64,000 nucleotides of DNA from Fibrobacter sp. UWP2 (lineage in GTDB: Bacteria > Fibrobacterota > Fibrobacteria > Fibrobacterales > Fibrobacteraceae), in NCBI RefSeq assembly GCF_900141705.1, contig NZ_FQYM01000001.1:186001-250000 (forward strand). The letters run 5' to 3'. The translations under genes were made by a program, and so were the position numbers. Under the pieces are notes generated by a model. That model was given only the letters and a program-made list of their open reading frames with translations. It had not been told where the DNA came from and searched no databases. Shown one piece after another: positions 1 through 64,000 of the stretch. How positions within the stretch are numbered: the first letter of the stretch is position 1; each line of letters starts with the position of its first letter.

Positions 1-691
1 AATCAATTTCAAAATGCATCGGCTTCGGCTTGAACACCAAAGCATCGCCATCGCCCACAATGCCAATATCGGCATAAGGCAGAGCATTCGGCGCCGAGAA
101 CACGAAGGTGTAAGCGCCCGGCTGCACCGGGAAGAGGGTCCTGCCCTTAATAGTACCCTTGTTATTGGAGATTTCCAGCTTCTTGTCATCGGAAGAGAAC
201 TTGATAATTCCGGGGAGGGTGGTCTCTGTCAGCAACTGCCATTCACCATTCTTGATAAAGAACATCTTGGGCACACGCGGAGAATAAATGTACTCGCGGT
301 CAAAGTAGATATCGGCTTCGTCCTGGAACGCCTTGGTGTTTTTAGTCGCATAGAAGCGCATTGTCGCCACTTCCGCAGCCCTCAAATAGTTATCCTTCAA
401 GCTATAGGCGTGGAGTTTTTTGAAGTTTTCGGCATTCACCTTGCCCGAAATCCACTGGTATTCCTTCGGTCCAACCTTGTGGCGCAGATAAATCTTGTTT
501 TCTTTCAGGGGGAACGTCTGTTCCTCGGACACCGCCACACCCTTGCCCGCGCTCACAGCCATATTGGCAATCGGGTCGACGACGGTCCCCACCTTGAAGT
601 GCTTGGCAGGGATTTTGAAGTTCTTGTCACTGTCGGCCATAGTCAGGGCAGGCAACAGCAACAGAATCGGAAGCAAACGAACAAAAGACAT
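1..691 (-). CDS. Secreted protein of unknown function, 3' end outside window
   Basis: About 230 codons are visible; the gene runs off the left edge, so its C-terminus is missing. Translation starts at ATG 691-689 with a good AGGAG ribosome site a few bases upstream. The first 19 residues (MSFVRLLPILLLLPALTMA) look like a Sec signal peptide with a probable cleavage after Ala. The rest is soluble, mixed in composition, without Cys clusters or an enzyme motif I recognise, and the part near the edge looks beta-rich. An exact TAnnTTTG element (TAGATTTG, minus strand, 723-716) lies 25 bases before the start. It is downstream of and co-oriented with uvrA but has its own promoter-like element. Function unknown. 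Confidence 0.8.
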   Translation of the reverse strand, partial: MSFVRLLPILLLLPALTMADSDKNFKIPAKHFKVGTVVDPIANMAVSAGKGVAVSEEQTFPLKENKIYLRHKVGPKEYQWISGKVNAENFKKLHAYSLKDNYLRAAEVATMRFYATKNTKAFQDEADIYFDREYIYSPRVPKMFFIKNGEWQLLTETTLPGIIKFSSDDKKLEISNNKGTIKGRTLFPVQPGAYTFVFSAPNALPYADIGIVGDGDALVFKPKPMHFEID

Positions 692-765
692 AACAGCTCC
701 TGTTATCTTTTAGTACAAATCTAACACTGCAAAAGATAGTCTTTTTGTAAGGAAAATTTACCTTT

Positions 766-3700
766 TCATGGGTCGTTTTTGCCCATATTGAGCAAATATC
801 CGCCCTTTGATCCCCCAACAGGCCCCAATTCGACCTTCCAGTCGGCCAATCGGATAATATCAGGGTGGTGCTCAATGACTATCACCGTGTCGCCACGGGC
901 ACTGAGACGGCGCAAGAGATTCCAGAGCATTTGGATATCCTTGAGGTGCAGCCCTGTGGTAGGTTCATCCAGCAAGTAGACCATTTCGCCATGGGAACGC
1001 TTCGCCAGCTCCGCCGCCAGCTTGAGGCGCTGGTTCTCCCCTCCGCTCATAGTCGTCACCGGCTGGCCAAGCCGCAGGTAACCCAGTCCCACATCGCGGA
1101 GAATCTCGAGCTTGGGCAAGATCTTGGGCTGGTCCTTGAAGAACTCGCAGGCCTCGGCAATGCGCATGTCGAGCACATCGGCAATGTTCTTGCCCTTGAA
1201 GGCGACCGTGAGCGTTTCTTGGTTGTAACGCTTGCCGCCGCAAACCTCGCACGGCTCCCAAATGTCCGAGAGAAAGTGCATCTCGACGGCTACGGCACCA
1301 CGCCCCTCGCAGGCTTCGCAACGGCCCCGTGCCAGGTTGTAGCTGAACCGGCCGTAATCAAAGCCCTTGACCTTGGACTGCGGAAGTTTGGCGAACAGAC
1401 GGCGTATATCGTCGAATACGCCGGTGTAGCTCGCGGGCGTGCTGCGCGGCGTTCCCGATATGGGGCTCTGGTCCACGTACAGCACCTCGCCACTCTGCTT
1501 TTTGCGACCGCGCGCCTGGAACTTTTTTTTGAGCGCTGGGAAAACTTCGTCCATGACCATCGAGCTCTTGCCGCTACCACTCACACCGCACACAACGCTC
1601 ACGGCGCCCTTCGGGAACTTTACAGACAAATTCTTTAAGTTGTTCTTGACAAGTCCCTTGAATTCGTAGAATTCCGTATTGTCGGTAATGCTCTTGGGAG
1701 AAGTCTCGTTGGCAAGTGGGATGGAATGCGTGAGATACTTGACTGTCTCGCTCCTCGGAAACTGTTGCAGGGCATAGGGCTTAGAAAGCTGTGTTGGAGA
1801 GCCCTCCGCCACGACTTCCCCGCCAAACTCGCCTGCGGCAGGGCCCATATCGATAATGTGGTCCGCGGCACGCATCATGTTCATGTCGTGCTCTACCACG
1901 ACAAGCGTATTGCCGAGGTCGCGCAGGCGGTACAGGGAATCGAGCAGTTTGGCTGTATCGCTTTCGTGAAGGCCTACCGTCGGTTCGTCAAGCACATACA
2001 TCACGCCTTCGAGACCACTGCCGATTTGGCTCGCCAAACGGATGCGTTGCGACTCGCCGCCGCTCAAGGTGTCGCCCGCGCGGTCGAGGCCAATGTAACC
2101 AAGACCCACGCTCTTGAGGAAGTCCAGGCGGCCAATGATTTCGCGGAGCAGCGGCTCGGCAATCGTCTTCTTGGATTCGGCACTCTGCACCATGCCATCG
2201 TCCTTTGAAAAATCAACACTCGCAAACCAATCTCGGGCTTCATCAATGCTCATGTGGTTCACGTCCATGATGTTCTTGCCGCAAATGCGCACAGCCAAGA
2301 ACTCGGGCTTGAGACGTTCGCCATGACAATCGGGGCAAACCTTGCCGTCTTTAAAGTGGCCAAGGCCAAGGCACGTTTCGCATGCGCCCCAGTGCGTGTT
2401 GAAGCTGAAGTAGCGCGGGTTCAATGCGCTGTCCATGTACCAGCCACACTTGGCGCATCCCGGCTTTTCAGAACACGCCAGACGCTTGCCCGCCTCGTCT
2501 TCCACATACAAAATGCCGTTGCCGTCACGATAGCCGCGTTCAAACGCCTCCACGAGGCGGGCGCGGTTCGCCTCGCGAACCACCACCTGGTCGGCAACCG
2601 CCAGCACCTGCTTTTCGCGAGTTGGCAACTTGGGGAGTGGGAGGTCCACCATTTTGCCGCCCAGGTACGCCTTGCGATAGCCCTTGTCCACCAGCACCTG
2701 CGACGTCTTGAGCACGTCCTTGAGCTCTATGGGAGTCAAGATGGTAATCATCTTTTCGTTATCACGATCAAACGCGTATTGCATGAGGTCACCCGCGCTG
2801 TACGAAGCCACGGGCTTCCCGCAATGCAAGCAGTGCGGGGTCCCGACGCGAGCCCACAAAATACGGAAGTAGTCGTAAATTTCGGTGAGCGTCGCGACCG
2901 TACTGCGCGGGCTCTTGCTCGCACTCTTCTGGTCAATCGCAATCGCCGGGGCGAGTCCCGTAATGGAATCAATGCTGCCGTGGTCCGGCCGTCCCAAAAA
3001 ACGGCGGGCATAGGTGCTGAGCGTCTCCACAAAACGGCGCTGCCCTTCGCTAAACAGCGTGTGGAATGCGAGGCTCGACTTGCCGGATCCCGAAACGCCG
3101 GTAATCACCGTGAGCTTGTGGCGCGGGATGGTCACGTCAATATTCTTGAGGTTGTGCTTGCGCGCCCCGTGGACTTCGATATCGAGGGAATAACCCTCGC
3201 CCGCCTTGAGACTCCTGTTAAACTGCTTGTTCTCGCCGTGCTTTTTCGCAAGCACCGGCAACAGGTAGCGCCCGGTCTCGCTCTTTTTGCAGCGGGCAAT
3301 TTGCTCCGGCGTACCCTTCGCAATCACGCGTCCGCCGTGTTCGCCCGCATCGGGCCCCAGATCTATAATCCAGTCGGCGCACTTGATCACATCCAGGTTG
3401 TGTTCAATAACCACCACGCTGTTGCCTAGGCTGCGCAAGCGGTTCAAGCAATCCAAAAGCTTGCGGATGTCCTCAAAGTGGAGACCCGTAGTGGGCTCGT
3501 CAAGCAGGTAAAGTGTTTTGCCCGTACCCGGGCGGCGGAGTTCCGAGGCAATTTTCACGCGCTGCGCTTCACCGCCGCTCAAAGTTGTCGAGGGTTGTCC
3601 CAGCCGTAAATAGCCGAGCCCCACCTCTTCGAGCAATTTCAACGGTTCCGCGATTTTTGGCTGGTCCTTAAAGAACTCACTCGCCTCGCTAATGCTCAAA

Positions 3701-6048
3701 TCCAAAATCTCGGAAATGTTCTTGCCCTTAAAATAAATCTCGCGAGTCGCATCGTTAAATCGCTTGCCGTCGCAAACGTCGCAAGTCACCTGTACGCTCG
3801 GCAAAATGTGCATGTCCACGACTTTGACGCCCGCACCCTCGCAGGCGTCGCAGCGGCCACCCTTCACGTTAAAGCTAAAACGGCTCTTGGTATAGCCGCG
3901 GATCTTGCTCTCGGGCAGGTTCCCAAACAAGTCGCGAATGTCGTCCCAAATCTTGGTGTAGGTCGCCGGATTACTGCGCGGCGTGCGGCCAATGGGCGTC
4001 TGGTCGATTTCAATCACCTTGTCGATGTTCTCAAGCCCTTCCAGGTGGTCGAACTTGCCCACCGGTTCCTCGGAATTGTAGAACACGCGCGCCAGTTCAC
4101 GGCGCAAAATCTGGTTCACGAGCGTACTCTTGCCGCTCCCGCTCACGCCGGTCACCACGGTGAACGCGCCGCCTAGCGGGATTTCAACATCGATATTCTT
4201 GAGGTTGTTCTCGCAGGCACCGCAAATCTTGAGCTTGGGCGTGTTCTTGTCGATCTTCATGCGCTTTTGCGGCACCTCAATCGCCTTGCGCCCGCTCAAG
4301 TAGGCTCCCGTCAGGCTCGACTTGTTCTTCTCAAGTTCCTCGACCGTGCCCGCCGCAATCACACGGCCGCCCTCAACACCCGCCCCCGGGCCCACATCGA
4401 CCACGTAGTCGGCGTGCCGCATGGTGTCTTCGTCATGCTCCACAATAATGAGGCTGTTGCCCTGTGCCCGCAAGTGTTCAAGCATCTCGAGCAGTTTGTC
4501 GTTGTCGCGCGGGTGCAAGCCTATGCTCGGTTCGTCCATCACGTAGAGCACGCCCTGGAGACCCGCGCCCACTGCACTCGCAAGGCGGATGCGCTGCGCC
4601 TCGCCGCCGCTCAGCGTAGAAGACTTACGGCTAATGTTCAGGTAGCCAAGCCCCACCGTTTGCAAAAAGCTCAAACGCCCGCGAATCTCCTTGAAAATTT
4701 CCTTGCCAATACGCTGTTCGCGGTCAGAGAGCTTAAGGTTGTTGAAGAACTCCACAGACTTTTCTACAGACCACGACGTCATCTCGGTCAAATTCACCCC
4801 GTGGAACGTGACCGCGTTCGCAATGCGGTTCACGCGCGTGCCGTGGCATTCCGGGCACACGCCAATCTGCATGTACTTGCGAAAATGGAAAATATGCCAC
4901 ATGTCCCACAGCCCCTGCATCACCGTCATCACACCGGTCTCGGATTCGCTCGGTGTCCCGTACAAAAAGGCGTGGCGTTGTTTTTCGGTAAGCTTGTTCC
5001 ACGGCGTGTCGAGGCTGCAGTGCATCTCATTGGCGATGGTGCGGAAGTTCCGCCACCCAAAGTCGCTAAAGATAATGTTGCCGTCGTCCTTCTTTTGGGT
5101 GGCAAAGCAACCCTGCTTAATGGACTTGCTCTTGTCGGGAATCACCAGGTCCAAATCGAACTTGCAACTCTCGCCAAGGCCCATACAAACCGGACAACGC
5201 CCCTTGGGGTCGTTAAAACTAAAGAAACGCGGTTCCAACTCGGGGATGGAGATTCCGCACTTGGGGCAAGCCAATTCCGTGCCCTGCAGGCGGTATTCCT
5301 CGGCAGCCTTTTTCCCCGAAGAAGCCTCGGCGGCAAACAAAAAGCTCACCAGTTTGCCATCCGTCAGTTTGAGCGCCCCTTCGAGCGCCTCGCGCAGGCG
5401 GCTCATGTTCTTGCGCTCCAGAGTCAATCGGTCAATGACCGCCTCAATGGTGTGCTTTTCGTAACGCACCAGGGCGGGGACCTCCTCAAGGCGGTAAATG
5501 ACGCCATCAACGCGGGCGCGTACAAATCCTTTTTCCTTGAGTTCGGCAAGTTCCTTGCGGTATTCGCCCTTGCGCTCTTGCACAATCGGCGCCATCACCG
5601 TAATTTGACGACCCTCGTCGCCCGCATAAAGGTTGTCCACAATCTGGTCCACCGTCTGCGCCTGGATAACGCGACCGCAGTCCGGGCAGTGCGGCACGCC
5701 CAAGCGCGCAAACAGCAGGCGGTAATGGTCCAGAATCTCCACCACCGTCCCCACCGTTGAGCGCGGGTTCCTGTTCACCGTCTTCTGGTCAATCGAAATC
5801 GTCGGCGAAATCCCGCGAACGCTCTCCACGTCGGGGTGCTTCATGCGGCCAATGAACTGGCGCGCGTATGCCGAGAGCGACTCCACAAAACGCCGTTGCC
5901 CCTCCTGGAACACTGTGTCGAACGCCAGGCTCGACTTGCCCGAACCCGAGACCCCGGTCACCACCACTATGGAATCGCGCGGGATGTTCAGGTTCACATG
6001 CTGCAAATTGTGTTCGTGGGCGTCACGGATATCAATGGACTTCGTCAT
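766..6048 (-). CDS. uvrA: Tandem-fused excinuclease UvrA (two UvrA units in one chain)
   Basis: A 1760-residue protein, nearly twice the usual 940 or so of UvrA, the damage-recognition ATPase of nucleotide excision repair. Four Walker A sites of the GVSGSGKS type lie near residues 32, 634, 986 and 1489. Four ABC signatures (LSGGEAQR twice, LSGGESQR, MSGGENQR) lie near 480, 825, 1329 and 1667, each followed by a Walker B of the type LDEPTTGLH. Both zinc-finger modules are kept in each unit (CPKCG...CPVC and CDACEG...CDVC in the first; CAKCG...CETC and CEACEG...CEVC in the second). The second unit begins near residue 956. No frameshift or lost catalytic motif is visible in either half. Canonical UvrA acts as a dimer, so this chain may be a covalent dimer; a similar double-length UvrA is known from Chlamydia. 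The ATG is only 5 bases after TATATTTA (6060-6053), suggesting a leaderless mRNA. Confidence 0.95.
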   Translation of the reverse strand: MTKSIDIRDAHEHNLQHVNLNIPRDSIVVVTGVSGSGKSSLAFDTVFQEGQRRFVESLSAYARQFIGRMKHPDVESVRGISPTISIDQKTVNRNPRSTVGTVVEILDHYRLLFARLGVPHCPDCGRVIQAQTVDQIVDNLYAGDEGRQITVMAPIVQERKGEYRKELAELKEKGFVRARVDGVIYRLEEVPALVRYEKHTIEAVIDRLTLERKNMSRLREALEGALKLTDGKLVSFLFAAEASSGKKAAEEYRLQGTELACPKCGISIPELEPRFFSFNDPKGRCPVCMGLGESCKFDLDLVIPDKSKSIKQGCFATQKKDDGNIIFSDFGWRNFRTIANEMHCSLDTPWNKLTEKQRHAFLYGTPSESETGVMTVMQGLWDMWHIFHFRKYMQIGVCPECHGTRVNRIANAVTFHGVNLTEMTSWSVEKSVEFFNNLKLSDREQRIGKEIFKEIRGRLSFLQTVGLGYLNISRKSSTLSGGEAQRIRLASAVGAGLQGVLYVMDEPSIGLHPRDNDKLLEMLEHLRAQGNSLIIVEHDEDTMRHADYVVDVGPGAGVEGGRVIAAGTVEELEKNKSSLTGAYLSGRKAIEVPQKRMKIDKNTPKLKICGACENNLKNIDVEIPLGGAFTVVTGVSGSGKSTLVNQILRRELARVFYNSEEPVGKFDHLEGLENIDKVIEIDQTPIGRTPRSNPATYTKIWDDIRDLFGNLPESKIRGYTKSRFSFNVKGGRCDACEGAGVKVVDMHILPSVQVTCDVCDGKRFNDATREIYFKGKNISEILDLSISEASEFFKDQPKIAEPLKLLEEVGLGYLRLGQPSTTLSGGEAQRVKIASELRRPGTGKTLYLLDEPTTGLHFEDIRKLLDCLNRLRSLGNSVVVIEHNLDVIKCADWIIDLGPDAGEHGGRVIAKGTPEQIARCKKSETGRYLLPVLAKKHGENKQFNRSLKAGEGYSLDIEVHGARKHNLKNIDVTIPRHKLTVITGVSGSGKSSLAFHTLFSEGQRRFVETLSTYARRFLGRPDHGSIDSITGLAPAIAIDQKSASKSPRSTVATLTEIYDYFRILWARVGTPHCLHCGKPVASYSAGDLMQYAFDRDNEKMITILTPIELKDVLKTSQVLVDKGYRKAYLGGKMVDLPLPKLPTREKQVLAVADQVVVREANRARLVEAFERGYRDGNGILYVEDEAGKRLACSEKPGCAKCGWYMDSALNPRYFSFNTHWGACETCLGLGHFKDGKVCPDCHGERLKPEFLAVRICGKNIMDVNHMSIDEARDWFASVDFSKDDGMVQSAESKKTIAEPLLREIIGRLDFLKSVGLGYIGLDRAGDTLSGGESQRIRLASQIGSGLEGVMYVLDEPTVGLHESDTAKLLDSLYRLRDLGNTLVVVEHDMNMMRAADHIIDMGPAAGEFGGEVVAEGSPTQLSKPYALQQFPRSETVKYLTHSIPLANETSPKSITDNTEFYEFKGLVKNNLKNLSVKFPKGAVSVVCGVSGSGKSSMVMDEVFPALKKKFQARGRKKQSGEVLYVDQSPISGTPRSTPASYTGVFDDIRRLFAKLPQSKVKGFDYGRFSYNLARGRCEACEGRGAVAVEMHFLSDIWEPCEVCGGKRYNQETLTVAFKGKNIADVLDMRIAEACEFFKDQPKILPKLEILRDVGLGYLRLGQPVTTMSGGENQRLKLAAELAKRSHGEMVYLLDEPTTGLHLKDIQMLWNLLRRLSARGDTVIVIEHHPDIIRLADWKVELGPVGGSKGGYLLNMGKNDP

Positions 6049-6052
6049 GCCG

Positions 6053-6060
6053 TAAATATA
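6053..6060 (-). promoter_or_regulatory. -10 element of uvrA
   Basis: TATATTTA on the minus strand ends 5 bases before the uvrA start codon. This leaves no room for a ribosome site, so the transcript probably begins at or next to the ATG. Confidence 0.5.
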
Positions 6061-6112
6061 GTGAACATTTGAACATATTTCAAGTATCCAACTCCTCTAC
6101 AACTTCAAATCA

Positions 6113-6143
6113 TTGACGAAAAAAACGAAATAAAGTATATTTG
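6113..6143 (+). promoter_or_regulatory. Promoter of tRNA-Ala
   Basis: TTGACG (6113-6118), a 17-base spacer and TATATTTG (6136-6143). The -35 and spacer fit the general sigma-70 pattern, and the extended -10 ends 12 bases before the mature tRNA 5' end. The same -10 to RNA distance is seen at tRNA-Leu. Confidence 0.75.
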
Positions 6144-6154
6144 GGTCTCCCAAT

Positions 6155-6227
6155 GGGGATATAGCTCAGTTGGTAGAGCGACAGGTTCGCAATCTGTAGG
6201 TCATGGGTTCGACTCCCACTATCTCCA
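6155..6227 (+). tRNA. tRNA-Ala, anticodon CGC
   Basis: A 73-base cloverleaf. The acceptor stem GGGGATA/TATCTCC contains the G3-U70 wobble pair that specifies alanine. D stem GCTC/GAGC, anticodon stem ACAGG/TCTGT, loop TTCGCAA with anticodon CGC at 6188-6190, and T loop TTCGACT. The outermost T-stem pair is an A-C mismatch. The discriminator is A and CCA is not encoded (the next bases are CGC), so CCA must be added after transcription. Confidence 0.95.
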
Positions 6228-6230
6228 CGC

Positions 6231-6260
6231 AAAAAGCCGGCACAATGTGTCGGCTTTTTG
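6231..6260. terminator. Bidirectional terminator between tRNA-Ala and 6265-7626
   Basis: Stem AAAAAGCCG (6231-6239) with CGGCTTTTT (6251-6259) plus inner ACA/TGT pairing. T tracts on both strands let it serve the tRNA and the convergent outer-membrane gene. Confidence 0.85.
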
Positions 6261-6264
6261 GCTT

Positions 6265-7626
6265 TTAAAGTTCGAATTTCACACCAGCCTTGACTTCGCT
6301 CAAAAAACTGTTCTCGGGGAACACCCCTACAAGGGACTTGGGCATCTTGTAATGCAAGTATATCTGTTCCACGCCGGCATACAAGGTGAGAAGTCCCGGA
6401 TTCCAGTTGAACGACAGCCCCCAGGTCCCCGAGAACTTCTGCAATTTTTCGTACTCGGCCGAGGGTCCGTCGATCATGTAGCCATAAAACAGGTTGAGTT
6501 TAGCCTCAAGCGAAATCTTTGTTTTAAACTTGTACGAGAACGTAGAGCGCATCGCAGGTCCCAACCAGCGCGCCCATGAATAATCCAACGTAATGGATTC
6601 CTCTTCTTCGCCCTCTTCCTGCTGCATATCCGCATACATATACGAAGACACCAGCCCATTGTAGAGGTCAAAACATTCCTCCCCGTGGTCCTGGTAGCAA
6701 AGATCCATGTAGTATTCAAAGGGCTTGTACACGCTGCCGTACCCGTAGCCGCCCCACGGGTTGCTGTCTATGCAGTTGCCGTAGAAGTCACGTTGGCAGT
6801 CGGCATTGGGCTCGCCCCCCTCAGCCTCGTCATTTGAGCTCTCGGCGATGAAGGCGATCTTCTCGATAAATCCCAAAAAGTCCGAGAGCGAGTCGGCCTC
6901 GTACTTGACGCCCACATACACGTTCCCGTTAAAACCCGTAGGCACAGCCCTGTGCCAGGAGCCGTACAGAGCAACCGACAGCGGCCCTCCATCGTGGTAA
7001 TACGCCCATGTTGCCAAACCCAGGCGCTGTTTTTCAAAACGGGCAATATCCACCTCGAGCCATCCGTAAAACGCAGGCTCCATGTTCGCCTCGCTCGAGA
7101 GGTTAAAATCAACACCCACATCCAAAAGAAACCTTTTACCCACCAGGGAGTACTCCAAGCCCGGGGCAAGAGTCCAATCGCTCGTATCGAGCACCGGCAT
7201 GTCCTTGTTCGCAATGAACCAGTCCGCCACAAAGGCGACACCCACCGAGTGGATCCAGTCGCCAAGCGAAAAATCGACAAAGCCCGCTACCGAGGTAAAG
7301 ATGTCGCCGCCATTCTCCTTAACGGCATCGATACCGCCGTATTCCTCGTAATGGAGGCCGATATAGCCCAGGTCACCCAAAAAACGGAAAGACCAGGGTT
7401 CCTGCCCCTCGGACATTCCCAGCACGTCGTAGTAATCTTTAAGAATTTCCTGGATTTCCTTGGTGTACTCCCCATCCATTTGGGCGGCTTCCTCAAAAAG
7501 CGCCACGGACTTGGGAATATCACCCGCCTTTTCGGCCTCGAGGGCACGAGAATACACCTGTTCCTGGGTCTCTGCAAACAACACAGACGACAGCAATAGC
7601 GATATGACTATCGCAATCGGTCGCAT
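6265..7626 (-). CDS. Putative outer-membrane beta-barrel protein with short TPR-like N-terminus
   Basis: 453 residues. Residues 1-18 form a signal peptide (MRPIAIVISLLLSSVLFA). Residues about 20-65 read like one or two TPR-type helices (SRALEAEKAGDIPKSVALFE). From about residue 85 the sequence alternates hydrophobic and polar residues in strands rich in Gly, Tyr and Trp and ends in Phe-Glu-Leu, as expected of an outer-membrane barrel. An acidic loop rich in Glu lies near residue 345. The start codon directly follows the stop of the upstream gene at 7627, so the two are translated from one operon. Substrate and role cannot be read from the sequence. Confidence 0.75.
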   Translation of the reverse strand: MRPIAIVISLLLSSVLFAETQEQVYSRALEAEKAGDIPKSVALFEEAAQMDGEYTKEIQEILKDYYDVLGMSEGQEPWSFRFLGDLGYIGLHYEEYGGIDAVKENGGDIFTSVAGFVDFSLGDWIHSVGVAFVADWFIANKDMPVLDTSDWTLAPGLEYSLVGKRFLLDVGVDFNLSSEANMEPAFYGWLEVDIARFEKQRLGLATWAYYHDGGPLSVALYGSWHRAVPTGFNGNVYVGVKYEADSLSDFLGFIEKIAFIAESSNDEAEGGEPNADCQRDFYGNCIDSNPWGGYGYGSVYKPFEYYMDLCYQDHGEECFDLYNGLVSSYMYADMQQEEGEEEESITLDYSWARWLGPAMRSTFSYKFKTKISLEAKLNLFYGYMIDGPSAEYEKLQKFSGTWGLSFNWNPGLLTLYAGVEQIYLHYKMPKSLVGVFPENSFLSEVKAGVKFEL

Positions 7627-8064
7627 TTACTTGTGAGAATGGTCCCCTTGGTGCATGGGAGGCGGCATCATGGGGGACATAGGCATTCCCCGCATGGGAT
7701 TCATGTTATGAGAATCCGGCCTTTCGTAAAAAGGCTGACGTTCGCGAGGCTGCTTTTTTTGGGATTCCCCCTCAAAACGAGACTTTTCGTTCCGTTTTTG
7801 CGAAACGTCATTGCGTAAACCTTTTTTCTCGGCGCTGGAACTCGCCCTCAACTTGGAGAGAATTTGTTCGCGAGCGGCCTTGCGTTCGGCACGCATTTTT
7901 TGCCAGTCTGCTTTTTCTTTTGCACCTAAATCCGGAGTTTCTCTCGAAAATTCGGACCTTTCGGCGGGGGTCGGAACACTGGATTCCGGCTGCGCAGCAA
8001 GCCCGCCAGCGAAGACAAACGCTGTCGAGAGAAGGATTGAAGCTATGAAGATCAAGCGATTCAT
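7627..8064 (-). CDS. Small secreted protein, charged middle and Met/Pro/His-rich tail
   Basis: 145 residues. The N-terminal 19-24 residues (MNRLIFIASILLSTAFVFA...) form a signal peptide. The middle, about residues 45-105, is dense in Lys, Arg and Glu and probably helical (KMRAERKAAREQ). The C-terminus is rich in Met, Pro and His (PMRGMPMSPMMPPPMHQGDHSHK is its character), which could bind metal, for example copper, but nothing else supports that. It is the first gene of a two-gene operon with the barrel protein downstream. A TATATTAT element near 8135 on the minus strand is a possible promoter. Family not recognised. Confidence 0.65.
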   Translation of the reverse strand: MNRLIFIASILLSTAFVFAGGLAAQPESSVPTPAERSEFSRETPDLGAKEKADWQKMRAERKAAREQILSKLRASSSAEKKGLRNDVSQKRNEKSRFEGESQKKQPRERQPFYERPDSHNMNPMRGMPMSPMMPPPMHQGDHSHK

Positions 8065-8227
8065 ACCAAACTCACTGCAAAAACCGTGCCAATTGTTCTT
8101 TTAGGCCTTTATCCGGCTTTTTAAGCCTTTACAGGCATAATATAGATTATTCCCCCGAAAAAGGTCGTAAAAAAACTGAGAAGATTCGCCCCGACAGGAC
8201 ACATTTTCCCGATTTACGTGATTTGGA

Positions 8228-9688
8228 CTACGCACCTTTGTAGTCCTCCTTCTTCATCCCGAGTCGTTCCATGACCTCGCGCAGCACTTTGCGGTCGATT
8301 CCAAGGATCGTGGCGGCCAAAGTCAGGTTCGCATTGCTGTCACGCAAAGCGCGCGAAATGACTTCGCGCTCCACGGCCTCGCGGGCTTCCTTGAGCGTGC
8401 GCGGAGAATCCTTGGTCTCCTTGTGCAAGTCATCAAGACCTAAGTCCTTGGGCTGGATTACACCGTGGACCGCCTGCACCAGGCCCTTCTGGATGCGGTT
8501 TTCGAGTTCACGCACATTGCCCGGCCAGTGGTAACTCAGCAATGCCTTTTCGGTGTTGCGGCTCATTTTGAACTTGCCGCGGCCGTACTCGGCGCCGTAG
8601 CGCTTGATGAATTCCTCGGCCAAGAGCACCACATCCTGCCCGCGGTCACGGAGCGGCGGGAGCACCATGGGCATCACCTGGATGCGGAAGTACAGATCCT
8701 CGCGGAACTTCTTTTCGCGAACGGCCTCTTCGAGGTCGACGTGTGTCGCCGAGATGACGCGCACGTTCACCGGAATCTCGCGGTTGTCGCCCACACGCGT
8801 AATGTGCTTCTCTTGCAGCACGCGCAAAAGCTTCACCTGCATATTCATGGGGAGTTCGCCGATCTCGTCCAGGAATATGGTGCCGCCATCGGCCTCTTCA
8901 AAAAAGCCCTTGCGAGTCTCGATGGCACCGGTAAACGAACCCTTAGCATGCCCAAAAAGCAGCGACTCGATCAAATGTTCAGGAATGGCGCCGCAGTTCA
9001 CCGCAATAAAGGGACGGTCGGCACGCGGGCTCATTTTGTGGATGAACTTGGCAAAAACTTCCTTGCCCGTCCCCGTCTCGCCGCGGATAATCACCGGAAG
9101 CGGGAGCGGCGCGAGCTTCTCGGCTAGGGCAACGAGGTCCGCCATGACCTTGCTCGAATAAATAATGTTGTCCTTGCGGACCACGTTCTTCAAAACGTCG
9201 AGGGATTCCTTATCGCGCAAGCGATCGTAAGCGGCAAAGGCGAACTTTTCGCACACCGCTACAAAGGAATCGAACAACTGGCTGTCTTCTTCAGTAAAGG
9301 GTTCCTCGCGGGCAGCGCGCTGCAAATACAAATAACCGGCTTCGCTATCGGGCGTGCGGAAGGGGCTCACCATGATGCTTGTGAGCTGATTCTGCACAAT
9401 GGACTTGGAGAGGTCCGCCGAATCGTCGTCGAGCTGGTTCCAAACCACAGCGCGTTTTTCGGCCTTGGCCTGTTTTACCGCCGAGATCGAAATGGAAACC
9501 TGCTCCGGATTTGAAAAATGGAGCGGCGTCTCGCCGGCAATGTCAAGCACGGCAGCATCGGCGTGAAGCACGCCCTTCGCCACTTCCAAAATCTTGGGGA
9601 ACAAGTTCTCGGGCTGTTCCTCGTCAAGCAAAATCTTGACGACATCCAGCATCTTCTCGGTTGCAAGCATCGATTCCGACTTCATCAT
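8228..9688 (-). CDS. GAF-domain sigma-54-dependent transcriptional activator
   Basis: 486 residues in three parts: a GAF-like sensory domain (about 20-160), an AAA+ sigma-54 interaction domain (about 175-410) and a Fis-type helix-turn-helix (about 445-480). The Walker A GETGTGKE is at 203-210. The sigma-54 contact loop reads GSFTGA (250-255) rather than GAFTGA, a common tolerated variant, and Walker B is GGTIFLDEIGEL (268-279). There is no receiver domain, so activity is probably set by a GAF ligand or by a partner instead of a histidine kinase. It lies 17 bases after the kinase gene and is the last gene of the operon, which makes it a likely output of the kinase. Target promoters are not visible here. 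Confidence 0.93.
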   Translation of the reverse strand: MMKSESMLATEKMLDVVKILLDEEQPENLFPKILEVAKGVLHADAAVLDIAGETPLHFSNPEQVSISISAVKQAKAEKRAVVWNQLDDDSADLSKSIVQNQLTSIMVSPFRTPDSEAGYLYLQRAAREEPFTEEDSQLFDSFVAVCEKFAFAAYDRLRDKESLDVLKNVVRKDNIIYSSKVMADLVALAEKLAPLPLPVIIRGETGTGKEVFAKFIHKMSPRADRPFIAVNCGAIPEHLIESLLFGHAKGSFTGAIETRKGFFEEADGGTIFLDEIGELPMNMQVKLLRVLQEKHITRVGDNREIPVNVRVISATHVDLEEAVREKKFREDLYFRIQVMPMVLPPLRDRGQDVVLLAEEFIKRYGAEYGRGKFKMSRNTEKALLSYHWPGNVRELENRIQKGLVQAVHGVIQPKDLGLDDLHKETKDSPRTLKEAREAVEREVISRALRDSNANLTLAATILGIDRKVLREVMERLGMKKEDYKGA

Positions 9689-9705
9689 AACCTTCCTGAT
9701 TGACT

Positions 9706-10863
9706 CTACTCGTTTTCGTCCTTATCGGGGATAGGGAGTGTTTTGAGGCTCTGCCCATCAACACCAACCGCCGCCGAGTCCAGGCCGTTTTCGAGCCCCG
9801 CCTCGCCCATGTCCAATGACCTGGATTTTTTAAGCATCAGGGCCCCGGTTTCGTCGATGTTCGAACTGCCCCCTTTCACAACGACCACCAACACCGATAC
9901 CAATAATATAAGAACAAAAAAGGCCGTCAAGAGGAACTTTTTGTTCCTCCCTGTGTGCTGCATCACTGCAAATTCCGGCGGAATTTCGCAAGTTTCGCCC
10001 TCATTGTTACAAATCGTTCCACTTTTTGAAAAAAAGCTTTTTAGGAACTTTGTTTGAGAATTCAACCAGGCGACTTCACCGCCGCAAACACCCGCAAAAG
10101 CGATCTCCAAAAGTTCGTCCAGTTCATCCAGGTCCTCCACACGATTTTCGGGATCGGCACGCAAAAGCGCACTCCACAACGGGGCAAGTTTGGTCAAGGT
10201 CTCGGGCCCTGCAAGCGAACCCGATTCCACCAGTGAATCTAGGCGGGAGTACAACTTTGTCGTAGGATCCAGCGAATCGGCCCGGGTGGCGGCATCGGCG
10301 AATTCCTCGTAGGTTTCAGCCTTTACCAGTTCCTCGCCCGCGATCCAAAAGTACAAGAGCATCCCCAAGCTGTAGGCGTCGCTCTTTTCGGTTGCGGGCT
10401 TGCTCTGGAAGCGCTCGGGAGCCGCATACGGAAGCGAGCCCGGACCCACAATGCCACAATCGATGAGCGTCACTTTGCCATCGGCACCCACAAGAACATT
10501 CGCCGGGTTTAGGTCGCCGTGGTGGATTCCCTTTGCCGAGAGCGTCTTGAGGACGACCACCAACTGGCGGAGCGCATCCAACGCCACCGCCACGGGCATG
10601 GGAGAGAACTTGTTCGATTCAAGACCCTCCACAAAATCGTAGACCAGGTACGGGCGGGCATTTTTTTCTCCGGCATCCACAACACGGTACACGCCGTCCA
10701 CGCGCTCGTGCAAAAGGCAACCAACCGTCGCTGAATCAAAATGGCATCCGGCGGCATACCACTTGAGGACATAGGACTTGGATCCCGCCCACAGCCTGTA
10801 GATTTGAGCCTCGCCTCCCCTGTGCAAAAGCGAGCAACGGGTCACGTCGGCGAAAACACTCAT
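9706..10863 (-). CDS. Membrane-anchored Hanks-type Ser/Thr protein kinase, atypical catalytic loop
   Basis: 385 residues. The kinase domain spans about 10-255: a glycine-rich loop (RGGEAQIYR), the ATP-anchoring Lys34 in YVLKWY, catalytic loop HGDLNPAN (116-123) with Asp118 and Asn123 kept, a DCG triplet (136-138) in place of DFG, and APE (149-151). The Lys normally two residues after the catalytic Asp is Asn here, so catalysis may be weak or unusual, but the key Asp residues are present. A single transmembrane helix lies near 310-332, followed by a 50-residue tail on the other side of the membrane. Its ATG overlaps the TGA of the upstream TPR lipoprotein gene (ATGA), showing translational coupling. 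Confidence 0.88.
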   Translation of the reverse strand: MSVFADVTRCSLLHRGGEAQIYRLWAGSKSYVLKWYAAGCHFDSATVGCLLHERVDGVYRVVDAGEKNARPYLVYDFVEGLESNKFSPMPVAVALDALRQLVVVLKTLSAKGIHHGDLNPANVLVGADGKVTLIDCGIVGPGSLPYAAPERFQSKPATEKSDAYSLGMLLYFWIAGEELVKAETYEEFADAATRADSLDPTTKLYSRLDSLVESGSLAGPETLTKLAPLWSALLRADPENRVEDLDELDELLEIAFAGVCGGEVAWLNSQTKFLKSFFSKSGTICNNEGETCEIPPEFAVMQHTGRNKKFLLTAFFVLILLVSVLVVVVKGGSSNIDETGALMLKKSRSLDMGEAGLENGLDSAAVGVDGQSLKTLPIPDKDENE

Positions 10864-11588
10864 AGTTCGCCCTGTTCCACCATGGCCTTGAGGGAATCTT
10901 CAGCCGCCTGCGTCCAACGGGCAAGCTCCTTATCGTCGGGCAGGGCTTCGTGGCCCATGGACCAAATGTCCCACGCCTGTTCAATGTCGCCTTCAGCCCA
11001 ATAGAGGTTGCCGAGGTTCATGTAGGCCGAGGCGAAGTTGGGCTCCTTGGTCACGATGTAGATGTAAATCTTTTTGGCCTGCTCCACGTCGCCGCGGTTT
11101 GAGAGCACAAACGCCTTAAGGTTGTGGCTAAAGTAGTTCGCGCTGTCCAACTGGATGGAGTGGTCCAGCAAAGGGAGCACGTTCGCGCGACCATTCTCCA
11201 TAAGGGTTGCCCGCGCCAAGTAAAAAAGGCTCGTCGAGTAGGCAGCGTCAATTTTGCCGCTGGAATCCACCTTCGAAAGAATGCGGAATTCCTTGACGGT
11301 GCGGTCCCAGAGGTCGAGCGTGGAGGTTTTTAAATGCTCTTTGTCCTCGGCAATGGCGTAATAGGCAAGCGCCAGCCCGTAGCGGGCATCCCGGTGCGCC
11401 GGGTCAGAATCAAGCGCCTTGGAAAAACTGGTCACGGCGCGATCGTAATCGCCAATTTGCAAGGCCGCGTTACCACGGTTCACCTCGGTCTCGGAGCAAC
11501 CACAAAAAAACACCGTAGCGACAACAACCACGATTTTCCATACATAACCATATAAATGATGTGTCTGATTACAAACACGTCTCATCAT
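10860..11588 (-). CDS. TPR-repeat protein, probable lipoprotein
   Basis: 242 residues. A hydrophobic segment (about 16-29) ends at a Cys in FFCGC, which is a plausible though imperfect lipobox. TPR units follow, for example RGNAALQIGDYDRAVTSFSKAL, then further repeats near 125-215 with AYMNLGNLYWAEGDIEQAWD. TPR domains bind proteins, so a role as an envelope adaptor for the kinase encoded next is reasonable. The start is supported by TACATTTA on the minus strand (11600-11593), 5 bases before the ATG; there is no ribosome site, so the operon mRNA may be leaderless. The first gene of the kinase/sigma-54 operon. Confidence 0.8.
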   Translation of the reverse strand: MMRRVCNQTHHLYGYVWKIVVVVATVFFCGCSETEVNRGNAALQIGDYDRAVTSFSKALDSDPAHRDARYGLALAYYAIAEDKEHLKTSTLDLWDRTVKEFRILSKVDSSGKIDAAYSTSLFYLARATLMENGRANVLPLLDHSIQLDSANYFSHNLKAFVLSNRGDVEQAKKIYIYIVTKEPNFASAYMNLGNLYWAEGDIEQAWDIWSMGHEALPDDKELARWTQAAEDSLKAMVEQGEL

Positions 11589-11601
11589 GTTTTAAATGTA
11601 T

Positions 11602-11629
11602 AAAAAAATCCCTGCCAAAGGGCAGGGAT
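11602..11629 (-). terminator. Terminator of the DUF3332-like gene
   Basis: On the minus strand the stem ATCCCTGCCC/GGCAGGGAT with a short loop is followed by a run of T. It sits just after the stop of the 11653-12087 gene, before the TPR gene of the next operon. Confidence 0.85.
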
Positions 11630-11652
11630 CTTCGAAAATTCGAAAGCAAGAA

Positions 11653-12087
11653 TTACTTTTCGAGTTCGCGAACGGCAACAACGTTGCCTTCGGCGTCAAG
11701 AGCGCGCACGACGTTGCCATCGCGTTCGAGCTTGATCTGAGCAGTTTCGCCCTGAGCGGTGGTGATGGTGGCGGAGAGAGAACCGTCAGCATTCTTCACA
11801 GCGGCAATGGTGTTGCCCTGAGCGTCCTGTTCGTAGTAGCTGTCACCAGCGGCGAGCGGGTTGGAGCCAGTCCAGAATTCCACAGTGTTGAGCACGAGGA
11901 TGTCAACGAACGTAGCAATGCCGTAAACCGGGATGACCATCATGGCAAAGTGAACGATAGAGTTGAGCCACTTGTTGCCAAGAGTGCCGTTCCAGCTGAG
12001 AAGCTTGTTGAAGCAGGCGTAGCTGCCGTAGCAACCAGTGAGAGTGATCATGCTTGCGCAAATAACTGCAGCGAGAGCTTTTTTCAT
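11653..12087 (-). CDS. DUF3332-like lipoprotein
   Basis: 144 residues. The signal peptide ends in a lipobox (ITLTGC), so Cys19 is probably lipidated. The sequence after it (CFNKLLSWNGTLGNKWLNS) and the hydrophobic stretch VHFAMMVIPVYGIATFVDILV match the pattern I know for the DUF3332 family of the Bacteroidetes and relatives. The C-terminal 70 residues contain repeated beta turns (DAQGNTI, KNADGSL, DAEGNVV). A clear AGGAG ribosome site precedes the ATG. A TATATTTT element (12145-12138) gives a leader of about 45 bases. It has its own terminator and is therefore a single-gene unit. Function unknown. Confidence 0.75.
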   Translation of the reverse strand: MKKALAAVICASMITLTGCYGSYACFNKLLSWNGTLGNKWLNSIVHFAMMVIPVYGIATFVDILVLNTVEFWTGSNPLAAGDSYYEQDAQGNTIAAVKNADGSLSATITTAQGETAQIKLERDGNVVRALDAEGNVVAVRELEK

Positions 12088-12137
12088 TTTATTTTACTCC
12101 TTAAGGTTTTAAGTTTATCGTAATATTAACGACACCG

Positions 12138-12145
12138 AAAATATA
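12138..12145 (-). promoter_or_regulatory. -10 element of the DUF3332-like gene
   Basis: TATATTTT on the minus strand, 51 bases before the start codon. This unit has a normal leader with an AGGAG site, in contrast to the leaderless genes nearby. Confidence 0.45.
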
Positions 12146-12360
12146 AATAAATAATCCCCTCTTAACAAAAAAATAGGGAAATTTTTAAAAAAATTGACGA
12201 AAGTCACATATCCAAAACAAGCCTTTTTTTGCTTAAATCGTTGATTTTGGGCAATTTAGGTAGTCTATCGGCTAAAATTCTCCAAAAAAAGCCCTTAAAA
12301 TTTATTTATTACCCATTGGTCTCTTTTTTGTTTAGTTTACCAAAAAAGGAAGAACATTTT

Positions 12361-13872
12361 ATGACATTGAGCCGTCGCTTTGCCGTTGCCGCATTTTTTG
12401 CGCTGATTTCGTCTGCCTTTGCCGCAGGACCTCTTACTGTTTGGATTATGCCCAACGGGGCCACCCCGCAGCAAAAACTGGAACAACGCCTGGAGGCATT
12501 TACCAAAAAAACGGGAATCAAAACCCAAGTGCAGGTGCTGGACTGGGGCGAAGCATGGAACCGCATTTCGAACGTTCTCGCCACGGGCGAGGACGCCCCC
12601 GACGTCCTTCAATTAGGGACCACCTGGATACCCTATTTTGCCTCCAAGCAACAGATTAAGCCCCTGAACCCGTGGCTTGACAAGATTGATTCCAGCCGTT
12701 TTGTCCCCACCAGCTGGCATACCTCGCATATTGAGTCCGACACCACCATCTATTCGGTCCCTTGGTTCATCGACGTTCGACCCCTGCTGGGCAACAAGCG
12801 CATTTTAAGGGAGAACGGGATTTCCAGCGATAATGTTTCCTCTTACGAAGGCTTTGTAGACGCCATCAAAAAAATCAACTCGCGCAAAGAAATTCTTGAA
12901 AACGGCGTGAAAGTCCGCGCCTACGCCTTCCCCGGCAAAAGCGACTGGAACATCCCCCACAACTTTGCCCCGTGGATTTGGAGCAACGGCGGAGACTTTA
13001 TTGCAAAGGACAAGAACGGCAAGTGGCACGCCAACATTTTGAGTGAAAGGACGTTGTTCGGCATCGCCAAGTACCTGAACTTTGTGCTAGACTCCTTGGT
13101 TCTAAGCGACGTTTTACAAAACAACACGGCACAAATCGCGCAGCAGTTCAATGCGGGCGAACTCGCGTTTATCGTGAGCACGTCCGAAATAGTTATGCAA
13201 GTCCATTTTGACGGCACCAAAGGCGGACTCTCGGGAGCCCAGATTGGGAGCGACAGCATTGTGGCGCTCCCCTTCCCCAAGGGATCCGCCGGATCGGTTA
13301 GCTTTATTGGCGGAAGCAACCTCGCCATACCCGCCGGCAACAAGCGCCCCGAGGCAATCAAGCTCCTGCTATTCCTCACAAACGACGAGAACCTGGACGC
13401 CTACACTAAGCAAATCGGATTCCTCCCCGCGTCCAAGAAGGTCCTCGAAACTTGGTCCACCGACGAAAACTACCGTGTACTTGTCGAAGCACTTAAGACT
13501 GGCAAAACCTACACAGCTATCCCCGAGTGGGGCGACATCGAACAGAGCCTAGTCTCCATGTTCAGCGAAACCTGGGACCACCTGGAGATTCCAGCCCTCT
13601 ACTCCGAAGAAAAACTGTACCAGATTTTCTCGAACTACTCCGCGGCTATCGACAAACAGCTGAGCTACACCGCCACGGGAACCATGACGTTCGCCGAATT
13701 CCAAAGCGTGTGGCACAAGGCACTTGGCATCAAGGACGAACCGGAAAAAGAACCCGACGCGACCGACGATAAAAAAGCCATTGTTGAAGAGAACCTGCGA
13801 AAGGCGCCCTGGGTATTTGCCGTCATGCTGTTCCTCGGGTTCCTGTTCTCCCTCAAACGCAAAAAGAAGTAA
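12361..13872 (+). CDS. Solute-binding protein with C-terminal transmembrane anchor
   Basis: 503 residues from ATG 12361, chosen because a signal peptide (MTLSRRFAVAAFFALISSAFA) begins there and AGGAAG precedes it; an in-frame start 132 bases upstream would bury the signal peptide. Residues about 24-440 have the layout of extracellular solute-binding proteins of the sugar type, with TVWIMPNG at the front, FGEAWNRI-like core and SFIGGSNLAIPAG. Unlike ordinary binding proteins it continues through a linker into a hydrophobic helix (about 483-498) ended by LKRKKK, so it should be held in the inner membrane facing the periplasm. No permease or ATPase gene is adjacent. The diguanylate cyclase starts 3 bases after its stop, suggesting that it senses rather than imports a ligand. 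Confidence 0.85.
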   Translation: MTLSRRFAVAAFFALISSAFAAGPLTVWIMPNGATPQQKLEQRLEAFTKKTGIKTQVQVLDWGEAWNRISNVLATGEDAPDVLQLGTTWIPYFASKQQIKPLNPWLDKIDSSRFVPTSWHTSHIESDTTIYSVPWFIDVRPLLGNKRILRENGISSDNVSSYEGFVDAIKKINSRKEILENGVKVRAYAFPGKSDWNIPHNFAPWIWSNGGDFIAKDKNGKWHANILSERTLFGIAKYLNFVLDSLVLSDVLQNNTAQIAQQFNAGELAFIVSTSEIVMQVHFDGTKGGLSGAQIGSDSIVALPFPKGSAGSVSFIGGSNLAIPAGNKRPEAIKLLLFLTNDENLDAYTKQIGFLPASKKVLETWSTDENYRVLVEALKTGKTYTAIPEWGDIEQSLVSMFSETWDHLEIPALYSEEKLYQIFSNYSAAIDKQLSYTATGTMTFAEFQSVWHKALGIKDEPEKEPDATDDKKAIVEENLRKAPWVFAVMLFLGFLFSLKRKKK

Positions 13873-13875
13873 CCT

Positions 13876-15603
13876 ATGAAAAACGTAAAGGTCACTACAT
13901 TTTCGCAAAGCATCATTTTCAAGAGCCTTTTGTTCTTGGTGATTTCCATGTTACTCATTGTAACAGTGGGCACCTACTTTTTCACCCAGAGGCAACTGGA
14001 ATCGACAGTCCAATACAACTACAGTTCCAACGAAGCCCGTTTGCAGCAGCTCGCATTCTCGGCAAACAACGAAATGGAACAGTTCGGGAGTAGGCTCTCC
14101 CTGCTCGCTAAGACCTCCGAAATCGCGACCATGGACCCGGTGATTGCAGCGGGCCATCTCAAGAGCTACACCATCTCGTCCATGTTCTCGTCGGGCGAAA
14201 CCGTTTCGCTGTATGACCACCAAGAACAACTCATTTGCGACAATTCGATGCTCGAGACCGCCAAGGCGATTTACCCCGTGGAGTTCGGCAAGATTTCGCC
14301 ACACAGGCCCTATGTTACACCTTGGTACCGCGAAGGCGACGGCATACCCAAGCGCGCCTTTGCCGCCGTTGTCTCGGACCGAACAAGCAATGGCGGTTAC
14401 ATTGTGGCAAGCTTTAGCATGCGCCGCCTTTGGAAATACTTTAGCGAGTTCAAGGTCGGGCAAAACGGGTTCGTAATCGCCATCAACACGGCAGGCGAAA
14501 TCCTCTACCACCCCGACCTCAAAAAATGGATGGACGGGGTCCACCGCATTTCAGAAACAGGATTCGAGGATTTTAACGTCCAGACCTACGAAATCAACAA
14601 GCCGACCTTTATCAAACTGAATGACGGACACCGCTACCTGATCAACTACAACTTTAACGCCGAATACAACCTAGGGCTCATCACGCTCCAGCCCAAGTCC
14701 GAAATCGACGCCTCGGTATCGACAGTCAAGTTCATCAGCAAAGTCATCCTCGCCTTCGCCATGCTCGCCATCTTGCTGGTCGCATTCTGGCTGATTCTCA
14801 TTCTCGGGCGGCCCATGAACCGCCTCATTGAGCACATTTCCAAAATCACCAACGGCAACATCGACATCGACGAAATCAACGTGGGCAACCGCAAGGACGA
14901 AATCGGCCAGCTCTCGAGGGCGTTCAACCAAATGCACAGCACCATCAAGCGGCAAATCAAAGAACTGAACGCCCACCGCGAAATGCTGGAACAAGAAGTC
15001 CAGGAACGCACCCAGGAACTGGAAGAGGCAAACAAGAAACTCGACCTTATTTCGAGGACCGACGACCTGACCCAGCTTCCCAACCGTCGCGACATGCACG
15101 AGACAATTGACAACGAGGTCGGCCGCAGCGCCCGCACCCACAAGCCGTTCTGCTTTATTTTCTTTGACATAGACCACTTCAAGAACGTGAACGACACCTA
15201 CGGGCACGCCGCCGGCGACCTGGTCCTCAAGGCGGTGTCGTCGACCATCCGCGGGCTTTTGCGCAAGTACGACGTGCTGGCCCGCTATGGCGGCGAGGAG
15301 TTCTTGACCCTGTTGCCCGAAACGGACCTGGAAGGGGCAGCCATCGTCGCGGAGCGCTTCCGCAAAAAAATCGAAAAGCTCTCCATTAGCTTTGCCGAAC
15401 AAAAAATCAAGGTGACCATTACCCTGGGGGTCGCCCTGTACGACGACCGGCTGGGCGCCGACCGGAGCATTCAGCAGGCCGACAAAGCGCTATACGAGGG
15501 CAAAGAGACCGGGCGCAACAAGGTCGTCATCTGGGACCCCGAACGCACCAGTGAAGAGGATTACAAGCAGGCGGCCATCGAAGAAGCTCGCGACCGCAGG
15601 TAA
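13876..15603 (+). CDS. Membrane diguanylate cyclase with Cache sensor, HAMP and GGDEF domains
   Basis: 575 residues. Transmembrane helix 1 (about 14-33), a periplasmic region of about 250 residues resembling a double Cache sensor, helix 2 (about 287-312), a HAMP domain (GRPMNRLIEHI onwards, to about 362), a coiled coil rich in Gln and Glu (about 362-400), then the GGDEF domain. The active site is GGEEF at 472-476, with an RxxD product-inhibition site (RKYD, 463-466) correctly placed nine residues before it. DIDHFKNVNDTYGH and the TITLGVA segment are also typical. It should make cyclic di-GMP in response to a periplasmic signal. Co-transcribed with the anchored solute-binding protein, which is the obvious candidate partner. 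Confidence 0.95.
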   Translation: MKNVKVTTFSQSIIFKSLLFLVISMLLIVTVGTYFFTQRQLESTVQYNYSSNEARLQQLAFSANNEMEQFGSRLSLLAKTSEIATMDPVIAAGHLKSYTISSMFSSGETVSLYDHQEQLICDNSMLETAKAIYPVEFGKISPHRPYVTPWYREGDGIPKRAFAAVVSDRTSNGGYIVASFSMRRLWKYFSEFKVGQNGFVIAINTAGEILYHPDLKKWMDGVHRISETGFEDFNVQTYEINKPTFIKLNDGHRYLINYNFNAEYNLGLITLQPKSEIDASVSTVKFISKVILAFAMLAILLVAFWLILILGRPMNRLIEHISKITNGNIDIDEINVGNRKDEIGQLSRAFNQMHSTIKRQIKELNAHREMLEQEVQERTQELEEANKKLDLISRTDDLTQLPNRRDMHETIDNEVGRSARTHKPFCFIFFDIDHFKNVNDTYGHAAGDLVLKAVSSTIRGLLRKYDVLARYGGEEFLTLLPETDLEGAAIVAERFRKKIEKLSISFAEQKIKVTITLGVALYDDRLGADRSIQQADKALYEGKETGRNKVVIWDPERTSEEDYKQAAIEEARDRR

Positions 15604-15604
15604 A

Positions 15605-15635
15605 CAAAAAAGACTCGCTAAAGCGAGTCTTTTTT
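15605..15635. terminator. Bidirectional terminator between cyclase gene and tRNA-Pro
   Basis: Perfect stem AAAAAAGACTCGC/GCGAGTCTTTTTT with a TAAA loop. T tracts on both strands serve the cyclase operon (+) and tRNA-Pro (-). Confidence 0.9.
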
Positions 15636-15636
15636 A

Positions 15637-15710
15637 TCGGGATGACTGAATTCGAATCAGCGACCTCTTGAACCCCATTCAAGCGCTCTACCAGGCTGAG
15701 CTACATCCCG
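15637..15710 (-). tRNA. tRNA-Pro, anticodon GGG
   Basis: A 74-base cloverleaf on the minus strand: acceptor CGGGATG/CATCCCG, D stem GCTC/GAGC, anticodon stem CTTGA/TCAAG around loop ATGGGGT (anticodon GGG), and T loop TTCGAAT. Discriminator A; CCA is not encoded. Confidence 0.95.
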
Positions 15711-15731
15711 AGGTCTCTTGCAAGAGTGAAC

Positions 15732-15739
15732 CAAAGTTA
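15732..15739 (-). promoter_or_regulatory. -10 element of tRNA-Pro
   Basis: TAACTTTG on the minus strand fits TAnnTTTG and lies 22 bases before the tRNA 5' end. It forms one arm of the inverted repeat CAAAGTT-AGTTA-AACTTTG (15732-15750). Confidence 0.55.
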
Positions 15740-15789
15740 GTTAAACTTTGCCTTTTTTTCAAGGCAAAACCCCGAAAAAGGCATTTTTT

Positions 15790-16515
15790 CTATTTCCAGT
15801 AGCCCACAATCAGCACCTCGGGCGTCGCCTTCGGGTACTTTTTGCTTTTAAAGCCCACGATCTTCCTCAAACTTTTTTGCTTGAGTTCCCAGCCTTCGCG
15901 AAGCAGCCCCTTGGTCGAAAGCGTCACCTTGAGTCCGGGGACCTTACCGCCTTCCTTGATTTGATCCAGCTTATCCACGTTCAACATCACAGGCTTGGTC
16001 TTGATACTGAACTCGCGCTTGGAGGCGGAGTCCAGGGTGAGGTCCGGGCGGGCCTTTTTTTCGGTCTCCCAAACGTAGAACGTCCATTCGCGTTTTTCGC
16101 CCGCCGCGTAATAGCCGGCGTCAAAGAGTTTTTCGCCAAAGAATATGGGCGCCTTCACAAAGCCGTCGAGCGTCGCCGTATAGGGCTTGCCGTCGGTCCC
16201 AACCATCACCACCACCGGGTTGATTTGGCCGTCCATGCCCGCAAAGTCCATGTCGAACTCCACCGTCACAGCGGCATTCGGCGCAATCTTTTTAGGGTAC
16301 TTGAAGTTCGACATGCCAATGCCCTGACCAATCACATTCTCCAGGACGATTTCCTTATTCGTGACGTTTGCGCCCTTGATCACAATGTGCTTGACATCGC
16401 CCTGGTCGGCGTAACCAATAGGGTACGGTTCGGGAACAAACTTGATGGCGTCGTCGGCAAAAGCCTGCGACGCGAGGGCCGCGGCGGCGGCAAAGGCTAA
16501 AATCTTGATTTTCAT
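15790..16515 (-). CDS. Secreted protein, weakly DUF1573-like
   Basis: 241 residues from ATG 16515. The signal peptide is MKIKILAFAAAAALASQAFA. A beta-rich domain follows (KHIVIKGANVTNKEIVLENV, then FKYPKKIAPNAAVTVEFDMD), whose pattern of bonded strands and a fixed-length turn resembles the DUF1573 Ig-like domain, but the typical Cys-Gly-Cys motif is absent. The remainder contains KREWTFYVWETEKKARPDL and a Lys-rich tail ending in VGYWK. An ATG six bases earlier (16521) is possible; 16515 is preferred because TATATTAT (16526-16519) would overlap the earlier codon. Divergent from the HAD phosphatase gene with only 35 bases between start codons. Function unknown. Confidence 0.7.
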   Translation of the reverse strand: MKIKILAFAAAAALASQAFADDAIKFVPEPYPIGYADQGDVKHIVIKGANVTNKEIVLENVIGQGIGMSNFKYPKKIAPNAAVTVEFDMDFAGMDGQINPVVVMVGTDGKPYTATLDGFVKAPIFFGEKLFDAGYYAAGEKREWTFYVWETEKKARPDLTLDSASKREFSIKTKPVMLNVDKLDQIKEGGKVPGLKVTLSTKGLLREGWELKQKSLRKIVGFKSKKYPKATPEVLIVGYWK

Positions 16516-16536
16516 GCGCATAATATACAAAATTTC

Positions 16537-16544
16537 TATCTTTG
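16537..16544 (+). promoter_or_regulatory. -10 element of the HAD phosphatase gene
   Basis: TATCTTTG, 7 bases before the GTG start at 16551. It excludes the in-frame TTG at 16542, which lies inside the box, and implies a leaderless mRNA. Confidence 0.5.
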
Positions 16545-16550
16545 GGCTCC

Positions 16551-17261
16551 GTGAATTCAAAGGCAGACATACAGGCGCTTGTCGCGCAAAAAGATTTGTT
16601 CATTTTCGACCTGGACGGGACGCTCTTCAACACGCTGGGCGACCTAGCTCCGGCAGTGAATTTTGCCATGCGAAAGTTCGGGCTCAAGGAACACGACAAT
16701 GAGACTGTACGTAGTTTTATTGGAAACGGGTCCATGAACCTCATTCGACGGGCCGTGAGTAACGCCCTCGGACTTGGCTGGCCCAAACTGGAATCCATGA
16801 CAATCGGGGACATCGACATTGCACAGGTCCATCAAGTTTATTCGCAATTCTACTGGGAAAACTGCACCGCGCATACAGTCCCCTACGAGGGCGTCGTCGA
16901 GTTCATCGAGCGTCTGCGCTCGCAGGCAAAGCGGGTTGCGATGGTCACGAACAAGCCTGTAAAGCCAAGCGAAATCATTTTGCAGAAATTCAACCTGCTC
17001 AAGCACTTTGACGCATATCTGTGCGGCGACACCTCGCCCGAACGCAAGCCAAGCCCCGCAGGCATCCAGGCCATTTTAAAACAGCTGGGAACGGACCCCA
17101 AAAAGGCATTGATGATTGGCGACGACACGCCCGACGTGATGGCATCCAAAAACGCGGGCATCGACTGCGTCGCGCTTTTGGAAGGCTTTGGCAAACCCGA
17201 GAATCTGCTCCCTCTCGAGCCCCCCTACACCATAGGCCACATCAAGGATTTTCCATATTGA
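16551..17261 (+). CDS. gph: HAD-family phosphatase, phosphoglycolate phosphatase-like
   Basis: 236 residues from GTG 16551. Motif I is FDLDGTLFNT near residue 20, giving the nucleophile and acid/base Asp pair; motif II is MVTNKP near 128; the conserved Lys is in PERKPSP near 165; motif IV is IGDDTPDV near 190. A helical cap domain lies between motifs I and II. This arrangement and length match phosphoglycolate phosphatases, which salvage 2-phosphoglycolate, but related HAD enzymes such as PpaX or general sugar phosphatases have the same layout, so the substrate is inferred. There is no ribosome site upstream. The gene stands alone between divergent and convergent neighbours. Confidence 0.85.
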   Translation: MNSKADIQALVAQKDLFIFDLDGTLFNTLGDLAPAVNFAMRKFGLKEHDNETVRSFIGNGSMNLIRRAVSNALGLGWPKLESMTIGDIDIAQVHQVYSQFYWENCTAHTVPYEGVVEFIERLRSQAKRVAMVTNKPVKPSEIILQKFNLLKHFDAYLCGDTSPERKPSPAGIQAILKQLGTDPKKALMIGDDTPDVMASKNAGIDCVALLEGFGKPENLLPLEPPYTIGHIKDFPY

Positions 17262-17306
17262 GCGCCAGGAATATTAATGCTAGCAGAAGGGACATAAAAT
17301 GATGCG

Positions 17307-19001
17307 TTATCGGGACATCAATAGTAGCTTATTATTCCCTTGGAGGCCGTCGTTGTCGAAGCGGACGGTGGGATTCTTGCCGCTCTTGTAAGCATCTTCG
17401 CTCTCGTAGAGGGAGAGCGCCACGGAAACGCCAGGCTGGGTTGCAAGATTTGCCTCGCCCGCCGGAACCGCGCCGCTGAACGAGAATTCCTGCAAAGCGC
17501 CGTCCTTGAAAGTTCCCTTGGGAATGCGGACGGTCTCGCCCATTTGCGAAAGAGCCTTGCCCGTACTATCCACGAATTCAGCCACCATGTAAATATCGAA
17601 GAAGCAGGGCGCCACGCCGGTGTTCTTGACGGAAATGTTCAACGTACTCGTAGTATCTTTGGCACCTGCGACAGTCACCAGTTCCGCCTGCGTCACGGTA
17701 AAGTTGTACCCGATGACCTTGCTCATGGAATCGGCGAGGGCCTTGTTGTCCTTGTAGAAATAGTAGCCGCAGTCATTGTCCTGGTCCAGAACGTAGTAGG
17801 TCAGGTGCGCCGTGGTAATCGCATCCACCCAGCGTTCCGCAGTCCACTTCTGGGTGCCTCCGGGAATCAGGTCGTCGTAGGTCAGCATCGTCCTGTAACC
17901 GGCGATATTCTCGGCGATGGTCGGGAGGTTCGCGTTGTATGCCCGCAGCAAGGTATCGGGCCTGCCGGGAATGCCGATGAACCCATCGTCGCGCTTGGTA
18001 ATGCCGAGTTCAAGCGCATGCGTATAGACATCGCCAAAACCGTTGGAGGGCAGCACCAATTGGGTTTTCTTAAACAGGGATGCGTAATAGTCCAGCATGT
18101 CCTTCAGCACCGAGTCGGCGGGCATCTCGCTCCCCAATATGTGGGATGTGTGCCATTCGCCCCATTCGCCAAAAGTGCGGACATCGATGTATTCGATACG
18201 CGGGTCGCCATCATATTTTTCGGCCAGCGCCTTCGCAAACTCCTTCGCCGCCCAGATATAGATGGAATCGTCCCAAACGGGCGCGTACGCATGGAATTCC
18301 GTCCCGCGCAAGTCGATCTGGATTTTCTTCGCGCCCATCTCGTAGACAAAGGGAGGCGTCCAGTCGTATTCTTCTTGGGGCGGGAAGTCGCTCTTGATAA
18401 ACGAAGGGGTGTACGGCAGCACGCGCAGGGCGTAAGTCATGTTGTGCTCGGCAAGTGCGTTCAGCAATTTTTCCAGTTCCGTCCAGTCGTAAACGCCCTT
18501 AGCCGGGTTCAACTTGTTCCACTGCTGGTAACCGGAACCGTACGAGACCAGGTCCCACGCCCTGTTGTTCAAGGAACCGTAGGGGCCGTACTCGAACTCC
18601 GGGACAAAAGTCCACGCGCCTCCGGTCGGTACCGTGAATCCCTTGTGCGGGTTGGAAAGCGGGCCATCGAAAGGCTTGAGCGCATAGGTGATTTTGGTGG
18701 TGTCGCCTTTAACGGCGGCGGAAGAGTCTGCGCTACTTGAAGATGTCATTCCGGCCAGAGCCTGTCCCGGATCTTGTTCCGGGAAGCCGGAATCACCGTT
18801 TTCACTGCTAGACGAAATTTCTGCCAACGAACTCGACTGCAAAACAGACGAAGACTGCGCGGTATCCGAAGAACTTGATTCCTCGACCGCACTGCTTTCG
18901 CCACCCTCCGGGTCAGCGCTGCTACCATCATCGCCACAGGCGACAAGGCTGATGCATGCAAAGAAGGCAAACACTACTAAAATTTTTGGATCTTGACGCA
19001 T
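17307..19001 (-). CDS. Surface lipoprotein with DUF4832-type glycosidase-like domain
   Basis: 564 residues. The signal peptide ends at a lipobox (SLVACG). A low-complexity linker rich in Ser, Glu and Ala (about 25-95) follows, of the sort common in Fibrobacter exported proteins. The main domain begins near residue 110 with LSNPHKGFTVP and looks like a TIM barrel of the beta-galactosidase-like type: WDLVSYGSGYQQWNKLNPAKG, ALRVLPYTPSF, and YIDVRTFGEWGEWH near 270, whose Glu residues are candidate catalytic groups. The C-terminal part (about 430-560) reads as a beta-sandwich, as in DUF4832 proteins. It likely acts on a polysaccharide at the cell surface, but substrate and activity are inference. 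It follows the AgmX-like lipoprotein gene by 12 bases. Confidence 0.75.
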   Translation of the reverse strand: MRQDPKILVVFAFFACISLVACGDDGSSADPEGGESSAVEESSSSDTAQSSSVLQSSSLAEISSSSENGDSGFPEQDPGQALAGMTSSSSADSSAAVKGDTTKITYALKPFDGPLSNPHKGFTVPTGGAWTFVPEFEYGPYGSLNNRAWDLVSYGSGYQQWNKLNPAKGVYDWTELEKLLNALAEHNMTYALRVLPYTPSFIKSDFPPQEEYDWTPPFVYEMGAKKIQIDLRGTEFHAYAPVWDDSIYIWAAKEFAKALAEKYDGDPRIEYIDVRTFGEWGEWHTSHILGSEMPADSVLKDMLDYYASLFKKTQLVLPSNGFGDVYTHALELGITKRDDGFIGIPGRPDTLLRAYNANLPTIAENIAGYRTMLTYDDLIPGGTQKWTAERWVDAITTAHLTYYVLDQDNDCGYYFYKDNKALADSMSKVIGYNFTVTQAELVTVAGAKDTTSTLNISVKNTGVAPCFFDIYMVAEFVDSTGKALSQMGETVRIPKGTFKDGALQEFSFSGAVPAGEANLATQPGVSVALSLYESEDAYKSGKNPTVRFDNDGLQGNNKLLLMSR

Positions 19002-19013
19002 AGGTAAATAATC

Positions 19014-19715
19014 CTATTCAGGCTGAGAGGACTTTATTTCAACCGTGTTTTCTTGAAAAGTAATTGGGAAAGTCGCAATAGTTTCTCCCGACTCCACTTT
19101 CGGAAATTTCCAGCGACTTACAGCTTTTTGAATATCTTCATCAAATTCTTTATAACCTGTAGTCGAAGATTTAATTTGATTTTCTTTAACCGAGCCGTCC
19201 GCAGCGATTGTCAACTTCAAGGTGATTTCGCCTTCAAAATGTTTATCAGGATTTTTCTTTAAATACCTGATACTGTATATATGGCGCAATCCTGGCGTGA
19301 AAGAAACCAAGACATTAAAAATAGATTCTTTGTCAAGCGAGCTACCTTCAGCAACAGATATTTTTTCTCTAACCGGAAATTCGGCAAGGCCTTTCGAATT
19401 TTGCGGAGTTTTTGCAGACGCATTGGCGACCACCATAGAATCCGCCACATAAACTCCATAAAGAGCAGTTACACCCGTGTCAATCAGTTTGCCGATATTC
19501 TTTAGGGAATCCAATCTCCGCTTTTCCTTTTTCTCAAGGAGATTGCCTTCGGGCTTTTCGTCGAAAAATTTCTTCGTGTCCCAGGGATGAATCAATTTGG
19601 GATTATCCTGCTTGGCAGCATCATCGTTTTTTTCGGAATCGCTGCAACCGGCCCACAGCGCCGCTGCGGTCATCAGAACAATCTTCCCAAGACATCTGCT
19701 AAAGAGTTTAGCCAT
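19014..19715 (-). CDS. AgmX/PglI (TonB-like) C-terminal domain lipoprotein
   Basis: 233 residues. The signal peptide ends in AALWAGC, giving a lipidated Cys near residue 24. A charged, mostly helical middle (about 25-85, KKFFDEKPEGNLLEKKEKRR) precedes a C-terminal TonB-like fold (about 140-233): GEITLKLTIAADGSVKENQI, then GYKEFDEDIQKAVSRWKFP and a final beta strand. This is the AgmX/PglI family pattern found in envelope proteins of myxobacteria and Fibrobacter. The ATG is 5 bases after TATACTTA (19727-19720), another probable leaderless start. It is the first gene of a two-gene operon with the DUF4832-type lipoprotein. Confidence 0.8.
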   Translation of the reverse strand: MAKLFSRCLGKIVLMTAAALWAGCSDSEKNDDAAKQDNPKLIHPWDTKKFFDEKPEGNLLEKKEKRRLDSLKNIGKLIDTGVTALYGVYVADSMVVANASAKTPQNSKGLAEFPVREKISVAEGSSLDKESIFNVLVSFTPGLRHIYSIRYLKKNPDKHFEGEITLKLTIAADGSVKENQIKSSTTGYKEFDEDIQKAVSRWKFPKVESGETIATFPITFQENTVEIKSSQPE

Positions 19716-19863
19716 ATTTTAAGTATAGCAAAAATATTTTCGCGAACAACGGGGTTTTAGGGGCGGAGCCACTAGGCGTGGGGGTTGCGGAAGACACGGC
19801 CGTGCCATGGCTGAAGCGAGGGGGATACCTCCCCCTTCTATATTTTTTTCTAAATTTACCCGC

Positions 19864-21186
19864 ATGAAAAAATACCACTTGGCCACATACGGCTGCCAGA
19901 TGAACGAGTACGACTCGGCGATGATTGCCCAGGAGCTCGACATGTGCGGTTGCGTCGAGACGAGCAACCAGGAAGATGCCGACTTCATCATCGTGAACAC
20001 CTGCAGCGTACGCGAAAAGGCCGAGGAAACCGCCATCGCGAACATCAGCAAGCTCAAGTACCTGAACAAGAAGAACCCCGACGTGAAGGTGGTCGTTTGC
20101 GGCTGCATGGCGAAGAATCGCGGGCCGGAACTTTTGAAGCGCCTGCCTAACGTGAGCTACATCGTGGGCCCGGACCAGTACAAGAAAATTCCGGAGTTGC
20201 TGCTGGGCGACGCCAAAAGTCCCTTGCACCAGACGCACCACAAGATGTTCATCGACGAGGACTTGAGCGAGAACTACCTGGGTGAATACGCGAAACTCCA
20301 GAACGACTTCAGCACGTTCGTCGCCATCCAGCGCGGGTGCAACAAGCGCTGCAGCTACTGTATTGTGCCGTATCTGCGCGGGCCGGAAAAGTACCGCGAC
20401 ATGGAAGACGTGCTTGCCGAAGTGCGCAAGGCGGCCGACAAGGGCATTACCGAGGTGACGCTCCTTGGCCAGACGGTGAACGCCTACAAGACGGAAGGCG
20501 GGAACTTTGCGGACCTGCTTACGAAGGTTTCTGAAATCGGGGGCATCCGCCGCATCCGCTTTACGAGCCCGCACCCGAGGCATTACACGAACGAGCTCAT
20601 CGACGTGCTGCTGAACAACCCGAAGGTCTGCCACTACGCACACATCCCTATCCAGAGCGGCTCCGACGCCATGCTCAAGAAGATGCGCCGCCAACACAAC
20701 ATGGAGCAGTACCTCTCGATTATAGAGCAGCTGCGCAGCAAGGACCCGTTCTACGGAATTTCGACGGACGTGATTTGCGGATTCGTGGGCGAAACGGAAG
20801 AAGATTTCGAGCAGACGCTCAAAGCTTTTGAAACGTGCCAGTTCGACTCCGCCTTCATGTTCATCTACAGCCCGCGCAAGGGCACGGAATCGTACAAGGA
20901 AGCGGAGACTCTCACCGAGGCCGAAAAGAACGAGCGCCACACGCGCCTGGTGGAACTGCAGAACGCCATCACGCTCAAGCGTAACCAGATGATGCTCGGC
21001 CGCACCGAGGAACTGCTGGTGGAAAAGAACTCCGTACGCGACGAGACGGAACTGCGCGGCCGCACCGATAACTTCAAGAAGGTCGTTTTCAAGCCCGAAG
21101 AAGGCCGCATCGTGAAGCCCGGCGACTACGTGAAGGTGAAACTCGACGACATCCGCGGATGGACGATCCGAGGGACGCTGGTGTGA
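19864..21186 (+). CDS. miaB: tRNA-2-methylthio-N6-dimethylallyladenosine synthase MiaB
   Basis: 440 residues from ATG 19864. MiaB adds the methylthio group to i6A37 in tRNAs reading UNN codons, using two iron-sulfur clusters. The N-terminal UPF0004 domain has Cys11 in ATYGCQMNEYDS and further Cys in NTCSVREKAEE and CGCMAKNR. The radical-SAM cluster is CNKRCSYC with Cys159, 163 and 166. A TRAM domain closes the protein (TELRGRTDNFKKVVF onwards). TATATTTT at about 19838-19845 is a candidate -10. An upstream in-frame start 57 bases earlier is rejected because homologues begin at the MKKYHLATYGC segment. Confidence 0.96.
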   Translation: MKKYHLATYGCQMNEYDSAMIAQELDMCGCVETSNQEDADFIIVNTCSVREKAEETAIANISKLKYLNKKNPDVKVVVCGCMAKNRGPELLKRLPNVSYIVGPDQYKKIPELLLGDAKSPLHQTHHKMFIDEDLSENYLGEYAKLQNDFSTFVAIQRGCNKRCSYCIVPYLRGPEKYRDMEDVLAEVRKAADKGITEVTLLGQTVNAYKTEGGNFADLLTKVSEIGGIRRIRFTSPHPRHYTNELIDVLLNNPKVCHYAHIPIQSGSDAMLKKMRRQHNMEQYLSIIEQLRSKDPFYGISTDVICGFVGETEEDFEQTLKAFETCQFDSAFMFIYSPRKGTESYKEAETLTEAEKNERHTRLVELQNAITLKRNQMMLGRTEELLVEKNSVRDETELRGRTDNFKKVVFKPEEGRIVKPGDYVKVKLDDIRGWTIRGTLV

Positions 21187-21254
21187 GGTGTGGGGTATGA
21201 GGTCGGGGCTTCGCCCCTTTGAGGTTCGCTAGAGTGAAATTTGAGGTAATGAAG

Positions 21255-22139
21255 ATGAAGTTTTGGAATTTTCGCGGAATTGCAGTTGCTTTGCTTTCTG
21301 CTTTTGCAGCAAATGCGTTCGCGCAGACGATGGCAGACGCACAGAAGGCCTATGTAGCCGGCAACTGGAAAGAAGCCGCAGCCGCATACGAAAAGGCCTG
21401 CCCAACCCTTGCCGACTCGGCAAAAACGGAATGCTACCTGTGGAACGTGCTCGCTCTTTCGCAAACGGGTGTGACAGCCGACTTTAGCAAGGCGGGCAAG
21501 CGCCTCGACAGCCTCATCGCCAAAACGAGCCCGCAAAACACGATCTACTCGGACCTGATGATGACAAAAGCGCAGTTTCAGCTCTACCTCGGCAAGCACG
21601 AAAAGGCGGCGGAATCACTGAACCACGCCATTGAAACGGCACAGCCCCGCCAAGTCACGGTCCTCCAAAAGGTGTGCACCGCCGTGCAAGCCCGCGTCAA
21701 AAACGACATTCTGGACAGCAACTGCAAAAAACTGAACAACCCCGAGGCGTTTGCGCAAGCCAAACCATCGGCGGCGGTCCAACCTGCGGCTGTAACCCAA
21801 CCGGTGGTACAGACCCCAGAGCAGGTCAAACCCGAGCCCAATCCGGTAAAGGCATCTGCCGAGCCCGCAAAAACGGTTCCCGAACCAGCAACATCCACTC
21901 AAAAAGAGACCTGGTATTTGCAACTTGGAGCCTTTGGCGTCAAGGGAAACGCCGATTTGCTGGTGAGCAACCTCAAAAAAAGGGGCATTACTGCCAAAAT
22001 CGAGGAACGTCCCGGCGAGACTAAGACACTTTACGTTGTCCAGACAGGTGATTTTGACTCCAAAGAGAAGGCCATTGACTTTGGGGCACAAAAATTAGCC
22101 CCTCTCAATGTGGAATTTAGGGCCTTTGCTAGGAAATAA
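21255..22139 (+). CDS. SPOR-domain protein with TPR-like N-terminal region
   Basis: 294 residues from the second ATG (21255), 9 bases after a GAGG site; the ATG at 21249 is too close to it. Residues 1-22 are a signal peptide ending in NAFA. Residues about 25-150 contain TPR-like helices (AQKAYVAGNWKEAAAAYEKA, LGKHEKAAESLNHAIETA). A Pro/Ala/Val-rich linker (about 165-220) leads to a C-terminal SPOR domain (about 225-290): WYLQLGAFGVKGNADLL and YVVQTGDFDSKEKAIDF. SPOR domains bind denuded glycan at the septum, so a role in cell division or wall remodelling is likely. It stands between miaB and tRNA-Leu. Confidence 0.85.
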   Translation: MKFWNFRGIAVALLSAFAANAFAQTMADAQKAYVAGNWKEAAAAYEKACPTLADSAKTECYLWNVLALSQTGVTADFSKAGKRLDSLIAKTSPQNTIYSDLMMTKAQFQLYLGKHEKAAESLNHAIETAQPRQVTVLQKVCTAVQARVKNDILDSNCKKLNNPEAFAQAKPSAAVQPAAVTQPVVQTPEQVKPEPNPVKASAEPAKTVPEPATSTQKETWYLQLGAFGVKGNADLLVSNLKKRGITAKIEERPGETKTLYVVQTGDFDSKEKAIDFGAQKLAPLNVEFRAFARK

Positions 22140-22197
22140 TTGCGTAAAATTCGCCAATTTTTGCGTTTTTCCCCTACAAAAAAACACAAAAGTGTTC

Positions 22198-22205
22198 TAT
22201 ATTTG
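22198..22205 (+). promoter_or_regulatory. -10 element of tRNA-Leu
   Basis: TATATTTG, ending 12 bases before the mature tRNA, exactly as at tRNA-Ala. No good -35 hexamer is visible 17 bases upstream. Confidence 0.65.
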
Positions 22206-22216
22206 TGGTACCCCAA

Positions 22217-22300
22217 GCCGGGGTGGTGAAATTGGTAGACGCGCCGGACTCAAAATCCGGTACTCGCGAGAGTGTGAGGGTTCGATTCCCTCCCCCGGCA
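22217..22300 (+). tRNA. tRNA-Leu, anticodon CAA
   Basis: An 84-base class II tRNA. Acceptor GCCGGGG/CCCCGGC, anticodon stem CCGGA/TCCGG around loop CTCAAAA (anticodon CAA, codon UUG), a long variable arm (ACTCGCGAGAGT), and T loop TTCGATT. Discriminator A; CCA is not encoded. Confidence 0.95.
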
Positions 22301-22326
22301 TACAGAAGGATTGAAAAGAGGTCACA

Positions 22327-23061
22327 ATGGCTAAATGGTGTAAAGTTCTATCTACGATACTGGTTGCAGGCTCCTTGGCTTTTGCACAGTTCGACGATGA
22401 CAACGAGAGCACGACCGAGGCCTCTGAAGAATCCAGCTATTCCTACGGTAGCGAGGAAGAAGAGGAAGCTGAAGAACCCAAGGTCGGCGAAGCCAAGGCC
22501 AGCGGTGACGAATGGGAAGGCTTCCGCTACGAAGAAATGGGCCTCACCCAGTGGGAATTCCAGCAGATCAAGGAAGCCGGCGTTTCCCGCGACAAGCTCA
22601 CCCGCCTCGTGGAATTGGGCGTCCGTCCGTCCGAATACCTCCAGAAACCCTGGGAAAAGATGAACATATCCGAAGACGAATGGCTTGGCCAGCGCTCCGA
22701 AGGCATGGAAGACGCCGACATCGACCGTTCTTACAGGAACCGCAGCGGCGACCAGAGCTACGCCTACCTTTCCCTCCTCGTACCGAGCCTTTACCAGTGG
22801 AAGAAGGATGACATTGTCAAGGCTAGCATCATTGACGCCGTTTGGGTCGCCGGTGTTGCAGCCGCCGTCTACATGAATGTCGACGGACAGTCCAGCTGGT
22901 TCTATTGCCTGATCCCGGTTGCCGCAGCGCACATCTATTCTTTTGCCGACGCTTTCTTTGGCACCCAGTGGGATAGCAACCCCGATGCAAACCGTTTCAG
23001 CTTTGGCGTGGTCCCGACATTCGACAAGGGTGTCGCCGGCATGCTCCAAATGAAATTCTAA
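22327..23061 (+). CDS. Secreted or membrane protein with acidic N-terminal region
   Basis: 244 residues. Signal peptide (about 1-21, ending SLAFA) followed by a strongly acidic stretch (about 22-60; [15 protein letters not shown] and EEEEEAEEP). The middle contains helical segments with [26 protein letters not shown], which look like two short helical repeats. Two hydrophobic segments lie near 165-180 and 190-210, and the last 30 residues could form strands ([17 protein letters not shown]). An AGAGGT ribosome site is present. It is 27 bases downstream of tRNA-Leu and 8 bases upstream of panD. Family not recognised. Confidence 0.75.
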
Positions 23062-23069
23062 GCAGCGCC

Positions 23070-23417
23070 ATGCAGCTAGAACTTTTAAAAGCGAAAATTC
23101 ACCGAGCCACCGTTACAGATGCCAACCTCAACTACGAGGGTTCCATCACTATTGCCCGCGACCTGATGGATGCCGCAGGCATCCTTCCCTTTGAGAAGGT
23201 CGGCGTGCTCGACGTGAACAACGGCAACCGCCTCGATACCTACGTGATTGAAGGCAAGGCCGGTTCCGGCGTCATTTGTCTGAACGGCGCTGCGGCACGC
23301 CTGGTGCAACCGGGCGACCTCGTGATTATCGTGGCATACGCCACCATGAGTGCCGAAGAAGCCAAGACCTGGAAGCCGACGGTCATTCGCGTCAACAGCA
23401 AGAACGAAATCATCTAG
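23070..23417 (+). CDS. panD: Aspartate 1-decarboxylase PanD
   Basis: 115 residues, the usual length. PanD converts L-aspartate to beta-alanine for pantothenate and CoA synthesis. The precursor cleaves itself between Gly24 and Ser25 in NYEGSIT, and Ser25 becomes the catalytic pyruvoyl group. Other conserved features are K9 and H11 in [10 protein letters not shown]54-region residues in [11 protein letters not shown], and [13 protein letters not shown]. It sits 8 bases after the acidic secreted protein gene and 33 before the next one. No other pantothenate gene is nearby. Confidence 0.97.
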
Positions 23418-23450
23418 AAGTTGCCGCGGCAACTTTTATATATTGTGTGT

Positions 23451-24059
23451 ATGCGCGTACTCTTTGTGTTTATGGGTTTGTTCTGTGCCGTGGGCGGTTT
23501 TGCCCAAATGGCGATCAGCTCGTCTTCCCCCGTAAACCGCGAAGCCCCCTATAGCGAGGCCGTTTTTAAAGAGACCACCCGTGTCGATACCGTTTACGAC
23601 ACGGTCTACGTGGCTGTCGACGACGGGATTCCGTGGAACCACGAATACTTTGACCACGACCGTCTTTTGCGCCGTGAATCCTTTGACCCGGCGCTGAGCG
23701 TCGCCTACAGCTACTCCGTGAGTTTTATAAGCGGCCCCCTGGGAAGCATTAGCCAGACCAGCTACCTGATGCACCTCGCCTACGAGTTCACACCGCAGCT
23801 GAACCTTTACGCGGATCTTGGGCTTTGGATGCCGCTGTACTCTACGCTCCGCACCCCGGGCGGTTTCGAACGTGAAGACATCCGCCAGGGCAATGTGGAT
23901 TTTGTGATGCCCGACTTGGAACTGGTCTACCGGCCGACCCCTAACACGTCGTTCCACTTGATGCTCGTAAACGAAAACGACATGATCAAGACTTATGGGC
24001 CCTCACGCCACCCTTACCGTTCCTACTACGACCGAAGATATTCTACATTTTACCGCTGA
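23451..24059 (+). CDS. Secreted outer-membrane-like protein of unknown function
   Basis: 202 residues from ATG 23451, chosen because the signal peptide MRVLFVFMGLFCAVGGFA begins there; a start 30 bases earlier is possible. The mature part has TVYDTVYVAVDD, then alternating strands (YSYSVSFISGPLGSISQTSY, LNLYADLGLWMPLY) and ends in a Tyr/Arg-rich tail (YRSYYDRRYSTFYR). This could be a small barrel or a periplasmic beta protein. Its TGA overlaps the next ATG (TGATG), so it is translationally coupled to the lipoprotein gene that follows. Family not recognised. Confidence 0.75.
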   Translation: MRVLFVFMGLFCAVGGFAQMAISSSSPVNREAPYSEAVFKETTRVDTVYDTVYVAVDDGIPWNHEYFDHDRLLRRESFDPALSVAYSYSVSFISGPLGSISQTSYLMHLAYEFTPQLNLYADLGLWMPLYSTLRTPGGFEREDIRQGNVDFVMPDLELVYRPTPNTSFHLMLVNENDMIKTYGPSRHPYRSYYDRRYSTFYR

Positions 24060-24463
24060 TGTACAACAAGGCCCTTTTAATCGCAGCTATCGCAACGCTC
24101 TTTTTTGCCGGATGCAAGGAAGAAGTCAAGCAGGAAGTCCACGTGGTGCGCCACTACGCCGGCGACGTGGAAGTCCTGAACAGTTGCGGTGAGCAGGGTG
24201 CCGCCGGTAAAATGAGGACCTACCTACGCGAGAACGGATTCGACGTGGTGAGCTATAAAAACGACCGCCTGCAAAACTACGACGAAACCATCGTGGTGCT
24301 GCGCAACCCGGAATGGGAAGGCGGACAGGCGCTCGCCAAGGCTCTCAAAACGGACAATGTCATGACGATCATCAGCAAAAGGTCCGTGGTGGACGCCTCC
24401 GTTTATATTGGCAAGAACTTTCATAAAATCATAGAACCTGACGACCAGGGAGAAGAACAATGA
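24059..24463 (+). CDS. LytR_C-type lipoprotein
   Basis: 134 residues. The signal peptide ends at FFAGC, so Cys18 or so should be lipidated. The mature part (about 35-125) follows the LytR C-terminal domain pattern: VEVLNSCGEQGAAGKMRTYL, then GFDVVSYKND, TIVVLRNPEWEGG and a closing strand near VYIGKNF. In other bacteria this domain accompanies LCP cell-wall ligases, but no LCP catalytic domain is present here, so the role is open. It overlaps the preceding stop and its own TGA overlaps the rsfS start (ATGA). Confidence 0.75.
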   Translation: MYNKALLIAAIATLFFAGCKEEVKQEVHVVRHYAGDVEVLNSCGEQGAAGKMRTYLRENGFDVVSYKNDRLQNYDETIVVLRNPEWEGGQALAKALKTDNVMTIISKRSVVDASVYIGKNFHKIIEPDDQGEEQ

Positions 24464-24876
24464 CAGCAAACAAGCAAGAACTTCCGCAGGCCATCCAACT
24501 TGGCGCGAGCATTCTCTTTGAACTCCGCGCACAGAACGTGCAGCTTATTGACCTGCGTGGCATCAAGGACGTGACCGACTACTTCCTTGTCGCAACCTGC
24601 GAGAGCGAGGCCCAGATGCAGGCCATTTTGAACGAATTCCACAAGGAGTTCAAGGCCAACAAGCTTCCGTCCGTGGGCGTAGAATACAAGGAAGGTGTGC
24701 GTTGGGCCGTGTTTGACGCCGGCCTCGACCTGATGGTCCACCTGTTCGAAGAAGAAAAACGTAACGAGATTTCGCTCGACCGTCTCTATGCTGACGGGAA
24801 AATCGTGGAACTCGACGAAAATGACTTTGTAAAGAAGACTACCAAGAAGAAGAGCAGTGAAGATGAACTCGTTTGA
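24460..24876 (+). CDS. rsfS: Ribosome silencing factor RsfS
   Basis: 138 residues. RsfS binds ribosomal protein uL14 on the large subunit and blocks subunit joining when nutrients are scarce. Family hallmarks are DLRGIKDVTDYFLVATCESEAQ, the GVEYKEGVRWAVFDAGLDLMVHLF segment, and R/Y-rich RLYADGK. The C-terminal tail is short and Lys-rich. The start overlaps the previous gene by four bases, and the end overlaps argS by 14 bases, so the three are translated from one message. Confidence 0.95.
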   Translation: MTANKQELPQAIQLGASILFELRAQNVQLIDLRGIKDVTDYFLVATCESEAQMQAILNEFHKEFKANKLPSVGVEYKEGVRWAVFDAGLDLMVHLFEEEKRNEISLDRLYADGKIVELDENDFVKKTTKKKSSEDELV

Positions 24877-26590
24877 GCAAGAAATCGCAGCAGCGCTCGC
24901 CGCAACCGGTTCCTTCGAAAAGGAAGCGGCTTTGAAACTCATCTCCGTGCCGCCTGACACCACGCACGGCAACTTCACCATTCCCTGCTTTTCGCTCGCG
25001 AAGGTGATGCGCAAGGCCCCGAAGATGATTGCCGAAGACCTCGCCGCCCAGGTGAAGCTCCCGGCAGGTCTCTCGAAGGTGGAAGCCGTGAACGGTTACC
25101 TGAACTTCTTCATCGACCGCGGATTCCTTGCGAAGTCGACTCTCGAAGAAATCGCCGATAAGGGTTTGGAATACGGCCACGCAGCCCCGAACGGGAAGGT
25201 TGTCTGCATCGACTTCAGTTCCCCCAACATTGGTAAGGAACTCGCCTTCCACCACCTGCGCTCCACGATGATCGGGAACTCCCTTTCCCGTATCTACAAG
25301 GCAGCAGGCTACAAGGTGGAACGCATTAACCACCTGGGTGACTGGGGTACCGCTTTTGGCAAGCTTATCGTGATGTACTTGCGCGAAAATCGCCCGACAG
25401 ACGACGCCACGCTCGATAGCCTGACCGTGAAGGAACTCAACATCCTTTACGCAGCCTTCTCCAAGGCCAGCAAGGAAGAACCCGGCCTCGAAGACGAAGC
25501 ACGCGCTGCTTTCACCAAACTTGAACAGGGCGACGAATTCTACCGCAAGCTCTGGACCGCCTTCCGCGCGGCAACGCTCAAGGAACTCATGCGCATCTAC
25601 GACATGATGGGCGTGAGCTTTGACCACTACACCGGCGAATCCTTCTTCGAAGACAAGATTCCCGCCATTCTCGACGAACTCCGCGAAAAGAACCTGATGG
25701 TGAAGAGCCAGGATCTGGACGTGGTGATGCTCGACGAATTCGACCTGAACCCCTGCCTGATCCGCAAGAGTGACGGCTCTACGCTGTACGCGACCCGCGA
25801 CCTCGCCGCCGCCTGCTACCGCAAGAAGGAATACAACTTCGACAAGTGCCTCTACGTGGTGGACCTCGGACAGGCGCTCCACTTCAAGCAGGTGTTCCAC
25901 GTGCTCAAGAAGATGGGTCGCGAATGGTACAAGGACATGTACCACATCCCGTTCGGCGTGATCCTGCAGTTGGTCGACGGCAAGTGGGAAAAGGGCAAGA
26001 CCCGCACGGGTACTGCAAGCCTGCTTCGCGACGTGATTGAAGCCGCCCAGAAGAAGATTCTCGAATTCATTGACGAGAAGAATCCGGGCCTCGAAAACAA
26101 GGAACTCATCGCCCGCCAGATCGGCATTAGCGCCCTCACCTTCAACGACCTCAAGAACAGCCGCCTGAAGGATGTGCGCTTTGACTGGGATGCCGTGATG
26201 AGCTTCGAAGGCGATACGGGTCCGTATGTTCAGAACGCCCACGTACGCCTGTGCAGCATCATGCGCAAGGCCGGCATTGAGCGCGCAGACCTCGCCACCG
26301 CAATCAAGGACGTGAACTTCGCCGAACTCAGCGACGATGCGGCCTACAGCCTCATCAACATCCTGTCGAAGAAGGGCAAGAAGATTCTGGACGCCGTCGC
26401 CGGTGATGAACCGAGCGTTCTCGCCCAGTACGCTCTCGAAATCGCCGAAGCCGCCCACAAGTTCATCCACGAAGACCGCGTGCTTGGCTCCGCCGAAGAA
26501 AAGTCCCGCCTGTTCCTGGTTCAGGCCACGCAGATCGTGCTGGAAAACGTGCTCGACCTGCTCGGACTCTTCCCCATCAGGCAGATGTAA
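24863..26590 (+). CDS. argS: Arginyl-tRNA synthetase
   Basis: 575 residues from ATG 24863; a GTG six bases upstream is an alternative. ArgRS charges tRNA-Arg with arginine. The N-terminal additional domain covers about 1-110. The class I signature appears as SSPNIGKELAFHHLRST (HIGH-type), followed by GDWGTAFGKLI and YATRDLAAA. The KMSKS-equivalent is KGKTRTGTASLLRDV, a degenerate form normal for many ArgRS. The DALR anticodon-binding domain forms the C-terminus, ending in LGLFPIRQM. It overlaps the end of rsfS, and a strong terminator follows. Confidence 0.96.
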   Translation: MNSFEQEIAAALAATGSFEKEAALKLISVPPDTTHGNFTIPCFSLAKVMRKAPKMIAEDLAAQVKLPAGLSKVEAVNGYLNFFIDRGFLAKSTLEEIADKGLEYGHAAPNGKVVCIDFSSPNIGKELAFHHLRSTMIGNSLSRIYKAAGYKVERINHLGDWGTAFGKLIVMYLRENRPTDDATLDSLTVKELNILYAAFSKASKEEPGLEDEARAAFTKLEQGDEFYRKLWTAFRAATLKELMRIYDMMGVSFDHYTGESFFEDKIPAILDELREKNLMVKSQDLDVVMLDEFDLNPCLIRKSDGSTLYATRDLAAACYRKKEYNFDKCLYVVDLGQALHFKQVFHVLKKMGREWYKDMYHIPFGVILQLVDGKWEKGKTRTGTASLLRDVIEAAQKKILEFIDEKNPGLENKELIARQIGISALTFNDLKNSRLKDVRFDWDAVMSFEGDTGPYVQNAHVRLCSIMRKAGIERADLATAIKDVNFAELSDDAAYSLINILSKKGKKILDAVAGDEPSVLAQYALEIAEAAHKFIHEDRVLGSAEEKSRLFLVQATQIVLENVLDLLGLFPIRQM

Positions 26591-26633
26591 CCGAAGCGGT
26601 TTGGGCATCGAATTTGATGCAACAAGATATAAG

Positions 26634-26660
26634 AAAGGCTCCCGTTCGGGAGCCTTTTCT
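26634..26660 (+). terminator. Terminator of the panD-rsfS-argS operon
   Basis: Stem AAAGGCTCCC/GGGAGCCTTT with a GTTC loop and a T-rich end. Confidence 0.9.
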
Positions 26661-26684
26661 AATGCAGTTTAATCGCAGGCTTAA

Positions 26685-27803
26685 CTAGTTTCCGTTGATG
26701 CAGCGGACAGAGTATCCGTTGTTTTTTGCATTGTTCGGCACCAACTGGCGAACCATCTGGTCGCTCATGCGTCCCATGGACCACAACCAAATGGTTTCGT
26801 TACGTCCGTTCTGGGCGCTCCAGAAACCGGCATACTCGCCCATGTCTTCGTAGCGGACCGTAGACTTACCCACAATTTTGCGGTAACCCGAAGAGAATAC
26901 GGAGAAGCCGTACTCGTCGGTACCGCCACCGCCCTGCCAACCCGTGGTGGCCTTGAGCTTGCTCGCAAACTTTTCGCACTTGTCCACGCCGTCATAGCAA
27001 CCGGTGAGGCCCTTGAGCATATCGTCCCATTCGCGGTCACGCGGCAAATGCCAACCTTGAGGGCAAGCCTTGCGAGCGCCTTCGAGGTCGTACAAACGTC
27101 CACCGCGCATGCAGTAAGAATCCTTGTCGTCATAGCACCAGGAGTGCCCTTCCACATTGTAGTTGACATTCTGGGCAAACCATTCACGGCCTTCCACCTT
27201 CACAGTGCGGTAGACCTGACCATCGCGCGGGTCGGTAAACATACCGGACTTGTCGCGAATGTCGGCGCGGTGTTCCTGTTCCTTCAAACGGAATTCCACA
27301 AGTTTTTCGCGCTTGTACTTTTGGTAGCCTTCAAGATTAGCCATCCAGTACTCTTGCGCCTTGGCATTTGTGAACTTGAGCTTGAGATCGGCCACCGCAT
27401 AAAGCTCGTTACCGCAGGCAACGTCTATGCCGGCGATATTCACAATGTACTGTTCGCCGTCAAAATCCATCGGCTTGTCGAAGTACGAAATCCAGGCTTC
27501 GGCAGTCTTTTGGCAAACCGCGTAAAAGTTCTCCTTTTCGATCTTTTCGGCAGGGACCGTCAGGTGACCCGCTGCAGAGAAAGAGAACTTGCCGTCGTTC
27601 ACCTTGAAAGAAACCGGCTGGACTTCCTTGTAATGGGTGTACTTACCCATGCGGATTTTGCCTTCGATTTTGGCGGCGGCATAATCGCCCTCGCCTTCGG
27701 CATTGAAAATGGAATCCCAAGATTTTTGGATAACAGCGGAAGTGGATTCGGCAACCAAGGCAAACACCGCACCGGCCACGATCAAATATTTTTTGCTAAA
27801 CAC
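26685..27803 (-). CDS. Exported protein with Fibrobacter major paralogous (FISUMP) domain
   Basis: 372 residues from GTG 27803, preceded by AGAAGG at good spacing; an ATG 39 bases earlier would add a signal-disrupting tail. The signal peptide is VFSKKYLIVAGAVFALVAESTSA. Residues about 25-165 form an N-terminal region of unknown fold. From about 185 it carries the FISUMP pattern: DPRDGQVYRTVKVEGREWF, AQNVNY, WCYDD, RLYDLEGARKACPQGWHLP, WDDML, GFSVFSSGYR, YAGFWSAQ and finally NNGYSVRCI. The Cys pairs probably form disulfides. This domain is strongly expanded in Fibrobacter and is one of the best taxonomic signals in the window. Its biochemical role is not established. Confidence 0.9.
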   Translation of the reverse strand: MFSKKYLIVAGAVFALVAESTSAVIQKSWDSIFNAEGEGDYAAAKIEGKIRMGKYTHYKEVQPVSFKVNDGKFSFSAAGHLTVPAEKIEKENFYAVCQKTAEAWISYFDKPMDFDGEQYIVNIAGIDVACGNELYAVADLKLKFTNAKAQEYWMANLEGYQKYKREKLVEFRLKEQEHRADIRDKSGMFTDPRDGQVYRTVKVEGREWFAQNVNYNVEGHSWCYDDKDSYCMRGGRLYDLEGARKACPQGWHLPRDREWDDMLKGLTGCYDGVDKCEKFASKLKATTGWQGGGGTDEYGFSVFSSGYRKIVGKSTVRYEDMGEYAGFWSAQNGRNETIWLWSMGRMSDQMVRQLVPNNAKNNGYSVRCINGN

Positions 27804-27903
27804 TCTCTGCCTTCTTTTTGAGATTGTTGAACTACACCCCAATGTTAGCTTTTTTTAAGAGTTTTCACAAGGCGAACAAACTGCAATTAGCTACATTTTA
27901 CAT

Positions 27904-28749
27904 ATGGCTACAACACGCTACATTCTTCAAATCCACTGCCCCGACCAAAAAGGGCTCATTGCCGGCACCACGCAGGTTCTTGCCAAGGCGGGCGCCAACA
28001 TTATCGACCTCCAGCAACATACGGCCAAAGATATTGAAACCTTCTTTTTACGCGCTGTTTTTGACATGGAGGCAGGCGACATCAACGAAGTGCACAAGCA
28101 CCTTGAGACCCTCGCCCCGCACCTCCAGCTCAACTGGAAATTGTTCGACACCTCTAAAACCGAACGCGTGGCGATTTTCGTTTCCAAGACGGACCATTGC
28201 CTTTACGACCTTCTACTCAAGCGCCGCGACGGCGACCTTCCCTGCGAATTCAGCTGCATTGTAGGGAACCACCCCGACCTCGGCCCCATTGGCGGCAACT
28301 TTGGCGTGCCGTTCTACTACGTGCCGAGCAACCCCGACAAGAGCATCCCCGAGAACCGCTTTAGGGAAATCATTGCCGAAACAAGGACCGACACGGTGGT
28401 CCTCGCCCGCTACATGCAAATTCTCTCGGCCGAGTTCACCGAAGAATTCAAGTACCGCATCATCAACATCCACCACGGGTTCCTGCCCGCCTTCAAGGGC
28501 GCTAAGCCATACCACCAGGCATGGCACAAGGGCGTCAAGATTATTGGAGCCACGGCGCATTTTGCCACCGAGGACCTGGACCAAGGACCAATCATTTGCC
28601 AAGACATCCAGCGAGTGCCCGAAACGGCTAGCATCGACGAGCTCGTGGAACTGGGCAAGGATATCGAAAAGCGCACCCTTTCGCAGGCTCTCAAACTTTG
28701 GCTTGAACACCGCGTATTCGTTTGCGCGGGCCGCACCTTTATTCTCTAG
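27904..28749 (+). CDS. purU: Formyltetrahydrofolate deformylase PurU
   Basis: 281 residues. PurU hydrolyses 10-formyl-THF to formate and THF, balancing one-carbon pools and supplying formate for purine synthesis. An N-terminal ACT domain (about 5-85; QIHCPDQKGLIAGTTQVLAKAGANI) is followed by a formyltransferase-type catalytic domain with the conserved INIHHGFLPAFKGAKPYHQA and GATAHFATEDLDQGPII, which hold the active-site His and Asp. The ATG lies 5 bases after TACATTTT (27892-27899), again compatible with a leaderless transcript. It is the first gene of a long plus-strand run reaching map. Confidence 0.95.
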   Translation: MATTRYILQIHCPDQKGLIAGTTQVLAKAGANIIDLQQHTAKDIETFFLRAVFDMEAGDINEVHKHLETLAPHLQLNWKLFDTSKTERVAIFVSKTDHCLYDLLLKRRDGDLPCEFSCIVGNHPDLGPIGGNFGVPFYYVPSNPDKSIPENRFREIIAETRTDTVVLARYMQILSAEFTEEFKYRIINIHHGFLPAFKGAKPYHQAWHKGVKIIGATAHFATEDLDQGPIICQDIQRVPETASIDELVELGKDIEKRTLSQALKLWLEHRVFVCAGRTFIL

Positions 28750-28757
28750 GAGTCACT

Positions 28758-29255
28758 ATGTCCACAGAAAACCTGAACGAACAGAACAACAGCGTCCCCG
28801 AAGCTGAGGCCGCCCCGGTCGAAAACGTACAACCCGTCGAACCGCAGGCAGAGGGCGCCGCCGAACCGGCAGCCGAAACCTACGCCGCTCCCGAAGAGAC
28901 AGTCACCCAGCCGCAAGTCATCATTCAAAAGGAGCGCGGCTTTTCGCACTATGTGGGATTCGCCCTGCTCAGCGTCCTCTGCGTTTGCTTCTACTTTTTG
29001 CCGGGCATCGCCATCACCTATGCAGTGAGCTGCATTGTCGACCTGACTGCCGCCGCCGCATGGATCTTTAGCGCCATTTTGAGCGTCGTGGCCTGGTTCG
29101 TCTTCAAGATGAAGATCAAGGGCTTCAAAAAATCCTTCTACTGGTACATCGGCCTCTGCGTGGTGATCCTCCTCATATTGATTGCCATCCAGGTGATTGC
29201 CGACGTCAACGTTTTCGCAGGCATCTTGGCCCTCCTCACCGGCGCCAAGGCCTAG
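28758..29255 (+). CDS. Small membrane protein with acidic Pro/Ala/Glu-rich N-terminus
   Basis: 165 residues from ATG 28758, which has an AGGAG site. The first 60 residues are disordered in appearance and rich in Ala, Glu, Pro and Val. Four hydrophobic segments follow (about 67-85, 88-105, 110-122 and 137-155), giving a small integral membrane protein. It lies 8 bases after purU and 10 bases before pyrE. No motif for an enzyme or transporter is visible. Function unknown. Confidence 0.75.
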   Translation: MSTENLNEQNNSVPEAEAAPVENVQPVEPQAEGAAEPAAETYAAPEETVTQPQVIIQKERGFSHYVGFALLSVLCVCFYFLPGIAITYAVSCIVDLTAAAAWIFSAILSVVAWFVFKMKIKGFKKSFYWYIGLCVVILLILIAIQVIADVNVFAGILALLTGAKA

Positions 29256-29265
29256 GAGTTTCCGC

Positions 29266-29934
29266 ATGACCGAAACAGATACCTTCGTCCATTTTCTCGT
29301 GGAATCGGGCGCGCTCAAATTTGGTGACTTCGTCACCAAGAGTGGTCGCAACACGCCGTACTTCATCAACACCGGAGAGTTCCGCACGGGAGCTTCGCTC
29401 TCGAAGCTCGCCGAATTCTATGCCGCAGCTTTCATGAAGCACTTTGACAGCAAGGCGCAGAACCTCTACGGTCCTGCCTACAAGGGCATCCCGCTCTGCG
29501 CTGCCACCGCCATGAAGCTTAGCGACGTGTACGCCAAGAACCTCACGTTCACCTACAACCGCAAAGAAGTCAAGGACCACGGCGAAGGCGGCTCCCTTGT
29601 CGGCTACAAGTACGCCGAAAAAACGAACGTCGTCATTATCGAGGACGTGATTACCGCGGGCACCTCCGTGAACGAGACCATGCAGGCTCTTTCGCAAATC
29701 GAGAACGCCAACGTGATTGGCCTCCTCATCTCGGTGGACCGCAAAGAGAAGTTGGACAACGGCAAGTCAGCCCTCCAAACGGTGCAGGACGAGTATGGCA
29801 TCGAAGCCCACTCCATTGTCAACATCAACGACATCATCGCGTTCCTCGAGAACGAAGCCAACCGCAAGGCGATTAACGCCCCCGAGGGAATCCTTGACAA
29901 GGTGTACGCCTACCGCGAAAAATGGGGTGCATAA
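29266..29934 (+). CDS. pyrE: Orotate phosphoribosyltransferase PyrE
   Basis: 222 residues from ATG 29266 with an AGGAG site. PyrE joins orotate to PRPP to form OMP in pyrimidine synthesis. The PRPP-binding motif is VVIIEDVITAGTS near residue 122-134. The orotate loop FVTKSGRNTPYFINTGEF, GPAYKGIPLCAATA and NRKEVKDHGEGG (the flexible catalytic loop with Lys and His) are also present. Located between two genes of unknown function in the purU-map run; no other pyr gene is adjacent. Confidence 0.96.
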   Translation: MTETDTFVHFLVESGALKFGDFVTKSGRNTPYFINTGEFRTGASLSKLAEFYAAAFMKHFDSKAQNLYGPAYKGIPLCAATAMKLSDVYAKNLTFTYNRKEVKDHGEGGSLVGYKYAEKTNVVIIEDVITAGTSVNETMQALSQIENANVIGLLISVDRKEKLDNGKSALQTVQDEYGIEAHSIVNINDIIAFLENEANRKAINAPEGILDKVYAYREKWGA

Positions 29935-29955
29935 CCTCGTTACGCAATAGAGCCC

Positions 29956-30645
29956 ATGGTGTTTAGGAATTTGGTCATCCTCTTAGTTATGACTTGTGCC
30001 CTCGTGGGGTGCGGTCATCACTACCATTGGTCCAAGTCCCATCCCATGTACAAAAAGGCGCCCTATGCCGAACTCGCCGTGGCGGGAACCGAGGAAGCCT
30101 TTGTGCTGACACGGTCCGCCTGGTTCGCCAAAAAATTGCAGCTGAGCCCCGACAGCATTCAAATCAAGGCCACAGCATTTTTTGCCGAAGTCTTTTTAAA
30201 CGAGCTCACGCGCGCCTACCCCACCTTCACCAAGATTCCCGAAGCAAGCGTCAAGACATTCCCCGAAGAAAGCCAAAAGCTGGACGAGCGCGTTTTTATG
30301 AAGGGTCGCCTGCCTGAACAGGGCATCGTAGTAAAGGACAGCACTGGGGGCGAGCCTCCCTACATTTTGATTCTGCACGAATTCATTGTGGGCACAGACC
30401 TCAAACGCGAAAGCTACTTTGACTACGCCTACACGCACACCGAGAACACCGACAAAAAAACGTCCAAGAACCTGACCGCCATTGTTTCGTACACGCTCTG
30501 GGACAATCAAAAGCAGCGCCCGCTGTTCAGCGCCGTCGACGAAATCCAGCACCCCATCATCGTCCCGACCATGCAGGACCTCGAGGCCCTGGTGCGCACG
30601 GCGGTCAAGCAGATTCGCATTAACTTGTATGGAGGGGCTCGCTAA
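29956..30645 (+). CDS. Lipoprotein of unknown function
   Basis: 229 residues. Signal peptide with lipobox (CALVGC), so Cys20 or so is the likely lipid site; the mature N-terminus is His-rich (GHHYHW). The body alternates helices and strands with YILILHEFIVGTDLKRE and TAIVSYTLWDNQKQRPLFSA, a layout common among envelope lipoproteins of the CsgG- or LptE-like kind, but I cannot assign it to either. Its stop TAA overlaps the next ATG (TAATG), so it is coupled to the outer-membrane protein gene that follows. Confidence 0.75.
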   Translation: MVFRNLVILLVMTCALVGCGHHYHWSKSHPMYKKAPYAELAVAGTEEAFVLTRSAWFAKKLQLSPDSIQIKATAFFAEVFLNELTRAYPTFTKIPEASVKTFPEESQKLDERVFMKGRLPEQGIVVKDSTGGEPPYILILHEFIVGTDLKRESYFDYAYTHTENTDKKTSKNLTAIVSYTLWDNQKQRPLFSAVDEIQHPIIVPTMQDLEALVRTAVKQIRINLYGGAR

Positions 30646-31919
30646 TGAAGCTGTTCTCTTCCATCGTTTTTGTTTGCCTGCTCTTGCTATCCATTGCCGG
30701 GAACGCCATGGCGCAAAGCGTCTACTTTAACGGGCACTCCACCGTGTGGAAGGACGCCGACATCCTCATTTGGACGCCCGATGCAGATCCCGCCATTGAC
30801 GTTAAGGAATTCTGCCTTTCTTTAAAACGCTTCAACTCGGGGATTGGCGACCCCAAGTGCCGCCTTGCCGGTGAATGGGAACGCGATACCGTAGCCATCC
30901 GCTACGCCCACTGGCTCAACGCCAACATGGATCCCGCCCTCAAGCCCGAATACCTGCGAGCCCGCCACCCCGCCATGCAGGCCAAGTTCCAGGCGCTCGA
31001 AGACAAGACAGTCCTCTTTGTCGCCAAGAATGCCGACAAGGTGAACATCGCCATTTTCGACGAGACCTCGTCGGAACCCAAGGCGGCCGCCTCCATGCTT
31101 TTGAGCCCCGACAAGGTCGCCACCGGCGACGCCATCGCGAACACGTTCTTTAGCGCGACCGCAAAACGCAGACTTACAAAGGAAGAACGCCTCAAATTGC
31201 AGACCGAACCCGACGATTACTTCCAGGAGACTCCCGTATTCAAGGCGTGGTTCGGGCTCGGCATCGGCTACTCCCAAGCGCACATCCCGCTGACCCCCGA
31301 TAACTGGACCGAGAGCCACACCGAGAGCACCGTACGCAACTACCGCATTACCAAGGACTCGGTAAGCCTTTGGAACTTCCTCGACGATTCCGACCCGTTA
31401 TTCTCGGTTTACGCGGGCGGCACCTGGTACGATTTTATTGGCCTGGAACTCATTTACCGTTTTGCCAAGCACCACATGAAAACCGACCCCGCCGACACGG
31501 TGTACCAGGAACTGGATCACTGGAATTTTTACCAGCACGAGGTTGGACTCAGCGTGATGTTCTCCAGGAATTACAAGCCACTCACGTGGATCGACATCAC
31601 CCCGTTCGCGTTCATGGGATTCCAATACAGTTTTTTTGTCGAGGACATCGACCTCAAAGGCGATGTGGATTCCCCGTCCAAGGCGTACAAGGTCCGTATC
31701 AAATTTGAGGAAGCCTACAAGGGAGCGCTCCTCGGGTTCGGCAGCCACTTCATTTTCTTTAAGCATTACGGTTTGGGGCTCCGCACAGGCATTTCGAGCC
31801 GTGGCCGCGACATGTACGTGGACCCGTCCCCCGAAGCCGCCGCCCAGCCTTCAATCATTGGCGGGTTCACCGCCGACTGGTTCATTGGTGCTGGCCTAGA
31901 ATACCACCTCAGTCTTTAA
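30645..31919 (+). CDS. Putative outer-membrane protein
   Basis: 424 residues. Signal peptide with cleavage after AMA-Q near residue 24. Residues about 25-190 are periplasmic in character, with NGHSTVWKDADILIWTPDADP and VLFVAKNADKVNIAIFD. From about residue 205 there are amphipathic strands (WFGLGIGYSQAHIP, FSVYAGGTWYDFIGLEL, ITPFAFMGFQYSFF) that suggest a beta-barrel, ending in EYHLSL. Translationally coupled to the lipoprotein gene before it; the two probably act together at the outer membrane. Family not recognised. Confidence 0.7.
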   Translation: MKLFSSIVFVCLLLLSIAGNAMAQSVYFNGHSTVWKDADILIWTPDADPAIDVKEFCLSLKRFNSGIGDPKCRLAGEWERDTVAIRYAHWLNANMDPALKPEYLRARHPAMQAKFQALEDKTVLFVAKNADKVNIAIFDETSSEPKAAASMLLSPDKVATGDAIANTFFSATAKRRLTKEERLKLQTEPDDYFQETPVFKAWFGLGIGYSQAHIPLTPDNWTESHTESTVRNYRITKDSVSLWNFLDDSDPLFSVYAGGTWYDFIGLELIYRFAKHHMKTDPADTVYQELDHWNFYQHEVGLSVMFSRNYKPLTWIDITPFAFMGFQYSFFVEDIDLKGDVDSPSKAYKVRIKFEEAYKGALLGFGSHFIFFKHYGLGLRTGISSRGRDMYVDPSPEAAAQPSIIGGFTADWFIGAGLEYHLSL

Positions 31920-31947
31920 CATGAGTGCCGACCCGCCAATAAAAAGC

Positions 31948-31955
31948 TATCTTTG
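31948..31955 (+). promoter_or_regulatory. -10 element of the DEAD-box helicase gene
   Basis: TATCTTTG, 9 bases before the ATG at 31964. No ribosome site fits between them. Confidence 0.5.
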
Positions 31956-31963
31956 GCGGCACT

Positions 31964-33340
31964 ATGAGTGATTCCGAAAAAGTCAATCCGTTTTTAACGC
32001 CTGTCAAAATCATCGAACCCGAGCACAAGCTCCCCGACTACACTTTTGACATGCTCCCCGAAGAGCAAAAGAATATTCTCGCCAGACACGGCTGGACCGA
32101 CCTGATGCCGGTTCAGCGCAAGACAATCCCCTACATGCTTGCCGCACGCGACATGCTCGTGCAGTCCAAGACCGGTTCGGGCAAGACGGGGGCCTACGTG
32201 CTCCCGCTCCTCCAGGTCATTGTCCGCGACCACGTTTTTCCGCAAGCGCTCATCCTTGTGCCTACCCGCGAACTCTGCATCCAGGTGCAGGACGAAATCG
32301 AAAAGCTTTCCGTGGGCACAGGCATCAAGTCCGTCGCCATCTTTGGCGGCGTGAGCTACGAACCACAGCTCAAGGCGCTCCGTGAAGGCGTGCACATCAT
32401 CGTCGCGACCCCGGGACGCCTCATGGACCACGTACAACGCGGTCATGTGGACTTCCTCGACATTCGCGACCTCGTGCTGGACGAAGCCGACGAAATGCTC
32501 TCGATGGGCTTCTACCCCGATATGCAGCGCATCCGCAAGTACCTGCCCAAGATGATCTCGTGCACCATGTTCAGCGCAACCATCCCGCAAACAGTGAAGA
32601 GCCTTGCCCGCGAATTCCAGCGCCCGAGCGCCGAATTCCTCTCGCTCAGCTACGACAAGGTGATTGCGAACAACCTTGAGCACCGCTACTACATGTGCGA
32701 CGTGATGGACAAGGACTCCATGACCATCAAGGTGCTTGAATACTACAACCCCGACAGCTGCATGATCTTTTGCAACCGCAAGAGCGACGTGAGCTACATT
32801 GAGCAAGTGCTCTCGGGTTACGGCTTCCAGGTAGGGGCTCTCAGTGGCGATGTGGCGCAAAACCTCCGCGAAAAAACGCTGAACGCCTTCCGTGACAAAA
32901 AGATCCGGATCTTGATTTGTACCGATGTAGCCGCCCGTGGTATTGACGTAGACCACGTGACCCACGTGATTGTGTACGACCACCCCGCCGACCACGAAGT
33001 GTACGTGCACCGCAGCGGACGTACCGCCCGTGCCGGCAAGAGCGGTCTCTGCATTTCGCTCATCACGCCGGTCGAAGAAATCGACCTGCGCCAGACCGCA
33101 GCCGACTTCGGCATCAACTTCATCAAGATGGACCCGCTGACCGACGAGGAGATTGCCCAGAAGGTAAGCGAGCGCACCCGTGCCCGCCTGGAGCAAGAAA
33201 AGAACCACTTTGGCGGTCAAAAGGCGACCGAGCGCATTGGCCGCATGCTCCCACTGGTAAAAGAACTCGCAAACGGTTCCCACGAAGACCAAATGCTACT
33301 CGCATGGCTGCTGGACCGTTACGCATGGAAGAAGGCATAA
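31964..33340 (+). CDS. DEAD-box ATP-dependent RNA helicase
   Basis: 458 residues. All core motifs are present: Q motif region (RHGWTDLMPVQRKTIP), motif I SKTGSGKTGAY, Ia PTRELCIQV, Ib ATPGRLMDH, II LDEADEML, III MFSATIP, IV MIFCNRKSD, V TDVAARGIDV and VI HRSGRTARAGK. The C-terminal extension after the helicase core is short (about 90 residues) and charged, without the RNA-binding domain of DbpA/DeaD. It probably remodels structured RNA or ribosome precursors. It may start a new transcript (TATCTTTG box) inside the purU-map run, and map follows by one base. Confidence 0.94.
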   Translation: MSDSEKVNPFLTPVKIIEPEHKLPDYTFDMLPEEQKNILARHGWTDLMPVQRKTIPYMLAARDMLVQSKTGSGKTGAYVLPLLQVIVRDHVFPQALILVPTRELCIQVQDEIEKLSVGTGIKSVAIFGGVSYEPQLKALREGVHIIVATPGRLMDHVQRGHVDFLDIRDLVLDEADEMLSMGFYPDMQRIRKYLPKMISCTMFSATIPQTVKSLAREFQRPSAEFLSLSYDKVIANNLEHRYYMCDVMDKDSMTIKVLEYYNPDSCMIFCNRKSDVSYIEQVLSGYGFQVGALSGDVAQNLREKTLNAFRDKKIRILICTDVAARGIDVDHVTHVIVYDHPADHEVYVHRSGRTARAGKSGLCISLITPVEEIDLRQTAADFGINFIKMDPLTDEEIAQKVSERTRARLEQEKNHFGGQKATERIGRMLPLVKELANGSHEDQMLLAWLLDRYAWKKA

Positions 33341-33341
33341 A

Positions 33342-34103
33342 ATGGCCAAGATCAAAGTTAAGACCGCAAAGGAAATCGAACACATCCGCGATGCAGGGGC
33401 ACTCGTCGCCGAGACGCTCATCAGGGCGGGCGAAATGTGCAAGCCAGGCGTTTGCACCCTGGAAATTGACGAATTCATTGGCGACTTCACCCGCAAGCAC
33501 AAAGCCGTTTCCGCCTGCATGGGCTACCACGGCTACCCGCGCTACGCCTGCATCAGCATCAACGAAGTCGTGTGCCACGGCATCCCCGACGCCAAAACCA
33601 TCCTCAAGGATGGCGACATCGTGAACATCGACATCACAAGCATCTTGAACGGCTACCACGGAGACGCCTCCATGATGTTCTGCGTAGGCAAGGTTTCAAG
33701 CATCGCCCGCGAGCTCGTGGACACCGCCAAGTTCTGCATGGAAGAAGGCATCCGCGCCGCCGGCGAGCGTGGTGCCCGCTGGAACGACATCGGAAACGTC
33801 ATCCAGGACATTGCCGACGAACACGGCTTTAGCGTGGTCGAGGACTACTGCGGTCACGGCATCGGCACGGGCTTCCACGAGGAACCCACCGTACTCCATT
33901 GCCGCAACAACTACCTCACCAAGTTCATCGAAGTCGGCAACGTGTTCACCGTCGAGCCGATGATCAACGTCGGACGCCCCGGCACCAAAACGCTTAGCGA
34001 CGGCTGGACCGCAGTGACCCGCGACGGCAGCTTGAGCGCCCAGTGGGAACACACCGTCGCAAAGACCAAGGATGGCATCGAAATCCTCACCCTCCCGAGG
34101 TAG
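33342..34103 (+). CDS. map: Methionine aminopeptidase, type I
   Basis: 253 residues, standard length. It removes the initiator Met from new proteins. The metal ligands are seen as Asp in VNIDITSIL, Asp in YHGDASMMF, His in CGHGIGTGFH, Glu in TVEPMI and Glu in AQWEHTV; the substrate-binding His lies in NEVVCHGIP. No N-terminal zinc-finger extension. One base separates it from the helicase gene and three bases from the next gene, so it is in an operon. Confidence 0.96.
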   Translation: MAKIKVKTAKEIEHIRDAGALVAETLIRAGEMCKPGVCTLEIDEFIGDFTRKHKAVSACMGYHGYPRYACISINEVVCHGIPDAKTILKDGDIVNIDITSILNGYHGDASMMFCVGKVSSIARELVDTAKFCMEEGIRAAGERGARWNDIGNVIQDIADEHGFSVVEDYCGHGIGTGFHEEPTVLHCRNNYLTKFIEVGNVFTVEPMINVGRPGTKTLSDGWTAVTRDGSLSAQWEHTVAKTKDGIEILTLPR

Positions 34104-34106
34104 ATT

Positions 34107-34442
34107 GTGTCCCTGCTAGGCAAAGCCCGCGACAAGGCCGTCGAGGCCATTATCCGCAAGAACGAATTCGTAAAGCGGTTCGGCGACATCCAGAGCCTGT
34201 CCATCAATTCGGACCAGGGCTACGCCGACGTCGTCGTCCTGCTACACGGCGAAAAGGAACCCATCACCTTCCGCGGTTACTACTCCTTCAATGACATGGA
34301 CAAGGACACCGAGCTCTGCTTCACAAGCATCAGCTGCGGACGCCGCTGGATTGACGACCTCCTCTCGTATTGGCTGGAGGGGCATACCCTGAGCTACACG
34401 ATCCCGGGGCTTGCGGGCGGGCTCGCGAAAATTTTCTTCTAA
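34107..34442 (+). CDS. Conserved-looking small protein of unknown function
   Basis: 111 residues from GTG 34107, three bases after map. It starts with a basic amphipathic helix (LGKARDKAVEAIIRKNEFVKR), then a beta-rich part (ADVVVLLHGEKEPITFRGYY, TELCFTSISCG) and a hydrophobic C-terminus (IPGLAGGLAKIFF). The codon use matches its neighbours and the spacing supports translation. No family recognised. Confidence 0.7.
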   Translation: MSLLGKARDKAVEAIIRKNEFVKRFGDIQSLSINSDQGYADVVVLLHGEKEPITFRGYYSFNDMDKDTELCFTSISCGRRWIDDLLSYWLEGHTLSYTIPGLAGGLAKIFF

Positions 34443-34518
34443 AGCTTATTTTGGGAGGCGCTTTATTTAAAGCACTTTTTTGTATATATTATGGATGTCG
34501 TGTTAATGGAGGCGTTTT

Positions 34519-35139
34519 ATGGCACAGGAATCCAAGACAGTGGCTTTTCTCAAGGAACAGGCATCGGACCTTTTGTTCGACTTGTTGACCGACATTCCCG
34601 ACTCGCTCCATACCCCGGACCCCGACCCGACCGCCAAGTCCAAAAAACTTATGCATAAGGCTGCCGCCGAGGCCGCCACTGTGAGCGGGACGCTCTCGAT
34701 TCCCGCCGGAATCACCGGAATCATCGCCGCGATCCCCGACATTGCCGCCGTGTGGAAAATCCAGGCGCAACTCGTTTCCGACATCGCCGCTACCTACGGA
34801 AAACTAGCCCTTCTCAGCCGCGAGGCCATGGTTTGGTGCCTGTTCCGCCACAGTGCGGCATCACTCTTGCGCGACCTCGCCGTCCGCACCGGGAGCCGCA
34901 TCGTGGTCGAGAGGCTCTCGTCCACGGCATTCAAGGCGCTCGTCAAAAAAATAGGCGTCAAGATATCTTCCAAGTTCTTGGGCAAAACGGCGGTCCGTCT
35001 CATCCCCATCCTGGGGGCCATTGGCAACGGCGCCTACACGTACTACGACACGATGGAGGTGGGAAAAACCGCTGCCGCCTACTTCAAGGCGCTCGCCGAT
35101 ACCGACACCCCTATTCCCATAGAAAAGGAAGAAAACTAG
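34519..35139 (+). CDS. EcsC-like membrane-associated protein
   Basis: 206 residues with a GGAGG-type ribosome site. A hydrophobic, Ala/Ile/Gly-rich segment (about 60-85; AGITGIIAAIPDIAAVWKIQ) and a second one (about 165-180; LIPILGAIGNGAYTYYDT) surround a helical domain. The arrangement, with a central AIPD...QAQLVSDIAATYGK and a C-terminal LGA.GN...Y.D motif, resembles the EcsC family, whose function is poorly defined. TATATATT upstream (about 34488) is a possible promoter. A terminator follows. Confidence 0.6.
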   Translation: MAQESKTVAFLKEQASDLLFDLLTDIPDSLHTPDPDPTAKSKKLMHKAAAEAATVSGTLSIPAGITGIIAAIPDIAAVWKIQAQLVSDIAATYGKLALLSREAMVWCLFRHSAASLLRDLAVRTGSRIVVERLSSTAFKALVKKIGVKISSKFLGKTAVRLIPILGAIGNGAYTYYDTMEVGKTAAAYFKALADTDTPIPIEKEEN

Positions 35140-35173
35140 GTTTTCGGCATTTAAGCCCCAAAAAACCCTAATA

Positions 35174-35209
35174 GAGGCTCACTCCCTTGTGAGCCCCTTT
35201 ATTTTTTTC
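35174..35209 (+). terminator. Terminator upstream of fusA
   Basis: Stem GGCTCAC (35176-35182) with GTGAGCC (35189-35195), then a T-rich stretch. The right arm overlaps the -35 region of the fusA promoter. Confidence 0.8.
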
Positions 35210-35217
35210 TACATTTG
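35187..35217 (+). promoter_or_regulatory. fusA promoter
   Basis: TTGTGA (35187-35192), a 17-base spacer and TACATTTG (35210-35217). This leaves a leader of about 35-40 bases before the ATG. Confidence 0.6.
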
Positions 35218-35259
35218 CGCCCAAACTTACAAACATCAACTCCATTAGTGGAATAAAAT

Positions 35260-37389
35260 ATGAAAAACATAGAAAAGCACAGAAATATTGGTATTTCTGC
35301 CCACATCGACTCCGGTAAGACTACCCTTACCGAACGTATCCTCTACTTCACAAAGCGTATCCACGCTATCCACGAAGTTCGTGGTAAAGACGGCGTCGGT
35401 GCCACGATGGACTCCATGGAACTTGAACGCGAACGCGGTATCACGATTCAGTCTGCCGCCACCTTCGCAAACTGGACCCACACCAAGAGCGGTGAACAGG
35501 ACTCCATCAACATCATCGATACCCCGGGGCACGTGGACTTCACTATCGAAGTGGAACGTTCCCTCCGCGTGCTTGACGGTGCTATCCTGGTGCTCACGGG
35601 CGTCGAAGGTGTCCAGTCCCAGTCTATTACCGTTGACCGCCAGATGAAGCGCTACCATGTGCCGCGCGTCGTGTTCGTCAACAAGTGCGACCGCTCCGGT
35701 GCAAACCCGCTCCGCGTGGCCGTGATGCTCAAGGAAAAGCTCAACCACAAGCCCTGCGTGATGCAGATTCCTATAGGTCTCGAAGACCAACTGAAGGGCG
35801 TGGTCGACCTCGTCGAAATGAAGGCCTACTACTTCGAAGGCGCCAACGGCGACGACATGATCGAAAAGGAAATCCCGGCCGAACTCGTCGACCAGGCTAA
35901 CGAATACCGTGAAAAGCTGATTGACTGCTGCGCCGACTACAGCGACGAAATCATGGAAAAGGCCATGGAAGGCCAGTATGGTGTGGACGACATCGACAAG
36001 GCCCTCATCAAGAAGACCATCCGCGAAGCCACTATCCGCCTCGAAATCACCCCGGTGTTCATGGGTTCTGCCCACAAGAACATTGGCGTGCAGAAGCTCC
36101 TCGACGGTGTCATCGACTACCTCCCGTGCCCGACCGACGTTGAAAACAAGGCCCTCGACCTCGACAACAACGAAGCCGAAGTCGTTCTCAAGAGCGACGA
36201 CAACGCACCGCTCGTCTGCTACGCGTTCAAGCTCGTGAACGACCGCTACGGCCAGCTCACCTACGTCCGCGTGTACCAGGGCACCCTCAAGAAGGGCGAC
36301 ATGATCACCAACATGGCCACCGGCAAGAAGGTGTCCGTGGGCCGTCTCGTGCGTATGCACGCCGACGAAATGGTGGATATCACCGAAGCCGGCGCCGGCG
36401 ACATCGTTGCACTGTTCGGTATCGACTGTGCTTCCGGTACGACCTTCACCGACGGCAAGAACCACTACAACATGACCTCCATGCACGTGCCGAACCCCGT
36501 GATCGAGCTCGTGATCGAAGCCAAGAACCGTGACGACCTGGACAACATGTCCAAGGCCCTCAACCGCTTCACGAAGGAAGACCCGACCTTCCAGGTCGAA
36601 GTCAACAAGGAATCCGGCGAAACCATCATCAAGGGCATGGGCGAACTTCACCTCGACGTGTACATCGAACGTATGCGCCGCGAATACAAGGTGGACGTGC
36701 AGACCGGTGCTCCGCAGGTGGCCTACCGCGAAACCATTACCCGCGAAGCCAAGTTCGAATACACCCACAAGAAGCAGACCGGTGGTTCGGGTCAGTTCGC
36801 TAAGATGTCCGGCGTGATGCGCCCGATGCCTGTCGAAGGCGACTCCGAAAAGGTCTACAACTTCGTGAACTCCGTCGTCGGCGGCCGCATTCCTAAGGAA
36901 TACATCCCGTCTTGCGACAAGGGCTTCCAGAGCTGCATGGAATCCGGTTCCTTGATTGGCTTCCCTGTCGTGGGTATCGAAATGGAAGTCCAGGACGGTG
37001 CGTTCCACCCTGTGGACTCCTCTGACATGGCGTTCCAGATTTGCGCCCGCATGGCTTTCCGTGAAGCTTACGCCAAGGCCGGTGCCCAGATTCTGGAACC
37101 GATCATGAAGGTCGAAATCCAGACCCCGACCGAATTCCAGGGCAACGTGGTCGGTAACGTCTCCCAGCGTCGTGGTTCCATCACTGGCACGAGCGAAGAA
37201 CAGGGCATGACGACCATCACCGCCGAAGTCCCGCTTTCCGAAATGTTCGGTTATGCTACGGACCTCCGCTCCATGACCCAGGGTAAGGCCGAGTTCACCA
37301 TGGAATTCTGCAAGTACTCTCCGGTGCCGCGCAACATCCAGGAAGAACTCATCAAGAAGTATGGCGACAAGGCTAATGCCCGCGCCTAA
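35260..37389 (+). CDS. fusA: Elongation factor G, mitochondrial/spirochaete EF-G1 type
   Basis: 709 residues. EF-G is the GTPase that moves tRNAs and mRNA through the ribosome. GTPase motifs: G1 [10 protein letters not shown]2 [10 protein letters not shown]3 [10 protein letters not shown]4 NKCDRSG. Domains II to V follow in order. G1 has Ser where ordinary bacterial EF-G has Ala, and segments such as [33 protein letters not shown] and [11 protein letters not shown] match, from my memory of these sequences, mitochondrial EF-G1 and the spdEFG1 group rather than canonical bacterial EF-G. Members of that group are specialised for translocation, with ribosome recycling done by a second EF-G. It is not in a str operon (no rpsL, rpsG or tuf next to it). 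It has its own promoter and terminator. Confidence 0.95.
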
Positions 37390-37425
37390 GACTTTCCTTT
37401 TGCTAGGAAACAGTCTACTAAGCTT

Positions 37426-37457
37426 AAAAAGGCCCGCTGAAAAGCGGGTCTTTTTTT
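37426..37457 (+). terminator. Terminator of fusA
   Basis: Stem GGCCCGCT/AGCGGGTC with a GAAA loop and seven T. Confidence 0.9.
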
Positions 37458-37508
37458 AGGGCTTGCGGCTTTGTCCTACCCTGCCTTAGCCCGAACGGTT
37501 GTGTAAAA

Positions 37509-37545
37509 CAAAAACCAGCCGACCCCTATGGTCAGCTGGTTTTTG
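37509..37545 (-). terminator. Terminator of the 37556-37630 small RNA
   Basis: Inverted repeat CAAAAACCAGC...GCTGGTTTTTG with inner GACC/GGTC pairing. On the minus strand it ends in a T tract 10 bases after the predicted RNA body. The stem is symmetrical, so it could also stop plus-strand transcripts. Confidence 0.75.
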
Positions 37546-37630
37546 GAATAGAAGGAGCGCCACTCATCGATCCTACCCCGCGGTTCGATCCGGCATCCCT
37601 TCTCCAGAACCAGGATTGATGTGTGGCACT
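37509..37630 (-). ncRNA. Candidate structured small RNA, family unknown
   Basis: No protein-coding frame is convincing in the gap between fusA and 37810. On the minus strand the body 37630-37556 folds as one long hairpin: closing stem AGTGCCAC/GTGGCGCT (8 pairs), then ATCAATCCT/AGGATCGAT (one mismatch), then GGTT/AACC and CTGG/CCGG with a loop AGAAGGGATG. A rho-independent terminator follows after about 10 bases, and TATTTTATAT (37642-37633) is placed as a -10. The form recalls a small SRP RNA, but the SRP hallmark segments (GGAA tetraloop and AGCAG) are absent. The strand is inferred from promoter and terminator placement. Confidence 0.55.
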
Positions 37631-37634
37631 AGAT

Positions 37635-37642
37635 ATAAAATA
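37635..37642 (-). promoter_or_regulatory. -10 element of the candidate small RNA
   Basis: TATTTTAT on the minus strand; RNA would start about 5 bases on, at or near 37630, exactly where the closing stem begins. Confidence 0.45.
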
Positions 37643-37809
37643 CCGATTTTTTCGCCCTGCGGCGAAACTTTTTGCAAAACCACTATTCCACCCTAGCGCG
37701 TTCCAAATTAGAATAAAGCCCCTATTCCAAAATGGAGCACTTCTTTTTTACAGACAAACTTTTTTATATTCTGCGTGACGGCGTCCCGCCGTGGGGAAAA
37801 AGGAAGAAC

Positions 37810-38493
37810 ATGATTTTTAAACTTAAAGCGTCACTCCTGCTATCGGCACTTCTACTCACCGGCTGCGGACCGCTTTTCACCACGGACGAATGCGACGAGG
37901 TCTATCACCCGATATACAAACTTGCCGACTGCCAGAAATCCACCAAAGTCTTCAAGAAGGGGACAACAACACACTACGAGCATTCCGAAGGGTTCGAATT
38001 CGACCTGACCGTGAGCCAGGATTCTACCTTCATGGACGGCTGGGACGACTTTTGCGTGGTGGCAAAGGAAGAGGACCGCACAGTACTCCTCACGTCCACC
38101 TACCCCATCATGAGCGTCGAAGTAAACTTCTATGGCGGCATTAGCGTCAGCGAGGAGGAAAACAAGAAAAACCTTGTCATAAGCCACAGCATGCCGATGC
38201 ACATAAGCTACGGAAACACAGGCTTCCTTGTCGAACTTGATTCCACCGGAACTCCGGAAGAAATGGGAATAGAAGGAACGGTCAGAATGCTCGATACAAT
38301 CACCTTCAACGGAGTGACTTACGACAGCGTTTTCGCCATCATGGACATGGCTCACTACGACGCTCTCAACTACAATGAAAAAATTGAAAGCGACACCGCG
38401 TTTCTCTACTTTTCCAAGACTGCGGGAATTCTGAGACTTGAAACCACCGACGGGACATCTTTCACCATCAAGGAAGGGGGCGACAATGAATAA
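37810..38493 (+). CDS. Lipoprotein of unknown function, paralogue of the next gene
   Basis: 227 residues from ATG 37810, preceded by AGGAAG; an earlier in-frame ATG (37732) would put a non-signal tail before the signal peptide. Lipobox LLTGCG. The mature protein is beta-rich and ends with a block VRMLDTITFNGVTYDSVFAI...FLYFSKTAGILRLETTDG that recurs in the following lipoprotein as VRMLDSLTVGKKTYKDVLEF...FYVAAQDGLLRIDLQD. Such blocks look like a repeated domain in a lineage-specific lipoprotein family. Two Cys near residues 30-45 could pair. The stop overlaps the next gene by eight bases. Confidence 0.75.
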   Translation: MIFKLKASLLLSALLLTGCGPLFTTDECDEVYHPIYKLADCQKSTKVFKKGTTTHYEHSEGFEFDLTVSQDSTFMDGWDDFCVVAKEEDRTVLLTSTYPIMSVEVNFYGGISVSEEENKKNLVISHSMPMHISYGNTGFLVELDSTGTPEEMGIEGTVRMLDTITFNGVTYDSVFAIMDMAHYDALNYNEKIESDTAFLYFSKTAGILRLETTDGTSFTIKEGGDNE

Positions 38494-39061
38494 GTTTTCG
38501 ACAGCCGTATCGCTTGCCGAACTCACCTTGACACTCTCTTCGTGCGGGATGTTTGGAGATGACCCCTATGTCGGAGGCGATTTTGCAAAGCTGGTGCAAA
38601 AAGAGCAGGAATGGAGCGACACCGTCAAGGTCGTCGACAGCTGGGGCATCGAGGACTCCTACGACGAACGCATTTACAGCCACAAGCCCGAAAACTTCTA
38701 TTTCGAAGCATCCGGCAGCATCAACGAAATCAATATCGATATGCGTGTCGAATGCGACGAAGATGGCGGCAAGATGACCGTTTCGTGTCTCAGGTATCGC
38801 CGCGACGGCATTTGGCACTACGGTCCGGACATCGTATTCAGCGATCTTGACGGAAACAAGATGACAAGCAGCGACGGCTATACCGTGCGCATGCTGGATT
38901 CGCTTACCGTGGGCAAGAAGACGTACAAGGATGTTCTGGAATTCGATGCCACCGGCGCCGAAGAGAACTCGTGCAACTTCGACAAGTTCTATGTCGCCGC
39001 ACAGGACGGGCTACTGCGCATAGACTTGCAGGACACCATTACTATCGAGCGGAAGCCTTAG
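38486..39061 (+). CDS. Lipoprotein of unknown function, paralogue of the previous gene
   Basis: 191 residues from ATG 38486, which overlaps the end of the previous gene. Signal peptide with lipobox LSSCG. The mature part contains SINEINIDMRVECDEDGGKMTVSCLRYRR and the shared VRMLDSLTVG...KDVLEFDATG...GLLRIDL block. The last 20 bases overlap the 3' end of mazG on the other strand, and no terminator hairpin separates the two. Function unknown; probably arose by tandem duplication. Confidence 0.75.
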   Translation: MNKFSTAVSLAELTLTLSSCGMFGDDPYVGGDFAKLVQKEQEWSDTVKVVDSWGIEDSYDERIYSHKPENFYFEASGSINEINIDMRVECDEDGGKMTVSCLRYRRDGIWHYGPDIVFSDLDGNKMTSSDGYTVRMLDSLTVGKKTYKDVLEFDATGAEENSCNFDKFYVAAQDGLLRIDLQDTITIERKP

Positions 39062-39842
39062 CCTCTTTCCAGAGCTTTTGGAGGCCCTCGAGCCCCACGT
39101 CGCGCATTTCGCGGCCGGATTCTCGGACGCGCGACTCCACCACGCGGAAGCGCTTTTCGAACTTGGAGTTGGCTCGCTGGAGGGCGGTATTCGCGTTTAT
39201 GCCGCACTGGAGTGCCACGTTCACGAGACTGAACATGATGTCGCCGAATTCGTCCTCGAGGCGGTCAGCGTTCTTGTTTTGCGGGGTGACCGCTTGCATT
39301 TCGGTGCGAAATTCATTAAATTCTTCTTGAGCCTTCTCAAATACAGGCTCCGAGCGATCCCAGTTGAAGCCGACCTTGGCTGCCCTGCGGATAATGTCTT
39401 GGGCCCGGGCGAGCGTCGGCATGCTTCTGCTTACTTTATCCATAGCAGAGCAGCCCGCAGTTTTTAGATTGTTCTTTTCAGAGGCCTTGATGCGTTCCCA
39501 GCGTCTGCTGACGTCGGCGGCGGTATCCACCTTGGCATCCCCGAACACGTGCGGGTGCCTGCGAATCATTTTTTCGCAAATGCCCTGCACCACATCGTCG
39601 ATGTCAAAATCGCCCTGTTCCTTGCACACCTGCGCATGGAACACGACCTGCAGTAGCACGTCGCCCAATTCTTCGCACATGTGCGGCTTGTCGCCGTCCT
39701 GTGCCGCATCAATAAACTCACTACTCTCTTCTACCAGGTACGGCAAGAGTGAACGCGTATCTTGTTCTCGGTCCCAGGGGCAGCCATCGGGTGCACGCAA
39801 GCGGGCCAGTATATCGACCAAATCATTAAAGGAATACTTCAT
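39042..39842 (-). CDS. mazG: Nucleoside triphosphate pyrophosphohydrolase MazG
   Basis: 266 residues, two MazG domains in tandem as in the long E. coli-type enzyme. The first has CPWDREQDTRSLLPYLVEESSEFIDA and EELGDVLLQVVFHA, with the acidic EExxE...ExxD metal-binding pattern; the second has AQDIIRRAAKVGFNW, EEFNEFRTEM and LEDEFGDIMFSLVN. The enzyme hydrolyses NTPs to NMP and pyrophosphate and removes aberrant nucleotides. Its start codon is only three bases from the dprA start on the other strand; TATCTTTC (39855-39848) within dprA is its likely -10, 6 bases before the ATG. Confidence 0.94.
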   Translation of the reverse strand: MKYSFNDLVDILARLRAPDGCPWDREQDTRSLLPYLVEESSEFIDAAQDGDKPHMCEELGDVLLQVVFHAQVCKEQGDFDIDDVVQGICEKMIRRHPHVFGDAKVDTAADVSRRWERIKASEKNNLKTAGCSAMDKVSRSMPTLARAQDIIRRAAKVGFNWDRSEPVFEKAQEEFNEFRTEMQAVTPQNKNADRLEDEFGDIMFSLVNVALQCGINANTALQRANSKFEKRFRVVESRVRESGREMRDVGLEGLQKLWKEAKASAR

Positions 39843-39845
39843 ACC

Positions 39846-40733
39846 ATGAAAGATAGAAAGTACACAACCGTTGCTACCGAGAACTATCCGCTTTTGCTAG
39901 GCTCCTCCCGTTACAAACCAAGGCAGCTCTTTGCCGTAGGTACACTCCCCGCAAGCACGTGCGTCGGCATCGCCATGGTCGGCACGCGCAGGCCGGGCGC
40001 CAGTGCGCAGGAACTCTGCCGACGCCTGGTGCGCTCGCTCAAAGGCACGCAAGCCGTTGTGGTGTCGGGACTTGCGCAGGGAATCGACAGCTATTGCCAC
40101 GAAGCCGCCCTAGAGGAGGGACTCCCGACCATCGCCGTACTCGCCCAGGGCCTGGACGCCCCCATCGAGGGGAGCCGCGGGTTGCTCGCCAAGCGCATCG
40201 TCGAGGCGGGCGGAGCCCTCGTGAGCGAGTACGAAGGCGACTTCGAAAGTCGCAAGGGGACGTTCGTAAGGCGGAACCGCCTTATATCGGGGCTTTGCCA
40301 GGCGACCGTCGTGGTGCAGAGCAAAGCCCAGGGCGGAGCGCTCATTACCGCCGACCTGTGCCTCAAGGAGCAAAAAACGCTCTACGCCATCCCGGGGGAC
40401 TACGACAGCGAAGTCGCCGCGGGTCCCAACAGCCTTTTGGATCGGGGGCTCGCCAAGCCCGTTTTTACTCCCGAGAGCCTGAGCCAGGTGCTCGGGCTCC
40501 CCAAGCAGGGCGGTTTGAGCCTCGAGGAACTGGACGCCACCGGATGCCACCTGAGCCCCGAGGCGACCGTTTTATTCAAGAAGGTCAACGGTTTCCGCAA
40601 AACTTTTACAGAGCTGCAGTCAGAATTTGACTTTAACACGAACGCGCTTTTAACTATATTAACAGAGCTCGAGATTGCGGGACTTGTCCACACCGAAGAC
40701 AACTACCAATTCCATTTTAACGGAGCGGCATAA
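39846..40733 (+). CDS. dprA: DNA processing protein DprA (Smf)
   Basis: 295 residues from ATG 39846. DprA binds incoming single-stranded DNA and loads RecA during natural transformation; it is also kept in many bacteria not known to be competent. The Rossmann-like core is clear: VGIAMVGTRRPGASAQELCRRLV, VVVSGLAQGIDSYCHEAAL, GLLAKRIVEAGGALVSEY, RKGTFVRRNRLISGLCQATVVVQS and GGALITADLCLKEQKTLYAIPG. A C-terminal winged-helix domain (about 235-290) is present. The N-terminal SAM-like domain seems short. Its stop overlaps the next ATG. Confidence 0.93.
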   Translation: MKDRKYTTVATENYPLLLGSSRYKPRQLFAVGTLPASTCVGIAMVGTRRPGASAQELCRRLVRSLKGTQAVVVSGLAQGIDSYCHEAALEEGLPTIAVLAQGLDAPIEGSRGLLAKRIVEAGGALVSEYEGDFESRKGTFVRRNRLISGLCQATVVVQSKAQGGALITADLCLKEQKTLYAIPGDYDSEVAAGPNSLLDRGLAKPVFTPESLSQVLGLPKQGGLSLEELDATGCHLSPEATVLFKKVNGFRKTFTELQSEFDFNTNALLTILTELEIAGLVHTEDNYQFHFNGAA

Positions 40734-41014
40734 TGCACAAGAAAATCTACATCGTCATCATAGCGATACTGTTCTTGCTCGCCAGTATGGTAGCGAACCT
40801 CATCTTCGGGCAAAGCAGCCTCCCCCGCCAGCAGAAAGTCAAAGACGAAATCGCCCAATACCAGGCGCAAATCGAATCCCTGCAGGCCGTCATCGAGGGC
40901 CACAAGCAAGAAATCGATCGCCTTCAAAACGACTCCCTGTACAAGGAAAAAATCCTGCGCACACGCTACGGCATGAGCAAGGATGGCGAAAAAGTCTACC
41001 AAATGGTCAAATAA
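40733..41014 (+). CDS. FtsB/DivIC-like septum formation initiator
   Basis: 93 residues: a single transmembrane helix (about 5-25), then a coiled coil (about 35-70, KVKDEIAQYQAQIESLQAVIEGHKQEI shows the heptads) and the conserved tail with EKILRTRYGMSKDGEKVY. This is the layout of FtsB/DivIC, which links FtsL and FtsQ/DivIB in the division complex. No ftsL or other division gene is adjacent; it is coupled to dprA through TAATG. Confidence 0.8.
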   Translation: MHKKIYIVIIAILFLLASMVANLIFGQSSLPRQQKVKDEIAQYQAQIESLQAVIEGHKQEIDRLQNDSLYKEKILRTRYGMSKDGEKVYQMVK

Positions 41015-41037
41015 AGCCGGTTTTCATGAACTGGGGG

Positions 41038-41069
41038 ATGTCCACATTTATTTCGAAAAATGTGGACAT
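41038..41069. repeat. 12-bp perfect inverted repeat
   Basis: ATGTCCACATTT (41038-41049) and AAATGTGGACAT (41058-41069) around an 8-base loop. It is not followed by a T tract, so it is not a standard terminator; the next bases hold a further palindrome TTAACGTTAA and two CAGACAAA direct repeats. It may be an operator for the 52-codon gene, or an end-of-message hairpin for dprA-ftsB. Confidence 0.7.
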
Positions 41070-41149
41070 TTACAAACATTAACGTTAACAAAAATTATCG
41101 TTTATTTAAAAATACAGACAAAAATGCAGACAAATAATACAAATTAAGA

Positions 41150-41157
41150 TATATTTA
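41150..41157 (+). promoter_or_regulatory. -10 element of the 52-codon gene
   Basis: TATATTTA, about 62 bases before the start codon, near the middle of the 205-base gap after the FtsB-like gene. Confidence 0.45.
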
Positions 41158-41190
41158 GGTGTACAAGGGTTAGATTAGGCAGAACAAAAG

Positions 41191-41208
41191 CTTCTATAAA
41201 TAGAAGGG
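41191..41208 (+). promoter_or_regulatory. Hairpin holding the ribosome site of the 52-codon gene
   Basis: CTTCTA (41191-41196) pairs with TAGAAG (41201-41206). The best ribosome-site candidate, AGAAGGG (41202-41208), lies in the right arm, so folding could limit translation. Confidence 0.4.
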
Positions 41209-41219
41209 ATTTTTGGGAT

Positions 41220-41378
41220 ATGACTGCAACTTTAATCACCTTGATGGACCTGGCGCAACATGGCGCTCTGAGCACCACACTGTATTCGCTAAAGCACCTG
41301 CTCGCCTATGCGATGGAGCTCGAAGTGACTCCACACGCCGTGCAGATCGCGAACGCCGTGGCCGCCACCACCGTTTAA
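41220..41378 (+). CDS. Small protein of 52 residues, unknown function
   Basis: ATG 41220 to TAA 41376-41378. The sequence begins MTATLITLMDLAQHGALS and ends IANAVAATTV; it is hydrophobic and helical in character, with one Lys and a few His, but has no clear signal peptide or long transmembrane segment. Codon choice (CTG, GCC, ACC, ATC) is like that of its neighbours, which argues for a real gene. It is preceded by AGAAGGG, a -10 box, and several inverted and direct repeats. It converges with the RND pump gene, from which it is separated by 37 bases. Confidence 0.55.
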   Translation: MTATLITLMDLAQHGALSTTLYSLKHLLAYAMELEVTPHAVQIANAVAATTV

Positions 41379-41401
41379 CCAAACTTTCTTGATTTTTTAA
41401 A

Positions 41402-41440
41402 GACGACGCCTTGGCTTACGCCATTTTGGAGGCGTCGTTT
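41402..41440. terminator. Possible shared hairpin at the RND gene stop codon
   Basis: GACGACGCC (41402-41410) pairs with GGCGTCGTT (41431-41439 or so) across a 20-base loop that includes the RND stop codon. T tracts are weak on both strands. Confidence 0.4.
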
Positions 41441-44400
41441 GTCGTTACCTCGACCTTGCCGGCAAAGAAGCTGTAGGCGGCAGGCACAATGAAGAGCGTC
41501 ATGAACGTCGCGAACGTAAGACCGCCTGCAATGGCAATGCCCATGGCGACGCGGCTCGGGGTGCCGGTGACAATCAGCGGCACCGCGCCCAACACTGTCG
41601 AAAGGCTCGTCATTAAAATTGGGCGGAAACGGCGTTCCGCCGCCATCCGAGCCGCCTCGAGCTTGCTACAGCCCCGGCTCGCCGCAATCTGGTTTGCAAA
41701 TTCCACAATCAGGATGCCGTTCTTTGTCACGAGCGCGATAAGCAATATGAGCGCAATCTCGCTGAAGATGTTGAGAGTCTGGCCGGTAACGAACAGACAA
41801 ACGAGAGCCCCTGCCAAGGCAAGCGGAACCGTAAAAAATATCACAAAGGGTGCACGGAAACTTTCGAACTGCCCTGCAAGTACCAGGAACACAAGCGCAA
41901 GCGCAAGCAGGAACACGATGTAGAGTCCGCTCGAGCTCTCTTCGAATTCCTTAGAGGAGCCACTCAAGGTGGTGCTCACGTTCGGGTAGTCCTTCAGGAG
42001 GTCCTTCGCGATGCGGCGCATTTCCTCGACACCGTCGCCAATCGTTTTGCCGGGCACAAGCCCCGCCTGGATGGTGGCCGCACTGAAACGGTTGTATCGC
42101 GGGAGCGACGGCGACGCGGACCTTTCGGAATAGGTGATGAAGTTGTCGAGACTCACTAGCTCGCCCTTGCCGTTTTTCACCGTGAGCATGGAAATATTCT
42201 CGGGCGTACTGCGATACTCGTAGCCTACCGCACCAATGATGTCGTACTGGCGGCCGTCCTTGTAGAACTCCCCGTAAGTCTGGTCGCTAATGGCAAGCTG
42301 CACCGCCTGGGCGATGTCGTTCACCGAGACGCCTTCCTCGTTGGCCTTGTCGCGGAGAATCTCGATGTGGAGTTCCGGCTTGGTAAAACGCAGGTTCGTG
42401 TTCACGACGCTAAAGATGGGGCTTTTGCCCGCTGCCTCCTCGAACTTGGGCACGAGCGTGCGGAGAATCTCGATATTCGGCGCCTGCAACACGAACTGCA
42501 CCGGGAGGCCGCCGCGCTGCGTGCTGATGCTCTGCGGTTCAAAAACCATTACGCGCAAATCGGGATATTCGTTGCCAAGCACCTGAATACTGCGGGCAAT
42601 TTCGCTCTGCGGGCGGCGTGCATCCTTGTCGTCGTTCAGGAATATGCGCATTCTGGAGTTGCCCGCATTCCACGCGCCCGCCTGGATTTCGGTGTACTCG
42701 TTAGAATCCATGAGCGCGATAACTTCTTCGGCAAAGGCATCGGCCATGCGCTTGGTGCGCGAGAGCGTCACGCCTTCGGGCATGTTCAGGTTCACCATGA
42801 CCGCATTGGAGTCTTCCGTCGGGGCCATTTCGCTGCTCATGTTGTTGAAGCAGAAATAGGCTGTCAAAAGGAGCCCCGCCACCACCGGGAACAGCAGCAA
42901 GCGGAACTTGAGGAATGCGCCCAGCAGCACCGAGTAGATGCGATTAAGCCCATCGAAGAAGGGTTCCGTGAGCCTGAAGAACGCGCCCTTCTTTTGGTTT
43001 TTCAAAAACTTGGAGCAAAGCATCGGAGAAAGAGTGAGGGCGCAGAGTGTCGAGAGGAACACGGTACCGATCATCACTGCGACGAACTCGCGGAACAAGA
43101 GCCCAGTAGTCCCGCCAAGCGCAAGCACCGGAACAAAGACCGCCATCAATACGACCGAAGTCGCAATCACCGCAAAAAAGATTTCGTTGGTGCCTGCGAT
43201 GGCCGCCTGCTTGGAACTCATGCCGGATTCAATCTTGTGATAAATGTTCTCAACAATCACGATGGCGTCGTCGACCACAAGGCCAATCGCAAGGACCATC
43301 GCAAGTAGCGTGAGCACGTTGATACTGAACCCGCACAAGTAAAGCACAAAAAAGCTACCCGTAACAGAAACCGGCACCACCACCATGGGGATAAGCGTCG
43401 TACGCCCTTGGCGGAGAAACGCAAAGATAATCGCAATCACAAGCAAGAACGCGATAAAGATGGTCTCCACCACTTCCTTGATGGAAGCTCGAATATTGAT
43501 GGAGGTGTCGCGGCCGTAAAGGACTTCGACGCCTTCGGGGATTTCACGGCGAATATCCTCTACGCGTTTATAGAACTCGTTGGCGATTTCCACATGGTTA
43601 CTACCCGGTTGCGCCATCAGGGCAAGTGTGATGGAGTTCTTGCCGTTACGGCGGAACCCGGTACGCGTATCTTTCGGTTCGTAATGGATATCCGCCACGT
43701 CCGAGATGCGGATGACGGTACCGTCGGCGGCGGTCTTTACAGCGATGTCCGCAAACGCACTAGGGTCGAGAATGCGGCCCAGTGTGCGGATGGAAAGTGT
43801 CGTCTCGCTGCCCTCGATAGAACCGGAGGGCAGTTCCAGGTTGCCGCGCTTGAGCGCCGCCGACATCTCGGCACCCGAAACGCCAAGTGCCTGCAGGCGC
43901 ACCGGGTCAATCCACAGGCGCACCGTCGGGCGCTTCTCGCCCCAGATGGCGACTTCCGACACACCGTTGATGGTCTGAAGGCGCTCCTTTACAAAGTTGT
44001 TCGCGATTTCCGAAACTTCCATCGGGTCGAGCTTGTCGCTCACGAGGCTCACCATCAAAATCGGGTCGTTATCGCTATCAGACTTGTAGACCGTCGGCTC
44101 ATCGACATCGTCGGGGAGCCTGCGGCGCACACGGCTCACGCGGTCACGGATTTCGTTTGCCGCAGCCTCCAGATCCATGCCCGTCTCGAATTCGATGTTG
44201 ATGAACGAGAACCCGTCACGGCTCGTGGAGGTGAGCGCCTTGATTCCCGAAGCGCTGTTGATGGACGCTTCCAAAATTTCGGTGACTTCGGCCTCCACCA
44301 CGGCGGCGTTAGCGCCGGGGTACGAGGTACGCACCTGGATAAGCGGGTAATCTACGTTGGGGTATTCGCGCACGCCAAGATTCGTTGCCCCGAAAAAACC

Positions 44401-44472
44401 GAGCAGCAGAATGACGAGCGCCATCACGGTCATGAGCACCGGGCGGCGGACAGAAAGGTTCGCAACACTCAT
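41416..44472 (-). CDS. RND multidrug efflux pump, AcrB/MexB-like
   Basis: 1018 residues, normal for a hydrophobe/amphiphile RND pump. The N-terminus MSVANLSVRRPVLMTVM is the cytoplasmic start before helix 1. Two large periplasmic loops separate helices 1-2 and 7-8. The proton-relay Asp pair is in GLVVDDAIVIVENIYH (helix 4). The second half repeats the fold, with LLIALVTKNGILIVEFAN. It uses the proton gradient to export drugs, detergents or other hydrophobic compounds. The adaptor gene is immediately upstream (7-base gap). No TolC-type outer-membrane channel is encoded nearby, so it must use one from elsewhere. Confidence 0.95.
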   Translation of the reverse strand: MSVANLSVRRPVLMTVMALVILLLGFFGATNLGVREYPNVDYPLIQVRTSYPGANAAVVEAEVTEILEASINSASGIKALTSTSRDGFSFINIEFETGMDLEAAANEIRDRVSRVRRRLPDDVDEPTVYKSDSDNDPILMVSLVSDKLDPMEVSEIANNFVKERLQTINGVSEVAIWGEKRPTVRLWIDPVRLQALGVSGAEMSAALKRGNLELPSGSIEGSETTLSIRTLGRILDPSAFADIAVKTAADGTVIRISDVADIHYEPKDTRTGFRRNGKNSITLALMAQPGSNHVEIANEFYKRVEDIRREIPEGVEVLYGRDTSINIRASIKEVVETIFIAFLLVIAIIFAFLRQGRTTLIPMVVVPVSVTGSFFVLYLCGFSINVLTLLAMVLAIGLVVDDAIVIVENIYHKIESGMSSKQAAIAGTNEIFFAVIATSVVLMAVFVPVLALGGTTGLLFREFVAVMIGTVFLSTLCALTLSPMLCSKFLKNQKKGAFFRLTEPFFDGLNRIYSVLLGAFLKFRLLLFPVVAGLLLTAYFCFNNMSSEMAPTEDSNAVMVNLNMPEGVTLSRTKRMADAFAEEVIALMDSNEYTEIQAGAWNAGNSRMRIFLNDDKDARRPQSEIARSIQVLGNEYPDLRVMVFEPQSISTQRGGLPVQFVLQAPNIEILRTLVPKFEEAAGKSPIFSVVNTNLRFTKPELHIEILRDKANEEGVSVNDIAQAVQLAISDQTYGEFYKDGRQYDIIGAVGYEYRSTPENISMLTVKNGKGELVSLDNFITYSERSASPSLPRYNRFSAATIQAGLVPGKTIGDGVEEMRRIAKDLLKDYPNVSTTLSGSSKEFEESSSGLYIVFLLALALVFLVLAGQFESFRAPFVIFFTVPLALAGALVCLFVTGQTLNIFSEIALILLIALVTKNGILIVEFANQIAASRGCSKLEAARMAAERRFRPILMTSLSTVLGAVPLIVTGTPSRVAMGIAIAGGLTFATFMTLFIVPAAYSFFAGKVEVTTNDASKMA

Positions 44473-44478
44473 CCGGGG

Positions 44479-45573
44479 TTACTCCACCTCATAATTGACA
44501 CTATGGCGGATTTCACGCACGCGCACGGCGGAGCCTTCGCGCAGGCTGATAAGGCCGGAGGTGATCACGGAGTCGCCCTCATCAAGGCCTGCGGTCACGT
44601 TTACCGCGATGGGTGTCCTGAGCCCGGTCTCGACACGCTTGACCGTCGCCTTGCCGCCCTTGACCACAAACACATAGGCGCCGTCCTTGTCGAGCGTGAG
44701 CGCTTCCGAGGGAACGCTCATGACGGGAACACTGTGCTGCGTAAGCGGGACAGTCACCTTGGCGAAGCCACCTGCCAAAAGTTCCCCCTTGGCGTTGTCG
44801 ACCTCGACCATGATCTGGCGGGTACGACTGCTCTCCGAGATGGTGGCGTCGAGCGCCTTGACCTTGCCATCCTTTTTGAAATTGCGTTCCTGGTCCAAAA
44901 CTTCGACAGCATCGCCCACCTTGACCGCAGAGGCAAAACGCTGCGGCAACGCAAAAACCGCCTTGAGCCGGTTCACTTCGCTGAGTTCAGCCACCCTGGC
45001 GCCCGCCGTGAGCCATGCGCCCACAGAAACGTCGACAAAGCCGAGCTTGCCTCCAAACGGAGCGCGGACCTCGGTCTTCTCGATTTGCGCCTTGATGAGT
45101 TCCGTGTTCGCCTGCGCCGACTGCAAACTCGCCTCGGCGGCTTCCAAGTCCTCCTTGGTGGCGCCATCTTTTTCAAAAAGGTTCTTAGTGCGGTTGTAAC
45201 GCTGTTCCGCCAGCGCCTTGTTGGACTCCGCCTGCTTGAGCTGGGCCCTGAGTTCGGAATCGTCAATCTTTGCAAGGAGCGAGCCCTTCTGCACCTGGGC
45301 GCCGTCCTTCGCCGAAAGTTTTACCAGGCGACCCGATGTAGCCGCTGAGAGGGCGACACTGTTCATGGGCACCAAAGTCGCCATGGTCTGGTATTCCCGT
45401 GCCTGTTCGCTCAACGTGGCTATATAAACTTCAACGGCGACTTCGCGAGCGCCGCGTCCGCCTGGGCCCTTGCCCCCAGGTCCGTCCTTGGGAGCCTTGG
45501 AGCCGCCTTCATCGCCACCCGAACAGGCGACCACGAAACAAGCACATAAAAAAGCAAATAAAAAGTATTTCAT
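44479..45573 (-). CDS. RND efflux periplasmic adaptor (membrane fusion) lipoprotein
   Basis: 364 residues from ATG 45573. Signal peptide with lipobox (FVVACS), so it is anchored to the inner membrane by lipid. The order is: Gly/Lys/Pro-rich linker, biotinyl-lipoyl half (SAATSGRLVKLSAKDGAQVQKGSLLAKID), a helical hairpin (about 115-175; coiled coil rich in Ala, Glu, Gln), the second lipoyl half (VRAPFGGKLGFVDVSVGAWL), a beta-barrel and a membrane-proximal domain. It pairs with the RND pump seven bases downstream. An in-frame start 57 bases earlier is rejected because the signal peptide begins at 45573. Confidence 0.94.
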   Translation of the reverse strand: MKYFLFAFLCACFVVACSGGDEGGSKAPKDGPGGKGPGGRGAREVAVEVYIATLSEQAREYQTMATLVPMNSVALSAATSGRLVKLSAKDGAQVQKGSLLAKIDDSELRAQLKQAESNKALAEQRYNRTKNLFEKDGATKEDLEAAEASLQSAQANTELIKAQIEKTEVRAPFGGKLGFVDVSVGAWLTAGARVAELSEVNRLKAVFALPQRFASAVKVGDAVEVLDQERNFKKDGKVKALDATISESSRTRQIMVEVDNAKGELLAGGFAKVTVPLTQHSVPVMSVPSEALTLDKDGAYVFVVKGGKATVKRVETGLRTPIAVNVTAGLDEGDSVITSGLISLREGSAVRVREIRHSVNYEVE

Positions 45574-45629
45574 ACAAATTGGTGGTTCAATGCACCATTT
45601 AGATGTCTTATGGGCAGCAAAGGTTGCCA

Positions 45630-46340
45630 TTAAAATTTCACATTCACATTGAGCCCGCTGCCGTCTTCGTAAAATTCGGGCAAAAACTCAATATTTTCGC
45701 TAAAGGACTTGCTTGAGGTCTTGCGGTAGACGCGCACCGCATCCAAAATCGAGACTACGCGGTTCAAAATCAAAGCGCCCACTGAAGCCTGGAACACTAT
45801 GCGGCTTATGCGGTAATGACGCATGCGGCTCTGGAACTCGTCCATGTGCTCCGTCGTCTCGGGATTGTCGCTTGCGCCCCAGTCCCACTGGATACTCTCG
45901 TCGAACTCCTCGTCTATCTCCTTGCCCGAGCGGAGCATCGCCTGGTTGTAATCCTCGTCCATGTCGGGCGACGAGTTCTGCCCCGCAACGCCACTGCGGC
46001 TGCGGTAGTCGCCCACCGTGTTGAGCATCGACACGCTCTTGCTAGAACTGGTGAGGCCCGCATGACGCACCGCGTAACTGTGCGCCGAGGTGATGTAGCG
46101 CTCGCCTATGTAATAGGAACTCACCGCGGTGAGCCAAAGCCCAATGTCGGTCCACAAGAACGGACGCACCAGGCTCTTTTCGCCCAAATAGAGTTCGCCC
46201 ATACCCGGCAAAAGCGCCGAGGCGCCTATCGCCAAAAATACGTTCTTGTCCTTGTTTTTGCTGACGCTCTCGTCAACCGAAATCACCACCTGCGAAAAAG
46301 CGGCGACCGCAGTCAAAAGTATGGCGAGAATAAAGCGCAT
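45630..46340 (-). CDS. DUF5683-like membrane or envelope protein
   Basis: 236 residues. Signal peptide (MRFILAILLTAVAAFS). A short motif AIGASALLPGMGELYLGEKS near 38-57, then a hydrophobic segment (LWTDIGLWLTAVSSYYIGERY). Similar proteins of the DUF5683 kind share the pattern of an alpha-helical hairpin with a G.G..Y motif after Pro. The middle is acidic and hydrophilic (DMDEDYNQAMLRSGKEIDEEFDES). A second hydrophobic stretch lies near 180-200. The next gene, 46352-47782, has the same core motif (VIPGSGQLYTGG), so these two are related neighbours. Function unknown. Confidence 0.65.
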   Translation of the reverse strand: MRFILAILLTAVAAFSQVVISVDESVSKNKDKNVFLAIGASALLPGMGELYLGEKSLVRPFLWTDIGLWLTAVSSYYIGERYITSAHSYAVRHAGLTSSSKSVSMLNTVGDYRSRSGVAGQNSSPDMDEDYNQAMLRSGKEIDEEFDESIQWDWGASDNPETTEHMDEFQSRMRHYRISRIVFQASVGALILNRVVSILDAVRVYRKTSSKSFSENIEFLPEFYEDGSGLNVNVKF

Positions 46341-46351
46341 CCAAACCCCGG

Positions 46352-47782
46352 CTAGAATCCTATACGTGCCTGAGCACCCACGTCAAAGCCGTCGGTAAAG
46401 CTCATGTAGCTGTCAAAATGCAAGCGGTCGTACCACGAGAGCTCCTCGGAATAGAGCGACTTGTTGTGGGAATGCGCAGTAAACGCGGCGTCCACGGCAG
46501 AAATCAGGTGGTTCAAGATGATACCGCCAAAGAACCACGCCTGCATGTCGGCGTAGTCGTTCGCCTTGCCGCGCATGTCGCGGTATTCTTCCTGACGGCT
46601 CGACTTGCCCAGGGGAACGGTCCCATTCTCGGGAGAATCCGTCTGCAGTTCCAGGTTCAATACCACTTCCTCGTCGGTCACGTCGTCCCAGCCCAGCACG
46701 TAGGCGTCGTCGGCAATCTGCTGGTAAATCGTGGAAACGTCATACACGTCCTTCAGGGCGTCAATTTCCTCGCCCAACGGCTTTTGGTCGCTGAACTTGT
46801 TCAAGTGGTTCTTGTCGTCCTGGAAGAGCTGACCCTTGACGTAGCAGCCGTAGCTGTTGGCCGTGCCGTAGAGGGCCTCGCAGAATCCCTCGCGGGAGCT
46901 CATGTAGCGGTTTTCAAAACGGGACTCCTCGGTCTCGTCGGCGAGCTGCTTGTAAATGTTGCGCATCTTGACTTCGTACTGGCCAATGGAGTAATGGCTC
47001 TTAGCAAACTTCTTGTACTTGTCGACCTGGTCGTTGTACTTGTGTACCGAGAAGTAGTACCAGCTGCCCCACAGGGCTGCTTCCAATGCCAGATAGACGC
47101 CGCCACGCACATAGGTGAACGTGGAGCCGCCCGTATAGAGCTGCCCGCTGCCCGGAATCACAAGGGACATGAACATCGCCTTGCGCGGGCTCTTGTACTT
47201 GCCCTTCATCTCGTCGATGCCATGCACCTTGGAAACCTTGACCGGGCCGAGCAAATCGCGACGGCTCATGCTACTGGAGGAAGGCGCTTCTGCGACGACC
47301 GAGGAAGTGGAAAGGGCGGCAAGCGAATCGCGCTTTTTGGCCTCTTCAATCGCAGCATTGATAGCGGCTTGTTTCTGGGCCGCATAATCTACGACCGCCG
47401 AATCGGCTGTCGATGCCGAATCAACCACAGCGGAATCGGCAGCTGCAGAATCTGCCGGAGCGACCGGGCCGCGGTCGGCGGGCGCCTCGATGGAACTGGA
47501 AGAGAGCTCGGCAGAACTGCTCGCAGGGGCCTCAACGGAACTGGAAGAACTGACAGCTACGGAACTACTCAACACGGCGACGCTCGAAGAACTGGCGGCA
47601 ACACTGGAGGAGCTCGCAGGGGCAACCACGGCGCTGGACGCCGGAACCACGGCGGAACTCGCCGGGGCCTCCTGGGCGGCGACTTCTTCCTCGAATTCAG
47701 CAAAGAGGTCCCGGGGCTGGGCAAAAGCACCCTGGGCCAAGACGAGACCCACAAACAAAGGTAAAAGAGCAAACTTGCGCAT
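46352..47782 (-). CDS. DUF5683-like protein with long Ala/Ser/Val low-complexity region
   Basis: 476 residues. Signal peptide (MRKFALLPLFVGLVLAQGAFA). Residues about 35-125 are a low-complexity tract of Ala, Ser, Val and Pro with repeated SSSVA and ADSA units, of the sort used as linkers in Fibrobacter envelope proteins. A core follows: SPRKAMFMSLVIPGSGQLYTGG near 205, matching the LLPGMGELYLGE motif in the gene downstream, then a hydrophobic helix (YVRGGVYLALEAALWGSWYYF). The C-terminal region contains a further hydrophobic segment (WFFGGIILNHLISAVDAAF). The spacing to the next gene is 11 bases. Function unknown; the linker suggests that it spans the periplasm. Confidence 0.7.
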   Translation of the reverse strand: MRKFALLPLFVGLVLAQGAFAQPRDLFAEFEEEVAAQEAPASSAVVPASSAVVAPASSSSVAASSSSVAVLSSSVAVSSSSSVEAPASSSAELSSSSIEAPADRGPVAPADSAAADSAVVDSASTADSAVVDYAAQKQAAINAAIEEAKKRDSLAALSTSSVVAEAPSSSSMSRRDLLGPVKVSKVHGIDEMKGKYKSPRKAMFMSLVIPGSGQLYTGGSTFTYVRGGVYLALEAALWGSWYYFSVHKYNDQVDKYKKFAKSHYSIGQYEVKMRNIYKQLADETEESRFENRYMSSREGFCEALYGTANSYGCYVKGQLFQDDKNHLNKFSDQKPLGEEIDALKDVYDVSTIYQQIADDAYVLGWDDVTDEEVVLNLELQTDSPENGTVPLGKSSRQEEYRDMRGKANDYADMQAWFFGGIILNHLISAVDAAFTAHSHNKSLYSEELSWYDRLHFDSYMSFTDGFDVGAQARIGF

Positions 47783-47810
47783 ATAGCCATAAAATAGAAA
47801 AATGAGCTAT

Positions 47811-47842
47811 AAAAAAAGAACCGCCCCCCATAGGGAGCGGTC
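47811..47842 (-). terminator. Terminator of the rpsF-rpsR-rplI operon
   Basis: Minus-strand stem ACCGCTCCC/GGGGGCGGT with loop TAT, followed by TTCTTTTTTT. Confidence 0.85.
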
Positions 47843-47910
47843 CAAAAGTTCCGGCGTCAGCGAGAATTACTTTTGGTGCTGCGCACCATCCGTAGCTGCA
47901 CCTCGGTTTG

Positions 47911-48357
47911 CTACTTCTCGGCAACAACCCAAACCTTGACCTGTGCTTCAACGTCGCCAAAGACCTTGACAGTCACGGTGTAGACACCGAGCTGCTTGAT
48001 GGGTTCAGCGAGGTCGATCTGAGCACGGGAAACCTTGACACCGGCCTTCGTGATGGCGTCAGCGATGTCAGCAGCGGTCACAGAACCGTACAGACGTTCG
48101 CCTTCCACGACACGGCGTTCGAGGTTCACAGAAACCTGGGCGAGCTTGGCAGCCACATCGCCGGCAGCGGCGAGTTCCTTCTGGAACTGAGCTTCGAGAG
48201 CAGCGCGGTTGGTTTCGATCTGAAGCTTGGCTTCTTTGGTTGCACGGACAGCGAGCTTGCGCGGGAAGAGGTAGTTACGGGCATAGCCGTCCTTAACCTT
48301 CACGACGTCGAGCATCTTGCCCAAGTGGGGAACATTGGCCTTAAGAATAATTTCCAT
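47911..48357 (-). CDS. rplI: Ribosomal protein bL9
   Basis: 148 residues. The N-terminal domain shows the bL9 signature (DVVKVKDGYARNYLFPRKLAV) after MEIILKANVPHLGKM; a long connecting helix (about 45-80) and the C-terminal domain follow. bL9 binds 23S rRNA near the L1 stalk. A strong AAGGAGGA ribosome site precedes the ATG. Last gene of the rpsF-rpsR-rplI operon; no ssb gene is present between rpsF and rpsR. Confidence 0.97.
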   Translation of the reverse strand: MEIILKANVPHLGKMLDVVKVKDGYARNYLFPRKLAVRATKEAKLQIETNRAALEAQFQKELAAAGDVAAKLAQVSVNLERRVVEGERLYGSVTAADIADAITKAGVKVSRAQIDLAEPIKQLGVYTVTVKVFGDVEAQVKVWVVAEK

Positions 48358-48371
48358 AGTCTAGTTCCTCC

Positions 48372-48623
48372 TTAGCGCATGCTGTCCGAAACGAACGGGA
48401 GAATAGCCATCTGACGAGCACGCTTGATGGCCTCGTTCAGCATACGCTGATACTTGGCGCTCGTGCCGGAGATACGGCGCGGAATGATCTTGCCGCGTTC
48501 AGAGATAAAGCGACGGAGAGTCTTCTCGTCCTTGTAGTCAATGAACTTGACATTGTTTTCCGTGAACCAGCAAGTCTTCTTGCGGCGAATACGCGGAGCC
48601 TGTTTCTTGTCTTCAAAAGCCAT
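48372..48623 (-). CDS. rpsR: Ribosomal protein bS18
   Basis: 83 residues. It contains [51 protein letters not shown]-type sequence, the core of bS18, which forms a pair with bS6 on 16S rRNA. One Cys (in KKTCWF) lies at the N-terminus, as in zinc-independent forms with single Cys. It overlaps the rpsF stop by one base. Confidence 0.97.
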
Positions 48624-48994
48624 TATTCAGCCTCCCCTTCTTCTGCGTCGACCGGGATGATTTCCTCGGTAGACTGAGCCATGTCCTTGTTGTAGACGAT
48701 TTCGCTCATCGGATAATCCGCGAGGGTCATCCAGCGGAGGGCGTTCTCGTTCAGCTTGAGGGCAGCTTCCATGTTAGCCACCACAGAGGCTTCGGCCTTG
48801 TAGTAGAAAATCACATAGTAGCCGTGCTGGCGCTTGTTGATGGAATAGGCGAGCTTGCGCTTGCCCCAGTCGTCGCGACGGAGAATTTCACCGCCGCCGT
48901 TGGTGATCATGGCACCGATGTTCTCGACTTCAGCGTTGATGGCGTCGTCAGAGATCATAGCGTCGATGATAACCATCGTTTCGTATTGTCTCAT
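48623..48994 (-). CDS. rpsF: Ribosomal protein bS6
   Basis: 123 residues. [22 protein letters not shown] begins the ferredoxin-like fold, and [25 protein letters not shown] is the conserved middle. It has an acidic tail (about 105-123; [14 protein letters not shown]), as seen in E. coli S6 where glutamates are added. A leader of about 70 bases lies between the TATATTTG box and the start codon. Confidence 0.97.
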
Positions 48995-49067
48995 AATGAG
49001 TCCCTTTGGTCTATCGCCCGAGAACCGACATTGGCCCCGGGAGGGTTCCGATTAAAATCGGTAACGG

Positions 49068-49075
49068 CAAATATA
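49068..49075 (-). promoter_or_regulatory. -10 element of rpsF-rpsR-rplI
   Basis: TATATTTG on the minus strand, with TTGGTT at a 16-base spacing upstream as a fair -35. The leader behind it (49067-48995) contains the hairpins CCGATTTTAATCGG and GAACC/GGTTC. Confidence 0.6.
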
Positions 49076-49131
49076 GCAAAAATTTCAGTTGAACCAAGGG
49101 TGGCGGTCGGGAATTAGTTAAATTGTGGAAC

Positions 49132-50142
49132 ATGAAAATATCGGACCGGGCCTTGGGCTATTTATCGTTTTTGGCGCTCATTTGCATAATTGCGGGCGTC
49201 TCTTACGGCATGTACCGGGCCCACCACGAGGTCACCCCCATAGCCCTGGTCGACTTTGACGAACTCGGCACCCTGCAGCCCGAGGACGTGGTCGTGGTCC
49301 GCGGCTACAAGGTCGGCACCATCGGTTCCGTCACCTGGCTCGGCGACCGCGCCCGCGTGCAAATCAAGTTCGACGAACCGCTCGTCATCCGCGAGGGCAC
49401 GCAGTTTCACAACATCAACTACGCCCTCATGGGGCAGCGACGCCTTGAGATCATCCCCTCAAAAACCGGTAAAGTCCTCCCCGAGGACTTTGTCCATACC
49501 GGATATTTCGAGCCGGGAATCGCCGAGGCCCTCCGCTACATGGAGTCCGTCAACGAGCAAATCACCTACGTGCGCGAGGCCGTGATGCTCATCGCAAACG
49601 GGGACTCCACGCACGAGTCCGCCAAGGAGAAGTACGAGAACATCATGGCGGCAGTCGAGGGCATCCTCGAGAACGCCGACAAGAACATTAGCCGCCTTCA
49701 GCCCAAAATCAAGCAGGTCCTTACGCAGATCAACGACGCGAGCAACACGCTCATCGACGTGACGCACCAGGCCGACACCGCCGTCAAGACCGCGGCAGAA
49801 ACCGTCAACGAGAAGCTCGCCCAGGCCGACAGCATCGTCAAGATCCTCTCGGAGGGCACCGCCAAGGCAAGCCAGACCATCGCCGAAATTGAGAGCAACC
49901 CGACCCTGAGCAAGCTCATGAACTCCAACGAGGCCGTCGAGAAGATCGAGGACTTCATCAAGAAGGTGAACACCCTGGTGGCGGCCATCGATACCAAGGG
50001 AATCAAGATTTACGACGAGAACGGGAACCAAGTCAAACTCGTCACCTGGAAGAACATCAACCTGATTGGCGACAAGGCCCGCGACAAGGCGAAGGAACGC
50101 GCCGAGAAGGGTGAAAGCCTACCTGGCTCGGAACCCGAGTAA
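49132..50142 (+). CDS. MCE/MlaD-family substrate-binding protein
   Basis: 336 residues from ATG 49132; a TTG at 49123 is possible. One transmembrane helix (about 8-27) anchors it to the inner membrane. The MCE domain follows (about 40-115; DELGTLQPEDVVVVRGYKVGTI), the lipid-channel domain of MlaD-like proteins. After that comes a long helical region (about 155-300) with heptad character, as in tubular MCE proteins that bridge the periplasm. MCE proteins usually sit next to MlaE- and MlaF-like genes; none is present here. recG begins one base after the stop. Confidence 0.88.
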   Translation: MKISDRALGYLSFLALICIIAGVSYGMYRAHHEVTPIALVDFDELGTLQPEDVVVVRGYKVGTIGSVTWLGDRARVQIKFDEPLVIREGTQFHNINYALMGQRRLEIIPSKTGKVLPEDFVHTGYFEPGIAEALRYMESVNEQITYVREAVMLIANGDSTHESAKEKYENIMAAVEGILENADKNISRLQPKIKQVLTQINDASNTLIDVTHQADTAVKTAAETVNEKLAQADSIVKILSEGTAKASQTIAEIESNPTLSKLMNSNEAVEKIEDFIKKVNTLVAAIDTKGIKIYDENGNQVKLVTWKNINLIGDKARDKAKERAEKGESLPGSEPE

Positions 50143-50143
50143 T

Positions 50144-52249
50144 ATGGACATCTCGCAGCTTCCCGGGCTCGGTCCCAAGCGCATGGAGGCCCTCCGCAAG
50201 GCGGGGCTCTGTTCCTTTGCCGACCTGCTGTACAATATCCCCCGCACCTACCTGGACCAGACCAAAGTCACGCCCATAGGCAACTGCCGCGTGGGCGAAA
50301 AGGTCGTGCTCATCGGGACCATCAAGCGGGCGGGCGTGGTACGCGGGAGGCGTTCGCGGTTCATGGCGACCCTCACCGACGGCACGGGCGAAATTCAGCT
50401 CCTGTTTTTCCAGGGGACCAGCTGGTGGGCGCGCCGCGTCAAGAACGACACACGCTGGCTCGTGACGGGCCAGGTGGGTGACTACCGCGGGCTCCAGATG
50501 ACGCACCCCGACATGCAGCCCTTTGACGACGACGAGGAATTCAGCGGCTGCATCCAGCCCGTGTACCCCATTAGCGAGGCATGCCGCGAAGCCCGGATGG
50601 AACAGAAGTTCTTCCGCGGCCTCTACAAGACGATTTTCAAGTTCCCGGACCTCACCCTCCCGGGACTCTGCCCCAAGGAACTCACCGACTACCTGCACTT
50701 TGCGCCCGTAATGGAGAACCTGCGCACGCTGCACCAGCCCAAGGACTTCCCGAGCATTTACCGCGCCAAGCGCGAAATGAAGGTGCTGGAGCTTTTGCCC
50801 TTTTGCCTGCGCATGGTCAAGCGCCGCGAAAACCAGAAGCAGCGCGGGCACGAGCGACAGATTGACCTCGGTACCGTGATGGCTGCCCGGGCGAGCCTCC
50901 CCTTCGAGCTCACCCGCGGGCAGGAGGTGGCCCTCGGCACCATCGTCGAGGGGCTCAACGGCAAAAAACAGTTCCATGCGCTTTTGCAGGGCGACGTGGG
51001 CTGCGGCAAAACCGTGGTCGCGATGCTTGCGATGATGGCAGTGTGCGGCGGTAACGGCGCCGGCAACGGGATGCGCGAGCAATGCGCCATGATGGTGCCG
51101 ACCGACATTTTGGCGCGGCAGCACTACAAGTCGCTCAAACCCTTTTTTGACGCCGCAGGTCTCAATGTCCGCCTCCTGGTGGGGGCTACCCCCGCCGCCG
51201 AGAAGAAGGTTATTCTAGGCGAACTCCAGATGGGGCTATGCAACGTGGTCATCGGGACGCACGCCCTCTTTAGCAAGGACGTGTGCTTTGCAAAGCTCGG
51301 GCTTGTCATCATCGACGAACAGCATCGCTTTGGCGTGGGTCAGCGCGAGGCGCTGCTCGCCAAGGGCGACTACCCCGACATGCTGGTGATGAGCGCGACG
51401 CCGATTCCGCGAAGCCTCGCCATGACGCTCTATGGGGACTTGAAAGTCATCAGCATCAAGGAAAAGCCCGCGGGGCGCAAGCCTATCCGTACCCGCCTCG
51501 TCCCGGCGGAAAAACGCGACGACATGAAGAAGTTTATCTGCAACGAAGCTGCCCGCGGCAACCTATGCTACTGGATTGCTAGCCGCGTGGGGGCCGACGA
51601 CGAGGGCGGCGCCCGGAGCGTGGACGAGATTGTTGAGGAACTGCGGGCGTTCATCAAAAGCAAAGCGGGCTCAAACGGCACGGGAAACGTCGCCGATTTA
51701 AAAGTCGCGGGAGTTCACGGGCAGATGGCCGAAGCGGAGCGCGATGAAATCATCGCGCAGTTCGCGGCGGGCAAAATCCAGATTCTCGTGGCGACGACCG
51801 TCATCGAGGTGGGCGTGAACGTGCCCGCCGCGAACCTGATGGTCATCGACCAGCCAGACCGTTTCGGCCTCGCGCAGTTGCACCAGCTGCGTGGCCGTGT
51901 AGGCCGCGGCGACGCCCAGGCATGGTGCTTTTTGATGATACCCGAAGGCGACGCCGCCGAAAGCAGCATGGAACGACTCTCGAAATTCTCCGTCACCGAA
52001 GACGGTTTTGAAATCGCGGAACTCGACCTGCAGACGCGCGGTGCGGGCAACCTCGAAGGCAACGAGCAGAGCGGCGCCTGGGTGTTCCGCTGGTTCGACT
52101 GGATTGCCGACCAGGAACTCATCAGCCAAACGCTCGAAACTGCAGACCACATTCTAAAAGACGCTTCGGCATTCGACGAAAGAGCCCGCGAAAAGATACA
52201 GGCCTGGTACGACGAAAAGCCCGTCGTCAATGCAGACGGCGTACACTAA
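50144..52249 (+). CDS. recG: ATP-dependent DNA helicase RecG
   Basis: 701 residues from ATG 50144; the longer reading frame would begin inside the MCE gene. RecG reverses stalled forks and drives Holliday junction branch migration. The N-terminal wedge/OB domain covers about 1-250 (LPGLGPKRMEALRKAGL, VLIGTIKRAGVVRGRRSR). Helicase motifs: I QGDVGCGKTVVA, Ia MMVPTDILARQHY, II IIDEQHRFG (DEQH), III SATPIPRSLAMT, IV-V HGQMAEAERDEII and ATTVIEVGVNVPAA, VI QLRGRVGRGDAQ. The C-terminal TRG-type segment is present. The coupling with an MCE gene is unusual. Confidence 0.96.
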   Translation: MDISQLPGLGPKRMEALRKAGLCSFADLLYNIPRTYLDQTKVTPIGNCRVGEKVVLIGTIKRAGVVRGRRSRFMATLTDGTGEIQLLFFQGTSWWARRVKNDTRWLVTGQVGDYRGLQMTHPDMQPFDDDEEFSGCIQPVYPISEACREARMEQKFFRGLYKTIFKFPDLTLPGLCPKELTDYLHFAPVMENLRTLHQPKDFPSIYRAKREMKVLELLPFCLRMVKRRENQKQRGHERQIDLGTVMAARASLPFELTRGQEVALGTIVEGLNGKKQFHALLQGDVGCGKTVVAMLAMMAVCGGNGAGNGMREQCAMMVPTDILARQHYKSLKPFFDAAGLNVRLLVGATPAAEKKVILGELQMGLCNVVIGTHALFSKDVCFAKLGLVIIDEQHRFGVGQREALLAKGDYPDMLVMSATPIPRSLAMTLYGDLKVISIKEKPAGRKPIRTRLVPAEKRDDMKKFICNEAARGNLCYWIASRVGADDEGGARSVDEIVEELRAFIKSKAGSNGTGNVADLKVAGVHGQMAEAERDEIIAQFAAGKIQILVATTVIEVGVNVPAANLMVIDQPDRFGLAQLHQLRGRVGRGDAQAWCFLMIPEGDAAESSMERLSKFSVTEDGFEIAELDLQTRGAGNLEGNEQSGAWVFRWFDWIADQELISQTLETADHILKDASAFDERAREKIQAWYDEKPVVNADGVH

Positions 52250-52292
52250 TCCTGCAAAGAAAAGCGGACTTTCACACCCGCTTAACAATAGT

Positions 52293-52631
52293 TTAAAGAA
52301 GATTCGTGAATGTCCCGACAACGAGCGCGAGCAGTACCACGTTCAAGAAAAACATCGCGCGGCGCACAATCAAGAAGAATACAGCCTGCCAATGCAATAC
52401 GTGGTCCGTCGGGTCCACCAGTTCCTTGAACGCCAAAAAGATGTTGATGCATCCGGTAAGGACCATCATCAAGGCCCCCGGGAAATATCCTTCTCCCCAG
52501 ACCATCGCAGTCACAACGGCACCGCCGATTATCGCCAGCAAGCCGATGACGATTTCGACGCGGAGGAACATATTCTTCATTTGGCGCGCCCTGGCACGTC
52601 TCGCTTCGCGTTTATCCGGCTCGTTTGTCAT
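52293..52631 (-). CDS. Small integral membrane protein
   Basis: 112 residues with a basic N-terminus (KREARRARARQMK) and three hydrophobic segments (about 28-47, 53-68, 84-108). The first loop contains WGEGYFPG. The charge pattern predicts the N-terminus in the cytoplasm. It begins 12 bases after the stop of the BamA-like gene and is probably in its operon. Family not recognised. Confidence 0.75.
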   Translation of the reverse strand: MTNEPDKREARRARARQMKNMFLRVEIVIGLLAIIGGAVVTAMVWGEGYFPGALMMVLTGCINIFLAFKELVDPTDHVLHWQAVFFLIVRRAMFFLNVVLLALVVGTFTNLL

Positions 52632-52643
52632 GATGGGCTCCTG

Positions 52644-54377
52644 CTACAGTGAATACGTCGTCGTGATGGAAAAATGCGGTTCGTGCTTGCGCGCCCCGTT
52701 CATCGGGAAACTCACGTCCACCTTGTTCACCAGACGGCTGATGGACTTGGTCTGCACAAAGCGTGCGCCCAGGCCAAGCACGTAAATCAAGTCTTCGCGG
52801 TTGATGTCCATCAGGTCCCACGCGGTCTCGCCCACGCTCGCGAAGCCGACAAACACGGGCACCAGCGTGAGTATTTCGAAATCCGGGAACCAGCGCTGTT
52901 CGACATTGCCGTACACGCGCGCCTGGCCAGTATAGAACCCGGTCGGGAATCCGGCAAAGCCCTCCGAGCCGCCCAGCGAAAGCTGGTAACCGTACCGCAC
53001 GTCGTCAAAGACGTCGACCTGGCCCTTGACCACCGTAGAAAGCATGTTGCTCGGGTGGAAGATGTATTCGCCAAACACCTTCCCGAAAAAGTCCCTGCGC
53101 TCGCCGTGATCCAGGTAGAAGTACGTCTGCGTCGAGAGGTTCAAGTGGTGGTGGCGACGCCCCAGGTAAAGGTTCGTCCAGAAGTCGAGACGGATGTCGT
53201 TGTCGGCGGCACCGAGCTGCTCGTAGTTCTTGGAAACCTGCGCCTTGAGTTTCCAGCCCTTGTCCACGTCCTCGGTCCACTTCGCGTTGTGGTAGTTCCT
53301 GATTTTCTCGTAACGGAGGTTCGAATATTCGACATAGGCGCCCACGCGGGAATCCTTGCGTTCCGGGAGCCACTCGTTCCAGGCGGAAGCGGAATCGATG
53401 GCATACGCGCTTTCGCCGTCGGTAAACAGGTAGCGGAAAAGCTTGCCTTCGCGCGCCGTAGTCCTCCGGTAGTCATACGTTCCCGCCACATAGAACTTGC
53501 GCTGCGTCCCGCCAAAAGAACGCCCGAGATGGAAGGAGAGCGAGTCGTCGATAAAGTCCTCGACCTTCATGAGTTCGACGGTCTTGTCGCCGTTATATTC
53601 CTGCAGGTTCAGGGAATCAAGCGGCTTGTCGGTAGAATAGGAGGCCGCTCCCGGAGGCATGTCGCCGCTCCCGTAAAAGTAGGCGAAGCGCTGGTTCTTG
53701 AGGCCGGCAATCGTATACGCCCACTGGTTCACGCTACGGCTCAGGAACGGGCGGTACATCTTCCAGCTCGCGAGGTAGCCGTCGGTGTTATAGCTGTACA
53801 GGAAGTCCAAGTGGTTGTAGCGCAGCAAGAAGTGCGGGGCGCCGTATTCCACCTGCCACATGTCGCGGAACTCGTCGTGGCCGAAGTAGAAGCCCAGCAG
53901 TTGCCCCAGCCCGAGGAAGTTGCTTTCCTGCACGCCGATTCCCCAGTTCAGGTTGTCGTACGTCCACTCGCTTCCCGAAAAGCCGAAGCTGACCGGGACC
54001 GTCAAGGTCCAGTTGTCGCTCGTGTGCACGTTCGCGATGTTCTTGCCGCTATCCTGCACCACGGTAATGCTCGCGTCGCTCAAAAAGCGCTGGTCGCGCA
54101 AAAAGCGTTCCGATTCGAGCATCAGGTCGAGGTTCACGTAGTCGCCCTCGTTGAACAGGAGCAGCTTGCGGACGGTATGCTCGCGGGTCTCGATATGCAC
54201 CCAGTTCAAAAAGTCGTAGGCCAGCTTGTCGTAGCGGGTATGCACACGGGAGTCGTCGAACACATCCCCGATGTCGTAGCGGATTTCATCTACACGGAAC
54301 ACGGCCGAGGAATCAGTTTCTTGAGCCGTTGCAGCAGAAAAAAGCAAAAAAAGACAAATTAACACGTAAAAAGGCAC
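52644..54377 (-). CDS. BamA/TamA-like outer-membrane protein with POTRA domain
   Basis: 577 residues if translation starts at GTG 54377; GTG 54383 two codons upstream is possible. The longer frame reaching 54905 is rejected because it would run through the RNase P RNA gene. Signal peptide VPFYVLICLFLLFSAATA. One POTRA-like unit (about 55-110; TVRKLLLFNEGDYVNLDLMLESERFLRDQRFL) precedes a long beta-barrel (about 130-577) with aromatic strand ends (FLGLGQLLGFYFGHDEF, YQLSLGGSEGFAGFPTGFY near the end). It may assist outer-membrane assembly or be an Omp85-type transporter, but only one POTRA is visible where BamA has five. TATATTGT at 54389-54382 lies 5 bases before the chosen GTG. Confidence 0.8.
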   Translation of the reverse strand: MPFYVLICLFLLFSAATAQETDSSAVFRVDEIRYDIGDVFDDSRVHTRYDKLAYDFLNWVHIETREHTVRKLLLFNEGDYVNLDLMLESERFLRDQRFLSDASITVVQDSGKNIANVHTSDNWTLTVPVSFGFSGSEWTYDNLNWGIGVQESNFLGLGQLLGFYFGHDEFRDMWQVEYGAPHFLLRYNHLDFLYSYNTDGYLASWKMYRPFLSRSVNQWAYTIAGLKNQRFAYFYGSGDMPPGAASYSTDKPLDSLNLQEYNGDKTVELMKVEDFIDDSLSFHLGRSFGGTQRKFYVAGTYDYRRTTAREGKLFRYLFTDGESAYAIDSASAWNEWLPERKDSRVGAYVEYSNLRYEKIRNYHNAKWTEDVDKGWKLKAQVSKNYEQLGAADNDIRLDFWTNLYLGRRHHHLNLSTQTYFYLDHGERRDFFGKVFGEYIFHPSNMLSTVVKGQVDVFDDVRYGYQLSLGGSEGFAGFPTGFYTGQARVYGNVEQRWFPDFEILTLVPVFVGFASVGETAWDLMDINREDLIYVLGLGARFVQTKSISRLVNKVDVSFPMNGARKHEPHFSITTTYSL

Positions 54378-54422
54378 GGTCACAATATAGCAATAACTCT
54401 TCCCCCCACGTGCCTTTTTTAC

Positions 54423-54430
54423 TACATTTG
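54423..54430 (+). promoter_or_regulatory. -10 element of rnpB
   Basis: TACATTTG ends at the base before the RNA gene starts in this annotation, with the first paired bases at 54436. Confidence 0.6.
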
Positions 54431-54805
54431 GAGCCGGGTAGCGGATGGCCGCCGGCGAAAGCTGGAGGAAAGTCCGGGCACCACAGGGCAGGATGCTGGA
54501 TAACGTCCAGGCGCGGAAACGCGACAGACAGTGCAACAGAAAGCAAACCGCCAGGTTCGGGCGCAAGCCTGGGCAAGGTAAGGGTGAAACGGCGAGGTAA
54601 GAGCTCACCGCGTTCCTGGTGACAGGGACGGCACGGTAAACCTCATCCGGTGCAAGACCAAGCAGGAATCCGTCCGCAAGGACCGGCTGCGGCCCGCGGC
54701 TGTTGGATATCCGGGTAGGTCGCTTGAGGCGGTCGGTAACGATTCGTCCAGAGAGATGGTCATCGCCCCGCAAGGGGCACAGAACCCGGCTTATAACTAC
54801 CCTAA
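54431..54805 (+). ncRNA. rnpB: RNase P RNA, bacterial type A
   Basis: RNase P removes 5' leaders from pre-tRNAs. The conserved elements are all visible: GGAGGAAAGTCCGGGC near 54473, CAGGGCAG, AACGTCCAGGC, GACAGACAGTGCAACAGA-type J region, AAACCGCC, GGTAAGGGTGAAA, GGTAAGAGCTCACCG, GGCACGGTAAACC, and the 3' end AGAACCCGGCTTATAA. The P1 helix is GGGTAG (54436-54441) with CTACCC (54797-54802). Length about 370 bases. It matches the E. coli RNA in order and spacing. End points are approximate to a few bases. Confidence 0.95.
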
Positions 54806-54808
54806 AAT

Positions 54809-54837
54809 GAAGGCTTCCTCTAACAGAGGAAGCCTTC
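54809..54837. terminator. Bidirectional terminator of rnpB and the corC operon
   Basis: Perfect stem GAAGGCTTCCTC/GAGGAAGCCTTC with a TAACA loop. The minus strand has an ATTTTA end and the plus strand a weaker TCTCC, so it is more convincing for the minus-strand operon. Confidence 0.75.
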
Positions 54838-54846
54838 TCCATAAGA

Positions 54847-54936
54847 CCGCAAAATCCATTCGCTGGCAATCTCACCTCCGGTAAGGATTTTGCTCTCGCC
54901 ACCACGACTCGTTAATACGAGGCGCTTATTGCTCAC
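54847..54936 (-). other. Structured 3' region downstream of corC
   Basis: On the minus strand GCAAAATCC/GGATTTTGC (9 pairs) encloses about 27 bases, and a separate CTCGT/ACGAG hairpin lies just before it. There is no gene here. This may be the 3' untranslated region of the corC operon or a processed small RNA. I see no known RNA family. Confidence 0.35.
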
Positions 54937-54956
54937 ATAAGAACGCTAAAACGCAA

Positions 54957-56282
54957 TTAAACCTTCTGGAAGGCGCCGGTCTTCGTGGCGTTTTTGCCCG
55001 GAGGGAGGATCATCATCACCTTCTCCATGCGGGTGCCGTCCATCTTGAGCACGCGGAAGGTGTAGCCCTCAATCTTGACTTCGGCGCCGGGAGCGGGAAT
55101 CACGCCAAGCGTAGCCTGAATCAGCCCCGAGAGCGTTTCCACATGGGAATTCTCAGGAGCCTCGAGCTCTACGCCCAACTCATCTTCCAAATCCGAGAGC
55201 GTCATGAGCGGGTCCAGAATGTAGCGCCCGTCCTTGAGCTTTTGCACGTCGTCCTCTTCGTCCAAGTCGTCCTCGTCGCGAATCTCGCCCACGATTTCTT
55301 CCAAGATGTCCTCTAGGGTCACGAGGCCAGCCGTGCCGCCGTACTCGTCTACCACAATGGCGAGCTGGTTGCCCGTTTTGCGGAGTTCGGTGAGCAGGTC
55401 ATCGATCTTTTTGTGGTAGGGCACAAACACCGGCGGCATCACGAGCTTCATGATGTCAAAAGGTTCGTCGCGGTGCTCGGTGTACCACTCCAAAAAGTCT
55501 CGGTTCGAAAGGATGCCAACAATGTTGTCCATGGTCTCTTTGTAGACCGGCAAGCGGGAGTGGCGTTCGTTGTTCAGCACCTGCACCAGGTCGTCGAGCG
55601 ATGTCTCCACATCGATGGCGCACATGTCCACACGGGGGGTCATGATTTCGCGCACCGGCGTTTCCACAAAATCGAAGATGTTCAAAATCATCTGCTGCTC
55701 TTCTTTCTCGAGGCCCTCTTCCCCGCCGTCCCTGACGTCAGAGAGGTCGGCCTGCACGGCGTCACGCATTTCCTCGGGCAAAAAGCTCAGCTTGGAATCG
55801 TAGCCGAACCACTTGAGAATCTTGACAAAAATCACGTGGCAAATCTTGGCAGCGGGCACAAAGGGCAAGCGAACCAAGCTGAACAGCGGCACAAGAATTA
55901 CAGACAAAGTATCTGGCTTGAGATTCGCGATGAGGTACGGGAAGAATACCGTCAAAATGTAAAGCACGGCGCAGGCCACAATGAGGTAGGCTGCCACCGA
56001 AAGGTACGGGTACGTGTGCACCCAATCCCACGTGGAATTGCTCAGCACAAAAAAGCCGAGCACGCCCGCGCTCACGTTGCCAAAAATACGGCCAATCGAG
56101 ACGCACTCGTTAAAGCCCTGCCACCGCACGAGGGCGGCAATTTTCTCTTCGCGGGGAGTGCGGTCCTTGTCTTCGCGCTTGCCGTAAATAAGGCTAAAGG
56201 CGCACTTTGTGGCCGAGAACAAGGCGGAGGTCAAAACAAAGACGCAAAGGAAAACGACCGCCAAAATTTCGGAAGTTTCCAT
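54957..56282 (-). CDS. CNNM/CorC-family (hemolysin-like) CBS-domain membrane protein
   Basis: 441 residues. The N-terminal DUF21/CNNM domain (about 1-185) has four hydrophobic segments ([22 protein letters not shown] first). A pair of CBS domains (about 205-325; [22 protein letters not shown] and [11 protein letters not shown]) is followed by a transporter-associated CorC_HlyC domain (about 345-430; [22 protein letters not shown] is at the junction). Proteins of this family are linked to magnesium and cobalt homeostasis; the name hemolysin is historical. It overlaps ybeY by one base and is the third gene of the operon. Confidence 0.92.
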
Positions 56283-56755
56283 CAGTCCTTCTCCTTGTAG
56301 GGGTCAAGGTTCAGGAACTCGCACTCGCGTGCGCGCATCACCTTGCGGTCGGCCGCCTTGATGTGGTCGTAACCCGAGAGGTGCAAAAGACCATGTACAA
56401 TCACGCGTTTGAGTTCGGCAAAAAAGGTGTTGCCGTACTGCGGGGCCTGGCGTTTGACCTGGTCGCGCGCAATGTAGATTTCGCCGAGCATCGTCTCTTC
56501 GCCAGGGAAATCCTCGTGCCATTCAAAAGAGAGTACGTCTGTCACCTTGTCGAGCCTGCGGTAGCTCTTGTTCATCTCGCGCACAAACTCGTCGCTGCAA
56601 AGGACGATGTTGACGTTATCCTCTGTGCCCTCCTCCTTGAGGAGCTTGCGAGCCATCGTTTCGAACTTGTCCTTCCAAGGGAAAGCCTTGATGTCCCCCT
56701 CGCAAAGGAATTCAATCTTATATTTCTTCTTTTTTCTACTAGCAGGGTCTGCCAT
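56282..56755 (-). CDS. ybeY: Endoribonuclease YbeY
   Basis: 157 residues. YbeY is a zinc-dependent RNase needed for 16S rRNA 3'-end maturation and ribosome quality control. The metal site is HGLLHLSGYDH (H, H and H spaced 4 and 6) preceded by LGEIYIARDQVKRQA. The middle has KVTDVLSFEW, which is diagnostic. The Lys-rich N-terminus (about 6-11) is an extension. It is commonly near corC and phoH; corC follows here, phoH is not in this window. Confidence 0.94.
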   Translation of the reverse strand: MADPASRKKKKYKIEFLCEGDIKAFPWKDKFETMARKLLKEEGTEDNVNIVLCSDEFVREMNKSYRRLDKVTDVLSFEWHEDFPGEETMLGEIYIARDQVKRQAPQYGNTFFAELKRVIVHGLLHLSGYDHIKAADRKVMRARECEFLNLDPYKEKD

Positions 56756-57045
56756 TAAATATTATACCACTTCTTTAGATTTTCGATAATCGCTTCGGCC
56801 TGGGCCTTTCCGCTAATGTTAAACTTGCTGCGGGCCTTGAAGGCGCCGGCGACTTTTTGATAACGGCGAAGGTACACCTTCGGCTCGCCAAATTCGCCCG
56901 TCTTTTGGTTCTTTTCCTGGCAAAGAAACATCATGGTCTGCCAGGCGCCCTTGGTCAGGACAGCCTTGTCCAGCTCCTTGATAATCTGATCGCCCGTCTC
57001 CATATCGTTCATTTCAACGGTAGGCTCTTCAACTTCCATACTCAT
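56755..57045 (-). CDS. Conserved-looking small protein of unknown function
   Basis: 96 residues from ATG 57045, which has an AGAGG site; an ATG 27 bases earlier is less likely. The N-terminus is acidic, then KGAWQTMMFLCQEKNQKTGEFGEPKVYLRRYQKVAGAFKARSKFNI, a mixed beta/alpha segment with several aromatic and basic residues, which might bind nucleic acid. It overlaps ybeY by one base and is the first gene of the ybeY-corC operon. TATCTTTT at 57091-57084 is a possible -10. Confidence 0.7.
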   Translation of the reverse strand: MSMEVEEPTVEMNDMETGDQIIKELDKAVLTKGAWQTMMFLCQEKNQKTGEFGEPKVYLRRYQKVAGAFKARSKFNISGKAQAEAIIENLKKWYNI

Positions 57046-57122
57046 AATGGACCTCTGTAATAAAAAAGACAATTTTGCACCCTAAAAGATACATTTTTAT
57101 CACAATATTAACAAATAATAGA

Positions 57123-57130
57123 TATATTTA
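57123..57130 (+). promoter_or_regulatory. -10 element of the FecR/beta-helix operon
   Basis: TATATTTA, about 30 bases before the ATG, with a GAGAGG ribosome site between. Confidence 0.5.
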
Positions 57131-57160
57131 AATTGATTTACATCTCTATCGAGAGGTTTT

Positions 57161-59236
57161 ATGTCATATTCTGCAAATTTTAAGGTTGTAGCAACTCTTC
57201 TCGCGGTGCTGGTATCCCTATCGGCGGCCGCCAAAAGCGGCAAAATTCGCTATGCCGTGGGCGAACCCGAGAACAAAGTTATCTTGCATCCCAACGGCAA
57301 ACAGGAAGAAGCCAAAATCGGCGGAAAGATCAAAGAAAAAGACAAAGTGCGCACCGGTCTGGAATCCCAAGTCATTGTCGCCCTCCCCGACGGGAGTACC
57401 ATCTCGATCGAAGAAAACTCCCTAGTCGAATTTTCCACACTCAATGCCGAAAACGGCATTCAGACCGCCATGACCGACGTCAAGCAGGGCAAGGTCAGGT
57501 TCGACGCCCAAAAGCAGACCGGCAAAAGCAGCTTCCAGTTCAAAACCGGAACGGCAACGGCCGCCATCCGCGGAACCGAAGGTGGCGCAGGCATCACCCC
57601 CAAGAACAGACCCGTCTACGCATTGAACTCCGGCCTCATCGAAGTGAACGACCAGTGCGGCGCCAAAACCTCCGTTTCGGCAGGCGAAGCTGTAATTGGC
57701 GACGGCAAATGCGGATTTAGGAAATTCAAGCTAAAACACGCCGGCGATACCAAGGTCATGGACCAGCTCCTTAAACTGGGCGACGCCGACAACCTGAGCA
57801 ACGAAGAAGTGCAAAAGCAACTTGACGTGATCAGCGAAGCCATCGACAAGGCCATCACCGAAAAAATCATCAAAACGGTCTGTACCGCAGAAGGCGTCCC
57901 CGACACTGTCACCAAGAACAGCCTGACCACCAACATCAACTGCGCCTCTGAAGTCCCCAACACCTTGACCGTCAACGGAACCACGTTCCAAGGAACCAGC
58001 TCGGGTTCGTACACCATTGAATGGATCGACAACGCTCTGGGCGTCAAGCGTTTTGACCTCATTTGCAAGGACACCGTGGACCTGGTCGGCATTATCCAAG
58101 CACAACTCAAGGAATTCGGTAAGCAAAAGAAAAAGAACCAGTCGGATATCGAAAAAGCAAACTTCTTCTTGAACCTTCTCCCAAACAACCTGAAAAAAGC
58201 GGAATATGAGTTCACCTGCGGATCCATCGAGTTCATGTACTACGACCCGGCAATCGACTCCCTCAACAAGGCGCGTCTAGATTCCCTAGAAAAGCAGGAT
58301 TCTCTCAGCAAGGGTGAGACTCACGACAAGGAGTTAAGCGTAAACGTCAATGTCGAAAAGACATGCGACAACGGCGCCATTGACATCGAGGGAAAAATCT
58401 CGGGTCATCCCACGCAGGTTTCCTTTGTGCTTGGTCCCACAACCGAGACCCTCAACTTGGACTCCAGCCAAACAGAATTTACGCACAGCATCTCGGTCAA
58501 CGACCAAAAGAAAAACTGGAATGCAACAGAACTCGTGGTGACGGTGACCCTCAAGGACGGATCCACCCTCGTTCAAAAACTACCGATTTCCATCAACAAG
58601 GCTTGCAAGACCATCAACACCAACAAGCCCGCCGTTACCATTGTGAACCAGCAAACCGGCATTCCCATAGCCCCCTGCAAGGCATCCTTCAAGATTTCCA
58701 ACAACACCGACGACGAGGGCATTGGCTCCCTGTTCATTGACGGAGACCTCATCAAGGAATTCAACATACAGAACAACGACGCGGAAGACTTCGCCCTTGC
58801 TAGCGGAACGCACACCTATAAGATCGTATTCAATGACCAGGCGGGCAATACCAACAGCGCACAAAGCAAACTGGTCTGCCTGGACCCGAACAACACCGCC
58901 TACATTGCCATTGACGGCATTCGCAGTCCCTCTAGTAAGCGTTTGCGCGTGCCGCCCCCACCCCGGGACGTCAACAAGTACATTTACAAGAATATGCGCT
59001 ACGAAATCAAGAACATCAAAAACGACGACTACTCCCAGATTGAAAGCATCACCATCACCCAGTCTGGCGTAAACGGCAACGTGTTCTACCTGAGCAACGC
59101 AAACAACGGGATTGACCATTTGACTTTCAACCAGAACATTGCGTTAGAGCGTAACAAGACCACAACCGTCAAGGTCAGGGTCAAGCTTTATAACGGCAAG
59201 ATTCTTGAGAACAGCATAACTTACGAGGCCCGTTAA
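57161..59236 (+). CDS. Exported FecR-domain protein with Ig-like repeats
   Basis: 691 residues. Signal peptide (about 1-23). A FecR domain covers about 30-150: KDKVRTGLESQVIVALPDGSTISIEENSLVEFSTL and FQFKTGTATAAIRGTEGG match the family consensus for sensory or structural surface proteins. No anti-sigma or transmembrane region is present, so it is not a classical FecR regulator. The rest is beta-rich and contains Ig-like sections near 390-480 and 495-580 with paired Cys. Two Cys pairs could form disulfides. Its TAA overlaps the ATG of the next gene, showing coupling. It probably forms a surface or periplasmic complex with the beta-helix protein. Confidence 0.8.
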   Translation: MSYSANFKVVATLLAVLVSLSAAAKSGKIRYAVGEPENKVILHPNGKQEEAKIGGKIKEKDKVRTGLESQVIVALPDGSTISIEENSLVEFSTLNAENGIQTAMTDVKQGKVRFDAQKQTGKSSFQFKTGTATAAIRGTEGGAGITPKNRPVYALNSGLIEVNDQCGAKTSVSAGEAVIGDGKCGFRKFKLKHAGDTKVMDQLLKLGDADNLSNEEVQKQLDVISEAIDKAITEKIIKTVCTAEGVPDTVTKNSLTTNINCASEVPNTLTVNGTTFQGTSSGSYTIEWIDNALGVKRFDLICKDTVDLVGIIQAQLKEFGKQKKKNQSDIEKANFFLNLLPNNLKKAEYEFTCGSIEFMYYDPAIDSLNKARLDSLEKQDSLSKGETHDKELSVNVNVEKTCDNGAIDIEGKISGHPTQVSFVLGPTTETLNLDSSQTEFTHSISVNDQKKNWNATELVVTVTLKDGSTLVQKLPISINKACKTINTNKPAVTIVNQQTGIPIAPCKASFKISNNTDDEGIGSLFIDGDLIKEFNIQNNDAEDFALASGTHTYKIVFNDQAGNTNSAQSKLVCLDPNNTAYIAIDGIRSPSSKRLRVPPPPRDVNKYIYKNMRYEIKNIKNDDYSQIESITITQSGVNGNVFYLSNANNGIDHLTFNQNIALERNKTTTVKVRVKLYNGKILENSITYEAR

Positions 59237-62200
59237 TGAAGAACTCCTATCGCTTTATTCTCTCTTCCATAGCCCTTGGTTCGGCACTCGTATTTGCTCA
59301 ACAGGCGGCACCCGCGTCTACAGCAGCACAGCCGGCAGCTGCGCCCGCACCTGCCGCAGAACCTGCACCCGCGCCCGCTGCGCAGGCTACCCCGGCTCCT
59401 GCCGCAGAACCCGCACCCGCGCCCGCTGCGCAGGCTACCCCGGCTCCTGCCGCAGAACCCGCACCCGCGCCCGCTGCGCAGGCTACCCCAGCTCCTGCCG
59501 CAGAACCCGCACCCGCGCCCGCTGCGCAGGCTACCCCAGCTCCTGCCGCAGAACCCGCACCCGCGCCCGCCGACTCCGCCAAGCCCGCTGAAGCCGCTGC
59601 CGCCCCGGCCGACTCCGCTGCCCCGATAGCCGTCGCAGACAGCACCGCCGCGCCCGCCGACTCGAGCGCCCCGGCCGACTCCGTTGCCCCGGTAGCCATC
59701 GCAGACAGCGTGAACGCGGCCACCGCCGACACGGCAAAGGTCGCCGCAGAGCCCTCCAAGCCCGAGGTCAAAATGCTCACAGGCAAAGAGATCTCTGGTG
59801 ACGTTCACGGCATGCTCTCTGTCGATGAATCCCCGTACCTCGTCACCGGCAACATCACCATTGACGAGAACAAGGCCCTTTACATTCAACCCGGCGTAAC
59901 ACTTCTGTTTATGCCGGGCACGGGACTCTACGTCAACCGCGGTCAACTCATGGCCTCTGGCAATAGCAGCGCACCTGTCGTATTCCGCTCTGCAAAAGAG
60001 CCCGGCACCGCAGGCGATTGGAAGGGAATCTACCTCACCGGCGAAAAGCCGTTCAACCTGCGAGGCATTACCGTTCAGGACGCCGAAGTGGGCATTGCCA
60101 TTGAAAAGGGCAACCTCAACCTTCAATCGTCCAAGATTGCGAGCACCAGTTCCCGCGGCATTTACACCCGCGACGGCGAAGCCATCGTCATGGACTGCGA
60201 ATTCACTGGAAACAAGGGCGTAGGTCTCCATGCAGCGAACTACGCCATGGTCAACGTGGAACGCAGCAACTTCAGCAAGAACAACATCGCGTTACTGAAC
60301 TCCGAACTCGCCAACACCATCGTCCTCGGGAGTAAATTCCAAGAAAACGAATACGGTGTCATGGGCAAAGAGAACAACCTGTTCTACTTCCACGAAACAA
60401 ACGTGAGCAACAACAACGTGGGTGCCGCCGGTATAGACATCCTGGATCCCTCGGTCATTGCAAGCGTCAGCCAAAACAACAAGGACTTTGGTTCCACCTC
60501 CATCGATTTCCTCGCCACGCTCCCGCCGAACCCCGAGATTCCCGGTGTCGACAGCCGCCCGTTTGACCCCAACGACAAGATTGGCGTGTTGACCCGCGAA
60601 GCCGAAGCCAAAAAGGCAGAACCGGGAGACAAAGCCTGGACCATCATGGGCAACGCCATGCTCGGTGGCAAATACCATTATGTGCGAACCCGCACCAATC
60701 ACGGCGACACTAAAGTCATTGGAAACGACACTCTTGAATCTGGCGACCGCTACAAAAACGTTTTCCAGGTTCCCGGCTTTGGCGCCGAGGCCAGCGCCTA
60801 CCTTTATATGCAGTCTGCTGACGGCAAGACCATCGAGTTCAACACCGACATTACAGGCGACAGCTGGAACCACTTCTCACCGAACCCGGTCACCTTGAGC
60901 TATACCGATGAACGCCACCACCTTGTTTTGGGCGACCTGCAAAAGACGGGCGGCGAAATCTACATGAGCGGACTCCCCATCTTTGGTGTAGACTACACCC
61001 TCTCCCTCCTCAAAAACCACGTGGACGCCCCGCTCTTTGAGCTGAATGGATTCTTTGGCGAAGCCAAACGCAGCATGGTTCCTGACGACCGTCACCCGTA
61101 CATCTACAAGAACTATATTGAAGACGGCACGGCTCAAGCCCAGCGTATTGCCTACGGCGGATCCTTCAAGTGGGCTCCGGTACGCCGCTTTGACGCCAAG
61201 TTCGGCGCCATTTACGCCAACGACGAATTGCACGACCCGCTTATTCGCGAAGGCGCGAGCAACAAGACCGTAACCGCCGATCCCATGATTGAAGCGTTCA
61301 CCATGTATGCCGACGGAAACTGGCTGTTCTTCCCGGGCGACATCGAACTCAATGGACAAATCGCCGTGGGTCACGCCGATACCACCGACGTTTTCCGCGA
61401 ACGCGCCATCAACCAGGTGTTTGACAAAGCCGGGCTCGAAGTCAATTCTTACACAACCCTGCGCAAGTTGATGCAGAATTCCAACAACATCAACTCCCTG
61501 AGCCACGCCGAACTGGTAGAAATCTTTGGCGAGAGCACGGTCCTCCGCGATTCCGAGATGAAAGACTCCCTCCGCGCGCTCATCAAGGACGCCAGGGATG
61601 TCCAGCGCACCGCCGAAGATGACCGCGATGACGGACGCGTGCTTGGCGAAAACTGGGGGAGCCAGAGCATCGCCCTAAGCGCATCGCTTAACTGGAACAT
61701 CTACAAGACGCGTATTTACGGCCGCGTAAAATACGTGGGCGAAGACTTCTACAGCGCCGGTTCCGACAACCAGCTTGCAGACTCCCGTCAGTTCAACGCC
61801 CGCCTAGAACAGGAAGTCTTCAAATTCTGGAATCTTGGTTTAGAGTACCAGATCGATGTCGAGAATGCCGCCAGCGGCAGCAAAACCAACCTGTTTGGCC
61901 TGAACGAGGGCAGCCGTTGGGGCTTGTTCTCGGGCGAGAGCAACGGATGGCTTGCCGAGCGCGAACTCGAAAACGACCGCACCAAGTACATTCACAGCAT
62001 TTCTAACGACCATACGTTCGACATCAATAAAAACATCCGTGTTACCGCGGGTTACGACCTCCAGTACCAGAGGCAATACCGCAACAACCAGCTGCATGGC
62101 GACTACATTCTCGAAGATGGCATTTACAACGACGACTGGTTCAAGGCACGCAAGGATCGCGCTACTTCCAAGATCGTTGTTGACGGTGACACGACGCTTG

Positions 62201-62856
62201 TGGACTCTGCTCGCTGGGCCGAGTACAACTCCCTTTCGGGCGAAGACTATCTTGCCTCCAAGTTCCTGGAACGCATTTACAAGCACACCATCAGGGCTGG
62301 CGTAAGCGTCAAGGCGTTCAAGACGACGTTCAAGGCAGATGGCCGCTGGACCTTCCGTATAGACGCCTCCGAGTTCCTCCACGACGACCTCATCGAGGAC
62401 ATGGATTTGAGCGACGAGACCTGGTCGATGCTCGGCTACTACTATGGCGGAGCCGACTACTTTGAGCACACCTACCCGATTTCGGCGACGACCTTCCTCC
62501 AAAACATCCAGAACCGCTTTGCCTTGACTCCGCGATTCAAGAGCTACAAGCGCGACGACATGGAAGAATCCGAAATCTCAATCAGCGACGAATTCGAAAT
62601 CGGATTCCTGAACCGGTTCCTGATTCTCGGCGTAAATGCCGAATTCCGCTACATGACTACCGAATGGGAAGAAGCTGACGAAAAGTTCGACGAGAGCGAA
62701 ACCGACCTTTTGGGAGGCCTCAACCTCCGCGTAAACCACACCAAGCACTTCTATAGCGAATGGTATACCGGTGGTGCCCGCTACATGCGTCCAGACGACC
62801 GTTCCAGCGACTACACCGACATTTACGGCGGCGTAAACCTGAACTACATTTTCTAA
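59236..62856 (+). CDS. Large beta-helix / beta-barrel outer-membrane protein with Ala-Pro repeats
   Basis: 1206 residues. Signal peptide (MKNSYRFILSSIALGSALVFA). An Ala/Pro/Glu repeat region (about 25-115) holds four copies of AEPAPAPAAQATPAPA, followed by a further Ala/Asp/Ser-rich stretch to about 180. A right-handed beta-helix is likely at about 190-400 (GNITIDENKALYIQPGVTLLF, then successive parallel strands with ISSTSSRGIYTRD-like turns). From about 430 to the end there are long amphipathic strands rich in Asp, Tyr and Arg, as in an outer-membrane barrel, ending in GGVNLNYIF. The linker could span peptidoglycan or hold the helix away from the membrane. Coupled to the FecR gene (TAATG). 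Function unknown; adhesion or polysaccharide binding are possibilities. Confidence 0.78.
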   Translation: MKNSYRFILSSIALGSALVFAQQAAPASTAAQPAAAPAPAAEPAPAPAAQATPAPAAEPAPAPAAQATPAPAAEPAPAPAAQATPAPAAEPAPAPAAQATPAPAAEPAPAPADSAKPAEAAAAPADSAAPIAVADSTAAPADSSAPADSVAPVAIADSVNAATADTAKVAAEPSKPEVKMLTGKEISGDVHGMLSVDESPYLVTGNITIDENKALYIQPGVTLLFMPGTGLYVNRGQLMASGNSSAPVVFRSAKEPGTAGDWKGIYLTGEKPFNLRGITVQDAEVGIAIEKGNLNLQSSKIASTSSRGIYTRDGEAIVMDCEFTGNKGVGLHAANYAMVNVERSNFSKNNIALLNSELANTIVLGSKFQENEYGVMGKENNLFYFHETNVSNNNVGAAGIDILDPSVIASVSQNNKDFGSTSIDFLATLPPNPEIPGVDSRPFDPNDKIGVLTREAEAKKAEPGDKAWTIMGNAMLGGKYHYVRTRTNHGDTKVIGNDTLESGDRYKNVFQVPGFGAEASAYLYMQSADGKTIEFNTDITGDSWNHFSPNPVTLSYTDERHHLVLGDLQKTGGEIYMSGLPIFGVDYTLSLLKNHVDAPLFELNGFFGEAKRSMVPDDRHPYIYKNYIEDGTAQAQRIAYGGSFKWAPVRRFDAKFGAIYANDELHDPLIREGASNKTVTADPMIEAFTMYADGNWLFFPGDIELNGQIAVGHADTTDVFRERAINQVFDKAGLEVNSYTTLRKLMQNSNNINSLSHAELVEIFGESTVLRDSEMKDSLRALIKDARDVQRTAEDDRDDGRVLGENWGSQSIALSASLNWNIYKTRIYGRVKYVGEDFYSAGSDNQLADSRQFNARLEQEVFKFWNLGLEYQIDVENAASGSKTNLFGLNEGSRWGLFSGESNGWLAERELENDRTKYIHSISNDHTFDINKNIRVTAGYDLQYQRQYRNNQLHGDYILEDGIYNDDWFKARKDRATSKIVVDGDTTLVDSARWAEYNSLSGEDYLASKFLERIYKHTIRAGVSVKAFKTTFKADGRWTFRIDASEFLHDDLIEDMDLSDETWSMLGYYYGGADYFEHTYPISATTFLQNIQNRFALTPRFKSYKRDDMEESEISISDEFEIGFLNRFLILGVNAEFRYMTTEWEEADEKFDESETDLLGGLNLRVNHTKHFYSEWYTGGARYMRPDDRSSDYTDIYGGVNLNYIF
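59356..59568 (+). repeat. 48-bp tandem repeat, 4.4 copies
   Basis: Each unit encodes AEPAPAPAAQATPAPA; copies begin at 59356, 59404, 59452 and 59500, with a partial fifth at 59548. The copies differ by only a few bases, so the number is likely to vary among strains through slippage or recombination. Confidence 0.95.
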
Positions 62857-62876
62857 CCGACGCCATATCTTTTGAA

Positions 62877-62910
62877 AGACGCCGAGAATCAAAGCCTCGA
62901 CGTCTTTTTT
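62877..62910 (+). terminator. Terminator of the FecR/beta-helix operon
   Basis: Imperfect stem AAAGACGCCGAG/CTCGACGTCTTT with a short loop and seven T. Confidence 0.85.
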
Positions 62911-62923
62911 TATATTAGGCATC

Positions 62924-64000
62924 ATGTTCACGTACCGCTTTAGAGAGCTCCCTGTAGACCTGCGCCAAAAAGGCAAGGTCCGCGAAGCATTGGCCCGCGA
63001 GCTGCGAGTACATCCTGAACAAATTTTCAACCTGAACGTGGAACGATTCGCCCTGGACTCGCGCCGGCGCGGCGAGCCGCACTGGAACTACAATGTCATT
63101 TTTGACGTGAACCAAAAACTGCGTGCCACCGGGAGCGCCGCCCGAGATTTGACCGAAGCAAGCCGCGAGAAGGAATCGCTGGAGAGTGACCCGCTAAAGA
63201 CGAGTGTCCCCATGGCAAGCCACGTGAGCGTTGTGGGAGCCGGCCCTGCGGGACTGTGGGCCACGCTCCACCTGCTGCGTCGCGGATTCACTGTGGACTT
63301 GTACGAGCAGGGCAAACCTGTCGAAGAACGTTTCCGCGACATCCGCAGGTTCTTCGCCGAACGCGTCTTTAACGAGCATTCCAACGTACTGTTCGGCGAA
63401 GGCGGGGCCGGCGCGTTCAGCGATGGCAAACTTAACACCCGAAGCCGCAATGCTTTTTCGGAAGCCGTCCTCAAAGACATGGTAAACTTCGGCGTAGACG
63501 AAAGCGTGGTCACGTTTGCCAAGCCGCACATCGGCACCGACCGCCTGGTTTTAATGCTCCGCAAAATCCGTGCCGAAATCACACGCCTCGGAGGGGGCAT
63601 CCACTTTTACACCGCCCTCGAAGACATCGAAATCAAGGACGCCCGTGTCGTCGCAATCAAGGTCGCCGGGCAATGGAAGCCCTGCGAAACGCTTGTCCTT
63701 GCCACGGGCCACTCCGCACGCCAAATTTACGAGCTCCTGCACGCCCGCGGCGTCGCCCTCGAAAGCAAGGCTTTTGCCATGGGCGTTCGCGTAGAACACC
63801 CGCAGGCGCTCATCAACCTGCGTCAACTCGGCAAGGGAGTTGATACAAGCCTCACGGGCAGCGCCGAATACGCGCTCACCGCCAAGACACTCAACGGGAC
63901 CTCCGCCGCCTACAGTTTTTGCATGTGCCCGGGAGGCGTGCTGGTGCCTTGCGCCTCGGAACCGGGGACACTTGCCACCAACGGCATGAGCTACAGCCGC
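62924..64000 (+). CDS. NAD(P)/FAD-dependent oxidoreductase, 3' end outside window
   Basis: About 359 codons are visible. Residues about 1-95 form an N-terminal domain (MFTYRFRELPVDLRQKG and VERFALDSRRRGEPHWNYNVIFDV) typical of the uncharacterised FAD-dependent proteins of the COG2509 type. The FAD-binding Rossmann fold starts near residue 100 with VSVVGAGPAGLWATLHLL, then RRFFAERVFNEHSNVLFGEGGAGAFSDGKL, and VLATGHSARQIYELL. The last visible part (MCPGGVLVPCASEPG) is also conserved in that group. The physiological substrate is not known. The ATG is 6 bases after TATATTAG (62911-62918), a weak -10, so this may also be a leaderless gene. Confidence 0.88.
   Translation, partial: MFTYRFRELPVDLRQKGKVREALARELRVHPEQIFNLNVERFALDSRRRGEPHWNYNVIFDVNQKLRATGSAARDLTEASREKESLESDPLKTSVPMASHVSVVGAGPAGLWATLHLLRRGFTVDLYEQGKPVEERFRDIRRFFAERVFNEHSNVLFGEGGAGAFSDGKLNTRSRNAFSEAVLKDMVNFGVDESVVTFAKPHIGTDRLVLMLRKIRAEITRLGGGIHFYTALEDIEIKDARVVAIKVAGQWKPCETLVLATGHSARQIYELLHARGVALESKAFAMGVRVEHPQALINLRQLGKGVDTSLTGSAEYALTAKTLNGTSAAYSFCMCPGGVLVPCASEPGTLATNGMSYSR

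Follow-up and report, generated by a model that had tools for sequence, protein, structure and literature searches.

A membrane-anchored solute-binding protein encoded with a diguanylate cyclase in Fibrobacter: a candidate co-receptor for cellulose-breakdown sugars

Fibrobacter are plant-fibre-degrading gut bacteria, and in the window analysed here (the whole stretch of 64,000 nucleotides from Fibrobacter sp. UWP2) the gene of a solute-binding protein (SBP) lies directly upstream of that of a diguanylate cyclase (DGC). The question that this locus raises is what a binding protein does beside an enzyme of cyclic di-GMP (c-di-GMP) metabolism. An earlier note on this DNA had proposed a signalling unit, in which the anchored SBP senses a periplasmic ligand, perhaps a sugar, that is read out as c-di-GMP. 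The features of the locus are the following.

11653..12087, minus strand: divergent DUF3332 lipoprotein-like gene (PF11810; synteny)
12361-13872, plus strand: SBP gene, ATG at 12361, TAA at 13870-13872, 503 aa
12361..12426, plus strand: Sec-type signal peptide of the SBP (MTLSRRFAVAAFFALISSAFAA), without a lipobox (sequence)
12433..13671, plus strand: solute-binding domain of the CbpB/betaGlyBP type (PF13416/PF01547; PDB matches; model)
13672..13809, plus strand: charged linker from binding domain to anchor (sequence; low pLDDT at 460-471)
13810..13869, plus strand: C-terminal transmembrane helix and KRKKK tail, the predicted anchor (hydropathy comparison across homologues)
13876..15603, plus strand: DGC gene, ATG at 13876, 575 aa, transmembrane helix-dCache-transmembrane helix-HAMP-GGDEF (profiles, model)
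13990..14730, plus strand: periplasmic dCache sensor domain of the DGC (dCache_1 match; model)
14788..14946, plus strand: HAMP domain of the DGC (PF00672, 46 bits)
15058..15522, plus strand: GGDEF domain of the DGC (PF00990, 164 bits)
15262-15273, plus strand: I-site RKYD (residues 463-466), intact
15289-15303, plus strand: active site GGEEF (residues 472-476), five residues past RKYD, intact
15606..15635, plus strand: intrinsic terminator, GACTCGC-TAAA-GCGAGTC followed by T6 (-17.2 kcal/mol, z -6.5)

The two open reading frames share the same frame and are separated by three bases (CCT), and the strong terminator at 15606-15635 is predicted to be the end of a two-gene unit, such that SBP and DGC would form one expression unit. 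Coordinates, sequence and a sensor model agree with the earlier description of the downstream gene product as a Cache-HAMP-GGDEF protein with an intact GGEEF motif and RxxD site, both of which are kept in all DGC orthologues inspected. The dCache_1 score of the sensor region, 27.7 bits, is below the curated cut-off of 45; the model of the sensor module (pLDDT 86, pTM 0.72) has a dCache fold and matches dCache receptor domains, one of them a DGC sensor (7k5n), and a related histidine kinase from another genome (G004) lies above the cut-off with 56.5 bits. By profile search, the output of the DGC is GGDEF only, with no EAL domain. The genome of the window holds 13 GGDEF matches (this DGC counted), two EAL matches and one PilZ match, indicating that machinery for c-di-GMP readout is present.

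The SBP itself matches SBP_bac_8 (97 bits) and SBP_bac_1 (87 bits), and its C-terminus reads ...KAPWVFAVMLFLGFLFSLKRKKK, in line with the earlier description of a C-terminal transmembrane helix followed by LKRKKK, which both sequence and hydropathy bear out. By the positive-inside rule, this C-terminus is predicted to be cytoplasmic. The helix with its basic tail is found in every complete paired SBP orthologue and in every copy of a second anchored paralogue (SBP2), with a C-terminal hydropathy over 17 residues of at least 1.9, as against at most 1.04 in every lipoprotein or cytosolic (signal-less) SBP homologue. A Sec-type signal peptide without a lipobox is likewise common to all paired orthologues, and a lipoprotein is thereby ruled out. 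Sorting signals of the LPXTG, PEP-CTERM and GlyGly-CTERM kinds were also considered for the C-terminus, and no family model scored above its cut-off; the sole match, LPXTG_anchor at 14.1 bits, is under the cut-off of 15.9 and comes without an LPXTG motif.

When both proteins were searched in 168 genomes of the phylum and their coordinates compared, the DGC was found directly downstream of the SBP, on the same strand, at 83/83 orthologous SBP loci in 81 Fibrobacteraceae genomes, which argues that the adjacency is more than chance and answers the earlier call for further copies of the pair. Among the matches listed for named GTDB genomes, all of them Fibrobacterota, the pair stands at 57 of the 59 SBP loci, and both exceptions stop at a contig end; the named genomes with the pair include Fibrobacter intestinalis ATCC 43854 and many F. 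succinogenes MAGs. The gap between the two genes ranges elsewhere from -4 (an overlap) to 48 nt. The pair persists in at least seven genera other than Fibrobacter. Most Fibrobacter loci retain the flanking genes of the window, whereas in several other genera (L083, L084, L085, L086, L087 and L101) the pair stands without them, indicating that the linkage is specific to the SBP and the DGC. The pair is thus real and strictly conserved.

As to what the SBP might bind, its nearest solved relatives are betaGlyBP of Thermus thermophilus (PDB 7c63, 216 bits; structures 7c63-7c71) and CbpB of Clostridium thermocellum (7x0i, 190 bits; structures 7x0i-n), which have 28-31% identity to the SBP, a like fold (TM score about 0.9) and counterparts of W62, W89 and W196. 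The target-normalised TM score of the SBP model is 0.90-0.93 against these solved relatives, and 0.92 against betaGlyBP with cellotetraose (7c68). CbpB binds cellobiose to cellopentaose with a Kd of 0.6-1.9 uM (PMC9601137), and the positions of betaGlyBP mutated by its authors are, per the structure titles, W41, W67, W177 and E117. CbpB residues were mapped via an HMMER alignment with a numbering offset of 48, which we infer as it places a tryptophan at both W90 and W296. The pocket positions are these.

12544..12546, plus strand: W62, equivalent to betaGlyBP W41 and CbpB W90, which stacks on glucose at subsite +2 (alignments, model)
12625..12627, plus strand: W89, equivalent to betaGlyBP W67 (alignment, model)
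12772..12774, plus strand: D138, equivalent to betaGlyBP E117, a conservative change (alignment, model)
12946..12948, plus strand: W196, equivalent to betaGlyBP W177 (alignment, model)
13186..13188, plus strand: E276, in place of the stacking tryptophan of subsite +3, CbpB W296 (alignment)

The three tryptophans W62, W89 and W196 are present in 17/17 sampled paired SBPs, and the E276 position is a glutamate throughout the DGC-paired SBPs and SBP2 paralogues sampled. Retention of W62 and loss of the subsite +3 tryptophan favour a short ligand such as cellobiose, and the ligand range may differ from that of CbpB. The ligand is thus predicted to be probably cellobiose-like, a short beta-glucoside; the "perhaps a sugar" of the earlier note is narrowed accordingly by the solved relatives and the conserved pocket tryptophans. 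The genome of the window also encodes a GH94 phosphorylase.

CbpB and betaGlyBP serve ABC importers, whereas the Fibrobacter SBP has a C-terminal transmembrane anchor, no lipobox, no permeases and a glutamate for the subsite +3 tryptophan. The SBP family is nevertheless a transport family, and the SBP could still feed an importer encoded elsewhere, sharing an operon with the DGC for co-regulation only. In keeping with this, FSU_1047 of F. succinogenes, an SBP 31% identical to CbpB, has been proposed to be a subunit of a cellobiose importer (PMC6851124), and the Thermus and Clostridium systems have no clustered ATPase (PMC9601137). A dedicated permease elsewhere, which the earlier note had itself named as counting against its reading, was therefore looked for genome-wide: the nine BPD_transp_1 permeases of this genome (100% complete, 72 contigs) are of the Opp/Dpp-Yej, His, CysT/CysW and PotB/PotC types, the ninth (on C30) typed by eye from sequence, and no MalF/MalG-like (CUT1) permease is among them. 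The SBP is thus without a visible importer, locally and genome-wide, and the earlier statement that it has no transporter partner holds at both scales. Lipoprotein homologues from other genera of the phylum, which form a set apart from the anchored SBPs in a tree, have no C-terminal anchor, and most of them sit in MalK/MalF/MalG-type ABC operons with the permeases adjacent; one of these operons also has a GH1 glucosidase gene next to the SBP, and a further lipoprotein homologue (in G164) adjoins a GH94 cellobiose phosphorylase-type gene instead. As a rigid C-terminal anchor and a strict linkage to a DGC are, furthermore, not features of transport, a continuing importer role appears quite unlikely.

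It could also be that the DGC senses a ligand of its own through the dCache domain, a fold that often binds small ligands directly, and that the SBP is a separate and merely co-expressed protein, for instance a periplasmic sugar buffer. At 13 loci the DGC indeed has no SBP next door, and the eight complete SBP-less DGCs analysed form one clade inside Fibrobacter in a tree, which indicates that the DGC can be maintained with no SBP encoded beside it, and shows that the need for the SBP is not universal. Several of these loci adjoin the same divergent DUF3332 gene as the window, a synteny that would fit a lost SBP gene. In this clade, otherwise conserved positions are changed at 16/55 periplasmic versus 2/85 GGDEF positions (Fisher p about 5e-6), and the cytoplasmic modules stay conserved. 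Two paired DGCs have also drifted in the periplasmic part, with 18/56 (L165) and 11/55 (L173) conserved positions changed, although of the 16 positions changed in the SBP-less clade L165 keeps 9 and L173 keeps 13; the related histidine kinase keeps 7/16 of them versus 17/39 of the other conserved ones, that is, no more often. Coming from a single clade, the drift is at most suggestive of an SBP-dependent constraint on the DGC. Against this and the persistence of the pair across genera, a sensor independent of its SBP seems unlikely. The substitution of glutamate for the subsite +3 tryptophan in all sampled anchored Fibrobacteraceae SBPs could, alternatively, mark an SBP that no longer binds sugar and serves the DGC as a structural subunit, the DGC then reading another envelope cue. 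This is very improbable, considering that all or nearly all paired SBPs retain W62, W89, W196, H200, N201, W205, R140 and N320.

The best reading of the locus is, rather, that a transport SBP has been domesticated as a tethered co-receptor which tells the DGC of cellobiose-like sugars; that such a pair couples cellulose-breakdown sugars to c-di-GMP is the best explanation at hand, and one that we consider fairly probable. What is read directly from the sequence is the unit structure, the anchor, the intact GGDEF domain and I-site, the lost ABC partners and the conservation of the pair and of the pocket tryptophans; for the ligand, the SBP-DGC contact, the sign of the response and the downstream behaviour, we infer the following. 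The SBP would be exported by Sec and held in the inner membrane by its C-terminal helix, the binding domain facing the periplasm, where cellobiose or another short beta-glucoside would close its cleft. In its closed (or its open) state, the SBP would then touch the dCache domain of the dimeric DGC, from which the change would travel via the second transmembrane helix and HAMP to set GGDEF activity, thus coupling the products of cellulose breakdown to c-di-GMP. As to the sign, activation is favoured, given that F. succinogenes raises its c-di-GMP level on cellulose, by about 2.5-fold in strain S85 (PMC6851124). The SBP thereby probably reports cellulose-breakdown sugars to the lifestyle control of the cell.

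A sensing role is further argued by signalling genes that a survey of the Fibrobacterota found paired independently with SBPs of this family. The dCache-HAMP-Hpt-HATPase kinase of G004 mentioned above, whose sensor region resembles that of the DGC, has an anchored SBP as its divergent neighbour, and in G164 and G165 a signal-less SBP overlaps a GAF-GGDEF gene. The earlier interpretation is supported in part: a signalling unit is well supported by the conserved pair, the lost ABC partner genes and these parallel pairs, and the clade of DGCs with no adjacent SBP counts against it. An AlphaFold2 model of an SBP-DGC read-through fusion (24 paired rows, pTM 0.50) was confident in the domains and showed no interface between the two proteins with confidence, their mutual arrangement being uncertain. 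A wider scenario can be put forward tentatively, as one that may well prove wrong: in the Fibrobacterota, a cello-oligosaccharide transport SBP lineage might have become a general sensing module, free of a transporter and with exchangeable outputs (dCache-DGC, dCache-histidine kinase, or cytosolic SBP overlapping GAF-GGDEF), and in Fibrobacter the transmembrane helix might make the SBP a permanent subunit of the cyclase, such that the sugar signal arises inside a standing complex and not by recruitment of a free periplasmic protein. A second anchored paralogue, SBP2, lies at C3:162006 in the genome of the window, between aroA-like and dacB-like genes; it has no adjacent sensor gene, and was counted against the tethered co-receptor reading.

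Several known systems resemble the proposed one. In NspS-MbaA of Vibrio cholerae and Sinorhizobium, an SBP likewise instructs a membrane c-di-GMP enzyme via its periplasmic domain (PMC8967002). There, however, the ligand is a polyamine, NspS has been characterised as a binding protein of the periplasm and MbaA has GGDEF and EAL domains, whereas the Fibrobacter pair consists of a sugar-type SBP with a transmembrane anchor and a GGDEF-only enzyme. In the cellulolytic Ruminiclostridium cellulolyticum, the cellobiose-specific SBP CuaD, which is separate from the SBP of the transporter, is encoded beside the HAMP sensor CuaS and binds its extracytoplasmic part, and sensing by CuaS persists weakly without CuaD (PMC10384115). 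CuaD-CuaSR differs in its lipoprotein anchor, its output through a histidine kinase and transcription factor, and its Gram-positive host. LuxP-LuxQ is also a complex of an SBP with a membrane sensor. The same holds for XylFII-LytS, for which, as cited in PMC9769921, an SBP:sensor structure has been solved. Both have a histidine kinase output and SBPs of unrelated subfamilies. We know of no C-terminal SBP anchor in either. By analogy with systems of this kind, the mechanism suggested for the SBP-DGC pair is likely.

According to a 2022 review of c-di-GMP sensing, SBP_bac_3 (within RmcA) is the only one of the PBP clan domains in c-di-GMP proteins to have been studied (PMC8846402). A full-text literature search found no paper in which a cellobiose-type SBP is coupled to a c-di-GMP enzyme, and no description was found of a cello-oligosaccharide-type SBP combined with a C-terminal transmembrane tether and a GGDEF-only dCache enzyme. 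The finders of the c-di-GMP rise in F. succinogenes stated that the cue for its GGDEF proteins is unknown, and FSU_1047, which is either the paired SBP or SBP2, rises on cellulose (PMC6851124). The nearest relatives of the SBP bind cellobiose, and for this cellulose cue the pair offers a concrete candidate, one found throughout the genus. If true, fibre breakdown would have a direct link to c-di-GMP in dominant cellulose degraders of the gut, and the pair would show a route from a transport SBP to a membrane-tethered signalling subunit.

As a minor observation, the DUF3332 gene is a frequent neighbour of the SBP-DGC locus and also of SBP-less copies of the DGC.

The DUF3332 gene is often found next to the diguanylate cyclase gene, including at loci that carry no gene for the solute-binding protein (SBP), and is thus linked to the cyclase rather than to the SBP.
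Window 11653-12087, divergent: DUF3332 gene

A second, unpaired anchored SBP, SBP2, is widespread (37% identity), the HN pocket motif being replaced by QQ. Its gene adjoins a dacB-like gene (Peptidase_S13 plus an amidase-like region), and no sensor or permease gene lies beside it.
L003:9920-11494 (G000:C3:162006): SBP2

Other SBP-family genes lie beside different signalling genes. In genomes G164 and G165, a gene lacking a signal peptide overlaps a GAF-GGDEF gene, with prfA/prmC-like genes downstream, and the two apparently form a cytosolic SBP-cyclase pair. In G004, the divergent neighbor of an anchored SBP encodes a kinase, the sensor region of which is related to that of the window cyclase.
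L141:2901-5629 (G164): signal-peptide-less SBP-family gene and overlapping GAF-GGDEF gene
L142:2695-5408 (G165): the same arrangement
L098:4459-8782 (G004): anchored SBP and divergent dCache-HAMP-Hpt-HATPase kinase gene

Two gene copies are irregular. In G124, a lipoprotein/protease-like N-terminus replaces the usual sensor of the cyclase, and this joined frame could be a real fusion or an assembly artefact. In G062, the cyclase is intact although the paired SBP gene is split, which is a frameshift or an assembly error.
L097:2326-3873 (G124): C-terminal part of the cyclase in a single frame with this N-terminus
L079 (G062), about 5430-7044: paired SBP gene in two overlapping frames

The ABC operons with lipoprotein SBP homologs from other genera of the family are headed by a small degenerate receiver-like gene.
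L135:600-1025, L138:7229-7678 and L140:3187-3636: receiver-like genes
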